DNA of 52,390 nt. It comes from a virus. How positions within the stretch are numbered: the first letter of the stretch is position 1; the number at the start of each line of letters is the position of its first letter. The notes under the pieces were generated by a model that was given only the letters and a program-made list of their open reading frames with translations, did no database searches and had not been told where the DNA came from. This document shows positions 1 to 52,390 of the stretch, piece by piece. Location: positions 1-52,390 of the IMG/VR virus record IMGVR_UViG_3300033143_006241. One strand, given 5' to 3'. Position numbers and translations under genes: made by a program.

Positions 1-2
1 AA

Positions 3-173
3 AGTGAAGTATATGAAAAACAGGTAGGAATTTGTCCTATATGTAATAAACAATTTGATTTAGAAGAAATGGAAGCTGATCATATAATACCTTGGCATGA
101 TGGTGGTAAAACCATTATTGATAATTGTCAAATGTTGTGCAAGCATGATAATAGAACTAAATCGGGGAAATAA
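3..173 (+). CDS. HNH endonuclease, C-terminal part (5' end outside window)
   Basis: The frame is open from the window edge to a TAA stop and gives 56 residues. It contains a zinc-binding CPIC pair, then an ADHIIPW segment with the HNH histidine, a GGKT turn, N-C-Q-M-L-C and a final H-D-N-R-T-K-S. This order (C-x2-C, D-H, N, C, N-R-x-K) is the usual treble-clef HNH nuclease found at the C-terminus of phage homing or restriction-type nucleases. The N-terminal domain that would tell which is outside the window. The gene is on the plus strand with the next HNH gene 35 bases downstream. Confidence 0.8.
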   Translation, partial: SEVYEKQVGICPICNKQFDLEEMEADHIIPWHDGGKTIIDNCQMLCKHDNRTKSGK

Positions 174-208
174 AAATATGAATTACTAAAATAAAGGAAA
201 TAACAATC

Positions 209-1012
209 ATGGGAAATACCACACAACCTACTATACTCGATAATAATACATGTGTATACTGTGGCACAAAACTGGACAGTAAAACAAAAACAAAAGAACA
301 TGTAATAGCAAGAAAATTCATTCCAAAAGGAAAACTCAATAACCAATGGAATTTAATAGCTAATGCTTGTATAGGATGTAATGAGTGTAAGGGTATATTA
401 GAGGACGACATCTCAGCAATTACAATGCAATATAAAAGTAAAGATTCAAGTTTGACTAAGGAAGCACAGAGAAAAGGTAAAGGCAGTACCAACAAACTGA
501 CAGGAAAAAAAGTTTTAGATAGTTTAGGAACAAGTACATCCGATTATGATATTGCTAGGATACCTTATGATATTATCGGAACAGCACAATGTAAAGTCTG
601 GCGTGTTTATAAATTAGCAAAAGCACATATAATAGCATTCTATTATTTAACAACATATAATAAAAAAATAAATAGTGGTAATATTTTAACTGATCCTTTT
701 TATTATATAATAGTTTCTAACAGGTTAAACTGGGGAAACAGTTTGAATACAATATTTGCATCAATAGTATATGATTGGAATATTATATTTAATAAAGACA
801 CAGCAAAAGGTTATTTTAAAACTACTATCAAAAAACAACCTAATATAAATTGCCACTCATGGGCACTTGAATGGAATAAAAATTTTCGCATTATCGGTTT
901 TTTTGGAAAACCAGAAAAACAATTAATAGGTATTTTTAAAAAAACATATACTAACAATCTCTATTCTAAAGGTAAAATATTAGATAAAAATGATGATATT
1001 ATGTTTACCTAA
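209..1012 (+). CDS. HNH-type endonuclease, 267 aa
   Basis: The N-terminal 70 residues hold a treble-clef HNH signature: C15-x2-C18, E30-H31, N48, then C54-x2-C57-N-E-C60-K61. This is the pattern of HNH nucleases whose first histidine pair reads E-H. The remaining 200 residues are rich in aromatic residues and lysine and are not recognised; they may bind DNA or a partner. An AAGGA ribosome-binding site lies upstream of the ATG. It follows another HNH gene on the same strand, opposite to the rest of the window, which fits a mobile or accessory insertion. The target is unknown. Confidence 0.65.
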   Translation: MGNTTQPTILDNNTCVYCGTKLDSKTKTKEHVIARKFIPKGKLNNQWNLIANACIGCNECKGILEDDISAITMQYKSKDSSLTKEAQRKGKGSTNKLTGKKVLDSLGTSTSDYDIARIPYDIIGTAQCKVWRVYKLAKAHIIAFYYLTTYNKKINSGNILTDPFYYIIVSNRLNWGNSLNTIFASIVYDWNIIFNKDTAKGYFKTTIKKQPNINCHSWALEWNKNFRIIGFFGKPEKQLIGIFKKTYTNNLYSKGKILDKNDDIMFT

Positions 1013-1061
1013 AACCGTATGTTTGTATTATAGAATAAATTATCGCCGCAAGGTATTCTTA

Positions 1062-1352
1062 ATGAATAAAAATCAAATTACAGAATTACAAAAGAAATTT
1101 AAAAATGGCCCTGTGCATATCTTCAATCCTGTGCCTACGAATGAAGAAGAGGCCCGTGCTCATGGAAATGCTTTGGCCGCATCTGGCAATTATCCCGTTG
1201 GAACAAGCGAATGTTTCAATGTAGGAATATCGGGGGGTTGCAGCCCAAAATGTTTCGTATACCTTAAAGGAGAGTGTACCGAACCACAAGAAATGATTGG
1301 TCGACTTGACACAGAAGCCTTAAAACAACAACATCAAGCATTATATGGTTAG
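1062..1352 (+). CDS. Small conserved-looking phage protein, 96 aa, cysteine-bearing
   Basis: Not recognised. I chose the ATG at 1062 because an AAGG ribosome-binding site sits just upstream; an upstream in-frame ATG at 990 overlaps the previous gene and has no such site. The protein begins with a polar helix (NKNQITELQKKF), then G-P-V-H-I-F-N-P. A glycine/cysteine-rich core follows (ECFNVG, GGCSPKCFVY, GECTEP) with four cysteines spaced to bind a metal. No signal peptide or membrane segment is visible. A strong intrinsic terminator follows 40 bases after the stop, so it is the last gene of this plus-strand group. Confidence 0.7.
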   Translation: MNKNQITELQKKFKNGPVHIFNPVPTNEEEARAHGNALAASGNYPVGTSECFNVGISGGCSPKCFVYLKGECTEPQEMIGRLDTEALKQQHQALYG

Positions 1353-1391
1353 TCTTGAAAACCCTGTTTAATACTTTATTTATAAAAAAGT

Positions 1392-1420
1392 TATCGCCAC
1401 CTCGTGTGGCGATATTTTTT
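1392..1420 (+). terminator. Rho-independent terminator
   Basis: A 9-bp perfect stem (TATCGCCAC pairing with GTGGCGATA, loop CTCGT) is followed immediately by six T residues. It ends the plus-strand group of HNH and small genes. Confidence 0.9.
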
Positions 1421-1425
1421 ATTGG

Positions 1426-1450
1426 GCACAAAGAATCCTATTCTTTGTGC
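1426..1450. repeat. Perfect 11-bp inverted repeat
   Basis: GCACAAAGAAT is separated by CCT from its exact reverse complement. It lies 5 bases after the terminator and has no T-run on the plus strand, so it may be a protein-binding palindrome or an RNA hairpin rather than a second terminator. The rest of the 1353-1621 gap is very AT-rich except for an alternating CGCGCGCGC tract near 1532-1540. I see no convincing promoter for the gene at 1622. Confidence 0.7.
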
Positions 1451-1621
1451 AAAACTATTTGTATTAATGTTGTTATTAGTATTATATACATATAAATTTT
1501 TTTTACTTATATTATTTTTTTTGCATTTCAACGCGCGCGCACCCACAGAAAAACCAAACTCAAAAAAGTAGCTTACAGGATCGGGCTTCTTTTTAACCTC
1601 TGGATTTTTTGAATATATGGT

Positions 1622-2275
1622 ATGGGACTTGCATCTATTTTAGATATGAAAAACTTTAAAACATGTAATTCAGTTTTTATAGGAACTCAGAAATTCAACT
1701 TTGATCAATATGGAATCATCAACACTGATTTTGGATACATCCAACGGCTTGATAACTCAATCAAAGTTATTAACACTACTAAGATTGACATGCCCGTCAA
1801 CTGTCCCTGTGGTAAATGTAATATCATTACAAAAAAAATAGATCCATGGGATACAATTTATAATATACCAGCCAAGGTATACGGAGATGTTATTAGATTT
1901 AAAAAGGCGGGCTGGAAAAATATAAGAATAATAACATGTAATGAAACAAAAACTCAACTACCTATAATAAGAATGTCTCTAACTATATTTAAAAAACATT
2001 TTAATATTAAAAAATATATTTTACCATTCTATTATAACAAATACAAATCAAACATAACAACACTATCACATTCACACAAACATTTTGAGTTTATTTTACA
2101 CGAAGAGAGGGCAGACACACCAGCCATGAACTGTTGTGTATTCGACGACAACGTAGACAACAAAGCAATATATATAACAATGGCAATGATAAGCGCCCAA
2201 CTTGATGGTAAAAAAGTATGGTATGCTTTTGACAAAAAGGAGGGTTTAAAATTTGTTTCTTTTAAAGTTTCCTAA
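1622..2275 (+). CDS. Unknown protein, 217 aa, with a CPCGKC cysteine cluster
   Basis: Not recognised. Residues 58-65 or so form a V-N-C-P-C-G-K-C cluster that could bind a metal. It is followed by a mixed alpha/beta region with I-D-P-W-D and a C-terminal strand-rich half ending in K-K-V-W-Y-A-F-D. No membrane segment is seen. The start is uncertain: neither ATG 1622 nor the next in-frame ATG (about 1649) has a clear ribosome-binding site. It is transcribed toward, and ends 30 bases from, the first minus-strand gene. Confidence 0.6.
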   Translation: MGLASILDMKNFKTCNSVFIGTQKFNFDQYGIINTDFGYIQRLDNSIKVINTTKIDMPVNCPCGKCNIITKKIDPWDTIYNIPAKVYGDVIRFKKAGWKNIRIITCNETKTQLPIIRMSLTIFKKHFNIKKYILPFYYNKYKSNITTLSHSHKHFEFILHEERADTPAMNCCVFDDNVDNKAIYITMAMISAQLDGKKVWYAFDKKEGLKFVSFKVS

Positions 2276-2304
2276 TCTATTTATTACCAACTAAGTTTCT
2301 GTTC

Positions 2305-2535
2305 TTATTTATCATCACCACTATTAATGTCTATATTTATACCTGTATTACTTATAAATTCAAGCAGTTCTGTAGGAACTGCATCATCAGTCTTCCAATA
2401 AAAACTTAAATTAGCTCGCAAATCGCCTTCACATTTTACTCCCATATTCATACGGTTATATGTAGACTGATCGTATTGTTCTTTACTGAACTCTAAGTAT
2501 TCAACCTTAACAAAAGGAATATTGATTGTTTGCAT
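2305..2535 (-). CDS. Unknown small protein, 76 aa
   Basis: Not recognised. The protein is acidic, with alternating strand-like segments (INIPFVKVEYLEF, RANLSFYWK) and an acidic tail ending GDDK. It starts at an ATG, stands alone behind the terminator at 2602-2630, and is convergent with the plus-strand gene that ends at 2275. Because the upstream operon terminates before it, it needs its own promoter, which I could not identify; it lacks the -24/-12 element used elsewhere. Confidence 0.55.
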   Translation of the reverse strand: MQTINIPFVKVEYLEFSKEQYDQSTYNRMNMGVKCEGDLRANLSFYWKTDDAVPTELLEFISNTGINIDINSGDDK

Positions 2536-2601
2536 TACAACGCTCCACTTTAATTATTTACAACAAAACTAAATACGTATCTAATCTATCAACAGCAGAT
2601 T

Positions 2602-2630
2602 AAAAAACAAGGGCTGCCTAAGCAGCCCCT
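2602..2630 (-). terminator. Rho-independent terminator of the Rad52-unfoldase operon
   Basis: On the minus strand GGGCTGC and GCAGCCC form a 7-bp G/C-rich stem with a 4-base loop, followed by TTG and a run of six T residues. It lies 24 bases after the stop of the unfoldase gene and has no T-run on the plus strand, so it acts on minus-strand transcripts. Confidence 0.88.
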
Positions 2631-2653
2631 TACCCACGTCCCTTACCATTACT

Positions 2654-4582
2654 TTAGTTACAACACTTTGTACAGGTATCACACCTATTCGCAACAACCT
2701 TTTCCGAAACAAAATTAGTTATAGTATTACAATGTTTATAGATAACTTTTTTGTTCTTAACTCTTGTACTAATTACAGTATCTTTTTCAATACCGTGTTT
2801 AATAATGTAATCAGCCAAAGAATCGGACACAACATTTTCTACAGTCCGTTTTATTTCCCGAGCACCATAGGTTTCAGAATAACCTTTCTTTAGTATAAGT
2901 CTTTTTACAGCTTGAGAAAAGTTTATAAAAATATGCTTATCTTCTAAATAATTATTTAACTTATCTAGTTCAAGTTCAACAATTTTAGAACAGGATTTTT
3001 TATCCATATCATTAAAATATACAGTACCTGTCAATCTATTTAAAAACTCCGGTTTAAACATATCTTTTATAGCTTTTTTTATTACTATATTTTTTCGTTT
3101 ACTTGTTATTTTATTTACATCACCAAATCCAATTGTTTTTCCTATACCTTGAACTTCTGTAGCCCCTATATTTGAAGTCATAAGAATTAGTGTATCTTTA
3201 AAGGATACAACTTCACCATGATTATCTGTTAACCTTCCTTCATCCATTATCTGAAGCATTAATTGATGAACTTTTTCACTTGCTTTTTCTACTTCATCAA
3301 ACAATACTACCGAAAAAGGATTTTCAAGAATAGCATTTGTAAGTATACCACCCTCGTCGCTGCGAACATAACCATTTGGGCTTCCTATAAGCTTCGAATA
3401 CTCATGATCAGCAGAATACTCAGAACAATCTATTCTAATAAAGCCACCTTCGGCCTCTTTCTTAAACAATTCATCTGCCAAAACTTTAGCTAGTAATGTT
3501 TTACCTACACCTGTTTTACCAGCGAGCAAGAAAGATCCTATTGGACATACTGGATCTTTAATTCCTATTTTAGATCTCTTTAAAGCTCTTATTATATCAT
3601 TAGTGGCACCCTGTTGCCCTATTACTAATTTATTAAGTTCACCTTCTAAATCTAACAATTTATCAGACGAAATATCCTTTAATGTCTTATATTCTGTTTT
3701 CTGCACTACTCTTTTACTTGAAGAGGATGCTATATTTGTTTTTTTATTTAATTTTTTATAGTTAGCCCCAGGATTAACGGCTACGCATAGTTCATAAAGC
3801 TCGTCAACCACTTGTTGTGGGGTAAATTTTGTCAATAATCCAAACCTGTCTATAAGACCAAATACAGATTCAATATCTTTTATAAACGATGTTATTATAA
3901 AAGATTTATAAGAGGGCTCATCTTCATAATTTCCCATCAAGACTACTTCTTTGAGATTATCTACTTCGAATTTTCTAATAATCACATACATAATAAGTCT
4001 ATCCCACCACTTCTTTACATAAACATGCTTTGTTTTTTTAACAGCTTCTATTGTTTTTAGTATGTGATCATCTAATGTTTGTCCATTTGATTTTTCAGAT
4101 TCATGACCCTCTACTGCTGCGTTTTCTGAACCAACAATCTCGTTAACAGTTTTATCATCAAATACAGCATCCTCCATTGGGCTATCTTTTGTGTTCCAAG
4201 ATGGGTTTTCAACAAACGGATACCCATCAACCTCACCGCTGTCATCTACTCTAATAAGACCAAACGGGTTTACAATTAAACCGTCTGGATTTAATAAAGG
4301 ATTAATTTTATATAATTTTATTAAAAGCCCTTCTCTGAATACATCAAAATTAGAAACAAGATCTTTGTTAGAATTAATAAAATATAAAAGTTGTCCTATA
4401 TTAATAACATAAATAGATAATATATAATCTTCATACCTTCTTTTTGGGATCAAACCTCTTTCTTTTGAAAACATCGAAAGCTCTGATTCGATATCTTCTT
4501 TGTTATCCATTTTTAAAATCCTAACCGACATGCCTATTTTATCAAAAGGAACCTGTATTACTTCATACTTTTTATTATCCAT
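2654..4582 (-). CDS. Hsp100/ClpA-like AAA+ unfoldase with one AAA+ module, 642 aa
   Basis: The C-terminal half is a canonical D2-type Clp/Hsp100 module: Walker A GKTGVGKT (355-362), Walker B VVLFDE (425-430), sensor 1 TSNIG (469-473), arginine finger in PEFLNR (R516) and sensor 2 GAR (573-575). Such modules unfold proteins by threading them through a hexamer pore. The first 300 residues are not a Clp N-domain or D1 module that I recognise. The end carries a C-x2-C-x2-CC cluster (634-641) not typical of ClpA or ClpB. No GAFTGA loop is present, so it is not a sigma-54 activator. It lies 16 bases after the Rad52-like gene and ends the operon. No ClpP gene is in the window, so it may recruit host ClpP or act alone. 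Confidence 0.85.
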   Translation of the reverse strand: MDNKKYEVIQVPFDKIGMSVRILKMDNKEDIESELSMFSKERGLIPKRRYEDYILSIYVINIGQLLYFINSNKDLVSNFDVFREGLLIKLYKINPLLNPDGLIVNPFGLIRVDDSGEVDGYPFVENPSWNTKDSPMEDAVFDDKTVNEIVGSENAAVEGHESEKSNGQTLDDHILKTIEAVKKTKHVYVKKWWDRLIMYVIIRKFEVDNLKEVVLMGNYEDEPSYKSFIITSFIKDIESVFGLIDRFGLLTKFTPQQVVDELYELCVAVNPGANYKKLNKKTNIASSSSKRVVQKTEYKTLKDISSDKLLDLEGELNKLVIGQQGATNDIIRALKRSKIGIKDPVCPIGSFLLAGKTGVGKTLLAKVLADELFKKEAEGGFIRIDCSEYSADHEYSKLIGSPNGYVRSDEGGILTNAILENPFSVVLFDEVEKASEKVHQLMLQIMDEGRLTDNHGEVVSFKDTLILMTSNIGATEVQGIGKTIGFGDVNKITSKRKNIVIKKAIKDMFKPEFLNRLTGTVYFNDMDKKSCSKIVELELDKLNNYLEDKHIFINFSQAVKRLILKKGYSETYGAREIKRTVENVVSDSLADYIIKHGIEKDTVISTRVKNKKVIYKHCNTITNFVSEKVVANRCDTCTKCCN

Positions 4583-4598
4583 GTTGTTTTAAATTCTC

Positions 4599-5504
4599 CT
4601 ATTCTTTAAAAGTAGTTGAAGTTAAACCGGATCTTACTATTAAACCTGCCTCACTTGCCGTTAATTCATCAATAGACTTTTGTTTTCCTATAATTTGTTC
4701 AATATAATCTTCTATAGCAACTCCTTTCATCTTAGCAAGATTAAGTATAACAAGTTTTTGTGTGTTTTTAGGACTAGCCGTTGTACCACCAAGATCACCA
4801 TAATCAAAACCGTGATCAACCACAGAATTATCTTCTGATTCCGTTTGTGTAACAGGTTCCTCTTGAGTTTGTTCTTCTTTCTTCTCAACAGTTTCTGTTT
4901 TAGGAACAACATCTATTTTCTTTTTTGATGCTGCCAACCTTTTTTTAAGTTCTATTATTTTACTATTTTTTTCAGCAGCATTTGGTTTACTAACCTTTTG
5001 TTCTGCTTGTTTTGGTGGACTTTGTTTACCTGAATCCTGTGAAACAGGCTTGCTTGTATTCGTTTGTTTATTATCGATATCAGAAACTCTAACATACTCT
5101 CCTGTAATTGGATCTTTAGTAACATCCATTTCTTTATTTCCAATACAAAGCTGCTTTGAACAAGCCTTCAAGCTATCCATGACAGCGTTTCCATACGCAT
5201 CTCCAAGATTAACTGGTTTTCCTTTGTTAATACCGCTAGTATACTTGTGTATTGGCGCAGAACCAAAGGCCTCTTTTTTTATAACATTATCACCAACTGT
5301 AGCTGATAATTCTAATAACAAAAGAACAGTATCATCATTAATTACTTTATGTGAAATTACACGTGTATTCCACAAACAACCAAACACTTCATTTAGACGA
5401 CTACGTATTGCAGATGCAGGGACATAAGGATACTTTTGTTTTGGTAATATTCTTATTTCTATTTCTTTTTCTAAAGCTTTAACTAAATCTTCATTCTGTG
5501 CCAT
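4599..5504 (-). CDS. Rad52/22-family single-strand annealing protein, 301 aa
   Basis: The first 120 residues fit the Rad52-like annealing core: the N-terminal YVPASAIRSRLNEVFG segment, a central beta-rich stretch, and the helical GDAYGNAVMDSLKACSKQLCIGN block that matches the family's conserved D-x-L-K-R-A-x-x-x-x-G motif. Residues 150-240 are a disordered Q/K/E-rich linker. The last 60 residues form a small helical domain, possibly for partner contacts such as SSB. Such proteins anneal complementary single strands in phage recombination. An AGGAG site precedes the ATG, and a -24/-12 promoter sits 34 bases upstream of the start. Confidence 0.75.
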   Translation of the reverse strand: MAQNEDLVKALEKEIEIRILPKQKYPYVPASAIRSRLNEVFGCLWNTRVISHKVINDDTVLLLLELSATVGDNVIKKEAFGSAPIHKYTSGINKGKPVNLGDAYGNAVMDSLKACSKQLCIGNKEMDVTKDPITGEYVRVSDIDNKQTNTSKPVSQDSGKQSPPKQAEQKVSKPNAAEKNSKIIELKKRLAASKKKIDVVPKTETVEKKEEQTQEEPVTQTESEDNSVVDHGFDYGDLGGTTASPKNTQKLVILNLAKMKGVAIEDYIEQIIGKQKSIDELTASEAGLIVRSGLTSTTFKE

Positions 5505-5537
5505 CTTGAATCTCCTATGTTTTTTACTATGAATTAA

Positions 5538-5554
5538 TGCAATATGTGTGCCAA
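5538..5554 (-). promoter_or_regulatory. Sigma-54-type promoter P1 (Rad52-like operon)
   Basis: The minus strand reads TTGGCACACATATTGCA, matching the RpoN consensus TGGCAC-N5-TTGCA with the required 12-base GG-to-GC step. The predicted start is near 5527, giving a leader of about 23 bases to the ATG at 5504. It lies 6 bases past the tmRNA 3' end. Confidence 0.85.
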
Positions 5555-5559
5555 ACTGT

Positions 5560-5886
5560 TGGTGGAGGCGGCGAGAATCGAACTCGCGTCTTAAGTACCA
5601 AATTAAAAACCATTATACAGCAATTTGCTATAATTTGCTATCTATAAAACTAATACTAAATACCTTAACATATAATGCAGTTGTTAGGTTTCTGTTCCAA
5701 GGTGCCTAACCGCCCGTGTAGCTATATATTAGCTACAAGTGCTACTTTGTCTGCCTTTATAGCAGAGTTTACGTAGCCGTACATATTAGTGTTAATTATT
5801 TTTTTGATACGTTTTTAAGTAGTCAAGTATCATCTACTTGCTGTGATTATTCAAATTGTTTACCTAATCGAACCCTGATCGCCCCC
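5560..5886 (-). ncRNA. ssrA: tmRNA (SsrA), 327 nt
   Basis: This RNA rescues stalled ribosomes by acting as tRNA-Ala and then as a short mRNA. The 5' end GGGGGCG pairs with CGCCTCC near the 3' end as a 7-bp acceptor stem (one G-U), followed by discriminator A and an encoded CCA. The T arm is GCGAG-TTCGATT-CTCGC. The 5' part has the conserved GGGTTCGATTAGG. The tag frame ends inside a hairpin (GTAGCTA-ATATA-TAGCTAC). A later GTTAGG/CCTAAC pairing fits a pseudoknot. It is one-piece, not permuted. A -24/-12 promoter starts about 13 bases upstream. The predicted tag is described separately. Confidence 0.93.
5722..5778 (-). other. Predicted tmRNA tag reading frame
   Basis: Only one of the three frames in the central part of the tmRNA is open and ends in hydrophobic residues: GYVNSAIKADKVALVANI, then TAG. 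The stop lies in the predicted hairpin after the tag, as in other tmRNAs. The resume codon is inferred: GGC (Gly) is the best candidate, GCT (Ala) a few codons later is possible. The tag ends VALVANI rather than the usual ALAA-type degron. Confidence 0.6.
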
Positions 5887-5909
5887 ATATTTTATTTAAT
5901 ATATACTCA

Positions 5910-5926
5910 TGCAAATTCTATGCCAA
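5910..5926 (-). promoter_or_regulatory. Sigma-54-type promoter P2 (tmRNA)
   Basis: TTGGCATAGAATTTGCA on the minus strand has GG and GC 12 bases apart. The predicted start is near 5899, 13 bases before the tmRNA 5' end, leaving a short leader for RNase P removal. Its -24 box overlaps the last codons and stop (L-A-TAG) of the uracil-DNA glycosylase gene. Confidence 0.85.
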
Positions 5927-6445
5927 AGATAACTCATACGCTTTTTTAATACAATCAAAAAATTTCTGTTTTGGTGCATAATTTCTCAAATAGTAAGAAG
6001 GATGGCAAATAGGCATAACCATCATACCATTTAAAATTTTATGAATATTTCCTTCTTCTTTTGTAATAGATTTGAGTGTTGGTATAAAAACTTTTGAAGC
6101 AACCCTACCTAACAAACAAATAACTTTAGGTTTTACCTCAATAATTTCACGCACTAAATAGGGTAAACATGTTTCAATTTCTAAATCTTTTGGATCTCTA
6201 TTTTTCAGGGGTCTGCATTTTACTATATTTGAAATATAAATATTATCCCGTGTAATATCTATGCAGTTTAAAGCCTCATCTATAAGATCCCCGCTTCTAC
6301 CAACAAAGGGTATCCCTTGTTTATCTTCTTCCCTGCCGGGGGCTTCCCCTACGAACATTAATCTAGCATGGTTATTTCCTTTACCATTTACTATATTAGT
6401 TCTAGTTTTATATAATTCACACGCCTTACAATTTTCTATTAACAT
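5918..6445 (-). CDS. Family 4 (Fe-S) uracil-DNA glycosylase, 175 aa
   Basis: The enzyme removes uracil from DNA to start base-excision repair. The four Fe-S cysteines of family 4 are at C6, C9, C77 and C93. The catalytic motif GEAPGREED is at 33-41 and the DNA-intercalation motif HPSYYLR begins at H148. The length is normal for a compact family 4 enzyme. It stands alone between two -24/-12 promoters: P3 drives it, and P2 lies across its stop codon. Together with the dUTPase at 8716-9177 it suggests the phage keeps uracil out of its DNA. A role in replication, as in poxvirus UDG, is an alternative. Confidence 0.9.
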   Translation of the reverse strand: MLIENCKACELYKTRTNIVNGKGNNHARLMFVGEAPGREEDKQGIPFVGRSGDLIDEALNCIDITRDNIYISNIVKCRPLKNRDPKDLEIETCLPYLVREIIEVKPKVICLLGRVASKVFIPTLKSITKEEGNIHKILNGMMVMPICHPSYYLRNYAPKQKFFDCIKKAYELSLA

Positions 6446-6482
6446 AAAAAACCATTCCTATTCTACTTTTGATAAGTATTAA

Positions 6483-6499
6483 TGCAATTCTTGTGCCAA
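6483..6499 (-). promoter_or_regulatory. Sigma-54-type promoter P3 (UDG)
   Basis: TTGGCACAAGAATTGCA on the minus strand fits the RpoN consensus with correct spacing. The predicted start is near 6472, a leader of about 27 bases before the UDG ATG at 6445. It lies just after the stop of the zinc-ribbon gene at 6504. Confidence 0.85.
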
Positions 6500-6503
6500 C
6501 ACA

Positions 6504-6719
6504 CTATAATCTAGTCATTTTGATAGGCTCAGAAATCACTACTCCAGGAGTAGGGGGACATGTAGGTAACCATTTACCACCAATATTTATACTTCCAGTC
6601 TTTCCAAATTTATCTGGATAACAAAATAAAACGGAACACTTATTACATTTATATATTCCTGGCATTTCTGGAGAAACAATAGAATATGAATTATTACCAC
6701 ATATAGGACATTTAAACAT
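6504..6719 (-). CDS. Zinc-ribbon protein, 71 aa
   Basis: C4-P-I-C7 and C25-N-K-C28 form a four-cysteine zinc ribbon at the N-terminus. The remaining residues are a short G/P-rich tail (GSINIGGKWLPTCPPTP). Function unknown; such ribbons in phages often contact nucleic acid or RNA polymerase. It follows the cold-shock gene by 13 bases and is the last gene before promoter P3. Confidence 0.65.
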   Translation of the reverse strand: MFKCPICGNNSYSIVSPEMPGIYKCNKCSVLFCYPDKFGKTGSINIGGKWLPTCPPTPGVVISEPIKMTRL

Positions 6720-6732
6720 AATTAACTCCTAA

Positions 6733-6945
6733 TTATTCATCTTCTTTTATCACTTTAACATTAGCGCTTTGAATACCATACTCACTTTCGACAACCTCGT
6801 ATTCAACCAACTGCCCAGGATAAACTACTTTATACCCATCCCCTTCAATTGCAGAATAATGTACAAATACATCCTTTCCATCAGATCCTGTAATAAAACC
6901 ATGACCTTTTTTACCATTAAACCATTTAACTCTTCCTGTAGCCAT
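6733..6945 (-). CDS. Cold-shock-domain protein, 70 aa
   Basis: A full CspA-type OB fold: [10 protein letters not shown] start, RNP1-like KGHGFI (13-18) and RNP2-like VFVHY (26-30), then SAIEGDGYK and a V-E-Y-E-V strand. These proteins bind single-stranded RNA and DNA and melt RNA structure. I start at the ATG at 6945 because GGAGG lies 8 bases upstream; the longer frame would begin at a TTG inside that site. RNP1 has His in place of the usual aromatic residue. Confidence 0.93.
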
Positions 6946-7011
6946 CTTAAATCCCTCCAAATCGTAAAATTTATAGCTATAACACTACTATACTATAAAA
7001 AGCTCAGACAG

Positions 7012-7362
7012 TTAATCTACGCCAGCTGTTGAAGAGATATTACCTAAAACCCCTGTAAGAGGATGGCTATCATCACGAGGTGTTTCTTGTAACATTCTTT
7101 TGGTTTCTTCTTTTATTATAAACTTCTTTTTTTCACTACCTTTAAGAAAATACCAATCAGGTCTTTTATATTTTTTAATATTATTACCTTTGTTTATTTC
7201 TTTGTCTAGTTTCTTGTGATCAGGGGTAAAATATTCACACCTGCGTTTTTTTCTAGCTTTTAATTTTATTTTACTAACATTACATATAGATAAAACGTCA
7301 TCATAATTACTACACCAAATACATTTTATACTTTTATTTTTATAGTCAATTATTGGTTCCAT
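7012..7362 (-). CDS. Unknown basic protein, 116 aa, with Cys pair
   Basis: Not recognised. The N-terminus has C14-I-W-C17, C27 and C42 that could bind zinc, followed by a very lysine/arginine-rich middle (KLKARKKRRC, KKYKRPDWYFLKGSEKKKF) suggesting nucleic-acid binding. The C-terminal 25 residues look disordered. It follows the nuclease gene at 7364 with essentially no gap. Confidence 0.6.
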   Translation of the reverse strand: MEPIIDYKNKSIKCIWCSNYDDVLSICNVSKIKLKARKKRRCEYFTPDHKKLDKEINKGNNIKKYKRPDWYFLKGSEKKKFIIKEETKRMLQETPRDDSHPLTGVLGNISSTAGVD

Positions 7363-7363
7363 T

Positions 7364-7723
7364 TTAAATTCCTATCCTTTCAAGAATTTTGAAAAAAACA
7401 TCAATATCCAAAATGACGATACCATCTTCGTGATTACGTTTACAAAATAAAAGCCAGTCTGTTCCTTTCGCCTTGTTTTTCTTAACTTGTCTTATCCAGG
7501 CAGGTACAGACATATTTTCACATCTTTTACACTCTATACTATAAGGAAACCTATATTTCGCATCCGCCAAAAGCCTTATGTCCGTACCCGCCTGGCCCAT
7601 CTCCCTACTGGCAATACACTCATCCTTGCCCCAAGGAAGACCTAACAGCTTAGATATTCTCTTCGCTATATCATTTTGGAATTTTTTACCTTTGTTTTTG
7701 GCAGATCGTGGTTTAATTGTCAT
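7364..7723 (-). CDS. PD-(D/E)XK nuclease, Holliday-junction-resolvase-like, 119 aa
   Basis: A short nuclease fold with an N-terminal helix (GKKFQNDIAKRIS), G-T-D48-I-R as the PD-type aspartate, and I-E64-C-K66 as the E-x-K motif, followed by a W-I-R-Q helix and the WLLFCKR strand. This arrangement is typical of archaeal/phage Holliday junction resolvases and VRR-like small nucleases. It sits in the replication block upstream of PolA and RecA-type functions, so branch resolution is plausible. Its start overlaps the end of the metallopeptidase gene by 11 bases. Confidence 0.7.
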   Translation of the reverse strand: MTIKPRSAKNKGKKFQNDIAKRISKLLGLPWGKDECIASREMGQAGTDIRLLADAKYRFPYSIECKRCENMSVPAWIRQVKKNKAKGTDWLLFCKRNHEDGIVILDIDVFFKILERIGI

Positions 7724-8150
7724 CTTTTTCTACACCATCATCATCAATATAGATGTTATCCGCCCAATCAGCACCGTAACGTTCTATGATTTCTTTAAAA
7801 TCTTCAAGATCGTGTAGAAGTATTTTACAAACAGGATTACCCTCTTTGTCCTCATCAATAAAGAGGTGGTGTAGTTCGTGGTCCAATAAAGCTTTTCTTT
7901 GTTCTTCAACCATTATATCCCAAGCATCTTCATAAATAGAAATAATAAAATCAATATCAGTTAAATAATTAAACTTGGGAGAAACAACCTCAGACGTTCC
8001 AAGAACAACTTTGCCTCCACGCTTTCTAAGCTTATCATAGAACAGACACTTGATTTTAACATTACGTAAATTCAAATAATACTCGTTTATTAATTCATGC
8101 ATTAATGTGTAAACTTCTTCGCCACATTCTCTAAAGATTACTTTGGTCAT
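7713..8150 (-). CDS. Putative phage metallopeptidase (HExxH), 145 aa
   Basis: The zinc-peptidase motif H-E-L-H-H is in the LLDHELHHLF helix near residue 92. The N-terminal half has the MHELINEYY helix and the KIKCLFYDKLRKRGGKVVLGTSEVV strand-turn pattern. This matches the putative phage metallopeptidase family that is common in large phages and whose substrate is unknown. The C-terminus is acidic (IYIDDDGVEKDDN). It overlaps both neighbours by 11-20 bases, a sign of translational coupling. Confidence 0.72.
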   Translation of the reverse strand: MTKVIFRECGEEVYTLMHELINEYYLNLRNVKIKCLFYDKLRKRGGKVVLGTSEVVSPKFNYLTDIDFIISIYEDAWDIMVEEQRKALLDHELHHLFIDEDKEGNPVCKILLHDLEDFKEIIERYGADWADNIYIDDDGVEKDDN

Positions 8151-8472
8151 CAGCAGTAGCCTCCTTTTCTAAAATCTTAAAATACATTGATACTACATCT
8201 TCAAAACCATTCAAAGGCGGAAACACTTTAATAACATTATTTAAAGATAAGGTTTCATTTGTTATTTTTTGAATCATCGGAAACCCATAGGGAATAACAT
8301 AAAATCCAAATTTAGTATCTTCACCTTCTTTAACTTCTCTTGGTACAATAAGAGCTGCATCACGTATTAACTCGTCTGCAGTACTAACTTTACCTACAAC
8401 CAATTCCCCAGTCACCAATTTACATATAGACACATCCTGATTTTCCGCACCATTAGCAAATGTACAATTCAT
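8131..8472 (-). CDS. Small beta-rich protein, possibly Sm-like, 113 aa
   Basis: The core (ICKLVTGELVVGKV, then IRDAALIVPREV, then FGFYVIPYGFPM) follows the bent-strand pattern of Sm/LSm barrels, where L-x-x-G-E-x-V-x-G-x-V forms strands 2-3. Such LSm-like proteins occur in several large phages. The C-terminal tail is acidic. This is a pattern match only; the RNA-binding loop residues of Hfq are not evident. Confidence 0.45.
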   Translation of the reverse strand: MNCTFANGAENQDVSICKLVTGELVVGKVSTADELIRDAALIVPREVKEGEDTKFGFYVIPYGFPMIQKITNETLSLNNVIKVFPPLNGFEDVVSMYFKILEKEATADDQSNL

Positions 8473-8486
8473 AATTCTTTCCTCCG

Positions 8487-8702
8487 TTATAATTTAATTG
8501 AAATAATTCCTTTTAAACCTTTATTTAAATTTATAGTTGTTTCTTTTGGTAACATTTCGTGTCCGCATTTAGGACACAACTTAACCGTAAAAGGAGCATC
8601 ATATGCACGTTCAACAGTCTTGTCTTTATTTCCACATCTTTTACAACAGTATCTCCAAAGTTTAAGATTTAATGTTTTTTGTTTTTTGTTATGTTGTTTC
8701 AT
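8487..8702 (-). CDS. Zinc-ribbon protein, 71 aa
   Basis: Y-C-C-K-R-C and C-P-K-C-G form a zinc ribbon, preceded by a lysine-rich start (MKQHNKKQKT). The tail carries a short basic/hydrophobic strand (GLKGIISIKL). Function unknown. It lies between dUTPase and the Sm-like gene with gaps of about 14 bases. Confidence 0.6.
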   Translation of the reverse strand: MKQHNKKQKTLNLKLWRYCCKRCGNKDKTVERAYDAPFTVKLCPKCGHEMLPKETTINLNKGLKGIISIKL

Positions 8703-8715
8703 TGTTTTACTCCAT

Positions 8716-9177
8716 TTATTTACCTGTCGATCCTAATTTTCCAGCGCCGCGTTCTGTTACATCTATTTCATCAATCTCTACTGGAATAAAGTGTATAACA
8801 GGTCTAAATATAATTTGAACATATTTACCAGGCAGTTCTAAATCAGGCCCATTAATATCATATTTTAACATCGCTGCTATAATAGTTCCGATGTAAGAAA
8901 AATCTATTATCCCAATATTATTAGCTAACATGTGACCTGTTTTTGATAAACTACTTCTTGCAACAAGATCTACATAATATCCTTTCGGTGGTCTAACAAT
9001 AACACCAGAATCATATAAAGAAACTTCCCCAAAGGAGCCTTTTCTTATTATTTTTAATTTTTTAATTAATGTAATATCATAACCACTGTCTGTATCATAG
9101 GCTAATGATGGTAATACAGCACCCTCAAGTAATTTACATTCAAACTTTTGATCCAAACCATATTTAAACTCTTCCAT
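8716..9177 (-). CDS. dut: dUTP diphosphatase (trimeric type), 153 aa
   Basis: The enzyme hydrolyses dUTP to dUMP and pyrophosphate. All five motifs of the trimeric family can be placed: DSGYD (30-34), ARSSLSKTG (73-81), NNIGIIDFSYIG (86-97), QIIFRP near 121-126, and the glycine-rich R-G-A-G-K-L-G-S-T-G tail. Motif 3 reads IIDFSYIG instead of the common VIDSDYRG, a moderate variation. It is 20 bases downstream of the DNA polymerase gene. Confidence 0.93.
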   Translation of the reverse strand: MEEFKYGLDQKFECKLLEGAVLPSLAYDTDSGYDITLIKKLKIIRKGSFGEVSLYDSGVIVRPPKGYYVDLVARSSLSKTGHMLANNIGIIDFSYIGTIIAAMLKYDINGPDLELPGKYVQIIFRPVIHFIPVEIDEIDVTERGAGKLGSTGK

Positions 9178-9197
9178 TTAAATCTCCATTTCTAAAT

Positions 9198-12100
9198 TTA
9201 TTTATTCCAATAACTATTTATACTAGATTCTGCTATCATATGAACATCTGTAAAAAAAGAATCCCAAGCATCTATAATAGATTTACTAAGGGTTTTTGCC
9301 ATATCTTGTGATTGATCTTTTTTTGTTTCTACTACAATTTCATCATGAACATTAAGAACTATATTAGCGTCATACCCATCTTTTATTATATTATTACTTA
9401 AATTAATAATTGATTGTTTAAGTACATCAGCATTGCTATTCGAAACCTTGAATCCATTTGCTATATACATATGGGGTTCATCGCCACTAACAAAATCATA
9501 CGTATCTTCTATACCAATATAATCTATTGACTTAACTACATCATAGAATTCAGATTCAGGCATTGTAATGTATGCATTTAATCCAAGCCCAAATCCGTCT
9601 ATAAAACTACCTGCATTGGTTACAAAATCATTTACAATAGACAACTGGTAATCCCCATTAACGCCTTTTTCTTTAAACGACATAACACCAACAGATAATA
9701 AAAGTTGTTGTATAGTAAAAGCTACAGTATCATTAGAACATAAAATAAATAAATCCTGTTTATCCTCACTAACCCTAGATCTACATCCTAAAAATCCAGA
9801 AACGAAAGCTTCCCTAATTTCTACAGGAGAATTTAAAATTGTTTCCATGTATCCTATTTTTCCTGTTTTATTATATAACATATAATACAATAATCTTTTT
9901 ACATTCTCATTGAAATTTATAAAAATTTTTGATCCTTTATTTACAAATTTTATAGAGCTATTCTTACTAAGATTACCAAAGGATCTAAAGTATTTAGCAC
10001 AAGCATCAACCAAAGTTTTAGTTATTACTTTATTTTTTATATAAAATAATTTTTGTCTGCTTTCAAAGTAACCACTGTCGTATAAACAACCAAGTATAAA
10101 ACCTAATTCTTTAGTTATATAACTATTTTTAGTTATTACTTTAAACCTACCTATGGCTTCACCTATACTAACAGGAAACCCTTCATGTTTACCAGTATAC
10201 ATTCTTACCGACTTACCTAATGTTTCTCCAAGAGCGCACATAGGATTAGAATCATACCTACCATTTTTAACCACTATTGGGTGATTAAAAGTTCCAGTTA
10301 AAGTAAAACCCATATCAGTAGTTAATTTATATACTTTTTGTTTACCTGAATATTTACCTACAGCTACTATGCTTCCATCTTTTCCACAAGAAAGAATGCG
10401 TTGTTTACCAACATTATCGCCAATAAATCCTGCTCCAAAAACATTAGTGTTAGCAACCAGACAGCCCTGGATGGGGCTGTTTTTTCCACAACGTTTTATA
10501 TGATTCAGTATATTTTTTCTTTCATCGCTGTTAACTTCTGACCCAGGAAAATTGTAATACCGCCTTCTTCCAGAAACGGTAACACTATACCCTTTGTTGA
10601 TAGCCATTTCTGCAGCCCCATCTAAGTAACTTTTTACTCTAGGATAAGCTCTAAAATAATCATTAATAAACTCTTCGGCTTTATCTTCAGAAATATCCAA
10701 ACGCTCAGCCAGCCCATACTTTGACATGCCGTAGCAATTATGTATAATAAACCCATTAGCTAAAAATAACTCTCTATTCTCAACAGATATATCATAAACA
10801 GCTTTAATACCTTTACTTTTTATTGAAACTATTGGAAGCGTAATTATATTATTATCATAAATAAATTTAAAAAAATCATCATATTTACTAAAATTTTTTA
10901 AATGTGTGTTATTAACATGATTTAATTTTATATCATTAGACAATAAATATTTAATAGTTTTACAAGGCTTAATGCTTTTCAATCTATTATTTTGGTTATT
11001 AATATTATAAAAAGGCATAATACCACTTATTGAACTAAAACATCTGTTATTTTTATAATTTGTAACAAATCCTATTTGTTTCATAAACAACTGTCTAGAA
11101 TTATCAGATACTATACTCAAATCATAAAACTTTTTTCCTGGATACCTTTTATCATAATGATATGTTATAGAGCTGATTATATTCATATTTAACAGTAATA
11201 ATTGTAAATCCTTTACTAATATATAAGATGTACTAGCATATCTTATCCTAACACCATTCTGGTTATTTGCAATAGAACCGTCTCCTTCCCAAGCCCATCT
11301 AATAAAGGACGTTTGTATATTTTTGGGACTCCTTTTTATACAATCTGGTATATGTATAGTAAGTGTTTTATTATTTCCTAGATTAAATAAACTTTTTACC
11401 CATCCAGATAACAAAACCGAAGTAATACTATATGTAATAGTTTTATCTTTTTTTTCTTTATATACACCTAAACGATCACCGAATAATTTATATAGAAGGG
11501 TATGTGTTTGTTTTAACATTTCTGGTTCTTTTTCTGATAAAGAAGCTCCAATACTTTCTGGATATTCTCTATTTTTTCTCGTAAAAGTGCTACCTTCAGC
11601 AACGAACAGCCCCAAAAAAGCTGCCCAATCTTCATCTAAAATTTTTGGCAAGTCAAGATGTTTATAATTACTATTTTTCTTAACAGAAAATTTATCAAAT
11701 TTATACATCTCGTTCGCAAACAAGTTAGACCCTGCTTTAAGACAAGCTTGATCTACATCTATATTTACATCTTTAAGCGCCTTATCTACATAATTACCAT
11801 CAATGTTTATTACTTTAATTGGGTGATCTTCTGTAACTTCTAAAGTATAGCCATACTTTGTTTTAATTTCGAATACTTCTTTTTTTCCTTTATATTGTTT
11901 ATCTATTATTCTATCTTTACCCATATCATGTGCAATAACATCATTAATACTAGAATTTTTTATTTCCTTTATTCCTTTATTTGTAAAAATTGTTGAATGA
12001 TTACAGATACATAAGCCGAAATTAAGACTCTTCGTATGAAGTCTATAATTTTTCTTATTAGGATCGTCATCTGGAAGTTTTTTATCAGTAACAACTTCTT

Positions 12101-13343
12101 CTTCTGTTAAACCATACACATCACAAGCAGTAACTGTATGTAAATCTTTTCCTTGCCTATATGCTTCAATAAATATAGGATCTTTAGATAAACAAGCCAA
12201 TATACGAAGTTCTGCCTGTGACATATCACTAGTAACCATATCATATCCAGGTTTAGCTATAAAACAAGATCTAAAAGAAGTCTGTCCTGGCATTTGTTGT
12301 AAATTGGGATTACTACAACTAAGTCTACCAGTACGTACCATTTGTCTATATGATGGGTGAAGTCTTCCTGTTATTGGATTTATTTTTTTAAGTATGGTTT
12401 CTCCAAAACTACTTAAAAGTTTTTCTAGCTGCCTATATTGAAGCAGCATTGGTATTGCTTCATGTGCCTTTTTAACTTTAGTTAAAGATCCAACAGCGGT
12501 ATCCTCCAACTGTAAACCAAGATTTCTTAAACAAGAAAGAACTTGAGCATTGCTAGCTAAATTTATAGCAGGAACACCAAACAAACCTTGTTGATTTATT
12601 CCTCTCGCTAACATTGGTAAAATATCGCTAGTAAGTTGCTTTAATTTTGTTTCAGAATCCTCTATTAATGCTTTCCACCCATCTTTGTCTAACAAAACAC
12701 CAGCCAATTCCATATCAGCCATACACGGTGCAAATTCAAACTCTAGTTTACATACCCTATTTAACCCTTGACTTGATATTGTTGGAGTTTGTGCTTTAAC
12801 TATACCAAACAAACACATAGCGTCGTGTGCAGCATACTGTATTTGTCTGTTTGTTAACTCTTTGTTTCCAATACCACAAAATCCTTTTGCTACATCTTTT
12901 TCAATTTGATAATTTAAATATTTATAAACTAAGTATTTTAAATTAGCTGGAGAATTAAGCCCCAAAGTAATACATCTCTCTGCTATCATTGTATCATATA
13001 TTCTTTTCGTTTTTATACCATAATTAGATTTAAGCATCTTATAATCAAACACAACGTTCTGGAATATATGTAAAAATCTATCATCTTCTAAAATAACTTT
13101 AAACAGTTCGCCTGGTATATAGCGAAAATCATATACAAAGACTCTACCGTTTGGTAAGGCTAACTGTAATAAAACAATTTTATCTTCAAATGGATTTAAT
13201 CCGGTGGTCTCTGTATCAATACCAATAGCATTAAACTTATCAAAGTATTCAAAAGTTTTAAATGCTTCTTCTGTTGTTTTTATGTATTTATAATCTAATT
13301 TAAACGGTAAATTATAAAAAGTTGTATCAGTAGAATCAAACAT
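9198..13343 (-). CDS. polA: Family A DNA polymerase with 3'-5' exonuclease, split by two inteins (1381 aa precursor)
   Basis: The main replicative polymerase candidate. The exonuclease has DEDDy residues D43/E45, D100, and Y170 with D174. The polymerase has motif A SDMSQAELR (D373), the O-helix R434-x3-K438-x3-F442-G, and motif C VHDE (1332-1335). Intein 1 occupies 445-869, inside the O helix between NFGL and CYGM. Intein 2 occupies 961-1302, between PIQG and SNAD. Joining the exteins gives a 614-residue enzyme with continuous family A motifs. There is no 5'-nuclease domain. It is 19 bases downstream of the clamp-loader gene in the operon from promoter P4. Confidence 0.95.
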   Translation of the reverse strand: MFDSTDTTFYNLPFKLDYKYIKTTEEAFKTFEYFDKFNAIGIDTETTGLNPFEDKIVLLQLALPNGRVFVYDFRYIPGELFKVILEDDRFLHIFQNVVFDYKMLKSNYGIKTKRIYDTMIAERCITLGLNSPANLKYLVYKYLNYQIEKDVAKGFCGIGNKELTNRQIQYAAHDAMCLFGIVKAQTPTISSQGLNRVCKLEFEFAPCMADMELAGVLLDKDGWKALIEDSETKLKQLTSDILPMLARGINQQGLFGVPAINLASNAQVLSCLRNLGLQLEDTAVGSLTKVKKAHEAIPMLLQYRQLEKLLSSFGETILKKINPITGRLHPSYRQMVRTGRLSCSNPNLQQMPGQTSFRSCFIAKPGYDMVTSDMSQAELRILACLSKDPIFIEAYRQGKDLHTVTACDVYGLTEEEVVTDKKLPDDDPNKKNYRLHTKSLNFGLCICNHSTIFTNKGIKEIKNSSINDVIAHDMGKDRIIDKQYKGKKEVFEIKTKYGYTLEVTEDHPIKVINIDGNYVDKALKDVNIDVDQACLKAGSNLFANEMYKFDKFSVKKNSNYKHLDLPKILDEDWAAFLGLFVAEGSTFTRKNREYPESIGASLSEKEPEMLKQTHTLLYKLFGDRLGVYKEKKDKTITYSITSVLLSGWVKSLFNLGNNKTLTIHIPDCIKRSPKNIQTSFIRWAWEGDGSIANNQNGVRIRYASTSYILVKDLQLLLLNMNIISSITYHYDKRYPGKKFYDLSIVSDNSRQLFMKQIGFVTNYKNNRCFSSISGIMPFYNINNQNNRLKSIKPCKTIKYLLSNDIKLNHVNNTHLKNFSKYDDFFKFIYDNNIITLPIVSIKSKGIKAVYDISVENRELFLANGFIIHNCYGMSKYGLAERLDISEDKAEEFINDYFRAYPRVKSYLDGAAEMAINKGYSVTVSGRRRYYNFPGSEVNSDERKNILNHIKRCGKNSPIQGCLVANTNVFGAGFIGDNVGKQRILSCGKDGSIVAVGKYSGKQKVYKLTTDMGFTLTGTFNHPIVVKNGRYDSNPMCALGETLGKSVRMYTGKHEGFPVSIGEAIGRFKVITKNSYITKELGFILGCLYDSGYFESRQKLFYIKNKVITKTLVDACAKYFRSFGNLSKNSSIKFVNKGSKIFINFNENVKRLLYYMLYNKTGKIGYMETILNSPVEIREAFVSGFLGCRSRVSEDKQDLFILCSNDTVAFTIQQLLLSVGVMSFKEKGVNGDYQLSIVNDFVTNAGSFIDGFGLGLNAYITMPESEFYDVVKSIDYIGIEDTYDFVSGDEPHMYIANGFKVSNSNADVLKQSIINLSNNIIKDGYDANIVLNVHDEIVVETKKDQSQDMAKTLSKSIIDAWDSFFTDVHMIAESSINSYWNK
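9438..10463 (-). other. Intein 2 in DNA polymerase, 342 aa
   Basis: It starts at C961 after PIQG and ends S-N before the extein S1303. The splicing blocks are visible: N-terminal C-L-V-A-N-T-N-V-F-G, block B TGTFNHPIVV, and a C-terminal D-E-P-H-M-Y-I-A-N-G-F-K-V-S-N with N as last residue. The penultimate residue is S rather than H. The homing-endonuclease blocks are worn: GFILGCLYDSGYF resembles the first LAGLIDADG helix, while FVSGFLGCRSRV lacks the acidic residue in the second. It probably still splices but may no longer home. Confidence 0.9.
10737..12011 (-). other. Intein 1 in DNA polymerase, 425 aa
   Basis: It starts at C445 after NFGL and ends H868-N869 before extein C870. Block B is TEDHPIKV. 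The C-terminal block is D-I-S-V-E-N-R-E-L-F-L-A-N-G-F-I-I-H-N. Two LAGLIDADG-type helices carry their acidic residues: AAFLGLFVAEG and FIRWAWEGDG. It is therefore a full, probably active homing intein of the LAGLIDADG class, placed in the nucleotide-binding O helix, the most conserved part of the polymerase. Confidence 0.93.
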
Positions 13344-13362
13344 GTGTTTCCTTTAATTTTAG

Positions 13363-14388
13363 TTATTTTAAATAGGTTGTTGCTTTAAATATATCGTTTA
13401 CAAATACACCCTTTGTAGGATCATCGATATTTGATGAAAGAACATCTATGATATAAGATATTCTTGTTGCCTCTTTATAGTTTGTTTTTCCTACTCGTAG
13501 AAGTACAGCACCAAAATAATTTATTAAACCCTTTCTCGCTAAATCACAATCAACATATGAGTATTTATTTATAATATTAAAAGAATCCTTACTATCTCTA
13601 GCCATAATTGCTTTAAATAAATGCTTGATATCATATTGTTGTACTATCTCAGTACCTAATAGTTCTGCAGCTTCTTTAATATCTTTTATATCTGCCAGTA
13701 AAATTTTTTGTAAATTTACTACTAACTTTCTTGCGCTCCCGTCAGCTAGTTCAATTAAAGCTCTTACTATATCTTCGTTTAAATCTTGACCTTCTATAGC
13801 TAGAACATCTTTTACTATCCCATTTAATTCTTCTTCAGTTAATTTTTCAAAATGAAAATCGTAACACCTTTCTAATAATGTTGGTATTAAATTTTCCATA
13901 CTTGTTGTACAAAAAATAATATAAATATTCTCGGGCGTATCTTCTAGTGCTTTCAGTATAGCATTTTGTCCTTGTTTTGATAGAGCGTGGCATTCATCTA
14001 AGACATAAACTTTATTGTTAAGATACATTGGAGATAACTTAAAAGTTTCAATCAATGATCTAATGTTATCTACTCCTGTTTTATCTGCTACATTAATCTC
14101 TTTGTAGTCGGGTGATGAGCCTGAAAAAACAGATCTACAAGCATCGCAAACCCCACAAGGTGATAAGGATACACCCTTCTCACAATTCAACCCTGCTGCT
14201 ATTATTCTAGCTAAAGTTGTTTTACCTACACCTCTTTGTCCATAAAACATTAATATGTGCGGTAACATTCTATTATCCATACTATTTATTAAAAACTTTT
14301 TTATAGAAGTATGACCAACAACATACTCAATATCTCTTGGCCTATAAACATTTTTGTACTCTCCGATAGACGCGTATTTCATAATCAT
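13363..14388 (-). CDS. DnaX-like clamp-loader ATPase, 341 aa
   Basis: The gamma/tau-type AAA+ subunit that loads the sliding clamp. Walker A GQRGVGKT is at 50-57, the four zinc cysteines at C69, C78, C81 and C84 with the bacterial spacing, Walker B VYVLDECH at 127-134, sensor 1 TTS at 161-163, and an E-R-C motif where bacterial DnaX has S-R-C. It is shorter than tau and lacks its C-terminal domains. No delta subunit is seen in the window, so it may form the loader alone or with a partner elsewhere. Promoter P4 lies 32 bases upstream. Confidence 0.9.
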   Translation of the reverse strand: MIMKYASIGEYKNVYRPRDIEYVVGHTSIKKFLINSMDNRMLPHILMFYGQRGVGKTTLARIIAAGLNCEKGVSLSPCGVCDACRSVFSGSSPDYKEINVADKTGVDNIRSLIETFKLSPMYLNNKVYVLDECHALSKQGQNAILKALEDTPENIYIIFCTTSMENLIPTLLERCYDFHFEKLTEEELNGIVKDVLAIEGQDLNEDIVRALIELADGSARKLVVNLQKILLADIKDIKEAAELLGTEIVQQYDIKHLFKAIMARDSKDSFNIINKYSYVDCDLARKGLINYFGAVLLRVGKTNYKEATRISYIIDVLSSNIDDPTKGVFVNDIFKATTYLK

Positions 14389-14419
14389 AAGATAAATCCT
14401 CTACTTTCTACTTTACATA

Positions 14420-14436
14420 TGCAAAAACTATACCAT
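14420..14436 (-). promoter_or_regulatory. Sigma-54-type promoter P4 (clamp loader-polymerase operon)
   Basis: ATGGTATAGTTTTTGCA on the minus strand keeps GG and GC 12 bases apart; the -24 box has T in place of C. The predicted start is near 14409, 21 bases before the DnaX-like ATG. The element overlaps the last base of the preceding HAD gene. It would drive genes from 14388 down to 6504. Confidence 0.75.
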
Positions 14437-14930
14437 TATTTATAAAATTTATATCTAATAGTCATTTCTTCACTTAAAATTTTGTATAATCTATAAATAA
14501 CACCATTACCGCCAGCAACAGGTAAAATTGTTGCTACATCTTTAACCTCTTCAAACGCATCAACTGGACAAAATGGGTAAGATACAAGCCTAATACATGG
14601 CAAATCTAACAAGTCGTCACCTACATAAATACATTCGTCAGGTGTAATACTTCTTTCCATTAATATTTTTTTTAATATTTTCTTTTTATCAACAGAACAA
14701 TAAAACTTAAACCCTTTTTGTTTAAACACATTACGATTTATATATTCCTCACTAGATATAATAACTACATTAAAAAATTCACGAAGTTTAGATAAAGCCA
14801 TAAAATCCTTATCTAAAAAGTCTTTAGATACAATACTACCTGTACGGTCATATGTTCCCCTACCACTAGTAAATATCCCATCCACATTTGAAACTATTAA
14901 TTTTATATTTGAATATTTTGTTTTATCCAT
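14436..14930 (-). CDS. KdsC-like HAD-family protein with altered nucleophile, 164 aa
   Basis: The fold follows the KDO-8-phosphate phosphatase (KdsC)/CMP-sugar phosphatase branch of HAD proteins: short, capless, with motif I S-N15-V-D17-G, motif II VIISS (about 56-60), motif III lysines in DKKKILKKIL and motif IV GDD (104-106). The HAD nucleophile aspartate is replaced by asparagine at residue 15 (codon AAT). As written it should not form the phospho-aspartate intermediate, so it may be a binding or scaffolding protein, or the Asn could be deamidated. Its ATG overlaps the stop of the upstream gene. Confidence 0.75.
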   Translation of the reverse strand: MDKTKYSNIKLIVSNVDGIFTSGRGTYDRTGSIVSKDFLDKDFMALSKLREFFNVVIISSEEYINRNVFKQKGFKFYCSVDKKKILKKILMERSITPDECIYVGDDLLDLPCIRLVSYPFCPVDAFEEVKDVATILPVAGGNGVIYRLYKILSEEMTIRYKFYK

Positions 14931-15253
14931 TAGGTTTTTAAACCCTTCAAAATAGAATAATTAAGCAAAGAGCAGGTTTTAAGATTGGTTAAAATATCTT
15001 CATCCTCAATCTTGCAATAATATCCCCAGGCATTGACTACAGATTCTGTTACTTCATATTCTTTTATTGTTTTTTTATTTTTAAGCCACATATAACACAT
15101 AAATTTGCCATCTTCTGTATCAAAAAAAACGGTTATAATTTTTAATTGTTTGTTATCATTTATAAATTCTTTGACATTTTTTGCATCTATGACAGAAGAT
15201 TTAACTAAATCATCAGCAAATTCATTTAAATCATTATATAAAACTAGATTCAT
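14930..15253 (-). CDS. Unknown protein, 107 aa
   Basis: Not recognised. A mixed helix/strand protein with a central strand pair (LKIITVFFDTEDGKFMCYMWLK). The start at 15253 is chosen because GGGAGG lies 7 bases upstream of this ATG; a longer frame would begin with a GTG inside that site. Its stop overlaps the ATG of the HAD-like gene, so the two are probably co-translated. Confidence 0.6.
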   Translation of the reverse strand: MNLVLYNDLNEFADDLVKSSVIDAKNVKEFINDNKQLKIITVFFDTEDGKFMCYMWLKNKKTIKEYEVTESVVNAWGYYCKIEDEDILTNLKTCSLLNYSILKGLKT

Positions 15254-15274
15254 GTTTTGACCTCCCACTCAGAA

Positions 15275-15655
15275 TTAAACTTGCCAACGTGCTTTAGTTC
15301 CACGTATATCGTAATGAACAAAACTTCTATATAAACCTAAACCACCTTGTTTCATTTTACCTGTTCTTATCAGTCCCTCTATTATTGTATGTAAACATGT
15401 TGGATAAATTCTTCTGGTTCTTATATCCGCAGCTTTTGCGTACAAATGTTGGCTATTTTTTGACCCGCCAATTTTTTTGTTATAATCTTCTGTACGATAG
15501 CCGCTGTTCACGTATACAGGCACATTAACGAAGTCTCTAAGAACTTGTAAGTTTTCAACTAATTCTTTTATATTTTCCATATATTCTTCTGGAACCCAAA
15601 CACCGTTTTTACATGCAAAATCTTTTAATTGAAAATTTTTTGTTAACCTATTCAT
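15275..15655 (-). CDS. Peptidase M15-type (D-Ala-D-Ala/L-Ala-D-Glu) peptidase, 126 aa
   Basis: A compact zinc peptidase of the Hedgehog/DD-peptidase fold (M15_3-like). The metal ligands fit H70 and D77 in SQHLYAKAADIR and H114 in FVHYDIR, with D116 beside it. The start LTKNFQLKDFAC is the usual first helix. Phage proteins of this type are endolysins or tail-associated cell-wall hydrolases. There is no signal peptide or cell-wall-binding domain, and no holin nearby. Its location in an early/replication-type operon from P5 is unusual for a lysis gene. Confidence 0.85.
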   Translation of the reverse strand: MNRLTKNFQLKDFACKNGVWVPEEYMENIKELVENLQVLRDFVNVPVYVNSGYRTEDYNKKIGGSKNSQHLYAKAADIRTRRIYPTCLHTIIEGLIRTGKMKQGGLGLYRSFVHYDIRGTKARWQV

Positions 15656-15682
15656 AATTATTCCTTTGATACTTTTTTATAG

Positions 15683-15880
15683 TTATTTTTCTTTTATAGG
15701 TTTTACGCCAGCTTTTAGTAGGTTTCTGTATACCCCGTGTGTCAAATATTTAGCACATCCGGCCATATTACTTGTAGGGTGTTTTAACCATACAGCGTGC
15801 CCTATGAATGGGTTTTTATATGTTTTTAATATCCAACCCTCTTCAATTAATTTTTGTGCTTCTTGCGTGTTTATTTTCAT
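15683..15880 (-). CDS. Unknown small protein, 65 aa
   Basis: Not recognised. It begins MKINTQEAQKLIEEGW and has an aromatic/histidine-rich middle (GHAVWLKHPT). The frame stays open upstream to 15928, but promoter P5 lies at 15912-15928 with a predicted start near 15901, so only the ATG at 15880 is inside the transcript. A weak GAGAAG site precedes it. Confidence 0.6.
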   Translation of the reverse strand: MKINTQEAQKLIEEGWILKTYKNPFIGHAVWLKHPTSNMAGCAKYLTHGVYRNLLKAGVKPIKEK

Positions 15881-15911
15881 TAGTTCTTCTCGATAATCTG
15901 CAAGTATTCTA

Positions 15912-15928
15912 TGCAATAACCATGCCAC
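15912..15928 (-). promoter_or_regulatory. Sigma-54-type promoter P5
   Basis: GTGGCATGGTTATTGCA on the minus strand has the RpoN spacing. The predicted start is near 15901, about 21 bases before the ATG at 15880. It drives the small gene, the M15 peptidase, the unknown gene and the HAD-like gene down to P4. Confidence 0.82.
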
Positions 15929-15941
15929 ATAAAAATAATTT

Positions 15942-16187
15942 TTATCTAAATTTTACAAAACTTTTGGCATAAAAAGAAGGTTCTATAGTAATAGACCACG
16001 TACTAACATTTCCACACTGATCTTCTACACCAATGCGATATACATTATCCCAAGGATTTTCTATTTTTTTAACATGTTTGTACCAATCACGTTTAACAAG
16101 TGCTTTAGCTGCTTGTTTTGGTGAATCTACTTCAAAAATTGTTTTACTTTTTTGTTTGTTTATTACAAACCAACATGTGTATTTCAT
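15942..16187 (-). CDS. Unknown small protein, 81 aa
   Basis: Not recognised. The start M-K-Y-T-C-W-F is chosen over two upstream in-frame ATGs. GAGG lies 9 bases upstream of this ATG, directly abuts the previous one, and the predicted P6 start (near 16230) excludes the longest form. The sequence has SPKQAAKALVKRDWYKHVKK, a basic helix, then short strands (VYRIGVED, WSITIEPSF). Confidence 0.6.
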   Translation of the reverse strand: MKYTCWFVINKQKSKTIFEVDSPKQAAKALVKRDWYKHVKKIENPWDNVYRIGVEDQCGNVSTWSITIEPSFYAKSFVKFR

Positions 16188-16240
16188 ATCAAACATCCTC
16201 AACAAAATTTCTTTTAAACCAATATACACCTATCACAGTA

Positions 16241-16257
16241 CGCAATATTTATGCCAA
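16241..16257 (-). promoter_or_regulatory. Sigma-54-type promoter P6
   Basis: TTGGCATAAATATTGCG on the minus strand fits the consensus. Its -24 box encodes the final L-A-stop of the reductase gene ending at 16249. The predicted start is near 16230, giving a leader of about 43 bases to 16187. Confidence 0.82.
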
Positions 16258-17055
16258 ATGAAATTTTTTCATTTCTTCGATTTGTTGTTTTAATTCTGGT
16301 ATAACTATTTTAATATCATTACGTGAAGAAGATAAAGTTCTATCACATTTTATTTCTGTCTCATACAGAATTACTTTGATATTTAAATTATATATATAAG
16401 ATATTAGATTAACCAATTCACGTTTATTTACACTGGTAGGAGAAAATATATGTTTTATACCTTTCCAATACATTTTGTTTTCTACCACATACTCACAAAC
16501 TTTAGCAAACTGTAAACAAGTAATACCATTCCAAAAATGATTAGTATATCCTTTAACTTCCTTATTTTTATTAGATTTTATCCATTCTACTAAAGACCTT
16601 GCTTGTTTAATTTCTTCACCTATAATTGAAGTTCTTATAACAGTAGCATTTTCTGGTTCACCCAAAGATTTAGTAACTCCATAAATATCAGTAGCATCAT
16701 GTTTACAATGTTCGTTGTAATTACCTTGTAACCCCGTCCAAACACAATCAGTAGAAATTTGAAGCAAATTACAACTAATTTTCTCACACGCATTAGCTAA
16801 TATATAAGGAAAAACAGAATTAACTTTTATAAATTCTAATTTATTTATATTTTTTCTTTGTTTTATAATACCCATACAGTTTATTATAACATCATCAGTA
16901 CTTAAATTTAAAAAATCTAAATCCTCTGCTTCTGCTATCTTAGAAGCATCTAGTTCTATTCTAGATAAACCAATTACATTATAGTTTTTAGATTTGAGAT
17001 ATATATATACATATCTACCTAACATTCCTGTATAACCTAACACAAAAATTTTCAT
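16249..17055 (-). CDS. dTDP-4-dehydrorhamnose-reductase-like SDR, 268 aa
   Basis: An extended short-chain dehydrogenase of the RmlD type: N-terminal nucleotide motif G-Y-T-G-M-L-G (8-14), S-T-D-C-V-W in the strand with the catalytic serine/threonine region, and Y-G-V-T-K as the Y-x3-K pair. RmlD-like enzymes reduce 4-keto nucleotide sugars. It overlaps the 4,6-dehydratase gene by 4 bases, so it most likely reduces that enzyme's product. With the 2-epimerase at 30634-31650 this resembles the UDP-L-QuiNAc or UDP-L-FucNAc pathway. The exact sugar is an inference. Confidence 0.8.
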   Translation of the reverse strand: MKIFVLGYTGMLGRYVYIYLKSKNYNVIGLSRIELDASKIAEAEDLDFLNLSTDDVIINCMGIIKQRKNINKLEFIKVNSVFPYILANACEKISCNLLQISTDCVWTGLQGNYNEHCKHDATDIYGVTKSLGEPENATVIRTSIIGEEIKQARSLVEWIKSNKNKEVKGYTNHFWNGITCLQFAKVCEYVVENKMYWKGIKHIFSPTSVNKRELVNLISYIYNLNIKVILYETEIKCDRTLSSSRNDIKIVIPELKQQIEEMKKFHLA

Positions 17056-18053
17056 TTCTTTAAAAACCCACCCTTCATTAATAAATTATAAAGATACTTT
17101 TTATCTTTTATTTTATCCGCCGAAGAAAATTCTTTAAAAGAAACTTTCTTTAGAGAACTAATATTGGAGTAATCTCTGCCAATACTTAATTCTGGTAATA
17201 TAGTATAATAATCATCATTAAATATATAAGACCTGCAAGATTCATGCTCCGATATTAAAATTTCATGTAATTTTTCGCCTTCTCTTGTACCAATTTCTTC
17301 TATACTTGTATTTTCATTACCATAAAATTCAATTAAAACTTTAGCTAAATCAGAAATATAAAATGTAGGCATATGCATTACGAACGTTTCTCCACCAATG
17401 CTACTTTCAGTAGCTTGAAACAATAAAGATATAGCTTCGGATAAAGTTAAAAAAAACCTAGTCATTCTATTATCAGTAATTGTTATTTTGTTTGATTTTT
17501 TTATTTGTTCAATAAAAAAAGGAACTACGCTACCATTAGATCCTAAAACGTTTCCACCTCTAATACAAACGAAAGCAGTTTTATCTGTTAAGGTATTTGC
17601 TTGTATTATTAATTTTTCGCCCACAGCTTTTGTCATACCATATAAACTATTTGGGGCTACTGCTTTATCAGATGATACATCGATAACTTTTTTAACACCG
17701 TGTTTAATAGCTGCATTTATAATATTTATTGTACCATCTATATTTGTTTTTATAGATTCTTGTGGTTGATTCTCACAAACAGGCACATGTTTCAATGCCG
17801 CCAAATGGAAAACACAGTCTATGCCCCTACTAAACAGCCTATCTACGGCGTTAGCATCTCTAACATCACCAATGACATACTCAATACGCTTGTCATTAAA
17901 CTTTCTTTGCATGTTTACTTGAGCAAGCTCTCCACGTGAAAATATAATTATTTTTTTTGGTTGCTTATTAAGTAGTTGTTTTGTTAATTCTTGGCCCCAT
18001 GATCCAGTACCGCCTGTACAAAGTATTACAGAATTTTTAAATAAATCATTCAT
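17052..18053 (-). CDS. UDP-GlcNAc 4,6-dehydratase of the PseB/CapE/WbjB type, 333 aa
   Basis: An inverting 4,6-dehydratase of the polysaccharide-biosynthesis (CapD/FlaA1) group. Nucleotide motif TGGTGSWG (14-21), R-D-A-N-A-V-D and H-L-A-A-L-K-H-V-P strands, and the catalytic S-S-D-K-A-V with Y-G-M-T-K are present. The family converts UDP-GlcNAc to a 4-keto-6-deoxy sugar with C5 inversion. It has the usual family length and no membrane domain, unlike the long CapD/WbpM enzymes. It is the first of a coupled pair with the RmlD-like reductase. Confidence 0.85.
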   Translation of the reverse strand: MNDLFKNSVILCTGGTGSWGQELTKQLLNKQPKKIIIFSRGELAQVNMQRKFNDKRIEYVIGDVRDANAVDRLFSRGIDCVFHLAALKHVPVCENQPQESIKTNIDGTINIINAAIKHGVKKVIDVSSDKAVAPNSLYGMTKAVGEKLIIQANTLTDKTAFVCIRGGNVLGSNGSVVPFFIEQIKKSNKITITDNRMTRFFLTLSEAISLLFQATESSIGGETFVMHMPTFYISDLAKVLIEFYGNENTSIEEIGTREGEKLHEILISEHESCRSYIFNDDYYTILPELSIGRDYSNISSLKKVSFKEFSSADKIKDKKYLYNLLMKGGFLKK

Positions 18054-18104
18054 GTTTTTATATTTCCTATTTTATCTTTATAATATTCTTTCCAATAATT
18101 TCGG

Positions 18105-19088
18105 TTATGGCCGGTTTTTTCCTTGTAATATATTCATCCAACTATCTGTCATCTCATACATTATTTTCTCAAAAGTGTATATAGGTTTCCAACCAAGAAT
18201 TTTTCTAATTTTTGTTGAATCCCCCTTTAAATATGGTAATTCCTCTGGACGCAAGTATTTTGGATTTTGAATAACATAATCTTTATAGTTTAAACCCAAA
18301 TATTTAAATACAATATCGCACATTTCTCTAACAGAGTGTGTTTCCATTGTACTGACAACAAAATCATCTGGATTTTTATAATTTATTATTGCGTACATTG
18401 CCCTGACATAATCCTTAGAATGACCCCAATCTCTATAAGAATCTATGTTTCCTAATTCAAGTTTATCAAGCATGCCTAATTTAATCAGACAAGCGCCATT
18501 AACAACCTTACTTGTTACAAAGTTACTTCCCCTTCTCGGCGATTCGTGATTAAATAATATACCATTGCAAGCATGCAGATTATATGCCCTTCTGTAATGT
18601 CTTACAATATTGTACCCAAATACTTTTGCACATCCATAAGGAGAAACAGGATTCATAATTGTAGTTTCTCTTTGAAAATTATCCTTTTCAACACTCAACC
18701 CAAACATCTCAGAAGAACTTGCTTGATAAAATTTCGAAGTAGGGCATAGTCTTTTAAAAGCTTCTAGTAAATTAATCACACCAACCGCATTTGTTTGTAC
18801 TGTAAATTGCGGTATATCAAAACTTATTCTAACCTGACTTTGTGCCGCTAAATTATACACCTCGTCAGGCCTGACCTCAGTTAGTATTTTTTCTAACGAT
18901 GTTTGATCCAATAAATCACCGTAATACGTATGTAAATCATTTTTTATAGCTTCTACACGATATTGCTGGTTCTCTACAACCGAATGCCTTCTAATAATAC
19001 CATATACCTCATAACCTAAATTTAATAAATATTCAGCCAGATAACTTCCATCTTGTCCTGTTATTCCTGTAATTAACGCTTTTTTCAT
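18105..19088 (-). CDS. gmd: GDP-mannose 4,6-dehydratase, 327 aa
   Basis: It converts GDP-D-mannose to GDP-4-keto-6-deoxy-D-mannose using NADP. Hallmarks are GITGQDGSYLAE (8-19), IIRRHS, the active-site S-S-E with Y-G-C-A-K, NHESPRRGSNFVT, and the RDWGHSKDYVRAM segment. Length and order are fully typical. Its product can feed the reductase at 19345-20331 (toward GDP-D-rhamnose) or the synthase at 28611-29540 (toward GDP-L-fucose). Confidence 0.95.
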   Translation of the reverse strand: MKKALITGITGQDGSYLAEYLLNLGYEVYGIIRRHSVVENQQYRVEAIKNDLHTYYGDLLDQTSLEKILTEVRPDEVYNLAAQSQVRISFDIPQFTVQTNAVGVINLLEAFKRLCPTSKFYQASSSEMFGLSVEKDNFQRETTIMNPVSPYGCAKVFGYNIVRHYRRAYNLHACNGILFNHESPRRGSNFVTSKVVNGACLIKLGMLDKLELGNIDSYRDWGHSKDYVRAMYAIINYKNPDDFVVSTMETHSVREMCDIVFKYLGLNYKDYVIQNPKYLRPEELPYLKGDSTKIRKILGWKPIYTFEKIMYEMTDSWMNILQGKNRP

Positions 19089-19182
19089 AAGACATCTCCA
19101 TTATTTTTTAATATTTGGCATTTTTTCAACATCAGGATACTTGGATAAGTCATAGAATTGTATAATTACCACTATAACCATT

Positions 19183-19293
19183 TACATCAAACGCTTTGTC
19201 CATAAGAATAACCCCTCTCGCAGCATCTTCTGTGTCATATAATTTATATCTCTCATAGGATAGTAACTCACCTCCATAAGGAGGATTAAGAAA
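19183..19293 (-). pseudogene. Open-frame fragment in a gap, possible gene remnant
   Basis: The 256-base gap between two SDR genes has a 36-codon open frame without a start codon (begins F-L-N-P-P-Y-G-G-E, ends M-T-K-R-L-M). A shift of frame at its end would continue as K-A-F-D-V-N-G-Y-S-G-N-Y to a TGA at 19151. This looks like a frameshifted end of a former gene. The family is not recognised. Confidence 0.35.
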
Positions 19294-19344
19294 CTAAACT
19301 TTTTTTATATTTTTTCCTTTTCAATATCTTATTTTTCATGATCA

Positions 19345-20331
19345 TTATATATTGTTTCCAATCTTTCTAATCCAATAAGCCAGTAAATTTTTTAATGTTG
19401 TTGTAATATCAATAACAGGTTTCCATCCAGTCAGGTTTTTTAATTCTGTCGAATCTCCTCTCTGTATCTGTATGTCTATATCTCTCCAAAACTTAGGATT
19501 AATTCTCTGCTCAACCTCTGATAAATCAAACCCAGCCAATTTTATAAGTGTATCTGTAAAAAACTGCATTTTATGTATGTCTTCACCACAAACATTAAAT
19601 ATATTACCATTAGATTTATCATTTATCATCAACAAATAATACGCATTTACACAATCTCGTACATCTATTACAATTCTTTTGGTACCGAGATTACCAATAT
19701 CTAAAATTTTTTCTTTTAAACCTAGTTTCATTTTAGCTATTTGAAAAGCATCAGATGATATTGAAAATATTTTACCTCTTCTCGGCCCCGTATGCGAAAA
19801 TGCTCTCGTAATATATCCTTTTATGAAACCATTGTTCATTCTTTCTTGCATATATAAATCAATACTAGCTTTTGTTACAGCATACGGGTTACTCGGAAAT
19901 AATTTATTAGTTATTCGCAATATTCCGTCATCTTTACAACTATCTCCATAAACTTCAGACGTAGAACAAAACATAAATTTAGTATCTGTTTTTTCTATGG
20001 CTGTTATAAGATTTAAAGACGCCATTACATTGTCTTCAAAAGTCATTATGGGATCTTTAAAACTTGTTGGCGGATGTGATTGAGCTGCTAGATGAAATAT
20101 ACCATCAAATTTTTCTTTATCTATTAACTTTTTTACCCCATAATAATGCTTCAAATCTAAATAATGAAAAATTATTTTTTCATGTTCATTAGGCATTAAT
20201 ATATCTAGTAAATCAATCTCTCTGCCATTTGACGCTCTAACAACAGCATGTATTTCGTGTTTTTTGTTCAACAAAAGACTAGCTAAATGAGGTCCAGCAA
20301 AACCAGTTATACCAGTAATTAGATATTTCAT
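19345..20331 (-). CDS. NAD-dependent epimerase/reductase, GDP-4-keto-6-deoxymannose reductase (RMD)-like, 328 aa
   Basis: An extended SDR: GITGFAGPHLASLL (7-20), HLAAQSHPPTSF, C-S-T-S-E-V-Y-G with P-Y-A-V-T-K as the catalytic serine and Y-x3-K, and RAFSHTGPRRG, a motif typical of GDP-6-deoxy-D-mannose reductases and close Gmd relatives. Placed behind gmd it most likely reduces GDP-4-keto-6-deoxymannose to GDP-D-rhamnose. A 4-epimerase or another reductase of the same family cannot be excluded. Confidence 0.75.
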   Translation of the reverse strand: MKYLITGITGFAGPHLASLLLNKKHEIHAVVRASNGREIDLLDILMPNEHEKIIFHYLDLKHYYGVKKLIDKEKFDGIFHLAAQSHPPTSFKDPIMTFEDNVMASLNLITAIEKTDTKFMFCSTSEVYGDSCKDDGILRITNKLFPSNPYAVTKASIDLYMQERMNNGFIKGYITRAFSHTGPRRGKIFSISSDAFQIAKMKLGLKEKILDIGNLGTKRIVIDVRDCVNAYYLLMINDKSNGNIFNVCGEDIHKMQFFTDTLIKLAGFDLSEVEQRINPKFWRDIDIQIQRGDSTELKNLTGWKPVIDITTTLKNLLAYWIRKIGNNI

Positions 20332-20378
20332 ATTATTATGTATCTCCTTTATATTTTATAATACCTATAACCTTATTT

Positions 20379-21098
20379 TTAAAGAAAAAAATATTCTATA
20401 TTATCATAAATATATGTATTATAATACCGTTTAAATGATATAGTATTAATTTCTGGTTTTGTTTTATCTTGTTTAATAGCTGACGATAAAGAATTTGCAC
20501 CAGAGTTGAAAAAAATACTTTTAACACAGCTGTTTATTAAATCACAATATTCGTAAATATTATTTATAAATATTGGATCATTCTTTGTTTTTTTAATATT
20601 TTTGATGTTAAAACTATTTGTATTTATATTATTGAAATTTATTAAATAATAATCGTCAGGCAATATATTATTTAATATGTTTATAACATCATCAATAACA
20701 TTTTTATATTCATCTATTAATGTTATTGATGTCAAATCTACAATTGTATAATTTTTATATTTTTCTATATATTTAAAATCATAATATATCCTTGGATACT
20801 TATTTACTGACTCTTTAAAATATATTGTTTCAAAACACTGAACAATACTATCATTATCATTTTTTCTTCCCGAATTTGAAATATGTATATTACCAGCATT
20901 GGGGGCTTTATCAGAAAACCCTTTAAAATATGGATTATGTTTCCATACTAAATCAAATATTTCATTATTTCTAAAAATATTTTTTGATTGGGAACTTAAA
21001 TAAAAATCCATATTATTTTTATAACATAGTTCTGGCAACGTACTAAAAGCTAAACTATCCCCCAATCCTCCCCACTTTAATAACAATACCATTTCCAT
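20379..21098 (-). CDS. GT9 (heptosyltransferase)-like protein, 239 aa
   Basis: The start L-L-L-K-W-G-G-L-G-D-S-L-A-F-S-T-L-P-E-L has the G-G-L-G-D loop of GT-B family 9 glycosyltransferases. The C-terminal part has I-F-F-N-S-G-A-N-S-L-S-S-A, similar to the acceptor/donor region of that family. It is shorter than heptosyltransferases (usually over 300 residues) and the middle is asparagine-rich. The start overlaps the end of a decayed fragment, which suggests former coupling. Confidence 0.5.
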   Translation of the reverse strand: MEMVLLLKWGGLGDSLAFSTLPELCYKNNMDFYLSSQSKNIFRNNEIFDLVWKHNPYFKGFSDKAPNAGNIHISNSGRKNDNDSIVQCFETIYFKESVNKYPRIYYDFKYIEKYKNYTIVDLTSITLIDEYKNVIDDVINILNNILPDDYYLINFNNINTNSFNIKNIKKTKNDPIFINNIYEYCDLINSCVKSIFFNSGANSLSSAIKQDKTKPEINTISFKRYYNTYIYDNIEYFFL

Positions 21099-21268
21099 GT
21101 GATAACCTTCATAATACTTATTTTATCTTCCCAATATTTAAAAGATAATTTATCTATATTCCACTCAATATTATTATATGTTATATATTCTTTTTCAAGA
21201 AATTTTTCAATTATTTCTTCCCAATTATTAACAAAATATACAGATAAATCTGTATAATGCTGCTTTTT
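21077..21268 (-). pseudogene. Decayed glycosyltransferase C-terminus
   Basis: An open frame with no start codon reads H-Y-T-D-L-S-V-Y-F-V-N-N-W-E-E-I-I-E-K-F-L, then I-D-K-L-S-F-K-Y-W-E-D-K-I. This resembles the end of exostosin-like or related glycosyltransferases (P-V-x-x-V-x-x-W, then L-x-x-x-Y-W). Upstream sequence to about 21340 encodes matching pieces (MVWIPIKYRDIYI, MNTIFIEKAALY) in other frames, broken by stops. The fragment overlaps the next start codon by about 20 bases. Best read as a frameshifted remnant, or as sequencing error if the assembly is poor. Confidence 0.55.
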
Positions 21269-21348
21269 CTATAAAAATAGTATTCATATATAAATATCCC
21301 TATATTTTATAGGTATCCATACCATTTTTTCATTTTGTACAAAATCTA

Positions 21349-22251
21349 TCATGATAAATACTTACTTAAATTTTTTGAATGAATATGTAAATTATTAATA
21401 AATACCTTATTATCATCATAATAAAAATAAGGAATCTTCAAACCATCTACGAACTCAAATTTTACATCACAGGTGGAATTGTTAATAAATTCTTGACCTA
21501 CATAATGATCAGAGGGTTTTACTCTGGGTCCTTCTGTTCTTGAACCGCCCACATACTGTCCATAACTGGCAGGATCAAATATTGACTTAAAATAATTATA
21601 ATTATAAGAATATTTACCGTATGGTAAAATAGGAAAATAATTTAAATAATCTTTACCAAACTCTTTTGAATACAAATATAATAATACCATTTCATTAATC
21701 ATTGTTTTTATATTATATTTCTTTATTAAACTCTGTAATTTTTCAGATTCATACAACTCTATAAAAAAGTTATTCATATGTTTTAGTGATTTATAATTTT
21801 TTATATAAAAATACCCTGTTATACATTTATCTTGCCCACAAGGAGTTATAGCCATGTTTTTAAATATTTCTTCATATTTTTTTTCATAATCATTTACATT
21901 ATGGTACAATAAAATATCATTTTCAATATGTATTACATCTTCTATATCATACTCTTTCATTAGCCACTCGATATAATAAAATCGAGCTGCTGCGACTGAC
22001 CAAAAATTGTTTTTACCAAAAAATGAATAAAATTTATTTAATTTATTTAATTTAACATTTGATATATTTACTATATTAACATTGTATCTTTCCATGAAAT
22101 TACTATCCACATTTGCATCTGTTAATAAATATAAATTACAATCATTAAATTTTCTTGTTTGATTTATACAATCATCTATATATGATGGTAATCTCGGTAT
22201 ACAGTATAAATCTTTATCATCGCAGTTTATATGAACTAAAACAATATTCAT
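21349..22251 (-). CDS. Putative GT-A glycosyltransferase, 300 aa
   Basis: The N-terminal half has a Rossmann-like start (MNIVLVHINCDD), R-K-F-N-D-C-N-L-Y-L-L-T-D, and V-I-H-I-E-N-D-I-L, which occupies the place of the DxD metal site in GT-A enzymes. A later S-Y-G-Q-Y-V-G-G-S-R-T-E-G-P segment is distinctive but not a motif I can name. No membrane segment is seen. It lies in the run of glycan genes, and the acceptor and donor are unknown. Confidence 0.6.
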   Translation of the reverse strand: MNIVLVHINCDDKDLYCIPRLPSYIDDCINQTRKFNDCNLYLLTDANVDSNFMERYNVNIVNISNVKLNKLNKFYSFFGKNNFWSVAAARFYYIEWLMKEYDIEDVIHIENDILLYHNVNDYEKKYEEIFKNMAITPCGQDKCITGYFYIKNYKSLKHMNNFFIELYESEKLQSLIKKYNIKTMINEMVLLYLYSKEFGKDYLNYFPILPYGKYSYNYNYFKSIFDPASYGQYVGGSRTEGPRVKPSDHYVGQEFINNSTCDVKFEFVDGLKIPYFYYDDNKVFINNLHIHSKNLSKYLS

Positions 22252-22265
22252 CTCTTAATATTTCT

Positions 22266-22736
22266 TTATTTTATCACACCAAACACATCATAACGTTCAT
22301 AGGGTCTTCCTAATTTCTTAGATACCATTCTCATTAACTCTAGTTCAGCTACTCTATTAATATCATCAAAAATCATTGGTACATCAATATTGAAACTTTC
22401 TAAGTTGTGAAAAAACCCAATCCTACCTATATCACCTGTTGGACCATCAACAAGAATTAAATCATATTCTTTTTCTTCTAATGATCTCATAATAGAATCA
22501 ATATCATACCACCTATAATTTTCATATTCTTTAATTTGAGAGTATATATAATTATTGTGATATCTATTTACAAAATTCATATTATGTTCTACTGATATAA
22601 CATCCCAATTCTTCAATAAATATTTTGTTCCATCACCACTACCAAATTCTAATATTATTTTTCTTTTTTCTAAATATCCTTGAATATATTTATATACACT
22701 TTCATCTATAGACCACTCATCTGTTTTTTTATACAT
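22266..22736 (-). CDS. SAM-dependent methyltransferase-like protein, 156 aa
   Basis: Class I methyltransferase pattern: motif I ILEFGSGDGTKYLL (28-41), motif II VISVEHN with the acidic/His position for the ribose, and motif IV YDLILVDGP. It is small and lacks an obvious substrate-binding insertion. It may methylate a sugar of the glycan made here. Its start overlaps the end of the upstream gene by about 30 bases. Confidence 0.6.
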   Translation of the reverse strand: MYKKTDEWSIDESVYKYIQGYLEKRKIILEFGSGDGTKYLLKNWDVISVEHNMNFVNRYHNNYIYSQIKEYENYRWYDIDSIMRSLEEKEYDLILVDGPTGDIGRIGFFHNLESFNIDVPMIFDDINRVAELELMRMVSKKLGRPYERYDVFGVIK

Positions 22737-23455
22737 TTATTTATCCTATTTAATACACAACTACCAGCCACACCGTGATCATCATCAATTGGACAAAGTA
22801 ACTCTTTTTTTGGTATCATCATAATATGTTCATATTTTTGATTATAATGTGGTAATTCGAATGGGTGAGGTTTAAAACTTCTTAACTCCCTATCCCAAAA
22901 TTTATATGCAAACCTTTTATTATAAATACAATTCACACCTATAAAATATCGGTACTTGTATGTTTTTGTTACTAAATTCTGATTATCATTATTCATCAAA
23001 ACTACTTTACAATTATCATCCTCGTATATTGGTGTTATTTGTTTATAACTTTCATTTTCTAATTTATTGAATGTAGCCTTTATTAAATCTACATCATATT
23101 TCTTAGCCATTTTTAGAATTTTTTCTATATAATTTATATTTTGACAGATTAACACATGATCTTCCTCAAAATGTAAAATATAATCTGAATTTGATTGATT
23201 TAATTTATCTATATAAATGTTATTAAAATATCCACCATTAAATGTTAAAGAATATGTTTTAAAATTATCATCCACAATTTTTATAAGTTCCTCTTTGAGT
23301 TCTACATTAGCTATATTTACATATAAACCTGAATTGAGAATTTTTTCACTTTCAATAACCATTTTGAAGAATTTTATTCTATCTCTTATTGTTCTTTCTT
23401 GTCCATTATAGCCAATTGTTGGACTTATTTTTATATTACCTATTATATCTAACAT
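22706..23455 (-). CDS. Putative GT-A glycosyltransferase, 249 aa
   Basis: The S-D-Y-I-L-H-F-E-E-D-H-V-L segment near residue 93 is the acidic metal site of a GT-A fold, preceded by a GYFNNIYIDKLNQ helix. The C-terminal third has Y-F-I-G-V-N-C-I-Y-N-K and G-V-A-G-S. A family assignment is not possible. It lies 4 bases after the exostosin-like gene and overlaps the methyltransferase gene. Confidence 0.55.
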   Translation of the reverse strand: MLDIIGNIKISPTIGYNGQERTIRDRIKFFKMVIESEKILNSGLYVNIANVELKEELIKIVDDNFKTYSLTFNGGYFNNIYIDKLNQSNSDYILHFEEDHVLICQNINYIEKILKMAKKYDVDLIKATFNKLENESYKQITPIYEDDNCKVVLMNNDNQNLVTKTYKYRYFIGVNCIYNKRFAYKFWDRELRSFKPHPFELPHYNQKYEHIMMIPKKELLCPIDDDHGVAGSCVLNRINKCIKKQMSGL

Positions 23456-23458
23456 TCT

Positions 23459-24289
23459 TTACTCTAGTTCATTCAAATTTATCATTATTGTTTTTTGTAA
23501 ATTTTCATAATTAAAATACTCATCATATATATTTATAACACTTTTCATCATTTCTATCCTTCTTTGTTCTGGAACTGAGACTAGTATTTGTGGTATTTTT
23601 TCCACATCTTTTTCTTTTATTATAACAGAGAACGATGACCAATCAATTGCGTTTTCTAATGGTAATTTATATCCATCTGAGATTATCACTGGAATAGTAC
23701 CACTTGCCATTGATTCCCAAAGTCTTATCGAACTTACACCTGTTCCTCTTGGACACAAAGAAAATATTGATTCAGTTAACATTTTTTTGTAAATATGTAC
23801 AAATCTAACATTATTAAAAAACATAGAGGACACACAATGCTTAGGAAACATTTTTATTAAAGTTTCTCTTACTTTATGAGTAGGTGCGCCTTGAAAGGAA
23901 AACAATTTTGTTTTTTTATGATAATTCACTCTTTCTCCAACATTTATTATAGTGTGCGGTATTGAGATATGATTATTATTTTCAGATGCATGAACACTAA
24001 AAAATAAATTACCATAAGTTTCTATATTATCTATATAATAATTTATAGAATGTGTAATAAATATTAAATTTTTATTTCTTTTTTCTGTATGTAAATCTAC
24101 TTGTTCTTGAAAATATTTCATGCCACTATCACCAAAATTTGTCATAATACAAGCATTACTTAAATTTATAAATGTAAACTTATCTGATATATTTTCTTTA
24201 TTATTAAGCATTTTCTCCTTCATAATTTTCTCTAATGGTGCAGGATAAACACAATCAACGTATAATGGGTTTGTTTTTAAATATTTCAT
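23459..24289 (-). CDS. Exostosin-like (GT47-type) glycosyltransferase, 276 aa
   Basis: The C-terminal donor-binding region is clear: F-S-L-C-P-R-G-T-G-V-S-S-I-R-L-W-E-S-M-A, followed by SGTIPVIISDGYKLP and IDWSSFSVII, the signature of exostosin/GT47 proteins and of related phage and bacterial surface-glycan enzymes. The N-terminal half is a Rossmann-like acceptor domain. It sits 2 bases from the phosphodiesterase-like gene. The decayed fragment at 21077-21268 appears to be from a comparable enzyme. Confidence 0.78.
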   Translation of the reverse strand: MKYLKTNPLYVDCVYPAPLEKIMKEKMLNNKENISDKFTFINLSNACIMTNFGDSGMKYFQEQVDLHTEKRNKNLIFITHSINYYIDNIETYGNLFFSVHASENNNHISIPHTIINVGERVNYHKKTKLFSFQGAPTHKVRETLIKMFPKHCVSSMFFNNVRFVHIYKKMLTESIFSLCPRGTGVSSIRLWESMASGTIPVIISDGYKLPLENAIDWSSFSVIIKEKDVEKIPQILVSVPEQRRIEMMKSVINIYDEYFNYENLQKTIMINLNELE

Positions 24290-24291
24290 TT

Positions 24292-24738
24292 TTATATATA
24301 TTTTATTATGTAATCACTACATATACCATAACAACCTTCCAATTCTGCTTCAGTATATTCTACTTGTTCTGGCAACACAGCAATTGATAACTTAGTTAAT
24401 CGTCTGCCTGGGTATGTCCATAATTTATTAGTATTTGTTAATGTCACATCATCTTCTTGATGCCAAAAATATTTTATATCATATTCAATATTATTAAAAT
24501 ATACTAAAGCATCTATATTTTTACAATGTATCCACAATTTATTTATTCTGTCTCTAATCCATCTAAAATTAATACCATGTTGTGGTTCATCATGCCCCAA
24601 ATATATTATTCCATCTACTAACCATATATCAACCTCTACATCATAACCATCTTTAATAGCTAAATCTATATAATTTGGTTCATTTTCATATGATTCTATT
24701 CTTCCATTTATATTTCCTCTGTGAGATATTAATATCAT
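24292..24738 (-). CDS. Glycerophosphodiester phosphodiesterase-like protein, 148 aa
   Basis: The sequence begins M-I-L-I-S-H-R-G-N, continues E-N-E-P-N-Y-I and Y-D-V-E-V-D-I-W-L, and has L-G-H-D-E-P: the HRG, E-N, E-x-D and H-D catalytic signature of the GDPD/PI-PLC-like barrel. It is only 148 residues, about 60 percent of a usual GDPD, so it is a compact member or a truncated barrel. In capsule loci such genes accompany phosphoglycerol or phospho-sugar chemistry. Its ATG overlaps the stop of an in-frame extension of the preceding gene. Confidence 0.7.
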   Translation of the reverse strand: MILISHRGNINGRIESYENEPNYIDLAIKDGYDVEVDIWLVDGIIYLGHDEPQHGINFRWIRDRINKLWIHCKNIDALVYFNNIEYDIKYFWHQEDDVTLTNTNKLWTYPGRRLTKLSIAVLPEQVEYTEAELEGCYGICSDYIIKYI

Positions 24739-24851
24739 TTTAAGTATTTATCATTTTTTGAACTTAATGTTTTAACTATACAAGTAATAACATCATTTAG
24801 ACATTTAAAATATGAATCTTCATAGTAACCTAAATTACTTTTTTTTCTTTT
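24735..24851 (-). other. In-frame extension behind the amber stop of the HAD-nucleotidyltransferase gene
   Basis: After the TAG stop at 24852 the same frame stays open for 38 codons (K-R-K-K-S-N-L-G-Y-Y-E-D-S-Y-F-K-C-L-N-D to K-Y-L-K) and ends TGA in an ATGA overlap with the next gene. It has no start codon of its own. The neat overlap suggests it was once translated as the C-terminus of the upstream gene, and that the TAG is either a nonsense change or read through at low level. Confidence 0.45.
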
Positions 24852-26219
24852 CTATTTTTCTCTTTGTAAAAAACTATTTAAATCTTCCGGGGTCCCCAAA
24901 CCCCACATTTTATCCACATCAAAAGTCTTAAATTTTTTACCATCTGCTATAGCTTCATTATAAATAGGCGCTATATAAAACTCACCATTTACTCTAATGT
25001 TTTTATTAATCATTTGTTTAGCATATTTTACATAATCTGAACCTGTTGACCAATAGTAAATACCAACTGTAGCTATATCAGATATTACCTTTTTTTCTGC
25101 GATTTCACTAACATTAAACTCTTCGTCAATCTTAGCATATGACCATTTAGGATGGGTACTTCTAAATGTTAAAATGCCACCATCTATGTTTCCAGCAGTC
25201 ATAGTGTACATAAACTCTACACTACTCCAATGTATATACTGATCAGAATTGGCTATAAGTAGCGGTTTATTGTTATTTATATAATCTTTTGCCAAAAGTG
25301 TTGTACACGCAGCACCCTCAGTCACACCTTCTACAGTAATTATTTTACATTTAGGTGTAATTATATTCAAAAAATATTTAAGATTATACTTATCATAATG
25401 CTTTTTCTGAACTATATAAATGTAATTACCTTCTATATTGAGATTCTCAACAACCACCTGTATCATTGGTTTTCCATTAACATCAATAAGTGGTTTAGGA
25501 AAAGTATACCCAACTTTAGTAAACCGACTTCCAGAGCCTGCCGCAGGTATTAATATGTTCATTACATCGCTCCTCCATTTAATAACGCTTTTAAATTCCT
25601 TATTAATTATTGTTATACGATCAAAAATTCTTTTTTCAGTAGTTTCTTGTGGGTTTTTAACCATAAGTAGATGAGCACCAGATTCAACAGCAGCAGTTAT
25701 ACCAACATGAGAGTCCTCAATAACAAGTGTTTCTTTTGGAGATGTGTGTTCTTCTGCCATTATTTTAATATACATTTCTGGATGTGGTTTTGGATGCACA
25801 ACATCTTCATTAGAAACATACCCATCAACATATTCTATTAAACCTAGTACTATTAAATACAACTTAGTAGTTTGTAAAATAGCATTAGATCCAACATAAA
25901 TCTTAAAACCAGTGTCCTTTAATTTTTGAAACAATCTACACAAGCGATCATTCTTTTCAGTTTGTCTTATATATTTAACAGTAAATGCTTGTTTGTTATT
26001 CCAAATCTTATCATAATAAACTTCTGGCAATCCTCTGTCCTCATTCAGCTTCGCAAGCTTCTTCCTTGTTGGTAATCCATCAAATTTTCTAAGATGATCA
26101 TCCTTAGAAATAACATATTTTTCATTCACTTCCCGTAACGCATCGTTTAAAGCCATAAAATGTATTTCTTTAGACTCTACCAATACACCATCTAAATCAA
26201 ACACTATTAATTTAATCAT
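24852..26219 (-). CDS. Fusion of HAD phosphatase (beta-PGM-like) and sugar nucleotidyltransferase, 455 aa
   Basis: Residues 1-215 form a HAD hydrolase: nucleophile motif VFDLDGVL (6-13), cap region, S-N-A motif II, KPHPEMY motif III and IEDSHVG motif IV, as in beta-phosphoglucomutase and sugar phosphatases. Residues 220-455 form a nucleotidyltransferase: ILIPAAGSGSRF (G-x-G-x-R signature), FPKPLIDVNGKPMIQ, S-D-Q-Y metal site and a C-terminal M-W-G-L-G-T-P-E-D-L. Such fusions can dephosphorylate or isomerise and then activate a sugar phosphate. The specific sugar is unknown. Confidence 0.85.
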   Translation of the reverse strand: MIKLIVFDLDGVLVESKEIHFMALNDALREVNEKYVISKDDHLRKFDGLPTRKKLAKLNEDRGLPEVYYDKIWNNKQAFTVKYIRQTEKNDRLCRLFQKLKDTGFKIYVGSNAILQTTKLYLIVLGLIEYVDGYVSNEDVVHPKPHPEMYIKIMAEEHTSPKETLVIEDSHVGITAAVESGAHLLMVKNPQETTEKRIFDRITIINKEFKSVIKWRSDVMNILIPAAGSGSRFTKVGYTFPKPLIDVNGKPMIQVVVENLNIEGNYIYIVQKKHYDKYNLKYFLNIITPKCKIITVEGVTEGAACTTLLAKDYINNNKPLLIANSDQYIHWSSVEFMYTMTAGNIDGGILTFRSTHPKWSYAKIDEEFNVSEIAEKKVISDIATVGIYYWSTGSDYVKYAKQMINKNIRVNGEFYIAPIYNEAIADGKKFKTFDVDKMWGLGTPEDLNSFLQREK

Positions 26220-26225
26220 ATTTTT

Positions 26226-26897
26226 TTATTTTATCTTTTTTAAGATATTTATATCTTTTTTACTTGAATAATCAAATATTTTGTCTTTCTGTTTCATCAA
26301 TTTTACTATAGATTTTTCATTAATTTTAAAATCATAATGATTTCTAACTTGTTTAGACCATTTAACATCTTCTCCTTGCCCCCACATTAAATTTTCATCA
26401 AGTGGGAATCTTTCCATAACATATTTTTTTGCAACCCAATATGCTCCAGAAAAATACATATATTTAGTCAAATGTGTTATATCATATGGTAATATTAAAC
26501 CCCTGCTATTAAGTACTGATGAATCATGTAACCATAATGTCCAATCTCTATATCTAGTATTATCCGCATTTAATATTTGATTCATACATAAATCCCAATC
26601 ATTTCCATATTTTAAAAATTCTCTATACCAATCATCTAAAAAATAAACATAATCATGCAAATAAACAATATTTTCATATTTTGCATTAGTTGTAATTATA
26701 TTTTTTTTCTTAGTAATCCACATTTTTTTAATAGTTTCATCAAAAGGTTTAACGATAGTTTTTTCTCTTTTAATATTAGTATTTCCAATAATTATTATTT
26801 CATAATTTGGGATTTTTTGGTTCTCAATCGAATCAATTATCTTATTTATATTTATCTCATTATTGCCACCACTAATTATTCCAAATGTAAAATCCAT
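26226..26897 (-). CDS. Family 2-like glycosyltransferase, 223 aa
   Basis: A short GT-A protein beginning F-T-F-G-I-I-S-G-G and S-I-E-N-Q-K-I-P-N-Y-E-I-I-I-I-G, the standard opening of GT2 enzymes. The acidic metal-site strand reads VYLHDYVYFLDDWY, and the acceptor-side motif is G-Q-G-E-D-V-K-W, equivalent to the G-x-E-D/W of GT2 catalytic base loops. It lies 6 bases upstream of the fusion gene. Confidence 0.65.
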   Translation of the reverse strand: MDFTFGIISGGNNEININKIIDSIENQKIPNYEIIIIGNTNIKREKTIVKPFDETIKKMWITKKKNIITTNAKYENIVYLHDYVYFLDDWYREFLKYGNDWDLCMNQILNADNTRYRDWTLWLHDSSVLNSRGLILPYDITHLTKYMYFSGAYWVAKKYVMERFPLDENLMWGQGEDVKWSKQVRNHYDFKINEKSIVKLMKQKDKIFDYSSKKDINILKKIK

Positions 26898-26906
26898 ATA
26901 TTTATT

Positions 26907-27048
26907 TTAAACCTTTTTTAATTTATTTTCCTCAATAGTATAATCTAAACGAGGCATTGCTTGATGTTTTTTCAAACTATCAAATAGTACTAATCCAAAA
27001 TTCAAATACCTTTTATCTGATAGTGTTACTAAATACTTTATACTTCAT
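26907..27048 (-). pseudogene. N-terminal remnant of a glycosyltransferase
   Basis: After an ATG at 27048 with AAGGA upstream, a small duplication-like shift (AAGTATAAAGTAT) breaks the frame. The frame that follows reads K-Y-L-V-T-L-S-D-K-R-Y-L-N-F-G-L-V-L-F-D-S-L-K-K-H, the typical first strand and helix of GT8-like nucleotide-sugar transferases, then diverges and stops after about 44 codons. The rest of the enzyme is missing, so it is a truncated remnant. Confidence 0.55.
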
Positions 27049-27052
27049 TCCT

Positions 27053-27820
27053 TTATTTTTCTATCCATGTCAATATCAAATTATTATTATGTGTTTTTGG
27101 TTTTTCTTCATTTATTAATATATTTTTATTTATTATATTTATTAATTCATTATTGTTATAAGATTCAATATTAAAGATATCACTTATAAAATTAGCCGTA
27201 ATATACCCATTTCTACTATTATTAATAATTTTTTTAATATAAATATCCTGTATTTTTTTATTACATTCAGTAAAAGCATAATTAGATATTAATAAATCAT
27301 ATTCAACTGTTTCATTTAACTTAGAAATATCCTTATAAATAACATTTTTGATGTTGTTTAAGTTTAAATATTTTTTAGATAAATCTAAAGATTCTTTTAA
27401 ATCAATTAATAAATATGAATTAAAACTAAAATATTTGGAAAAAATTAAACATTGGCCTCCATACCCACCACCTATTTCAACTATATTTTTATTATTAAAA
27501 CCTCCAAATATATTAATAATATCAGATAAAACTTTAACATATCTTAAAGTACTAGGCGATACTTCCCCTATATCTTTAAATACATTTTTTCTAGGATTTC
27601 CAAAAACGTCATTATCTTTAAATTTTTGAAAACCTTGTATCAACTGTTTATTATCATTTTTTATAATTTTTAAATATTCTATTGCTTGATTCTTTGTTGT
27701 GTGTTCTAATATTTCATTGTAATCTGATAATTGTTTAAAATTTTTAAAAATATCATTATCGTTTAATGCTTTTTCGATAATATTTTTGTATTTATGTGTA
27801 TCGCTTATACTACTTCTCAT
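27053..27820 (-). CDS. Putative sugar O-methyltransferase, 255 aa
   Basis: The central part carries class I methyltransferase motif I IVEIGGGYGGQCLIF and motif IV YDLLISNYAFTEC, preceded by G-E-V-S-P-S-T-L-R-Y, a combination found in the 'putative sugar O-methyltransferase' group of polysaccharide loci. The C-terminus is very rich in asparagine and isoleucine, as elsewhere in this cassette. The ATG overlaps the stop of the preceding glycosyltransferase gene (ATGA). Confidence 0.7.
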   Translation of the reverse strand: MRSSISDTHKYKNIIEKALNDNDIFKNFKQLSDYNEILEHTTKNQAIEYLKIIKNDNKQLIQGFQKFKDNDVFGNPRKNVFKDIGEVSPSTLRYVKVLSDIINIFGGFNNKNIVEIGGGYGGQCLIFSKYFSFNSYLLIDLKESLDLSKKYLNLNNIKNVIYKDISKLNETVEYDLLISNYAFTECNKKIQDIYIKKIINNSRNGYITANFISDIFNIESYNNNELINIINKNILINEEKPKTHNNNLILTWIEK

Positions 27821-28614
27821 TTTTCAAATCTCATTTTTATTTCTTGGTGACATGATATGTTTTCTATACCATCAAAATTATTTAAATTTATTATATATCC
27901 TTCCAAAAACTTATCATTCAATTCATTGGCAGTTATATTACCATAAACATTAAGATTATTTATTTGAACAATATTACACGGGTTGTTCACTATAATAGAC
28001 TTATTATAGCATATCATTTTTGATAAGTTTAAACTATGCGTAGCCATCAACCCTTCAAATGAATTAGGGTTCTTATAATTTAGTTCCTTAACTAAAGGTA
28101 ATATTTCTTTTGTTCTAAACATATGTCCATCAACTGACATAGGATACCCGTAATCTCCTTGTTCTCCTCTCCAATAAAATATATTATCCTCTAAAAAAAC
28201 TGGATATTTTGTTATCTTTAATCTCATTGGATAGCAATAGGTTAAATTAGGATGTAATCTCAAACTTCTACACAATATTTCGTTGTCATTTTTAAATAAA
28301 TTCATTTGATTATCATAAAAATCAAAATCATTTTTAAACACATTATCATCAACAAAAAATAAAATAAATTCTGTCAACCTGCTATCAATTAAATTAATTA
28401 AATCCAATTTAAACTTATTTTCTTTTACAAAAACAATATTAGTATACCCCATATCAAATAATTTATCATACCCTTTTTTAAAATTAGTATTTGAATATGT
28501 ATACAATACATTTATAATATAATTATTAAAGTTTTTAACATACTTATTAAAACTTCTAATAAATAATTCCAATTGCATGGGTCTATCTTTACTAAATACT
28601 ATAATATTTATCAT
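27817..28614 (-). CDS. Putative glycosyltransferase, 265 aa
   Basis: It opens with I-N-I-I-V-F-S-K-D-R-P-M-Q-L-E-L-F-I-R-S, a GT2-like start, and has a metal-site strand F-I-L-F-F-V-D-D-N-V-F near residue 88. R-G-E-Q-G-D-Y-G-Y-P-M-S-V-D-G-H-M-F occupies the substrate-side loop. The family is otherwise unassigned. It overlaps neighbours by 4 bases on both sides, which indicates translational coupling with the GDP-fucose synthase gene. Confidence 0.6.
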   Translation of the reverse strand: MINIIVFSKDRPMQLELFIRSFNKYVKNFNNYIINVLYTYSNTNFKKGYDKLFDMGYTNIVFVKENKFKLDLINLIDSRLTEFILFFVDDNVFKNDFDFYDNQMNLFKNDNEILCRSLRLHPNLTYCYPMRLKITKYPVFLEDNIFYWRGEQGDYGYPMSVDGHMFRTKEILPLVKELNYKNPNSFEGLMATHSLNLSKMICYNKSIIVNNPCNIVQINNLNVYGNITANELNDKFLEGYIINLNNFDGIENISCHQEIKMRFEK

Positions 28615-29540
28615 TCTACCCCATTCTCATACATCTTTATTGTCCTTGCTATCCCCTCATCTAAATCTATTCTAGGTTTCCATCCCAATTTTTTTATTTT
28701 AGATACATCTAATAATTTTTTTGGGGTACCGTTTGGTTTTGATGTATCCCATATAATTTTACCTTTAAAATTATAATTTTTCGCAATCTTTTCAGCCAAA
28801 CCCTTTATTGTCAAGTCCTTACCTGTTCCTATATTTAACGGTATATCACCATTATAATTTAACATAAGAAATAATAATGCATTAGCTAAGTCATTTACAT
28901 GTAAAAATTCTCTATAAGATGTTCCATCTCCCCACAATACGACATCTGTTTTATTTTGTTTAGCCTCTGAAAACTTTCTGATCATTGCTGCAAATACGTG
29001 TGATTTTTCTAAATCATAATTATCTTTTTTTGAACCATATAAATTAGTGGGCATAACAGATATAAAATTACAACCATATTGATCTCTATAACTTTCAATC
29101 ATTTTTAATCCAGATATTTTAGCAATAGCATATGGTTCATTTGTTTTTTCTAATTCACCTGTTAATAAATATTCTTCTTTAATAGGTTGCGGACACAATT
29201 TTGGATAAATACATGAAGAACCAAGAAAAAGTAATTTTTTAACGTCAAACTCTTTAGAAAAATGTATAGTATTATTCTGAATCATCATATTTTTGTATAA
29301 AAAATCGGCCCTACGTGTATTATTATCATGTATTCCACCCACTAAAGCAGCACACATAAAAACATATTCCGGTCTTTCTTTATAAAAAAATATTTTTGTT
29401 TCTTTTTGATTAATTAAATCTAATTCACTACTTATACGTGTAATTATATTATTGTATCCCTTTTTTTCTAAAAGTTCCAAAACATGTGAACCTACCAAAC
29501 CTCTATGTCCTGCTATATATATTTTTGATTTTTTATTCAT
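28611..29540 (-). CDS. fcl: GDP-L-fucose synthase, 309 aa
   Basis: A bifunctional 3,5-epimerase/4-reductase that turns GDP-4-keto-6-deoxymannose into GDP-L-fucose. The signature elements are all present: I-Y-I-A-G-H-R-G-L-V-G-S-H (7-19), C-A-A-L-V-G-G-I, LFLGSSCIYP with the catalytic serine-cysteine, Y-A-I-A-K, MPTNLYG and SREFLHVNDLA-type YREFLHVNDLA. Length is typical. With gmd it completes the fucose branch. Confidence 0.93.
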   Translation of the reverse strand: MNKKSKIYIAGHRGLVGSHVLELLEKKGYNNIITRISSELDLINQKETKIFFYKERPEYVFMCAALVGGIHDNNTRRADFLYKNMMIQNNTIHFSKEFDVKKLLFLGSSCIYPKLCPQPIKEEYLLTGELEKTNEPYAIAKISGLKMIESYRDQYGCNFISVMPTNLYGSKKDNYDLEKSHVFAAMIRKFSEAKQNKTDVVLWGDGTSYREFLHVNDLANALLFLMLNYNGDIPLNIGTGKDLTIKGLAEKIAKNYNFKGKIIWDTSKPNGTPKKLLDVSKIKKLGWKPRIDLDEGIARTIKMYENGVE

Positions 29541-29551
29541 AATTTTAGTTT

Positions 29552-30297
29552 TTATATTTCTTCTATTTCATTATAAACGGGTCTATTTCTAATAATTTCT
29601 GTAACTTCCAACTGTTCTTTTATATTTATTTTCATATCATTTATAGGATTTAAATCGTTATAAACATATAATACTTCATCTATAAATTTGTGGTGCTTAT
29701 TTCCACACATTTCTAACAACGGATACATATAAGCCACATCGTTCGCAACCTTATAATATTCACCACTCTCATCTCTCAAATCTATATCATTAATTTTATA
29801 CCATAGCTTATTTTTAAACGTTCTCAAATGACTAGCATACCAATTTCCACTTTTTCTATACTTTTTTGTATCCAAAATAGGCTGACAACATTTACTATAA
29901 GATTTGCTAAGTAGAACAAACTGACCATAAGTCATATATATGTTTTCATCTTGATAAACATTATTCAAACAGGATAATACCCTGTTATTATATAAAAAAT
30001 CATCACCATCCACGGTAACTATAATATCTTCTTTGTTGTGAGAAAATAATTTCATACTTTTAATTATATTTGCTAATGGTGAACCTATACGATAATGATT
30101 TTTATGCATGGTAAAAACATTTTTGTAGCTACTATAAATATTATTTATAATATTATATGTATTATCCGTAGAACAATCATCAACCACTACTAAATCGTAA
30201 TTTTTATAACTTTGATTTAATATAGATTTTAAACATTTTTCAATATATTTTTCAGCATTATACACAGGAACCACTACTATAAATTTATTATCTATCA
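29552..30297 (-). CDS. Family 2 glycosyltransferase, 248 aa
   Basis: Classic GT2: F-I-V-V-V-P-V-Y-N-A-E-K-Y-I, SILNQSYKNYDLVVVDDCSTDNT broken as S-I-L-N-Q-S and V-V-V-D-D-C-S-T-D, and the metal site V-T-V-D-G-D-D-F. The ATG at 30297 (MIDNKF) is preferred to the earlier ATG because AAGGTG lies 7 bases upstream and it begins directly at the fold. The acceptor is unknown. Confidence 0.85.
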
Positions 30298-30344
30298 TAA
30301 TAACACCTTGCTTAATCATATTTTTGAAAAATTGGGTAACCACC

Positions 30345-30578
30345 TTACCAATGATACCCTATGGATATACTATCAAAACTGTTTATGCCTAGTTGGCTAC
30401 TAAAAGCATATCCAATATCTTCACTATCATATTGATATACTAAACTATTAGGTATAATAAAAGTAACAATACCATTCCCCAATCAGGATTCATTCTCCTA
30501 AAAGAATAAAGAATCATATATCCCCACCCACGACATAGCACTGCCACCCCAATAAAAATACATACGTTTTGGTATCAT
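30345..30578 (-). pseudogene. Decayed N-terminus of a capsular-type glycosyltransferase
   Basis: From an ATG at 30578 the frame reads M-I-P-K-R-M-Y-F-Y-W-G-G-S-A-M-S-W, the start of DXD-type polysaccharide glycosyltransferases. It then continues in a second frame (Y-M-I-L-Y-S-F-R-R-M-N-P-D-W) and a third (S-L-V-Y-Q-Y-D-S-E-D-I-G-Y-A-F). It resembles the intact gene at 31693-32532 (K-I-P-K-I-L-H-M-Y-W, then K-Y-N-P-D-W). At least two frameshifts and loss of the catalytic part make this a remnant. Confidence 0.65.
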
Positions 30579-30633
30579 CTTATATTTTTCCTGTCAGTAT
30601 ATTCACTACTATATCTGACACATTTTTAACTAA

Positions 30634-31650
30634 TTAATCCGAAGGAACTGCCCACTTACTATTTTTTTTAATTATTATATTAAATGCTTCAATAATATTA
30701 GCATATTTCGTGCCAGATAACATATTTGAACCGCATTCGATTGTTTCTTGCCTTTCTGTGGTTTCTCTAATAGTAATGATAGGCACATTAAAAATACAAC
30801 ATTCTTCTTGACAAGTACCTGAATCCGATATCACACACTTAGAGGTTTTTTCTAATTTAACAAAATCAAAAAAACCAAAAGGCTCAGAAAGTATTACATT
30901 TTTATCCATCACTATGCCAAATTTATCAAATTTGTTTTTAGTCCTAGGATGCAAAGAAAATATAATTTTAAATTGTTTAGATATCTTGTTTATAGCTTTT
31001 GTTATATTAGATAATGGTTCATACATATCTACATTTTCAGTTCTATGCGCAGTTACTAAAACAAAGTTATCTTCTTTTACATTTAACTTGTTTAGTATGT
31101 TACTATTGTTTATACTAGATTCATAATAATCTAAAATTTCGTGTATAGGGTTTCCTATTTTAAAAATATAATTTTTATGAAAACCTTCAACCAATAAATT
31201 TTGTTTACTATTTTCTGTATAGGGTAAATTATATTCTGACACGTTATCTATAATTTTTCTATTTGTTTCTTCTGGCAATCTATCATCGTAGCATCTATTA
31301 CCGGCTTCCATATGATATACAGGTATTTTATATTTCTCAGCAACTATAGATAGTAACCCAGAGTTAGTATCTCCCAAAATTAATACTTTATCAGGTTTTT
31401 CCTTTAAGATTATTTTTTCAAATTTTAGTATAGCTGTACTAAAAAATTCACCAAAAGAATATCCGGTATTATCAAAATAATAGTCTGGTTCTCTTATAGA
31501 TAATTCATCAAAAAATTTACCACTCAAATTATAGTCATAGTTCTGATTAGTATAAACAAAAACATGATCCATTAATTTATCAAGTTTTTTAATTATAATA
31601 GACAACCTAATAAGTTCAGGTCTAGTACCAGTAATAGTAAGTATTTTCAT
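30634..31650 (-). CDS. UDP-N-acetylglucosamine 2-epimerase-like, WbjD/CapG/WbvD type, 338 aa
   Basis: A non-hydrolysing 2-epimerase: T-G-T-R-P-E-L-I-R (7-15), V-L-I-L-G-D-T-N-S, Y-H-M-E-A-G-N-R-C-Y-D-D-R-L-P-E-E-T-N-R, V-T-A-H-R-T-E-N-V, and S-D-S-G-T-C-Q-E-E. The AGNRC(Y/F)D and PEE-NRK form is the subtype that acts late in UDP-L-FucNAc/UDP-L-QuiNAc synthesis, not the enterobacterial WecB subtype. It pairs functionally with the dehydratase and reductase at 16249-18053, 12 kb away. Confidence 0.88.
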   Translation of the reverse strand: MKILTITGTRPELIRLSIIIKKLDKLMDHVFVYTNQNYDYNLSGKFFDELSIREPDYYFDNTGYSFGEFFSTAILKFEKIILKEKPDKVLILGDTNSGLLSIVAEKYKIPVYHMEAGNRCYDDRLPEETNRKIIDNVSEYNLPYTENSKQNLLVEGFHKNYIFKIGNPIHEILDYYESSINNSNILNKLNVKEDNFVLVTAHRTENVDMYEPLSNITKAINKISKQFKIIFSLHPRTKNKFDKFGIVMDKNVILSEPFGFFDFVKLEKTSKCVISDSGTCQEECCIFNVPIITIRETTERQETIECGSNMLSGTKYANIIEAFNIIIKKNSKWAVPSD

Positions 31651-31692
31651 TATTTTTTAACTATCTCTTCTACCAGTGTTTTAATACGTTTA

Positions 31693-32532
31693 TTAAATAC
31701 ATCCCTCATTTTTAAGAATAGTAGTCATACTACAGTTTCTACTAAAACCATCACCATTAATATATTGCTTACTAAGCTCTTTTCCATTATACCAATGAAC
31801 ACAGATAACATTATTATTATTAATGCAACTCAAATCATTATCCAAATATAATTTATTAAAAGTAGGGGCTGGTGGATGAATAATATATGGATAATAAGTT
31901 TCAAATCTAGTCCCAATAACAGTTTTGAATCTGTCTGTTAAAGAGCCTAATGTAGGATACCCACTATGAAGCATAGTACCACCAAAAACTTCATGGCTAT
32001 AAGGCGATTTAACTTTTTTAGTTAAATCAATTAAGTCTTTAGCATACAGATCATGCTTAGTATGAACCATAATACCAATACTATGTCCTCCGTAAGTACC
32101 TCTAATAAATGAAGCAATAGCAGTTACTTCATCGATAGGTGTATCTCCATAATACTCTACATTACGAAAGTGATCCATAGGTTTTAGCCATATAACATCA
32201 AAATCTGACCACACACCACCGTGATCATACAATAAGTGGTATCTTAGTATATCTGATCTTAGAATGTCGTGTAGAGCTACGTCTATATTATAGTCATTCA
32301 GATCAATCTCTATTATATTTACATAACTTGATTGTTCTACTAAATAAAAATAATTTTTACCTATATAATTAGGTATATACATACTAGGTCCAGTATAAGG
32401 TTGTTTTGGAACATAAATGTTAATCACCCAATCGGGATTATATTTATGAAATGTGGTTATAGTAAATGTCTGTAACTGTGACATTGGGCTTTTATCCCAA
32501 TACATATGTAATATCTTTGGTATTTTGTCCAT
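31693..32532 (-). CDS. DXD-motif (Gly_transf_sug-type) glycosyltransferase, 279 aa
   Basis: It begins K-I-P-K-I-L-H-M-Y-W, then H-K-Y-N-P-D-W. The core has D-I-L-R-S-D-I-L-R-Y-H-L-L-Y-D-H-G-G-V-W with S-D-F-D-V-I-W as the DXD metal site, the hallmark of sugar-binding-DXD glycosyltransferases of capsule loci. The C-terminus has VICVHWYNG. It directly overlaps (one base) the next upstream gene. The decayed fragment at 30345-30578 is a relative. Confidence 0.85.
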   Translation of the reverse strand: MDKIPKILHMYWDKSPMSQLQTFTITTFHKYNPDWVINIYVPKQPYTGPSMYIPNYIGKNYFYLVEQSSYVNIIEIDLNDYNIDVALHDILRSDILRYHLLYDHGGVWSDFDVIWLKPMDHFRNVEYYGDTPIDEVTAIASFIRGTYGGHSIGIMVHTKHDLYAKDLIDLTKKVKSPYSHEVFGGTMLHSGYPTLGSLTDRFKTVIGTRFETYYPYIIHPPAPTFNKLYLDNDLSCINNNNVICVHWYNGKELSKQYINGDGFSRNCSMTTILKNEGCI

Positions 32533-33101
32533 TACAGTGCTAACTCCTTCACTATCCCATCAAGGTCATATGTTCTTTGTTCTTCTACACACTCATAAAA
32601 ACCTTTTTCATCTATTTCATTTAGCTTAGCTTTTAGATATTTTTCTACCCGCGCAAACAATTTTTGCGAACTGTCTACCATGTGTTTAGCCCTGTTATTC
32701 TTAGCAAAATCCACTCTTTTTATAGTCTCTATCGATAATCTATCTATCATTTCCCCGATACTATAAACAATGTCATCGCTTATTAAAGTAGCAGGCTCTA
32801 TTACATCTTTAATAAACTTAATTTTGGAAATAAATTTATTTATTTTTGCTTTTGAAGAAACTCTATATTCCCCTACACTTCGAGCTACCCACTCCATCTC
32901 TGAAACCAATTTATGATCCTCTGGGTTTTCTTTGCGAGCTTGAATCACCAGCATATTAGCTTTATAACATCTAAAATTAGCATCAGAAAGTATTTCTACA
33001 AACTCCATAATACTATCAACCTCATCATCAGAAAAGTGTTTAGAAAAAATATTATAAATATGTTTATAAAAATCTGTAAAATCCATATCTTTTAATATCA
33101 T
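32532..33101 (-). CDS. Unknown helical protein, 189 aa
   Basis: Not recognised. Predominantly helical and charged: an N-terminal FTDFYKHIYNIFSKHFSDDEVDSIM region, a central RSVGEYRVSSKAKINKFISKIKF region and a C-terminal coiled-coil-like AKHMVDSSQKLFARVEKYLKAKLNEID. AGGAG precedes the ATG. It interrupts the run of glycosyltransferases but is coupled to the next by a one-base overlap. A phage core gene flanking the cassette is as likely as a glycan function. Confidence 0.6.
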   Translation of the reverse strand: MILKDMDFTDFYKHIYNIFSKHFSDDEVDSIMEFVEILSDANFRCYKANMLVIQARKENPEDHKLVSEMEWVARSVGEYRVSSKAKINKFISKIKFIKDVIEPATLISDDIVYSIGEMIDRLSIETIKRVDFAKNNRAKHMVDSSQKLFARVEKYLKAKLNEIDEKGFYECVEEQRTYDLDGIVKELAL

Positions 33102-33132
33102 GTTTAGCTCCTAATTACTTATAAAAATTTAT

Positions 33133-33759
33133 TTAAATAAACTTACATGTATATAAGTCATGTACTAACAAACTTTTAATTTTGTGTTTTTTACAACAAT
33201 TATAAAATAAGTTTTCAAGTAAAAGTCTACCATATAAAGATAACCAATTAGCTTCAGTCTTTATACTTGAAACTATACTTATACTAGGACCACAACTAAT
33301 CCACACATCAATTAGTTTTTTATTACCAATAAACACACAAGTATCATATTGTACTCCTGTCTGATGATTTCCACCTATATGATCATATTTATCCACAACA
33401 TCAATATATTGTTCCGCAGTATTCAAAAGAATAACTCTACTGCTTGACTTTATAAAATAATCATATTCCCCCTTTTTTTCAGATAAAATATAATTTAAAC
33501 CTGTTTCAACTTTTACTTTTTCACCAACATATTTATGTGGAACGTTTTCAGAATATAACACTTTATCAAAATAGTCAATATATTTGGAATCTTGTATTGT
33601 ATCATCAATACTATAAATTGTATAAAATTTTAAATTGGAATTATTTTTCTTACACAATTCTACATTTGCTATAACATCGATGCATGCTCCTCTAGAATTA
33701 ATAATCGTACTTTTATCTTTACAAGAAGTATGCCCAGTAACTATTAAAGGAATAATCAT
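33133..33759 (-). CDS. Unknown protein, possibly glycosyltransferase-like, 208 aa
   Basis: It starts M-I-I-P-L-I-V-T-G-H-T-S-C-K-D-K and has an alternating strand/helix layout with Y-D-Y-F-I-K-S-S-S-R-V-I-L, placed where GT-A enzymes carry their metal site, though no clear DxD is present. N-H-Q-T-G-V-Q-Y-D-T-C-V-F-I-G follows. The assignment rests on layout and neighbourhood only. Confidence 0.4.
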   Translation of the reverse strand: MIIPLIVTGHTSCKDKSTIINSRGACIDVIANVELCKKNNSNLKFYTIYSIDDTIQDSKYIDYFDKVLYSENVPHKYVGEKVKVETGLNYILSEKKGEYDYFIKSSSRVILLNTAEQYIDVVDKYDHIGGNHQTGVQYDTCVFIGNKKLIDVWISCGPSISIVSSIKTEANWLSLYGRLLLENLFYNCCKKHKIKSLLVHDLYTCKFI

Positions 33760-33775
33760 TTCTAATTCATAGTCC

Positions 33776-34528
33776 TTATTGATGAATATGCCTTGTTTCT
33801 ATATTCTCTCTTAATATAAATTCTTTTATTCTCAATTGTGTATCATTCCATACCAAATTAGGATAAGTTTTATCAAAAAAATCAACAGTACAACAAGTAC
33901 CATTTACTCTGCCAACATGTTTCGTTCTAGACAACGCTGGTAATATACTTTTGCATGAATACTCCTTAAAAAAAGCTTCAACTGCCCAATCCCAACCATA
34001 AGCATTTGCATATTTACGAGCAAGCACATCATTATACCAACATTTACTATAACATATTTCCCAATTTTCCTTAAATACACACCACCCTAATCCATGAAAT
34101 GTAGGTGCAGTTACTAACCCACTAAAATCATCACCAGCACTACCCCAATTAAAAAGCCCGTAACACATATAAAATAATGGATTATCTTTAAAAGTCTCGT
34201 AATACCAGTTTGCCAAATCAATAGTGTCAGGTGCTAATAAAAAATCATCTTCCAAATGTACATTAAAATCTGATCCAAGGTTAAACGCATAGCTAAGTAC
34301 ATTGTACATATTATCACGAGCACCAGAATGAGAACGTACCCCAGAAGAATTAGATTTATGTAAAATTATTAAGGGTATAGAACACGTTTCAAGTATATGT
34401 ATACATTCAGTACAATTCTCAGCACTACAAATTATTTTATAATCAGATAAATCCTGGCTTTCTAAAGAATCAAGAAATTGTTTTAAATAATTTGGTCTAT
34501 AACCTACAGGAAAAGTAATAGTTTTCAT
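33776..34528 (-). CDS. GT-A glycosyltransferase (GNT-I-like), 250 aa
   Basis: T-F-P-V-G-Y-R-P-N-Y-L-K-Q-F-L-D-S-L opens the fold. The metal site is F-N-V-H-L-E-D-D-F-L, like the E-D-D of N-acetylglucosaminyltransferase I relatives. Later G-L-G-W-C-V-F, Y-G-W-D-W-A and P-A-L-S-R-T-K-H-V-G complete the active-site loops. The stop of a small upstream frame overlaps its ATG (ATGA). Confidence 0.7.
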   Translation of the reverse strand: MKTITFPVGYRPNYLKQFLDSLESQDLSDYKIICSAENCTECIHILETCSIPLIILHKSNSSGVRSHSGARDNMYNVLSYAFNLGSDFNVHLEDDFLLAPDTIDLANWYYETFKDNPLFYMCYGLFNWGSAGDDFSGLVTAPTFHGLGWCVFKENWEICYSKCWYNDVLARKYANAYGWDWAVEAFFKEYSCKSILPALSRTKHVGRVNGTCCTVDFFDKTYPNLVWNDTQLRIKEFILRENIETRHIHQ

Positions 34529-34669
34529 TTTATTATACCATTTATTCTATCTGTTATTTTTTTCAAATCTTCATCAAAAATATTTATCAAACATTTCTTT
34601 TGACATACCTTTTTTCTTGATATAATCAAGAGCTATAGACGAAGATTTAATTTTAAGTGTTGCCTTCAC
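34525..34669 (-). CDS. Small helical protein broken by one base, about 47 aa if joined
   Basis: From a GTG at 34669 the frame encodes K-A-T-L-K-I-K-S-S-S-I-A-L-D-Y-I-K-K-K-G-M and stops at TGA just after a run of five A on the plus strand (34576-34580). Removing one base of that run joins it to D-E-D-L-K-K-I-T-D-R-I-N-G-I-I-K, whose TGA overlaps the next ATG. The start has no clear ribosome-binding site. Either a recently frameshifted small gene or a homopolymer sequencing error. Confidence 0.4.
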
Positions 34670-34994
34670 GTGCTTTATACCAACATACACCAGTTATTAA
34701 TCCACTGTTTTCAATCATAAAACTCAACCTTTCATCACACAAACAATCAGTTATGGTAGCAATTATAGACAAAGTACTAATACCTATATTGTCGTAATTG
34801 AGAATAAGATCTCCATTATTATCGCGTGCAAAATGAGAAGTTATACCTAATTTTTGCATATCTTTTTCTGCACCAAATAATTTATCTCTATCTAATGTCA
34901 GATAAAACCTGTTGATATCGTCATAATAAATTGGTTCTGACAACTCAATCATTTTATTAATTGTATCTAATACTTCTTGTTTTCTTTTTTCCAT
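34653..34994 (-). CDS. Unknown protein, 113 aa
   Basis: Not recognised. A charged N-terminal helix (EKRKQEVLDTINKMIE) is followed by N-G-D-L-I-L-N-Y-D-N-I and a hydrophobic helix (GISTLSIIATITDCL), then an RLSFMIENSGLITGVCW strand pair. It lies 10 bases downstream of the adenine methylase gene and may belong to that unit. Confidence 0.55.
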   Translation of the reverse strand: MEKRKQEVLDTINKMIELSEPIYYDDINRFYLTLDRDKLFGAEKDMQKLGITSHFARDNNGDLILNYDNIGISTLSIIATITDCLCDERLSFMIENSGLITGVCWYKAREGNT

Positions 34995-35004
34995 TTTACA
35001 CCCC

Positions 35005-35805
35005 TTAATGATAATTTTTAATTATTAAATGTTGATTCCCGCTATCCCCGCTTATCCTACCAGAATGAATTTTAAACATATATTTTTTGAAATAAGAATC
35101 TACAATATACTCCCTGTAAAGTTCTCTTATTAGTTCGCTGTCGCCTATAATCATAAGACATTTATTTTTAGTGGTTTTAAATAAATCAGCCAATCTTTCT
35201 TGATGTTCTCTACCAAACTGACAGTAACCATAATTCTTAAATACAGTGTCATATGGAGGATCTAAAAAAACAAAATTATTTTCATCATTATATTCATTAA
35301 AAATATCCTCAAAAGAAGCCAATCTTATCTCAGTTTGCTTTAATAATTCAACATAACCGGGATTTTTTATTAATTCGAAGTTTGCACCCTTATAACGACC
35401 CCATGGTATATTAAATTTACCGCTCTTATTATAACGTAACATACCCCTAAAAGCTGTTTTACGTAAGTAGTAAAACCTAACAGCCTCGTCCACTAATGTT
35501 TCAATACACATCTCATCTCTTACAAAATAATAAGTAGGCTCGTCTACTTTTAACTTAGAAACCTTTTCATATATTTCAAGAACCTTATCTTCTTTAATTT
35601 GTTGATAAAAATTTATTAACTCTTTATGTACATCAGCAACAATATTTTTCTTAAAATTTAAATCAAAAAAAACGGAGCCGCCACCAATAAAAGGTTCTAT
35701 ATATGTACTAAAACTAGCAGGATAATGGTGACAAAAGCGATCTATTTCTCTACTTTTGCCACCACTCCATTTAATTAATGGTTTTAACTTTAAATTAACT
35801 TGCAT
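35005..35805 (-). CDS. D12-class N6-adenine DNA methyltransferase, 266 aa
   Basis: It methylates adenine in DNA. The alpha-class order is clear: L-I-K-W-S-G-G-K-S (AdoMet motif near the N-terminus), Y-I-E-P-F-I-G-G-G-S-V-F-F (motif I), D-V-H-K-E-L-I-N-F-Y, R-Y-N-K-S-G-x-F-N, and catalytic D-P-P-Y. The length is right for Dam/M.DpnII-like enzymes. I start at ATG 35805; the frame also opens at a TTG 15 bases earlier. It overlaps the end of a candidate PD-(D/E)XK nuclease gene by about 10 bases. Confidence 0.92.
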   Translation of the reverse strand: MQVNLKLKPLIKWSGGKSREIDRFCHHYPASFSTYIEPFIGGGSVFFDLNFKKNIVADVHKELINFYQQIKEDKVLEIYEKVSKLKVDEPTYYFVRDEMCIETLVDEAVRFYYLRKTAFRGMLRYNKSGKFNIPWGRYKGANFELIKNPGYVELLKQTEIRLASFEDIFNEYNDENNFVFLDPPYDTVFKNYGYCQFGREHQERLADLFKTTKNKCLMIIGDSELIRELYREYIVDSYFKKYMFKIHSGRISGDSGNQHLIIKNYH

Positions 35806-36598
35806 ATTGTGTTCTAACAATTGTATTATCTTCTTCTAATATACTAGTATACGAATCTATCAATTCTTTACCTAAAGTTTCATGAAAAGATTCCCATTCA
35901 TCTTTAGTTACATCCAAACCAAAGAGTTTGAAAAAATCAATATACCCAAAAATATACTGCTGTTTAATTGACTTAAAATCGGGGTTTAAACGTATTATGT
36001 CATCCGCATGGGGATATCTTAAAGATACTAAACTAACATGTCCTTTTCCTTCATAAAACTTTTTTAAAGTAATGCTAAGAAGATCTAATTTTTCTACAAT
36101 CTTAGCTGTTTTTTCAGTGTCTAAATTAAAATTATACTTAAGCTCACTAATAAAACAAACATTATTTTGACGTACTGCAACATCCAATTGAATATTTCTA
36201 TCTAAAAACTTTTTTATTAGTGGACCAACCTCATTAGAAATATCTTCACATTTAGATGTAATATATTTTCTAACACCAGCCTCTACAGCACTACCAAATC
36301 TAATAAGTATAGTTTGTTTTGGAAAATCAGAAAGTTCAGGAAACAATAACTCATTTAAAGAACCTTGTTCTTTCTTAGATTTACTAATTATTTTTTTCAT
36401 TTTCTTTTCAGATTTTATTTTATTATGTACTTCGTCTATAATACATTGTTTTAGACCTTCAAACGACTGTCTTGTGCTGCTTGTATGAACAGCTTCAATC
36501 ATAGCGTTATCTGAAGACTGTTCAGTTATTAACCTATACCCACCAACCATTCTAGAACTTAGACCTTTCAACCTTACAAACTCATTTACAAAACCCAT
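35795..36598 (-). CDS. Candidate type II restriction endonuclease (PD-(D/E)XK), 267 aa
   Basis: No named family is recognised by eye, but residues 136-156 read I-Q-L-D139-V-A-V-R-Q-N-N-V-C-F-I-S-E152-L-K154-Y-N, the D-x(12)-E-x-K active site of restriction-type nucleases, with E106 in a helix before it. Size is normal for a type II enzyme. It directly precedes and overlaps the adenine methylase gene, and both are driven by promoter P7. Together this suggests a restriction-modification pair; the recognition site is unknown. Confidence 0.6.
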   Translation of the reverse strand: MGFVNEFVRLKGLSSRMVGGYRLITEQSSDNAMIEAVHTSSTRQSFEGLKQCIIDEVHNKIKSEKKMKKIISKSKKEQGSLNELLFPELSDFPKQTILIRFGSAVEAGVRKYITSKCEDISNEVGPLIKKFLDRNIQLDVAVRQNNVCFISELKYNFNLDTEKTAKIVEKLDLLSITLKKFYEGKGHVSLVSLRYPHADDIIRLNPDFKSIKQQYIFGYIDFFKLFGLDVTKDEWESFHETLGKELIDSYTSILEEDNTIVRTQYAS

Positions 36599-36643
36599 AA
36601 CAAAAATCTCCTTTTATTTCTTATTTTTTATGACTATATTATA

Positions 36644-36660
36644 TGCAGTTTTTGTGCCAA
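36644..36660 (-). promoter_or_regulatory. Sigma-54-type promoter P7 (restriction-methylase pair and beyond)
   Basis: TTGGCACAAAAACTGCA on the minus strand keeps the GG/GC pair 12 bases apart with C in place of T before TGC. The predicted start is near 36633, about 35 bases before the ATG at 36598 (AGGAG present). It is the last such element before the glycan cassette. Confidence 0.8.
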
Positions 36661-36693
36661 ATTTTGAAAATTATTCACCCTATGCCTTAAATG

Positions 36694-37110
36694 TTAAAAT
36701 TTATTTAATATAATGTTTTTCAGAACACCACCGTCTACACTACCTTGTGGGAATGATTTCATTGTTATTCCAACAGCCTCAAATTTATTTTTAAGCCTAC
36801 TAAAATCAATATTGTTTTTAATCCAAATTACTAAAGTGTCTTCAGGAACTTGTGTTGGCAAAAATTCCCTTACTATGTCTAAAAATTCTGAAGTTACCCC
36901 AGCCATTTCATCTAATCCTATAACTAAAACCTCATTTTCCAATTTTTCTAATCGCCTTAATATTCTTACAGATTCCATCTCAGAAATATTTTTAGTTTTA
37001 CCTCTTTGAAATTCTCCTAAAATGATTCTCAAATTACCTAAACGAATAGTATCTTTGTTTTTTATTGCTTCCTTAATACATTCTCTTATTTTTATTTCTA
37101 TATTATTCAT
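36694..37110 (-). CDS. GatB/YqeY-domain-like protein, 138 aa
   Basis: The helical layout follows YqeY: an N-terminal KIRECIKEAIKNKDTIRLGNLRIILGEFQ, a central V-R-E-F-L-P-T-Q-V-P-E-D-T-L (the family's Y-L-P-x-Q-L), and a C-terminal G-S-V-D-G-G-V-L-K-N-I-I matching the D-G-x-x-V-x-x-x-V end. YqeY-like domains occur at the end of GatB and in stand-alone proteins thought to touch tRNA. Its role in a phage is unknown. Confidence 0.65.
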   Translation of the reverse strand: MNNIEIKIRECIKEAIKNKDTIRLGNLRIILGEFQRGKTKNISEMESVRILRRLEKLENEVLVIGLDEMAGVTSEFLDIVREFLPTQVPEDTLVIWIKNNIDFSRLKNKFEAVGITMKSFPQGSVDGGVLKNIILNKF

Positions 37111-37113
37111 ATA

Positions 37114-37353
37114 CTAATTTCCTTTTAATTCATAAGGGGTAGTTACACCAATACCCCAATAATCTAAAAAATATCTTTTTAATTCATCTATTGTTTTATA
37201 ATCTTTTAAAAGTTTCTCTACAATATGTTTAATTTCTTTACGCTTATCACAAACAACATCTAATAATGCAAGTGTTTCATTGGTAGCGTCTGCTACTTTA
37301 AGCTCGTTTTTAAGATGGTATCTATCAAAAACCCCTATTATATATCTTTTCAT
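37114..37353 (-). CDS. Unknown small protein, 79 aa
   Basis: Not recognised. Helical, with a charged centre (VCDKRKEIKHIVEKLLKDYKTIDELKRYFLDYW). It abuts the stop of neither neighbour by more than three bases and is probably co-translated with the glycosyltransferase gene before it and the YqeY-like gene after it. Confidence 0.55.
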   Translation of the reverse strand: MKRYIIGVFDRYHLKNELKVADATNETLALLDVVCDKRKEIKHIVEKLLKDYKTIDELKRYFLDYWGIGVTTPYELKGN

Positions 37354-39543
37354 TTACTTATCCCTAATTATTTTATTTAACGTATCAACATAAAGCTTAC
37401 CTATAACTTGATAACTAAAATTCTCTGTTACGTGTTTTTGAGCAAATAAACCAGTCTCATCAGCTTCTTTTCTATACTCATACACATGCCTCATTACTTC
37501 AGCAGCCTGTTTAACATTTGCTTGAGCCCAGCATTGGTCTGAAATATACCACGGCGTATTAACCATTCCAGATACAGGAGTTAAAATATAATCAATTAAA
37601 TAACTATTACCTTTATTTAAAAATTGATTTACTCCACCATACCCTGTTACTATAGATGGGTTTCCAACCGCCGATGCTTCAGCAATAGGCAACCCGAAGC
37701 CTTCAGCCCGGTTTAAACTAACAAAACAATTACCTAATTTATGTAACTCTAACATTTCTCTACCAGACAACATATCTAATATCAAATATACTCTAGCATA
37801 ATCTTTGCTCTTTGGCATTATCATACTTTCTTTTATTTTTTTAATTGTTTGTACAACAATATTCTGTTCTTGTTTTGAATAACCGTGTCTATGAACTTTA
37901 AGAACTAACGACACCTTATCTTCGTTACTAAAAGCATGCCAATATGCTTTAAGAAGAGAAACAGGATCTTTCTTCTCGGAAAATTGAAACACAGAATAAA
38001 AAATGTAATCATCTTTTTGTGGACCATCCATAACAAACTTATCAACACCGCTAAACTGCGTAGTGTCTATAACATGAGGAACACAATATATAGGAACAGT
38101 CACCCCACTATTACGGAACACTTCCACATTCCATTCACAAGGAACAAGTATAGCATCCATACAATTACAATAACCTATCCAATCGTGGTGTATCTTATCC
38201 GTCTCCCACACAGTGTATCCTACATTTATTTTTCCTTCTTCTCTATACATAGGGTAATGTTCAGGAGTTAAATGAATCAAGTTGATGTCATAATTTATTT
38301 TTTTATTTATATATTTTGATAAATAATTTCCAAGCTCTCCAAGATCAGGACGTTGTTGTTCAAAACTAACAGGTAACAGTGTAAGATCTGCCCCCTGTTC
38401 TATTAAAGCTTTTATATAGTGTCTTGCACAAGAGCCATAACCAGAATTACCACACCATACGGGAAAACCATTTCTTCTTACATATAACGTGTGATTTGGT
38501 ACAGTAACACAATAAACTTTACCAACGTAGTTAACAATTTTTTCAAAACTTTTATTATTTTTACTCCCATTTTTACTACAACAATTACGTTTAAATCTTA
38601 TTCTAATCTCCCAATGATCAGCTTTCGCTGCATACTGTCTATCATATATTTTTACAATATCACCTTTAGAATGTCTTTTGATGTATGATCCACTATATCC
38701 TACTTTTAACAATAACTCCATAAAATCGTTTCTTAGTTTTATTGAGGAAGTATAGTAAGAAGACCCCCCTTTATCATATTCCTCACCAGAAGTACGATTA
38801 TCATGACCGTCTCCTAACATTAACGCTTCAAATAAAATATTTAATTGTTTTTTAGAACAGTTATTTAATATATATCTAGGAATATATTTATCATAACAAT
38901 AACCAAACTTTTCTTTTAAATACACTGCTAATAGTTTATCATTAACAATAACCCTACCATCTTTTCTTATATTTATTTTACCTACTGTAACGAAATCCAA
39001 AGCTTTTGCCATTTTATTTAAATTACTACCATATTGGCGAATTTGAACAATATAGTCATGACGTTTTGTTATAGTTGAAGACCCTTCACTCAAATAATAA
39101 CCTAAAAATTCTAACCACTGCTCTGTTTTTATTTTTCTTCCACATACTTCAATATAGTCTACCCCGGATTTATCCCAAATACCATCTTTTTTAAAATATC
39201 TACATAAACCAAAACACTCTTCTGCTTTCTCAAACCCCCACCCATCAGTTTTATCTTTTTTTCTATGCCAATATTTATTTTGTACATACATACTATGATC
39301 AGGTGTAACTAACAAATCTATACAACTATACTGACTATAAAATTTATACATATCCCCATCCCAATCTTTCTCTATAATATTATCTGGACGATGATATTCT
39401 ATAATATGATTTTCGTTTAATGTACATACTTTATCTTCAAAGTTAACGTTTTCAAATAATTTCCACCCAGAATCTGTTAATAATTCAGTTACTTCATCAT
39501 AACAACCATCTAAAATACTACCCCAATATTTTACTTTTAACAT
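37354..39543 (-). CDS. GT4-type glycosyltransferase interrupted by an intein (729 aa precursor)
   Basis: The exteins are residues 1-13 (M-L-K-V-K-Y-W-G-S-I-L-D-G) and 367-729 (S-G-Y-G-S-C-A-R-H-Y...). Joined, they form one 376-residue GT-B enzyme whose first glycine-rich loop W-G-S-I-L-D-G-S-G-Y-G is rebuilt exactly at the splice point. The C-terminal domain has the GT4 donor motif N-R-A-E-G-F-G-L-P-I-A-E-A. Likely transfers a sugar to a phage or host target. The intact GT4 gene at 40105-41334 has a similar opening. The precursor is inactive until spliced because the first glycine loop is split. Confidence 0.9.
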   Translation of the reverse strand: MLKVKYWGSILDGCYDEVTELLTDSGWKLFENVNFEDKVCTLNENHIIEYHRPDNIIEKDWDGDMYKFYSQYSCIDLLVTPDHSMYVQNKYWHRKKDKTDGWGFEKAEECFGLCRYFKKDGIWDKSGVDYIEVCGRKIKTEQWLEFLGYYLSEGSSTITKRHDYIVQIRQYGSNLNKMAKALDFVTVGKINIRKDGRVIVNDKLLAVYLKEKFGYCYDKYIPRYILNNCSKKQLNILFEALMLGDGHDNRTSGEEYDKGGSSYYTSSIKLRNDFMELLLKVGYSGSYIKRHSKGDIVKIYDRQYAAKADHWEIRIRFKRNCCSKNGSKNNKSFEKIVNYVGKVYCVTVPNHTLYVRRNGFPVWCGNSGYGSCARHYIKALIEQGADLTLLPVSFEQQRPDLGELGNYLSKYINKKINYDINLIHLTPEHYPMYREEGKINVGYTVWETDKIHHDWIGYCNCMDAILVPCEWNVEVFRNSGVTVPIYCVPHVIDTTQFSGVDKFVMDGPQKDDYIFYSVFQFSEKKDPVSLLKAYWHAFSNEDKVSLVLKVHRHGYSKQEQNIVVQTIKKIKESMIMPKSKDYARVYLILDMLSGREMLELHKLGNCFVSLNRAEGFGLPIAEASAVGNPSIVTGYGGVNQFLNKGNSYLIDYILTPVSGMVNTPWYISDQCWAQANVKQAAEVMRHVYEYRKEADETGLFAQKHVTENFSYQVIGKLYVDTLNKIIRDK
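38446..39504 (-). other. Intein in glycosyltransferase, 353 aa
   Basis: It runs from C14 to N366 and is followed by extein S367. Block A is C-Y-D-E-V-T-E-L-L-T-D-S-G-W, block B is T-P-D-H-S-M-Y-V, and the C-terminal block is V-P-N-H-T-L-Y-V-R-R-N-G-F-P-V-W-C-G-N. The penultimate residue is G, not H. The LAGLIDADG helices are W-L-E-F-L-G-Y-Y-L-S-E-G and L-F-E-A-L-M-L-G-D-G, both with their acidic residue, so the homing endonuclease is probably intact. Confidence 0.9.
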
Positions 39544-39554
39544 GATTAAATCCT

Positions 39555-39878
39555 TTATAAACTACTTTTTATACTTGTTGGTAAACATATTATAATAATA
39601 ACCCATAATATATTAGTTATACACCAAACAGTCCAAGCAGGTATATAATAAAATATTTTTAATATAGAAACAATCGTTGGAGCGTTCTCAAACCAATTAC
39701 CTAACTTTGTATAAGTAACATCACTATAAAAATGACCATAACGAGTTCCAAAAAAATCTACATAAGGTGTATCATATTTTAAATAAGACAAGTGCCCGTC
39801 ATGAAAAATATCTGTTGGTTGCCAATCATTTAAATATTTTTTTATAATTGTTAATATTTTTAGTATGTTATAATACAT
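39555..39878 (-). CDS. Unknown protein with C-terminal membrane segment, 107 aa
   Basis: Not recognised. The first 75 residues are aromatic-rich and soluble (FHDGHLSYLKYDTPYVDFF). Residues 78-100 are a hydrophobic stretch (I-P-A-W-T-V-W-C-I-T-N-I-L-W-V-I-I-I-I-C-L) that should span a membrane once. It lies 11 bases from the intein-bearing glycosyltransferase gene, so an anchoring role near that enzyme is possible but unproven. Confidence 0.55.
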   Translation of the reverse strand: MYYNILKILTIIKKYLNDWQPTDIFHDGHLSYLKYDTPYVDFFGTRYGHFYSDVTYTKLGNWFENAPTIVSILKIFYYIPAWTVWCITNILWVIIIICLPTSIKSSL

Positions 39879-39882
39879 TTAT

Positions 39883-40101
39883 TCACTCCTCAAGCATATT
39901 TATTCCACATACTTTGACCTGATCCCACAATAAAATATAACCTCTTTCTTCTAAATAATGACAATAACCATAAGAACAACCGTCGTCATCTTCCCCATAT
40001 TCCCAATACGGACATAATTTTATTTTATACTTGCCGTCTTTGAATCCAAGAGGTGTATAACAATAATCACCGTGAGGTATTTCTGTAAATTTTTTCTTCA
40101 T
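39883..40101 (-). CDS. Small cysteine-bearing phage protein, 72 aa
   Basis: Not named, but the pattern I-P-H-G-D-Y-C-Y-T, then L-C-P-Y-W-E, Y-G-Y-C-H-Y-L-E, L-L-W-D-Q-V-K-V-C-G looks like a small domain held by five cysteines and is reminiscent of short proteins seen in many large phages. No function can be assigned. It lies 3-4 bases from each neighbour. Confidence 0.6.
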   Translation of the reverse strand: MKKKFTEIPHGDYCYTPLGFKDGKYKIKLCPYWEYGEDDDGCSYGYCHYLEERGYILLWDQVKVCGINMLEE

Positions 40102-40104
40102 TTT

Positions 40105-41334
40105 TTAAATACTTACTGATTTAAATATATTTTTATTATCAATTACTGGCTGCGTATTAAGCATATTTGCTGCTTCATTAAATAAGTTTACCCACTTAGG
40201 TACAATACTATGTTCCCATGTAAAATTATTCATAATATATTTATAAGCAGCTTCAGCTTTTTCTTTAGCTTCTTCTGGGTTATCCACTATATGCTTCATT
40301 GTCCTAACAAGGCTACCGATATCAACGAGCGGCCTAAGAACATCGTTATCATTTGGCAAAATAGTATACAGGTTCTCACTTGTTCCAGAATCAACTAAGT
40401 ATGCTATATCTTCATTCATTAATTCTGGTCTTACTGTATTATTTGGTTGAATAACAGGTGTTTTAGTTGCCATTCCCTCCATCCATGCCAAACCGGTACC
40501 TTCACCCAGGTCAGTGCTTACGGCACAGTCACAGGAATTATACAAAAGATTGACAACTGGCACAGGATATCCTTGATTTGGGCCAAAATTTTGAGGAAAT
40601 ATAACATCTGTTTTGAGACTTAACTCTAAACCATTACACACTTCATCGAGATTCCAGCCTTGATCCTTTTGAGCCATGTGGCAATATGCTAATATATTTG
40701 GATTAGTTTTTTTAACCTCTTTATATGCTCTAATAAATCTTGGGATATCCTTTCTTTGTTGATTCCTATTTAAATTCATAAAAATAAATTTATCTGCTTG
40801 CGGGCCAAAATATTTTTTTCTAAATTCTACAGCTTCTTGATCTTGTCTTGGGTAGAAATCATTGTGATTAACTCCATGATAAATAATTCTAATATTTTTT
40901 TCAAGTTTGTCATTACCAAGGGCTTTTAAAGTAGCATCCTTAGCAAACTGCGTATAAGCTACTGGAATATCAACAGAAGTTACAGCTTTTGCCCAAGAAG
41001 GTTTGATAATAGAGTCACACGGGTAATAACAAATGCTAACAAATTTCTTACCAGCAGCTTTTAGTTGTGGTATATACTCTTCCATGAACTTCTTCCTTCC
41101 ATAAGGATCACGCTCTGAATTTAAACCAGCAGGGTATATATTAAACATTTTAGTATACGGAATTTTAGGATCGCCCCAAAAATTAATCCCAAAAATATCA
41201 ATGTCATACTTACCTGTATTATACAAACCAGTAAAAATGTTAGCAGCCACTGTTGAAAAACCGGTTGCTACGGTGGGGCTGTCGCAATAAGCCAAAATTT
41301 TTAATTTCTTTTGTTGTGTTGATTGATTAAACAT
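40105..41334 (-). CDS. GT4-type glycosyltransferase, 409 aa
   Basis: GT-B fold: K-I-L-A-Y-C-D-S-P-T-V-A-T-G-F-S-T-V-A supplies the N-terminal glycine loop, and V-S-T-D-L-G-E-G-T-G-L-A-W-M-E-G-M-A is the C-terminal E-x7-E donor motif, with E-G-T-G-L replacing the common E-G-F-G-L. It is intein-free and probably a paralogue of the gene at 37354-39543. Such pairs in large phages could glycosylate virion proteins or modified DNA bases. Confidence 0.85.
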   Translation of the reverse strand: MFNQSTQQKKLKILAYCDSPTVATGFSTVAANIFTGLYNTGKYDIDIFGINFWGDPKIPYTKMFNIYPAGLNSERDPYGRKKFMEEYIPQLKAAGKKFVSICYYPCDSIIKPSWAKAVTSVDIPVAYTQFAKDATLKALGNDKLEKNIRIIYHGVNHNDFYPRQDQEAVEFRKKYFGPQADKFIFMNLNRNQQRKDIPRFIRAYKEVKKTNPNILAYCHMAQKDQGWNLDEVCNGLELSLKTDVIFPQNFGPNQGYPVPVVNLLYNSCDCAVSTDLGEGTGLAWMEGMATKTPVIQPNNTVRPELMNEDIAYLVDSGTSENLYTILPNDNDVLRPLVDIGSLVRTMKHIVDNPEEAKEKAEAAYKYIMNNFTWEHSIVPKWVNLFNEAANMLNTQPVIDNKNIFKSVSI

Positions 41335-41359
41335 AAAATTTTCCCCTTATCCTATATAA

Positions 41360-41788
41360 TTATTTACACTTTAAATCATTATATCTACAACCTTCTTGTT
41401 GATGAACCCATTCGTGGCATTTCTTACATAATGTTATACAACTGTCAGGGTCATTTGCCTGCATTTTATTTTGCGCATACGGAGTAATATGATGAACATG
41501 TAATTGCGCTGTTTCTGTTGTTGCTCCACATCTCAAACAAGCGTAGTCATCTCTTTCTAAAACAATCTGACGAAGTAATGGGACAACCTCGCGGGAGGTT
41601 GCTTTTTTAAAACCTTTTGGCCACAATTTCTGGTTATAAATTGGACAAGCCTGTTTGCAATTTTCCGAACAATAAAAACGATATTCTGAATTATTTTTAC
41701 ATTTTCCGTTTAATGCTTTAATACGGCTTTTAACTGCCTGATTTGTTGGTATATACTCTTTTCCACAATAAGCACATAATACTATCAA
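41360..41788 (-). CDS. HNH endonuclease, catalytic part (downstream frame of a split gene)
   Basis: The frame carries C-A-Y-C-G, then the HNH core C-L-R-C-G, L-H-V-H-H-I-T-P, N-D-P-D-S-C-I-T-L-C-K-K-C-H: a complete H-N-H with two zinc pairs. The frame can only begin at a TTG without a ribosome-binding site and overlaps the upstream frame by 59 bases. A one-base backward slip on the run of eight A (plus-strand T8 at 41814-41821) would fuse both frames into one protein with an N-terminal zinc ribbon. So this is probably the second half of one homing-type nuclease. Confidence 0.75.
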   Translation of the reverse strand: MIVLCAYCGKEYIPTNQAVKSRIKALNGKCKNNSEYRFYCSENCKQACPIYNQKLWPKGFKKATSREVVPLLRQIVLERDDYACLRCGATTETAQLHVHHITPYAQNKMQANDPDSCITLCKKCHEWVHQQEGCRYNDLKCK

Positions 41789-42182
41789 TTCTCCATTTGA
41801 TCCTTTTTTTTACTTTTTCAGCAAACGAAATTTTAGCAACATAATTATTATAAACAGCTTGAGAATATAAATATTTTTTAGAACGTATTGCAATTTCTTT
41901 TTTGTGTGTTTTAACATATTGTTGTGATATTTTTATGTTTCTTTCTCTATTAGCATAATATCTTATTTTATTTTTTATTTTTATTTCTTCTTTTTTATTT
42001 TGATAATTTATTTTTACTTGTTTTTTTAATTTCTTTTTATTATTTTTATAATATAACCTATTATTAATAGCACTACATTTTTTACAGCACGCATGCTTAC
42101 CGTCTTTTCTGGACTTATCATTATAAAATTCAGAAATAGGTTTTTTTATTTTACACTTATTACAAACTTTATATTTAACCAC
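41730..42182 (-). CDS. HNH endonuclease N-terminal part (upstream frame of a split gene), 150 aa
   Basis: Starts at GTG with AGGAT upstream. C-N-K-C and C-C-K-K-C give a zinc ribbon, followed by a long lysine-rich coil (NNKKKLKKQVKINY, RYYANRERNIK), the standard N-terminus of phage HNH nucleases with this architecture. After the A8 run the frame gives an unrelated tail (KWRIDSIMCLLWKRVY), whereas the -1 frame continues with G-S-N-G-E-L-I-V-L-C-A-Y-C. The natural product is therefore likely the fused frame. Confidence 0.7.
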   Translation of the reverse strand: MVKYKVCNKCKIKKPISEFYNDKSRKDGKHACCKKCSAINNRLYYKNNKKKLKKQVKINYQNKKEEIKIKNKIRYYANRERNIKISQQYVKTHKKEIAIRSKKYLYSQAVYNNYVAKISFAEKVKKRIKWRIDSIMCLLWKRVYTNKSGS

Positions 42183-42199
42183 AATATATCCTAAATATT

Positions 42200-43336
42200 T
42201 TATTTCTTCTTCCTACGAACATCCAAAATTGCTGACGTATAGCTTACATTTGATATAGCCCGTGCCTCTTCTTTAGTAATCACGCCGCTTTTAATTAACA
42301 TATCAAGTTTTTTATTTACAACATTGACACATTTAATCAAATCATCTGCCCCTATAATATTATACAAAGCAGAAGGATCGTAACTTACTCTTGGCGTTTG
42401 TCTTATAGAAATATTAAAATCTTCAGTAGGTGCCTTATTATTTTTAGTAGCTCTTATCTTACCAACCAAAATAGATCTAATATTTTTTTGTTTAAGTTCT
42501 AAAATTTTACTCAATTTACGTATTTTATCATACGAATCGGCCAAAGTATTCTCATCGTCAAACATTTGGTGATCTGGTACGCTATCTTTTATTTCTTTAA
42601 TAGCAGGACACACATCTACGTATTCACACCATGGACAAAATTTATTAAGTTCTGGTACTAAATCTCCCTTCTTTGCTTCTAAAATTAATTTATAATTAGT
42701 TTTAAGTAATTGAATAAAAGAATATCTTTGTTCTTCAGTTCTTTTGTTATGTTTTGGAAAAAATCTTAAATAATCAAGACACACTGAATAATTAGTATAA
42801 CCAGGGAAAAGTTTTCTAGCTGCAGCATCGTACAAAGAAAGTTGCACATCTGTTTCGACCTCATCATCAGTAAGAACGCTCTTTGATGTTTTATAATCTA
42901 TAACACATAAGGAATCAGCGTTAAATTCAACTACTTTATCCATTGCACCAATAAGAGGAACACCGGCTATCTCAACAGTAAAGCGATCCTCTAATGATAT
43001 AATTTTATGACTAAATTCAAACCTATCTAATTTAGTTAAAAGCAAATTAAAACCATCGTATATAAGAGCCTCATCTCCCAAATTTAAACGAGAACACTCT
43101 TCTATATACTTACTTGTTATTAATTCTGTATCATCTTTAGTAAATGACTTTAAGTTACTTTTTATCACCATTTGTCCTGCATACTCTAATGCGTAATGAA
43201 CTGATGATCCAACAGCAAAATAGTCTTTTGGTGGTTCTACAGGCTTAGGAGCTAACTTATGGTAAACACATCCATATTTATATTTACACTGTAACCATGT
43301 TTTTAATCTTGACGCTGATAGAGCTTTTACTTTCAT
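42200..43336 (-). CDS. RecB/Cas4-like PD-(D/E)XK exonuclease with Fe-S cysteines, 378 aa
   Basis: L-S-A-S-R-L-K-T-W-L-Q-C-K opens the fold with the first cysteine (C17). G-S-S-V-H-Y-A-L-E is the conserved histidine helix. I-G-A-M-D-K-V and C-V-I-D-Y-K-T-S give the D and D-x-K active site, and Q-L-S-L-Y follows. C-P-W-C-E-Y-V-D-V-C supplies three more cysteines for a 4Fe-4S cluster. This is the AddB/Cas4 nuclease type, expected to resect or process DNA ends together with the RecA-like and Rad52-like proteins. Confidence 0.85.
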   Translation of the reverse strand: MKVKALSASRLKTWLQCKYKYGCVYHKLAPKPVEPPKDYFAVGSSVHYALEYAGQMVIKSNLKSFTKDDTELITSKYIEECSRLNLGDEALIYDGFNLLLTKLDRFEFSHKIISLEDRFTVEIAGVPLIGAMDKVVEFNADSLCVIDYKTSKSVLTDDEVETDVQLSLYDAAARKLFPGYTNYSVCLDYLRFFPKHNKRTEEQRYSFIQLLKTNYKLILEAKKGDLVPELNKFCPWCEYVDVCPAIKEIKDSVPDHQMFDDENTLADSYDKIRKLSKILELKQKNIRSILVGKIRATKNNKAPTEDFNISIRQTPRVSYDPSALYNIIGADDLIKCVNVVNKKLDMLIKSGVITKEEARAISNVSYTSAILDVRRKKK

Positions 43337-43350
43337 ATAGTGTTCTCCAT

Positions 43351-44169
43351 TTACTTTGAGTTTAATAATCCCTGTAAAATATTCTTATCTTCAACTGAAA
43401 AGGAAGATGCATCAGGAAATTTTATTTCAATATTTACTACAAGATGACCAGCACCACCACGACCATCAGGAATGCCACCACCCTGTATAAGAATATTTTC
43501 CCCAGGCCTTACCCCTGGTTTTATGTGAATTATATGTTCTATTGTTTTTTTACTTCCTAACCCACTACCGTTACATTTATCACATTTCTCTTTTACTACT
43601 TTTCCAGAACCACCACAAGAGCTGCATGTCATCATTATATTTGAATTTGGACCACGTTGTACTACTCTCATTCCAGAACCACCACAAGCCTCACATGTTC
43701 TAAATTCTTTAACACCAGTGCCATTACAAGCATTACACGGTTCGTCATAATTAAATTTTATATTTTTTTCACAACCAAAAGTAACTTCATATAAGTTTAA
43801 TGTAACAGTTATATTTATCACCTTGGTACGAGCCTGCTCGTAACCGCGTGAACCTTGTTGTCTTCCAAAATTCATATTAAAATGAGAAAACATATCTTTA
43901 AAAGGATCTCCACTAAATCCACCAGAACCACCAAACCCATTAAACCCACTACTGTTAGGATCTGCTCCCATATCATACATCTGTCTTTTTTTCTCGTCAC
44001 TTAAAACAGAATAAGCACTGTTCACTTTTTTAAAGCGCTCTTCAGCCTTTGCATCACCCTGATTTCTGTCTGGGTGGTACTTTAATGCTTGCTTTCTAAA
44101 GGCGCTTTTTATATCTTCTTGAGATGCGGCCTTATCTACACCTAATGTTTCATAATAACTTTGTGACAT
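43351..44169 (-). CDS. DnaJ-type co-chaperone, short form, 272 aa
   Basis: J domain with H-P-D at 32-34, Gly/Phe-rich region (about 78-95), a zinc-finger domain with four C-x2-C-x-G-x-G repeats, and only one C-terminal substrate domain before the end, about 100 residues shorter than bacterial DnaJ. It would recruit the host DnaK. I start at ATG 44169 (GGAG upstream); the longer frame starts at a TTG 12 bases earlier. Promoter P8 is 41 bases upstream. No dnaK gene is in the window. Confidence 0.93.
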   Translation of the reverse strand: MSQSYYETLGVDKAASQEDIKSAFRKQALKYHPDRNQGDAKAEERFKKVNSAYSVLSDEKKRQMYDMGADPNSSGFNGFGGSGGFSGDPFKDMFSHFNMNFGRQQGSRGYEQARTKVINITVTLNLYEVTFGCEKNIKFNYDEPCNACNGTGVKEFRTCEACGGSGMRVVQRGPNSNIMMTCSSCGGSGKVVKEKCDKCNGSGLGSKKTIEHIIHIKPGVRPGENILIQGGGIPDGRGGAGHLVVNIEIKFPDASSFSVEDKNILQGLLNSK

Positions 44170-44209
44170 ACTTATCTCCAATCGTCAATCTTCAATCTAT
44201 AATAAACTA

Positions 44210-44226
44210 TGCAATATACATACCAA
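44210..44226 (-). promoter_or_regulatory. Sigma-54-type promoter P8 (dnaJ operon)
   Basis: TTGGTATGTATATTGCA on the minus strand; one change (C to T) in the -24 box, GG/GC spacing correct. The predicted start near 44199 gives a 30-base leader to the dnaJ ATG. It drives dnaJ, the RecB-like nuclease, the HNH gene and the glycosyltransferases. Confidence 0.8.
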
Positions 44227-44228
44227 AA

Positions 44229-44606
44229 TTAAACAGAAAATTCAAGCACTGATCCTTTTACATATAAGGTTTTCTTAGAATCTGATAAAGATATTGATAT
44301 TATAGCAAACACTTGGTTATCTTTCAAAGCTGGATATTTGCTGTTAGCAAAGAGTGCTTCAACTAAATCAACAGAAGACAAATGTCTAGCACCTTCTTTA
44401 TCAAAAACTACTTTAAACTCGTCAGTATCTTCATTTTTTTCTGCTTCTTCAAAAAAATCTGGATACATTTCTGAAAATTTACCAGAAAATGGCACAGAAA
44501 ACCAACAATTCTCAGTAATTGTCTTAAGATTATACATATGAGATGGTAAAAGAACTAAACCAGGCATACCTTTAAATACTTTATTATCTTCTGTGCTATT
44601 TGTCAT
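44229..44606 (-). CDS. Unknown protein, 125 aa
   Basis: Not recognised. Strand-rich with N-C-W-F-S-V-P-F-S-G-K-F and an acidic central helix (FFEEAEKNEDTDEFKVVF), ending L-Y-V-K-G-S-V-L-E-F-S-V. It lies 12 bases downstream of the SSB gene in the same operon (from P9), so a replication accessory role is possible. Confidence 0.6.
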   Translation of the reverse strand: MTNSTEDNKVFKGMPGLVLLPSHMYNLKTITENCWFSVPFSGKFSEMYPDFFEEAEKNEDTDEFKVVFDKEGARHLSSVDLVEALFANSKYPALKDNQVFAIISISLSDSKKTLYVKGSVLEFSV

Positions 44607-44618
44607 TTTCTTTTCTCC

Positions 44619-44948
44619 TTATACTAAATCTACATTATTAACATTTATATCGGTCCAATATGCCTTAAACATTTCTCCACATGAAGAACACGCTTTATCA
44701 TAAGAACTAATTCTCAAATCACCTTCCATTTTGACCAAAGTATCTTCTGGAATTTCTGCAATTATCTCAGCCAGATCAGACCAAGTTATGAAATTATAAA
44801 ATTTATGTTTCAATTCACCATCCCTAGTAGTAAATGGTATTGCAATTTTTCCCTTAGTATAAGGACTTCCATTTTTAGTGTAATTTAAAGTACTTTCTAC
44901 AATTTTTCCTACCATTGTTACCAAAAGGTAACCATCTTGTTCAGACAT
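44619..44948 (-). CDS. Single-stranded DNA-binding OB-fold protein, 109 aa
   Basis: OB-fold layout of a minimal SSB: G-Y-L-L-V-T-M-V-G-K-I-V-E, then K-G-K-I-A-I-P-F-T-T-R, H-K-F-Y-N-F-I-T-W-S-D-L-A-E and D-T-L-V-K-M-E-G-D-L-R-I-S-S-Y, the I-x-W-x-x-x-A and V-x-G-x-L pattern of SSB. It lacks the long acidic tail of bacterial SSB and has a C-S-S-C pair near residue 90 that may bind zinc. First gene after P9. Confidence 0.8.
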   Translation of the reverse strand: MSEQDGYLLVTMVGKIVESTLNYTKNGSPYTKGKIAIPFTTRDGELKHKFYNFITWSDLAEIIAEIPEDTLVKMEGDLRISSYDKACSSCGEMFKAYWTDINVNNVDLV

Positions 44949-44990
44949 AATCTTATTCTCCGTTTTATATGTATTTTAACTGTGAAAGAA

Positions 44991-45007
44991 TGCAACATCT
45001 ATGCCAA
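44991..45007 (-). promoter_or_regulatory. Sigma-54-type promoter P9 (SSB operon)
   Basis: TTGGCATAGATGTTGCA on the minus strand, RpoN spacing. Its -24 box supplies the last codons and stop (L-A-TAG) of the primase gene. The predicted start near 44980 gives a 32-base leader to the SSB ATG. Confidence 0.83.
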
Positions 45008-46015
45008 CATCGTATGTTCTGTTCTATATTTACCTAATATTTTATCTATTTCTTTTTTTGTTAAATCTGCAGGATCTCTATCATATTCTGATATAACGGG
45101 AACAAGGGGTAATGTTAAATTATATTTATTATTTGTTATTATTGTTCCTTGTATCCCAGCAGAATCAGAATCAAAAAATAAAACTATCTTTTTTAAAGTA
45201 CTTATAAGCAATCTAATTTGATGTGGTACTAACAACGAGCCCATACAAGCAACAACATTATCATAACCATATTCATGCAATCTCCATACCGATTTAAAGC
45301 CTTCAACAATAATAATATAATCAGACTTAGTATTTTTTGCTACATTTAAATTATATAATATATCTCCTGCAGTAATATTACCTATAAGTAAATATTTTCT
45401 TTGTTTTAATTTATTTGATATATCTCTTCCAGAATAGCCAGATAAAGCTCCATTATAATCATATATAGGAATTAATGCACGATTTATACCAAAGTCATCA
45501 GTATAGGCCTCTGATACATTAAAAAAATTTAAAATTTCCTTATTAAATGGACCTCCACCTAAAGGGGGAAAACTTAAAAAATAATCACAAGGTCTAGTAT
45601 CTAATTTAATTGATGTAATATTATAGTTATCTTGTGTGGCGTGTTTTAAATAATTTAAAAACAAAGCATCCTTTTTAGAATTATCATCAAGATCACCATC
45701 TAAAAAAGTTGGCTTATCAACAGCAAATTCAGTACAAAATTTGTTTAAAGCTTCTCCAAACGAACATTTAAATATCACTTTAATCAAATCAAAAAAAGAT
45801 GACCCATATATCTCATTACATTTATTCGAAAAACATCTCCAAATTAAAGTGTTCTTATATAAACAAAAAGAATCTTTACGATCTCCGCCATGAACCGCAC
45901 ACGGAGCACGTACAGAAGAGGAATCACTGGTCATATTTGAAAAACCTAACCAACTCAAAACTCTCTCATATCCTATACCACCAACAATAAGGGATAAACT
46001 GCAATAATTTACCAT
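44999..46015 (-). CDS. DnaG-type primase (zinc finger plus TOPRIM), 338 aa
   Basis: It makes RNA primers. A CHC2-like zinc finger uses C39, H42, C61 and C66 (A-P-C-A-V-H, W-R-C-F-S-N-K-C). The TOPRIM domain has I-I-I-V-E-G (E238) and L-F-F-D-S-D-S-A-G (D282, D284). It is shorter than bacterial DnaG (about 600 residues) and has no obvious helicase-binding C-terminal domain. It overlaps the end of the helicase gene by 7 bases, which supports a coupled primase-helicase pair. Confidence 0.85.
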   Translation of the reverse strand: MVNYCSLSLIVGGIGYERVLSWLGFSNMTSDSSSVRAPCAVHGGDRKDSFCLYKNTLIWRCFSNKCNEIYGSSFFDLIKVIFKCSFGEALNKFCTEFAVDKPTFLDGDLDDNSKKDALFLNYLKHATQDNYNITSIKLDTRPCDYFLSFPPLGGGPFNKEILNFFNVSEAYTDDFGINRALIPIYDYNGALSGYSGRDISNKLKQRKYLLIGNITAGDILYNLNVAKNTKSDYIIIVEGFKSVWRLHEYGYDNVVACMGSLLVPHQIRLLISTLKKIVLFFDSDSAGIQGTIITNNKYNLTLPLVPVISEYDRDPADLTKKEIDKILGKYRTEHTMLA

Positions 46016-47508
46016 GAATCAGCAATCTCCGCAACTTTGCTTTTATCTTTTTTAGGTTTTATATCATTGATAAGTTCATCTTTTATTTCTTCATATTCCT
46101 CTTCTGTTGCCTCATATTCTTTATAGTCTATAAGTTGTGCTTCAGCTTCCTGAATATTTAAAATAGATTTTCTAAAATGAACCCCAATACCTTCAAACGG
46201 TGTTTCACCGCCCCTACGTGAATGTTTAATAAAAAATTTATACAAACCGCCTTGAAAACCTAATTTTTCTATTTCTTCTTTTTTCTTTTCTTCAAGTACT
46301 ATAACAGTATCAGCATACCTTGCAATTCTATCACTATCTGCAATATCACCACTACGACCACGCTGAACAGCCGCCAAAATAGGTATGTTCAATATACCGG
46401 ACAAATCTTTTAGAGCAATTGTTGTATTTCCTAACAATTGATATTCTTTTACTGTAGAAAAATCTTCTTGAGAACCTGATTTTATATAATCAAAAATAGC
46501 AAGACCTATTCCATATTTGCTATGATACTTTTTTATAAGAGATATAACTGTTTCTATTTTAAAACCTGGTAAATATTTATGAAAATATTTTCCTTTAGTC
46601 TTTAACAGTTTAGAAGCCATCACTAGTAACTCTTTCTCTGCATCGGTTAAATTTCCGCGTTTAATTCTTTTTTCTGGTATCTTTGTAAGCCTAGACAAAA
46701 TACGAGAATAATTTTGCTCTGTAGACATCTCCGTGTCGATATAAAGAATTGGAATACCTAACTTAAAAGCGACATGTAGTGCTATACACATTGACATACA
46801 CGACTTCCCACCTTTTTTAAATGCTGCTATAACATTAAGTGTCCCATTAACTAAGCCATCCAATCTATCATCTAATATAGGAAAACCTGTTGATAATCCT
46901 ATCATGTCTACTTTATTATTTAATACTTTTTCTACATATGAACCCATATTTGAGAATATATCTTCTGGATCATCGCTTACACTATCGTTTTGCATTAAAT
47001 TCAAAAGACCAAATTCTACATCATTTATTACATCTAAAGATTTCACATCATGATTTGTTAAAACACCCTCTAAATCATTGGTCTTTTTATCTAAATAAGA
47101 CATTAACTTATTCTTTTTACTTATATTAAGAAGTTTTTTAATATATAAATCTATATTTGTAAAATCAAACGAAGAAGATATTTCATATAAAGAATCTACT
47201 TGAAGATTAATATTTGCTATAGTTCCAACACCATTTTCTTCACAAGCTTTTACAATACTGTTTTTCTTATTGATAGTAAAATAATTTAATACTTCGTTGA
47301 TTAATGTCAGCTTATCTACAGAAGGAACTTCGTACTTATACACATTACAACAAGCCCTGAATAACAACTTATTAAATGGAATTACAAAGTCATCATCCGT
47401 AACAAAGGATAATACATTCAAAAAATCGTTGTAAGATTTTATAACATTTGCCAATACGAGACGTTCAACCGTCATATCAGTTGAAATCTTTCTATTACCT
47501 TGCTTCAA
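46009..47508 (-). CDS. DnaB-type replicative helicase, 499 aa
   Basis: A hexameric RecA-fold helicase. G-L-S-T-G-F-P-I-L-D-D-R-L-D-G-L precedes Walker A AAFKKGGKS (228-236), where K-K-G replaces the usual P-G-x-G. I-L-Y-I-D-T-E-M-S gives the catalytic glutamate. G-L-A-I-F-D-Y-I-K (Walker B), L-A-A-V-Q-R-G-R (glutamine motif) and I-K-H-S-R-R-G (arginine finger region) follow. The N-terminal 150 residues match the DnaB N-domain only loosely. The start is a TTG at 47508 with AGGAG 8 bases upstream; no ATG fits better. Confidence 0.88.
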   Translation of the reverse strand: MKQGNRKISTDMTVERLVLANVIKSYNDFLNVLSFVTDDDFVIPFNKLLFRACCNVYKYEVPSVDKLTLINEVLNYFTINKKNSIVKACEENGVGTIANINLQVDSLYEISSSFDFTNIDLYIKKLLNISKKNKLMSYLDKKTNDLEGVLTNHDVKSLDVINDVEFGLLNLMQNDSVSDDPEDIFSNMGSYVEKVLNNKVDMIGLSTGFPILDDRLDGLVNGTLNVIAAFKKGGKSCMSMCIALHVAFKLGIPILYIDTEMSTEQNYSRILSRLTKIPEKRIKRGNLTDAEKELLVMASKLLKTKGKYFHKYLPGFKIETVISLIKKYHSKYGIGLAIFDYIKSGSQEDFSTVKEYQLLGNTTIALKDLSGILNIPILAAVQRGRSGDIADSDRIARYADTVIVLEEKKKEEIEKLGFQGGLYKFFIKHSRRGGETPFEGIGVHFRKSILNIQEAEAQLIDYKEYEATEEEYEEIKDELINDIKPKKDKSKVAEIADSW

Positions 47509-47965
47509 AGTGGTGCTCCTGGTCTCTTCTTGATAACTCTTTTTTTAATCCATTACAATAAACTTCAATATATTTATCTATATTATCTAACAACATAAGT
47601 TCTGTTGAAATAACTTGAAACTGTTCACTTTTCTTTTCCAACTCAGGAGAAGCACCAATAGCTAAAAACCTTCTTTCAGCCTTGGTTCCTTTATTTAACC
47701 CAGTAGAAGCAATAAATGTAGCAATACCTATTTCTATATCACGATCCAAAATAGCCTTTCTAATTCTTAATTTATTTATTTCTAATATCACATATATGAG
47801 GTATTGTGACAACGCCACTATAAACTTTGTAATATCACTATCATCAATAGTATCTAACTCATTAACATTAAATGATAAAGCTTTATCTATAATACTTTGG
47901 CTAGGTTTTATTTTTCCCATACCTACTCTATCTAACGTATTATTTATTATACTATCTGTTTCCAT
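47495..47965 (-). CDS. Unknown helical protein beside the helicase, 156 aa
   Basis: Not recognised. All-helical prediction with a central T-K-F-I-V-A-L-S-Q-Y-L-I-Y-V-I-L-E-I helix and T-K-A-E-R-R-F-L-A-I-G-A-S-P-E-L-E. It overlaps the helicase start by 14 bases and follows the ligase start of the same operon, so a helicase loader or replisome accessory is possible, but nothing in the sequence proves it. Confidence 0.55.
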   Translation of the reverse strand: METDSIINNTLDRVGMGKIKPSQSIIDKALSFNVNELDTIDDSDITKFIVALSQYLIYVILEINKLRIRKAILDRDIEIGIATFIASTGLNKGTKAERRFLAIGASPELEKKSEQFQVISTELMLLDNIDKYIEVYCNGLKKELSRRDQEHHFEAR

Positions 47966-49204
47966 TTAGTCACCATCTTTATCTTTTCTTAAACTACAAA
48001 ATCTTGGAAACCTTAAGCTTCCATCTTTTGTTACACTGTCTGCTTCAACTTCAATTACTACACCTAACATTTTTTCTTTGTTTTCCCAAAATTCTTTTTT
48101 TTGTTTATCTGACATTTTACCAGGTCCCACATTAACTATTATACCATTGAAATTAACAACAAATGAACCAAGAGAATTTTCATTTTTTCCTGTTCCTTCA
48201 ATACAATCTACAACAGTTAAATCATAAGTTTCTGTAGGTTTCATTTTTAACCACGTTCTTCTTTTTTCATAACAAGACAAAAATTCTTTCAAAACAATAC
48301 CCTCATACCCCATATCTAAACAATAACTATAAAAATGTAAAACATCTTCTTCATTATCCATCATCGTATGCGGAATTAATTTTATCCAATCTGAATTAAA
48401 AGAAGATAGAATATCCAATAACCTACTATATCTTTTAAATACTGGATCACTACTACTATCAACAGATTCCCATTCTGTAAGATAAATTGAATCCATTATA
48501 TTGTATTTTAAACCAGAACGATCTTGATTATATTTTCTACTTATTTTCATAGAATCGTTCCAATCACTACCCATTAACTCCCCATCAAACACCAAATTAG
48601 TTTTTCCACAATAATCATTAAGAACATTTGATATCTCTGGAAAATACAACTCTCTACCGTTTCTAGAAAATAAACGATAATTGTCTCTTTGAGGAATTGC
48701 TATACATCGTAATCCGTCAAGCTTTGGAGAAACCAAATATCTCCCCCTTGGTATATCATTTATAAGAGTGCATAATTGAACATCGAACTCTGGGATAAGT
48801 TTTGGAATAGCCTTGTTTATTGTTTTAGCGGCCATTCCAATTCTTAAATCCTTTTTTAAAACGAGAAGACAAAGTTCAGCAATATCTTTACGTAATTCAG
48901 ATAAGATATCAACTAATTCATCTAAATCAGAGTTAGAACATCCTATTTTATCTATTTGACATTCTAAAAATAATATAAACCTATCTATATCTAGTCTAAA
49001 ACCTGATCCAACCATCTTATTTTGTTTTAATTTTTTTAAGGAAGCACTACCTATATTAAAAACCTTATAAGGATCATAAGTAACATTTAAAATATACTTG
49101 ATAGACTGTAATGTCGGTTCTTTTACATTTTTTAAAATATTAATCTTTTTGTTTGTAGATCTTGTACTTGAAACCTCATTTAAAATATTTAAAATATTAT
49201 CCAT
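47966..49204 (-). CDS. ATP-dependent DNA ligase, 412 aa
   Basis: The nucleotidyltransferase core has motif I S-P-K-L-D-G-L-R (adenylated lysine), R-N-G-R-E (motif Ia region), L-V-F-D-G-E-L (motif III), Y-E-G-I-V-L-K (IV) and T-W-L-K-M-K-P (V), followed by an OB-fold. An N-terminal DNA-binding domain of about 130 residues precedes it. Start chosen at ATG 49204 with GGAG upstream; the longer frame begins at 49255, only 9 bases after the predicted P10 start. Confidence 0.93.
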   Translation of the reverse strand: MDNILNILNEVSSTRSTNKKINILKNVKEPTLQSIKYILNVTYDPYKVFNIGSASLKKLKQNKMVGSGFRLDIDRFILFLECQIDKIGCSNSDLDELVDILSELRKDIAELCLLVLKKDLRIGMAAKTINKAIPKLIPEFDVQLCTLINDIPRGRYLVSPKLDGLRCIAIPQRDNYRLFSRNGRELYFPEISNVLNDYCGKTNLVFDGELMGSDWNDSMKISRKYNQDRSGLKYNIMDSIYLTEWESVDSSSDPVFKRYSRLLDILSSFNSDWIKLIPHTMMDNEEDVLHFYSYCLDMGYEGIVLKEFLSCYEKRRTWLKMKPTETYDLTVVDCIEGTGKNENSLGSFVVNFNGIIVNVGPGKMSDKQKKEFWENKEKMLGVVIEVEADSVTKDGSLRFPRFCSLRKDKDGD

Positions 49205-49274
49205 GTTTATTTCTCCAATTTGGAACGAATAACAAGAATTGAATAAGCTACACACCGTAATTTGACTTTAACCA

Positions 49275-49291
49275 TGCAATAACTATGCCAA
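49275..49291 (-). promoter_or_regulatory. Sigma-54-type promoter P10 (ligase-helicase-primase operon)
   Basis: TTGGCATAGTTATTGCA on the minus strand matches the consensus with correct spacing. The predicted start near 49264 leaves a 60-base leader to the ligase ATG at 49204, the longest of the ten. Confidence 0.85.
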
Positions 49292-49295
49292 AATA

Positions 49296-49523
49296 TTACA
49301 CTGCTTTATCTAATTCTAAATCTTCTTTGTTCTTTACTTTGTTACCAGTACATAAAAACTCATAAACCTCTTCACCGTCTGGCATTACAATTTTTACATA
49401 TTTTGATATCATACCAGTCTGTTTACACTGAAAAGATAAATCACAAAACTTTTCTTCCCCAAGGATTGTCCCGTCTTTAAGAGGTATAAAACTGGGACAA
49501 GATTTAACTAAAATTAATGACAT
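49296..49523 (-). CDS. Unknown small protein, 75 aa
   Basis: Not recognised. Strand-rich, with C9, C27, C33 and C58 and a K-I-V-M-P-D-G-E-E-V-Y-E-F-L core; the end is acidic. It overlaps the preceding nuclease gene by 20 bases and ends just before P10, closing the operon that includes recA. Confidence 0.55.
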   Translation of the reverse strand: MSLILVKSCPSFIPLKDGTILGEEKFCDLSFQCKQTGMISKYVKIVMPDGEEVYEFLCTGNKVKNKEDLELDKAV

Positions 49524-49854
49524 TATATATTTTCTCCTTCACATATTTTGATGTTAAACTTTTCTCTTCATCATAAAAAAATATAACTAAAGTATAATTA
49601 TTTTTAGAAGCATAAAATATTTTTGTTCTATCTCTTGTTTTTTGTTTATTAAATCCAATCATATCTCCGTGATAATGCTTAACAAATCTCACATGTTGTT
49701 CTCCATGACACTCTATCAAAACATTTAACTCTTTAACAAAAAAATCATAAAAATATTTATTATTTTCTACATTAACATAGAACTGTTTTTCTATTCTAAA
49801 ATATGGAAAACTTTCTTTCAAACATTCAAACATTTTATCTTCGAAGTTACTCAC
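49504..49854 (-). CDS. Vsr/DUF559-like PD-(D/E)XK endonuclease, 116 aa
   Basis: K-Y-F-Y-D37-F-F-V, then L-N-V-L-I-E48-C-H-G-E52-Q-H54 and a Q-K-T-R-D-R-T-K helix: the D, E-x-x-G-E-Q-H arrangement of short-patch-repair-like (Vsr, DUF559) nucleases. Size fits that group. It begins at a GTG overlapping the recA stop by 8 bases. It may be a repair nicking enzyme or a free-standing homing nuclease. Confidence 0.7.
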   Translation of the reverse strand: MSNFEDKMFECLKESFPYFRIEKQFYVNVENNKYFYDFFVKELNVLIECHGEQHVRFVKHYHGDMIGFNKQKTRDRTKIFYASKNNYTLVIFFYDEEKSLTSKYVKEKIYNVINFS

Positions 49855-50974
49855 TTGTTATCTCACCAGTTTCTTCATTAATTACTTCTTTTTCACCATA
49901 TACAGGATTTAAATACTCTTCTACAATTTGGCCATAGTTATGTTCATGTATTCCAAACAACATCAATACTTTATTTAATAATTCATTAAGAATCTTCCTG
50001 TCTTCAACTAAAAGCGTATGAAGTTTATTCTCTCCTTGTGCCATGGATTTTCCATCATAAGAATACCATGCACCATTTAATTCTAATATCCCTATATCTG
50101 TCGCTATCCCTATTAAATCCCTAACTATATCAAAACCTTTCCCAAAAATTAAATGGGTATTAAAAATAGACATTGGTCTAGCAAGTCTGTTTTTTGTTAT
50201 AGTAACTTTAACTTTCTGTCCTATAAGGTTTCCTTGACTATCTATTATTTGATTACTTTTAGCCTGAGAACCAAACAATTTAATTTTACATGATGGAAAA
50301 AATTCTACTGCTTTTCCACATGTTGTTTTTAAAACAGGACCTGTATGTGAACGTTGACTTGCTGCAATATCAACCCTCTGCTGATTTATTAAAACAAGTG
50401 TGGTACCAGTAGCTCTTAACAACGAGTTTATCTTTTGTAAAAATCTTCCAACAAGTGTAGCTTTTGCACCTATTTTTGAATTATCAGATAATGATTTAGA
50501 ATCTTCAATTTCTGGCAATAAAGTAGCTAAACTATCTATTACCGCGATAGAAATTATATCAGATTTAATTAATGACTCACAGCCTTCTAGCAAAACTTCT
50601 CCAATAGAATGTCTTTGATAAATTAATTTTTCTGGATCAATATGCATTCCTTGAAACAAAGATTCTTCCATCGCAGTCTCTGCATCACAAAATAAAGGTA
50701 AACCGGCCTCTTGCTGTACGTATCTAAGCGCACTCGTAGCCAAAGTAGTCTTACCAGACGAATAATTACCAGATATTTCATACATTCTTCCAGATGCAAG
50801 CCCGCCTATACCAGTAGCTATATCTACAGCTAAACTTCCAGTATGTCTAACTTTATAAGAAAGATCAAAGTCTTTAAGTCTTCCTGCTACAGGTATTCCA
50901 ATCTTTTTATTTAAAGCACTTATAATAGCATCTATATCTTGAACATTATTACTAACTATTTTTTTCTTTGCCAT
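49847..50974 (-). CDS. recA: RecA-like recombinase, 375 aa
   Basis: A strand-exchange protein. Walker A is G69-N-Y-S-S-G-K-T. The catalytic glutamate lies in F-C-D-A-E-T-A-M. I-A-V-I-D-S-L-A-T-L is Walker B, and T-T-L-V-L-I-N-Q-Q-R is the L2-proximal motif with the allosteric glutamine. The N-terminal I-P-V-A-G-R-L-K-D-F and the C-terminal acidic tail fit RecA more than T4 UvsX. The start ATG 50974 is preferred because AGGAG lies 6 bases before it. Confidence 0.93.
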   Translation of the reverse strand: MAKKKIVSNNVQDIDAIISALNKKIGIPVAGRLKDFDLSYKVRHTGSLAVDIATGIGGLASGRMYEISGNYSSGKTTLATSALRYVQQEAGLPLFCDAETAMEESLFQGMHIDPEKLIYQRHSIGEVLLEGCESLIKSDIISIAVIDSLATLLPEIEDSKSLSDNSKIGAKATLVGRFLQKINSLLRATGTTLVLINQQRVDIAASQRSHTGPVLKTTCGKAVEFFPSCKIKLFGSQAKSNQIIDSQGNLIGQKVKVTITKNRLARPMSIFNTHLIFGKGFDIVRDLIGIATDIGILELNGAWYSYDGKSMAQGENKLHTLLVEDRKILNELLNKVLMLFGIHEHNYGQIVEEYLNPVYGEKEVINEETGEITSE

Positions 50975-51497
50975 GGGCATCTCCTAACATATTTATCAAA
51001 TCTAATTTAATTTTCTCTACATCTAAAGATTCATGTGTAAAATTTTCATATTCTCTGTTTAATAAGTCCCAGTCCTTTTGTGTATAACCTGTCCTTTCTC
51101 TTATCCCTTTACCATCTAATTTGGCACATTTTTCTATTACCCAATAATTTTTTTCAGCCGCGAAAATTTTTAATGAGTCAACTCTATAATATTTTTCAAA
51201 TAAATCAAGATTATTAAATACAGTATCGACAACATATTTACATTGTGATATTGCTAACTTATCTTTTGGATTATTATCCTGTGACATTTGTTTAATAAAC
51301 GTTTTAGCAAATGCAAATTCAACTTTCCACAATATTGATTCATAAGGTATATCATAAACTATTCTTGCCAAACTAAAAAAGTACTTCGTTAATTCCACAC
51401 AGTCTTTAGGTAGCTTATCAATATCATAAAGTTTATATACATAATAGCTATGTTTTTCTAAAAAATCAATACACATTTTTTCATTTAAAAATAGCAT
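50952..51497 (-). CDS. Unknown helical protein, 181 aa
   Basis: Not recognised. Helical with many aromatic residues (SYYVYKLYDIDKLPKD, KYFFSLARIVYDIPYE) and a basic I-R-E-R-T-G-Y-T-Q-K-D-W segment. It lies between the sliding clamp and recA, overlapping recA's start by about 20 bases, which suggests a DNA-replication role and translational coupling. Confidence 0.6.
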   Translation of the reverse strand: MLFLNEKMCIDFLEKHSYYVYKLYDIDKLPKDCVELTKYFFSLARIVYDIPYESILWKVEFAFAKTFIKQMSQDNNPKDKLAISQCKYVVDTVFNNLDLFEKYYRVDSLKIFAAEKNYWVIEKCAKLDGKGIRERTGYTQKDWDLLNREYENFTHESLDVEKIKLDLINMLGDAHGKEKNS

Positions 51498-51499
51498 AG

Positions 51500-52390
51500 C
51501 TAAACCTTTAATAAAGCTAAAAATGCTAATTTATTATTTTCCTCATTGCTAATTTTTATAGCATTTTCTCCAAATTGTAAAACAACATCTTTACTTTTGA
51601 AAAAAGAACAAAGGCTATATAAAAAAAGCACATTCATAAAAGCCACAACAGGTTTGCTATCATTTATTGTATTATTAATTTTACAAGAAGTATTAAACCC
51701 TGTAGAAGATACCAATAATGTATTGTTTGCTAGTTTAATTTCTATTTTATTATCTTGTTCTTCTTTACCTGCGATACTTGCTCCACGGAGAATATTTGTA
51801 AAATCATTATAATCTACAGATATAGTCGATCCTGAAAAATCAAACAACCCACGCAACGAAGGAAACTCTACATTTAATTTTGAAGAATAAATGACAACAT
51901 TACCAAAATCGCATACAAAATAAGTAGAAGAATAACAAACATCTGCATTTTTATTTAATACAGAGGCTATATTAGATATAGCTCTTGCTGTATGGGATGG
52001 AACTACAACAGAATAATTAGATTCTTGATCACAGACAGTGTCGTATATACAACACCTTACACCATCTGTACCAGCCAAACGAAGTATTTTATCTTTAGTT
52101 TCTATAAGAACTCCTGTAATTTGAGATGAATATTTTTCAGAATTAACAGAACCTGTAGCAACAAAACTCATCCCATCTTTCATTGTCTCTGGTGTTACTG
52201 TTGCTATCTTATTGAAATTTTTAGCTCTTATCTTAGCTGTAGTTTTATCCAGATATTCCAAAGATACTTTGTTCTCAATATTATTTTTAGTATCATTAAT
52301 TATTTCTAAAGTTGTATCTTTTATCAACAAAGAACAAATACCTTCTTTTTCAAAACCTTTAAGGTAGTTTACATATTCTATCAGTTTTTT
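51500..52390 (-). CDS. DnaN-like sliding clamp, 5' end outside window
   Basis: The frame is open to the window edge and gives 296 visible residues. M-S-F-V-A-T-G-S-V-N-S-E-K-Y, G-V-L-I-E-T, R-L-A-G-T-D-G-V-R-C-C and S-V-V-V-P-S-H-T-A-R-A follow the strand/helix order of a bacterial beta clamp (middle and last domains), whose conserved elements are A-T-D-x-x-R and V-x-P-x-K. The last strand ends N-K-L-A-F-L-A-L-L. A TTG near 52330 is the first start-like codon but the sequence upstream also fits the protein, so the true start is beyond the edge. It would be the processivity factor for PolA loaded by the DnaX-like ATPase. Confidence 0.7.
   Translation of the reverse strand, partial: KKLIEYVNYLKGFEKEGICSLLIKDTTLEIINDTKNNIENKVSLEYLDKTTAKIRAKNFNKIATVTPETMKDGMSFVATGSVNSEKYSSQITGVLIETKDKILRLAGTDGVRCCIYDTVCDQESNYSVVVPSHTARAISNIASVLNKNADVCYSSTYFVCDFGNVVIYSSKLNVEFPSLRGLFDFSGSTISVDYNDFTNILRGASIAGKEEQDNKIEIKLANNTLLVSSTGFNTSCKINNTINDSKPVVAFMNVLFLYSLCSFFKSKDVVLQFGENAIKISNEENNKLAFLALLKV

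What the first reader, a model, noticed from the sequence alone, without database searches (positions are those of the whole stretch)
5560..5926. Phage-borne tmRNA with its own sigma-54-type promoter
A full one-piece tmRNA, with encoded CCA, acceptor stem, T arm and hairpin at the tag stop, is preceded 13 bases upstream by promoter P2. A phage copy controlled independently of its flanking genes suggests active ribosome rescue during infection, perhaps when host mRNA is destroyed.
Basis: partly seen in the sequence, partly recalled or inferred. Interest (0 to 1): 0.8.

Follow-up and report, generated by a model that had tools for sequence, protein, structure and literature searches.

The report
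Phage tmRNA under sigma-54-type promoter
An uncultivated phage carries its own copy of the bacterial RNA that frees stuck ribosomes, apparently switched on by the same activator-gated (sigma-54-type) promoter class that it places in front of about ten of its transcription units, a wiring I found for no other tmRNA in the collections searched.

Summary
Window 5886-5560 (minus strand) is a one-piece tmRNA (Rfam RF00023, 86 bits, gathering 47) with encoded CCA, G3-U70 pair, T arm, two pseudoknots and a hairpin at the tag stop. The tag reads NTNMYGYVNSAIKADKVALVANI*, resuming at nt 94 after UAAUU. It is preceded by TTGGCATAGAATTTGCAT, a near-perfect -24/-12 site with predicted start 13 nt upstream. 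The site is one of ten in the window (0.29 expected), at fixed spacing and at gene starts. A second phage contig (L024/G001) keeps gene order, tmRNA, tag frame and promoter at about 70% identity. Scans of 84,980 genomes and 2.9 million viral contigs for promoter plus tmRNA head found only that relative. No RpoN, activator, SmpB or ClpP is in the fragment, so the host or unseen phage genes must supply them. Phage tmRNAs are known; sigma-54-type control of one was not found in the literature searched.

The parts
5560..5886 (-). one-piece tmRNA (ssrA), 327 nt, encoded CCA
   Evidence: RF00023 86.1 bits; helices in window and L024
5909..5926 (-). sigma-54-type -24/-12 promoter TTGGCATAGAATTTGCAT of the tmRNA; predicted start 5899
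   Evidence: same site upstream of tmRNA in L024
5722..5793 (-). tag reading frame NTNMYGYVNSAIKADKVALVANI*, resume codon AAC at tmRNA nt 94
   Evidence: only frame open in both window and L024
5717..5737 (-). 7-bp hairpin at tag stop (tmRNA nt 150-170)
5918..6445 (-). uracil-DNA glycosylase gene upstream; its last codons and stop (TTG GCA TAG) form the tmRNA -24 element
   Evidence: PF03167
6482..6499 (-). sigma-54-type promoter of UDG
5537..5554 (-). sigma-54-type promoter of the Rad52-like/Clp unit, begins a few nt after the tmRNA CCA
4599..5504 (-). Rad52-like protein (by eye; no Pfam match), conserved next to tmRNA in G001
2654..4582 (-). single-AAA+ Clp-type unfoldase with Walker A/B, GYV pore loop and IGF loop at the ClpP-docking position
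49274..49291 (-). sigma-54-type promoter, DNA ligase
44990..45007 (-). sigma-54-type promoter, 109-aa gene; overlaps primase stop
44209..44226 (-). sigma-54-type promoter, DnaJ-like gene
16240..16257 (-). sigma-54-type promoter, 95-aa gene; overlaps upstream stop
15911..15928 (-). sigma-54-type promoter, before the M15 endolysin region
14419..14436 (-). sigma-54-type promoter, clamp-loader (DnaX-like) gene
1617..1634 (+). sigma-54-type promoter, 217-aa gene; same site in G001

Best explanation
A phage-owned ssrA gene that makes a working one-piece tmRNA. Shown from sequence: intact tRNA-like domain with the G3-U70 pair that alanyl-tRNA synthetase reads, PK1, canonical resume signal with A at -4, an open tag frame, a stop hairpin, and a sigma-54-type promoter that is conserved in a diverged relative and shared with about nine other phage units (replication, repair, chaperone, lysis). 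Inferred: RNA polymerase with sigma-54 (host RpoN, or an unseen phage one), fired by an ATP-driven enhancer-binding activator, starts at 5899; RNase P trims the 13-nt leader and 3' processing frees the CCA; host AlaRS and SmpB bring it to ribosomes stalled on broken mRNA; translation of the tag ends normally and releases the ribosome. Its synthesis is thereby timed with phage replication and repair genes. The tag end (VALVANI, VALSV in the relative) lacks the usual LAA-like end, so tagged proteins may be poorly routed to host ClpXP; the phage Clp unfoldase two genes downstream, which keeps a ClpP-docking loop, could be the matching receiver (weakest step).
For: Rfam hit over gathering score along the full model; helices kept in L024 with compensatory changes, e.g. 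acceptor C6-G to U6-A, T arm A-U to G-C, PK1 stem AAGUAG/CUACUU to AGUUGG/CCAACU. Resume codon 12 nt after PK1 and A four nt before it, as in E. coli where that A is essential (PMC2481249); resume position 94/96 matches the 85-96 of most other one-piece viral tmRNAs. Promoter: 15-nt TGGCAC-N5-TTGC is the measured RpoN consensus (PMC8743547); 10 sites against 0.29 expected, with a peak at one spacing only (9 on the coding strand; other spacings 0-2); 7 of 9 predicted minus-strand starts lie 0-40 nt before a gene, p 2e-8, 8 of 9 with the tmRNA. Same promoter before the tmRNA in L024. Clp IGF aligns with the VGF loop of ClpC.
Against: No transcript data. The tmRNA promoter also reads as a weak sigma-70 site, TTGGCA-17-TATATT, 10 of 12, though L024 lacks that -10 at that spacing (sequence). 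No RpoN DNA-binding domain, enhancer-binding activator, SmpB or ClpP in window or G001, but both are fragments. The P2 helix is imperfect and my P2 pairing guess failed in L024. Tag-frame conservation shows no third-position bias (21 codons, two sequences).
Confidence: 0.72

Rival explanations
1. The tmRNA is real but transcribed by sigma-70 polymerase or a phage-specific sigma factor; the TTGGCA...TTGCAT motif is that factor's promoter or an operator and only resembles the sigma-54 consensus.
For: TTGGCA-17-TATATT scores 10 of 12 as sigma-70 at the tmRNA; no RpoN or activator in either fragment; no shared upstream activator box found.
Against: Across 16 sites in two contigs T-26 G-25 G-24 A-22 and T-15 T-14 G-13 C-12 are fixed by the search, T-10 is invariant without being asked for and A-11 is 15 of 16, while the would-be sigma-70 -10 hexamer is not conserved; the spacing equals the RpoN 15-mer exactly.
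Confidence: 0.17
2. Decoy or relic: the RNA is expressed but does not complete trans-translation; it titrates SmpB or is a decaying captured gene.
For: Tag ends differ between the relatives and lack the LAA-like end; a phage tmRNA that is little more than a tRNA-like domain (DS6A) may titrate SmpB (PMC4131195); ARAGORN misses both.
Against: Helices, G3-U70, A at -4 and open tag frame are all kept at about 70% identity, with compensatory changes.
Confidence: 0.09
3. Captured host fragment from integration at ssrA (attachment-site copy).
For: tmRNA 3' ends are common attachment sites; many viral contigs hold only the 3' end.
Against: Complete gene in the middle of collinear phage replication genes at 51-77% protein identity in two contigs; no integrase recognised beside it.
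Confidence: 0.02

Closest known systems
Phage-encoded tmRNAs (mycobacteriophages Bxz1, Wildcat; Bacillus phage G; huge phages)
   Same: complete phage ssrA with tRNA-like domain and tag (PMC4131195, PMC7162821)
   Different: unrelated phage lineage; here under a sigma-54-type promoter and linked to Rad52-like and Clp genes
OM43 phage Melnitz tmRNA
   Same: phage ssrA under a dedicated regulatory element, there a glutamine riboswitch (PMC9004378)
   Different: Melnitz has a two-piece permuted tmRNA and a riboswitch; here one-piece and a promoter class
Bacterial RpoN regulons
   Same: 15-nt TGGCAC-N5-TTGC core (PMC8743547)
   Different: on a phage genome, spread over replication, repair, chaperone, lysis and tmRNA units
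ClpC/ClpA D2 unfoldase modules; Clp-like proteins of jumbo phages GAP32, XbC2, Phosso
   Same: AAA+ module and IGF/VGF ClpP loop
   Different: single ATPase module with an unmatched 300-aa N-terminal part; next to a tmRNA

Membership tests
tmRNA (RF00023) | covariance-model match above gathering score | tested here: met
   86.1 vs 47 bits, full model; L024 101 bits
tmRNA (RF00023) | alanine-type acceptor (G3-U70), CCA, T arm | tested here: met
   both sequences
tmRNA (RF00023) | PK1 followed about 12 nt later by the resume codon with A at -4 | tested here: met
   AAAAAAAUAAUU then AAC (window), GAC (L024); rule from PMC2481249
tmRNA (RF00023) | tag ending in an LAA-like proteolysis signal (usual, not needed for ribosome release) | tested here: not met
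   VALVANI* and VALSV* against A-ending tags in other viral tmRNAs
tmRNA (RF00023) | SmpB binding, alanylation, tagging | not testable with these tools
   biochemistry needed
sigma-54 (RpoN) promoter | GG and GC elements with 15-nt core spacing | tested here: met
sigma-54 (RpoN) promoter | dependence on RpoN and on an AAA+ enhancer-binding activator | not testable with these tools
   no RpoN or activator gene in the fragments; the only PF00158 match is the Clp protein, without GAFTGA
Clp/Hsp100 ClpP-partner unfoldase | Walker A/B, pore-loop Tyr, IGF/L ClpP loop | tested here: met
   GKTGVGKT 355, VVLFDE 425, GYV 404, IGF 484

The most novel reading that the evidence does not exclude
A phage lineage that runs a large part of its transcription, tmRNA included, through sigma-54-type promoters, so that infection depends on host RpoN and an ATP-driven activator, and that pairs its tmRNA with its own ClpP-docking unfoldase suited to a tag that host ClpXP would not take. 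The RpoN activator RtcR is tied to tmRNA damage in E. coli (PMC9650030), which would offer a ready-made trigger.
Probability: 0.2. Interest if true: 0.85.

Novelty: new variant of a known kind. Interest (0 to 1): 0.58.

Why it matters
Phage tmRNAs are known (402 of 18,146 phage genomes in PMC9004378), but why and when they are made is open. A promoter class that stays silent until an activator fires gives a testable answer: tmRNA is made together with replication and repair genes under a signal-gated switch. It also suggests that rpoN and its activators are infection determinants for this lineage, and gives a motif that can be scanned for in other phages.

Tried and rejected
ARAGORN finds neither copy. 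Distant BLAST to 50,697 phage records: no DNA match. Single-protein scans of viral contigs found no relatives; the tmRNA 3'-end pattern found L024. A search for shared activator boxes upstream of the promoters gave only A/T-rich words. My hand-drawn upper P2 helix does not form in L024. UDG-based relatives are distant, have no tmRNA by ARAGORN and no promoter clusters. A Clp-based scan added only a remote AAA+ match. Attachment-site origin rejected by synteny. Literature: no paper found in the held library on sigma-54 control of a phage tmRNA or on a phage-wide sigma-54 promoter set; this covers only open-licence papers. The fold prediction of the Clp protein from two sequences failed (mean pLDDT 30) and was not used.

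Full report
OBSERVATION. cmscan places one RF00023 match in the window, 5886-5560 minus strand, over the full model at 86.1 bits against a gathering score of 47. ARAGORN reports nothing. The strand folds at -83.8 kcal/mol against -66.1 +/- 5.2 in shuffles. The finding's coordinates are exact: RNA 5560-5886, promoter 5909-5926.

ANATOMY OF THE RNA. 5' GGGGGCG pairs with 3' CGCCUCC ahead of ACCA; the third pair is G-U, the alanine identity mark (established knowledge). The T arm is GCGAG/CUCGC. PK1 is AAGUAG/CUACUU with GAUAC/GUAUC. Twelve nt after PK1 comes AAC at nt 94, preceded by UAAUU with A at -4. In E. coli the resume codon lies 12 nt after PK1 and A86, four nt before it, is essential (PMC2481249). 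The frame reads NTNMYGYVNSAIKADKVALVANI and stops in a 7-bp hairpin; the other two frames stop early. A second pseudoknot (GUUAGG/CCUAAC, ACCUU/AAGGU) follows. All.

RELATIVE. A pattern for the tmRNA 3' end found 102 stretches in viral contigs. One of them, L024 (contig of 22,746 bases, G001), is a true relative: the order Clp, Rad52-like, tmRNA, UDG, a small zinc-ribbon-like protein, PDDEXK endonuclease, metallopeptidase, dUTPase-like protein, DNA polymerase, clamp loader is the same, at 51-77% protein identity. Its tmRNA (101 bits) forms the same helices with compensatory changes, and its tag is DTTMSSYVNALSRVEKVALSV* in the same frame. Both tags share M..YVN and KVAL but end in NI and SV, whereas tags that ARAGORN reads in other viral tmRNAs nearly all end in A (ARAGORN's own tag rules may bias this comparison).

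PROMOTER. The motif TGGYA-N6-TTGC occurs nine times on the coding strand of the window at this spacing, and 0-2 times at any other spacing from 0 to 20. The strict form occurs 10 times against 0.29 in shuffles, and 6 times against 0.13 in G001; two of the six in G001 lie in a 225-nt repeat, so five are independent. Over the 16 sites T at -10 is invariant and A at -11 nearly so, although the search did not ask for them. The core equals the measured RpoN 15-mer TGGCACnnTTnTTGC (PMC8743547). Seven of nine minus-strand predicted starts fall 0-40 nt before a gene start (p 2e-8), eight of nine with the tmRNA. Downstream genes include DNA ligase, a DnaJ-like protein, clamp loader, UDG, Rad52-like/Clp and the region before an M15 endolysin. 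In G001 the gene-start enrichment is not significant on its own. Three -24 elements double as Leu-Ala-stop of the gene upstream, UDG among them. Among the 28 tmRNA loci with both ends in hand (counting L001, a copy of the window stretch), only the window and L024 have the site within 120 nt upstream. A pattern joining the site to a tmRNA head hits no genome of 84,980 and only L024 among viral contigs.

CONTROL AND CONTEXT. It has its own predicted start, but so have both neighbours, and nothing separates them: the Rad52-like promoter begins a few nt after the CCA, and no terminator-like site lies between. The better reading is membership of a phage-wide promoter set. RpoN, enhancer-binding activator, SmpB and ClpP are absent from both fragments (the PF00158 match is the Clp AAA+ core, which lacks GAFTGA). 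The fragments are incomplete, so absence says little. A sigma-70 reading of the tmRNA promoter (TTGGCA-17-TATATT, 10 of 12) is the main rival; it is not kept in L024 (sequence).

CLP NEIGHBOUR. 2654-4582 encodes a protein whose residues 303-613 match the D2 module of ClpC (E 1e-69) with IGF at the ClpP-docking loop; ClpB-type disaggregases lack this loop (established knowledge). It is 69% identical in G001. Similar modules occur in jumbo phages. A tag that does not end in LAA beside a phage unfoldase that can dock ClpP suggests a private tag-unfoldase pair; this is inference only. A fold prediction gave no usable model.

MECHANISM AND CONFIDENCE. Shown: structure, conservation, promoter grammar and its non-randomness. 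Inferred: RpoN dependence, trimming, alanylation by the host, SmpB use, ribosome release. I put 0.72 on a functional tmRNA under sigma-54-type control. Phage tmRNAs themselves are not new (PMC4131195, PMC7162821, PMC9004378), and one is under a riboswitch. A sigma-54-type promoter set on a phage, with a tmRNA in it, I did not find in the held literature. An RpoN activator, RtcR, is tied to tmRNA damage in E. coli (PMC9650030), which makes an RNA-damage trigger thinkable but untested. The host is unknown; the sugar-nucleotide and KdsC-like genes hint at a Gram-negative host (inference).

Noticed in passing
window, ten sites listed in parts; G001 (L105, L106): A phage-wide set of sigma-54-type promoters, arguably more notable than the tmRNA itself.
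   Followed up: partly
L105:5415-5639 and G001 15362-15585: A 225-nt direct repeat (97%) carrying a sigma-54-type site, placed at the 3' ends of the Rad52-like and HAD genes and shortening the former (217 vs 301 aa); looks like a small mobile element that brings a promoter; no Rfam match.
   Followed up: partly
window 5918, 16249, 44999: The -24 element TTGGCATAR doubles as the terminal Leu-Ala-stop codons of the upstream gene in three of ten promoters.
   Followed up: yes
window 9198-13343: DNA polymerase I-type gene with two intein-like insertions; the G001 gene has almost the same length (1379 vs 1381 aa, 77% identical), so both seem to be kept.
   Followed up: no
window 37354-39543: Glycosyltransferase-like ORF that seems to hold an intein-like N-terminal insertion.
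   Followed up: no
window 16200-41300: About 25 kb of sugar-nucleotide, glycosyltransferase and methyltransferase genes amid replication genes, almost free of sigma-54-type sites.
   Followed up: no
window 2654-4582: Single-module Clp-type unfoldase with ClpP-docking IGF loop and an unmatched 300-aa N-terminal part.
   Followed up: partly
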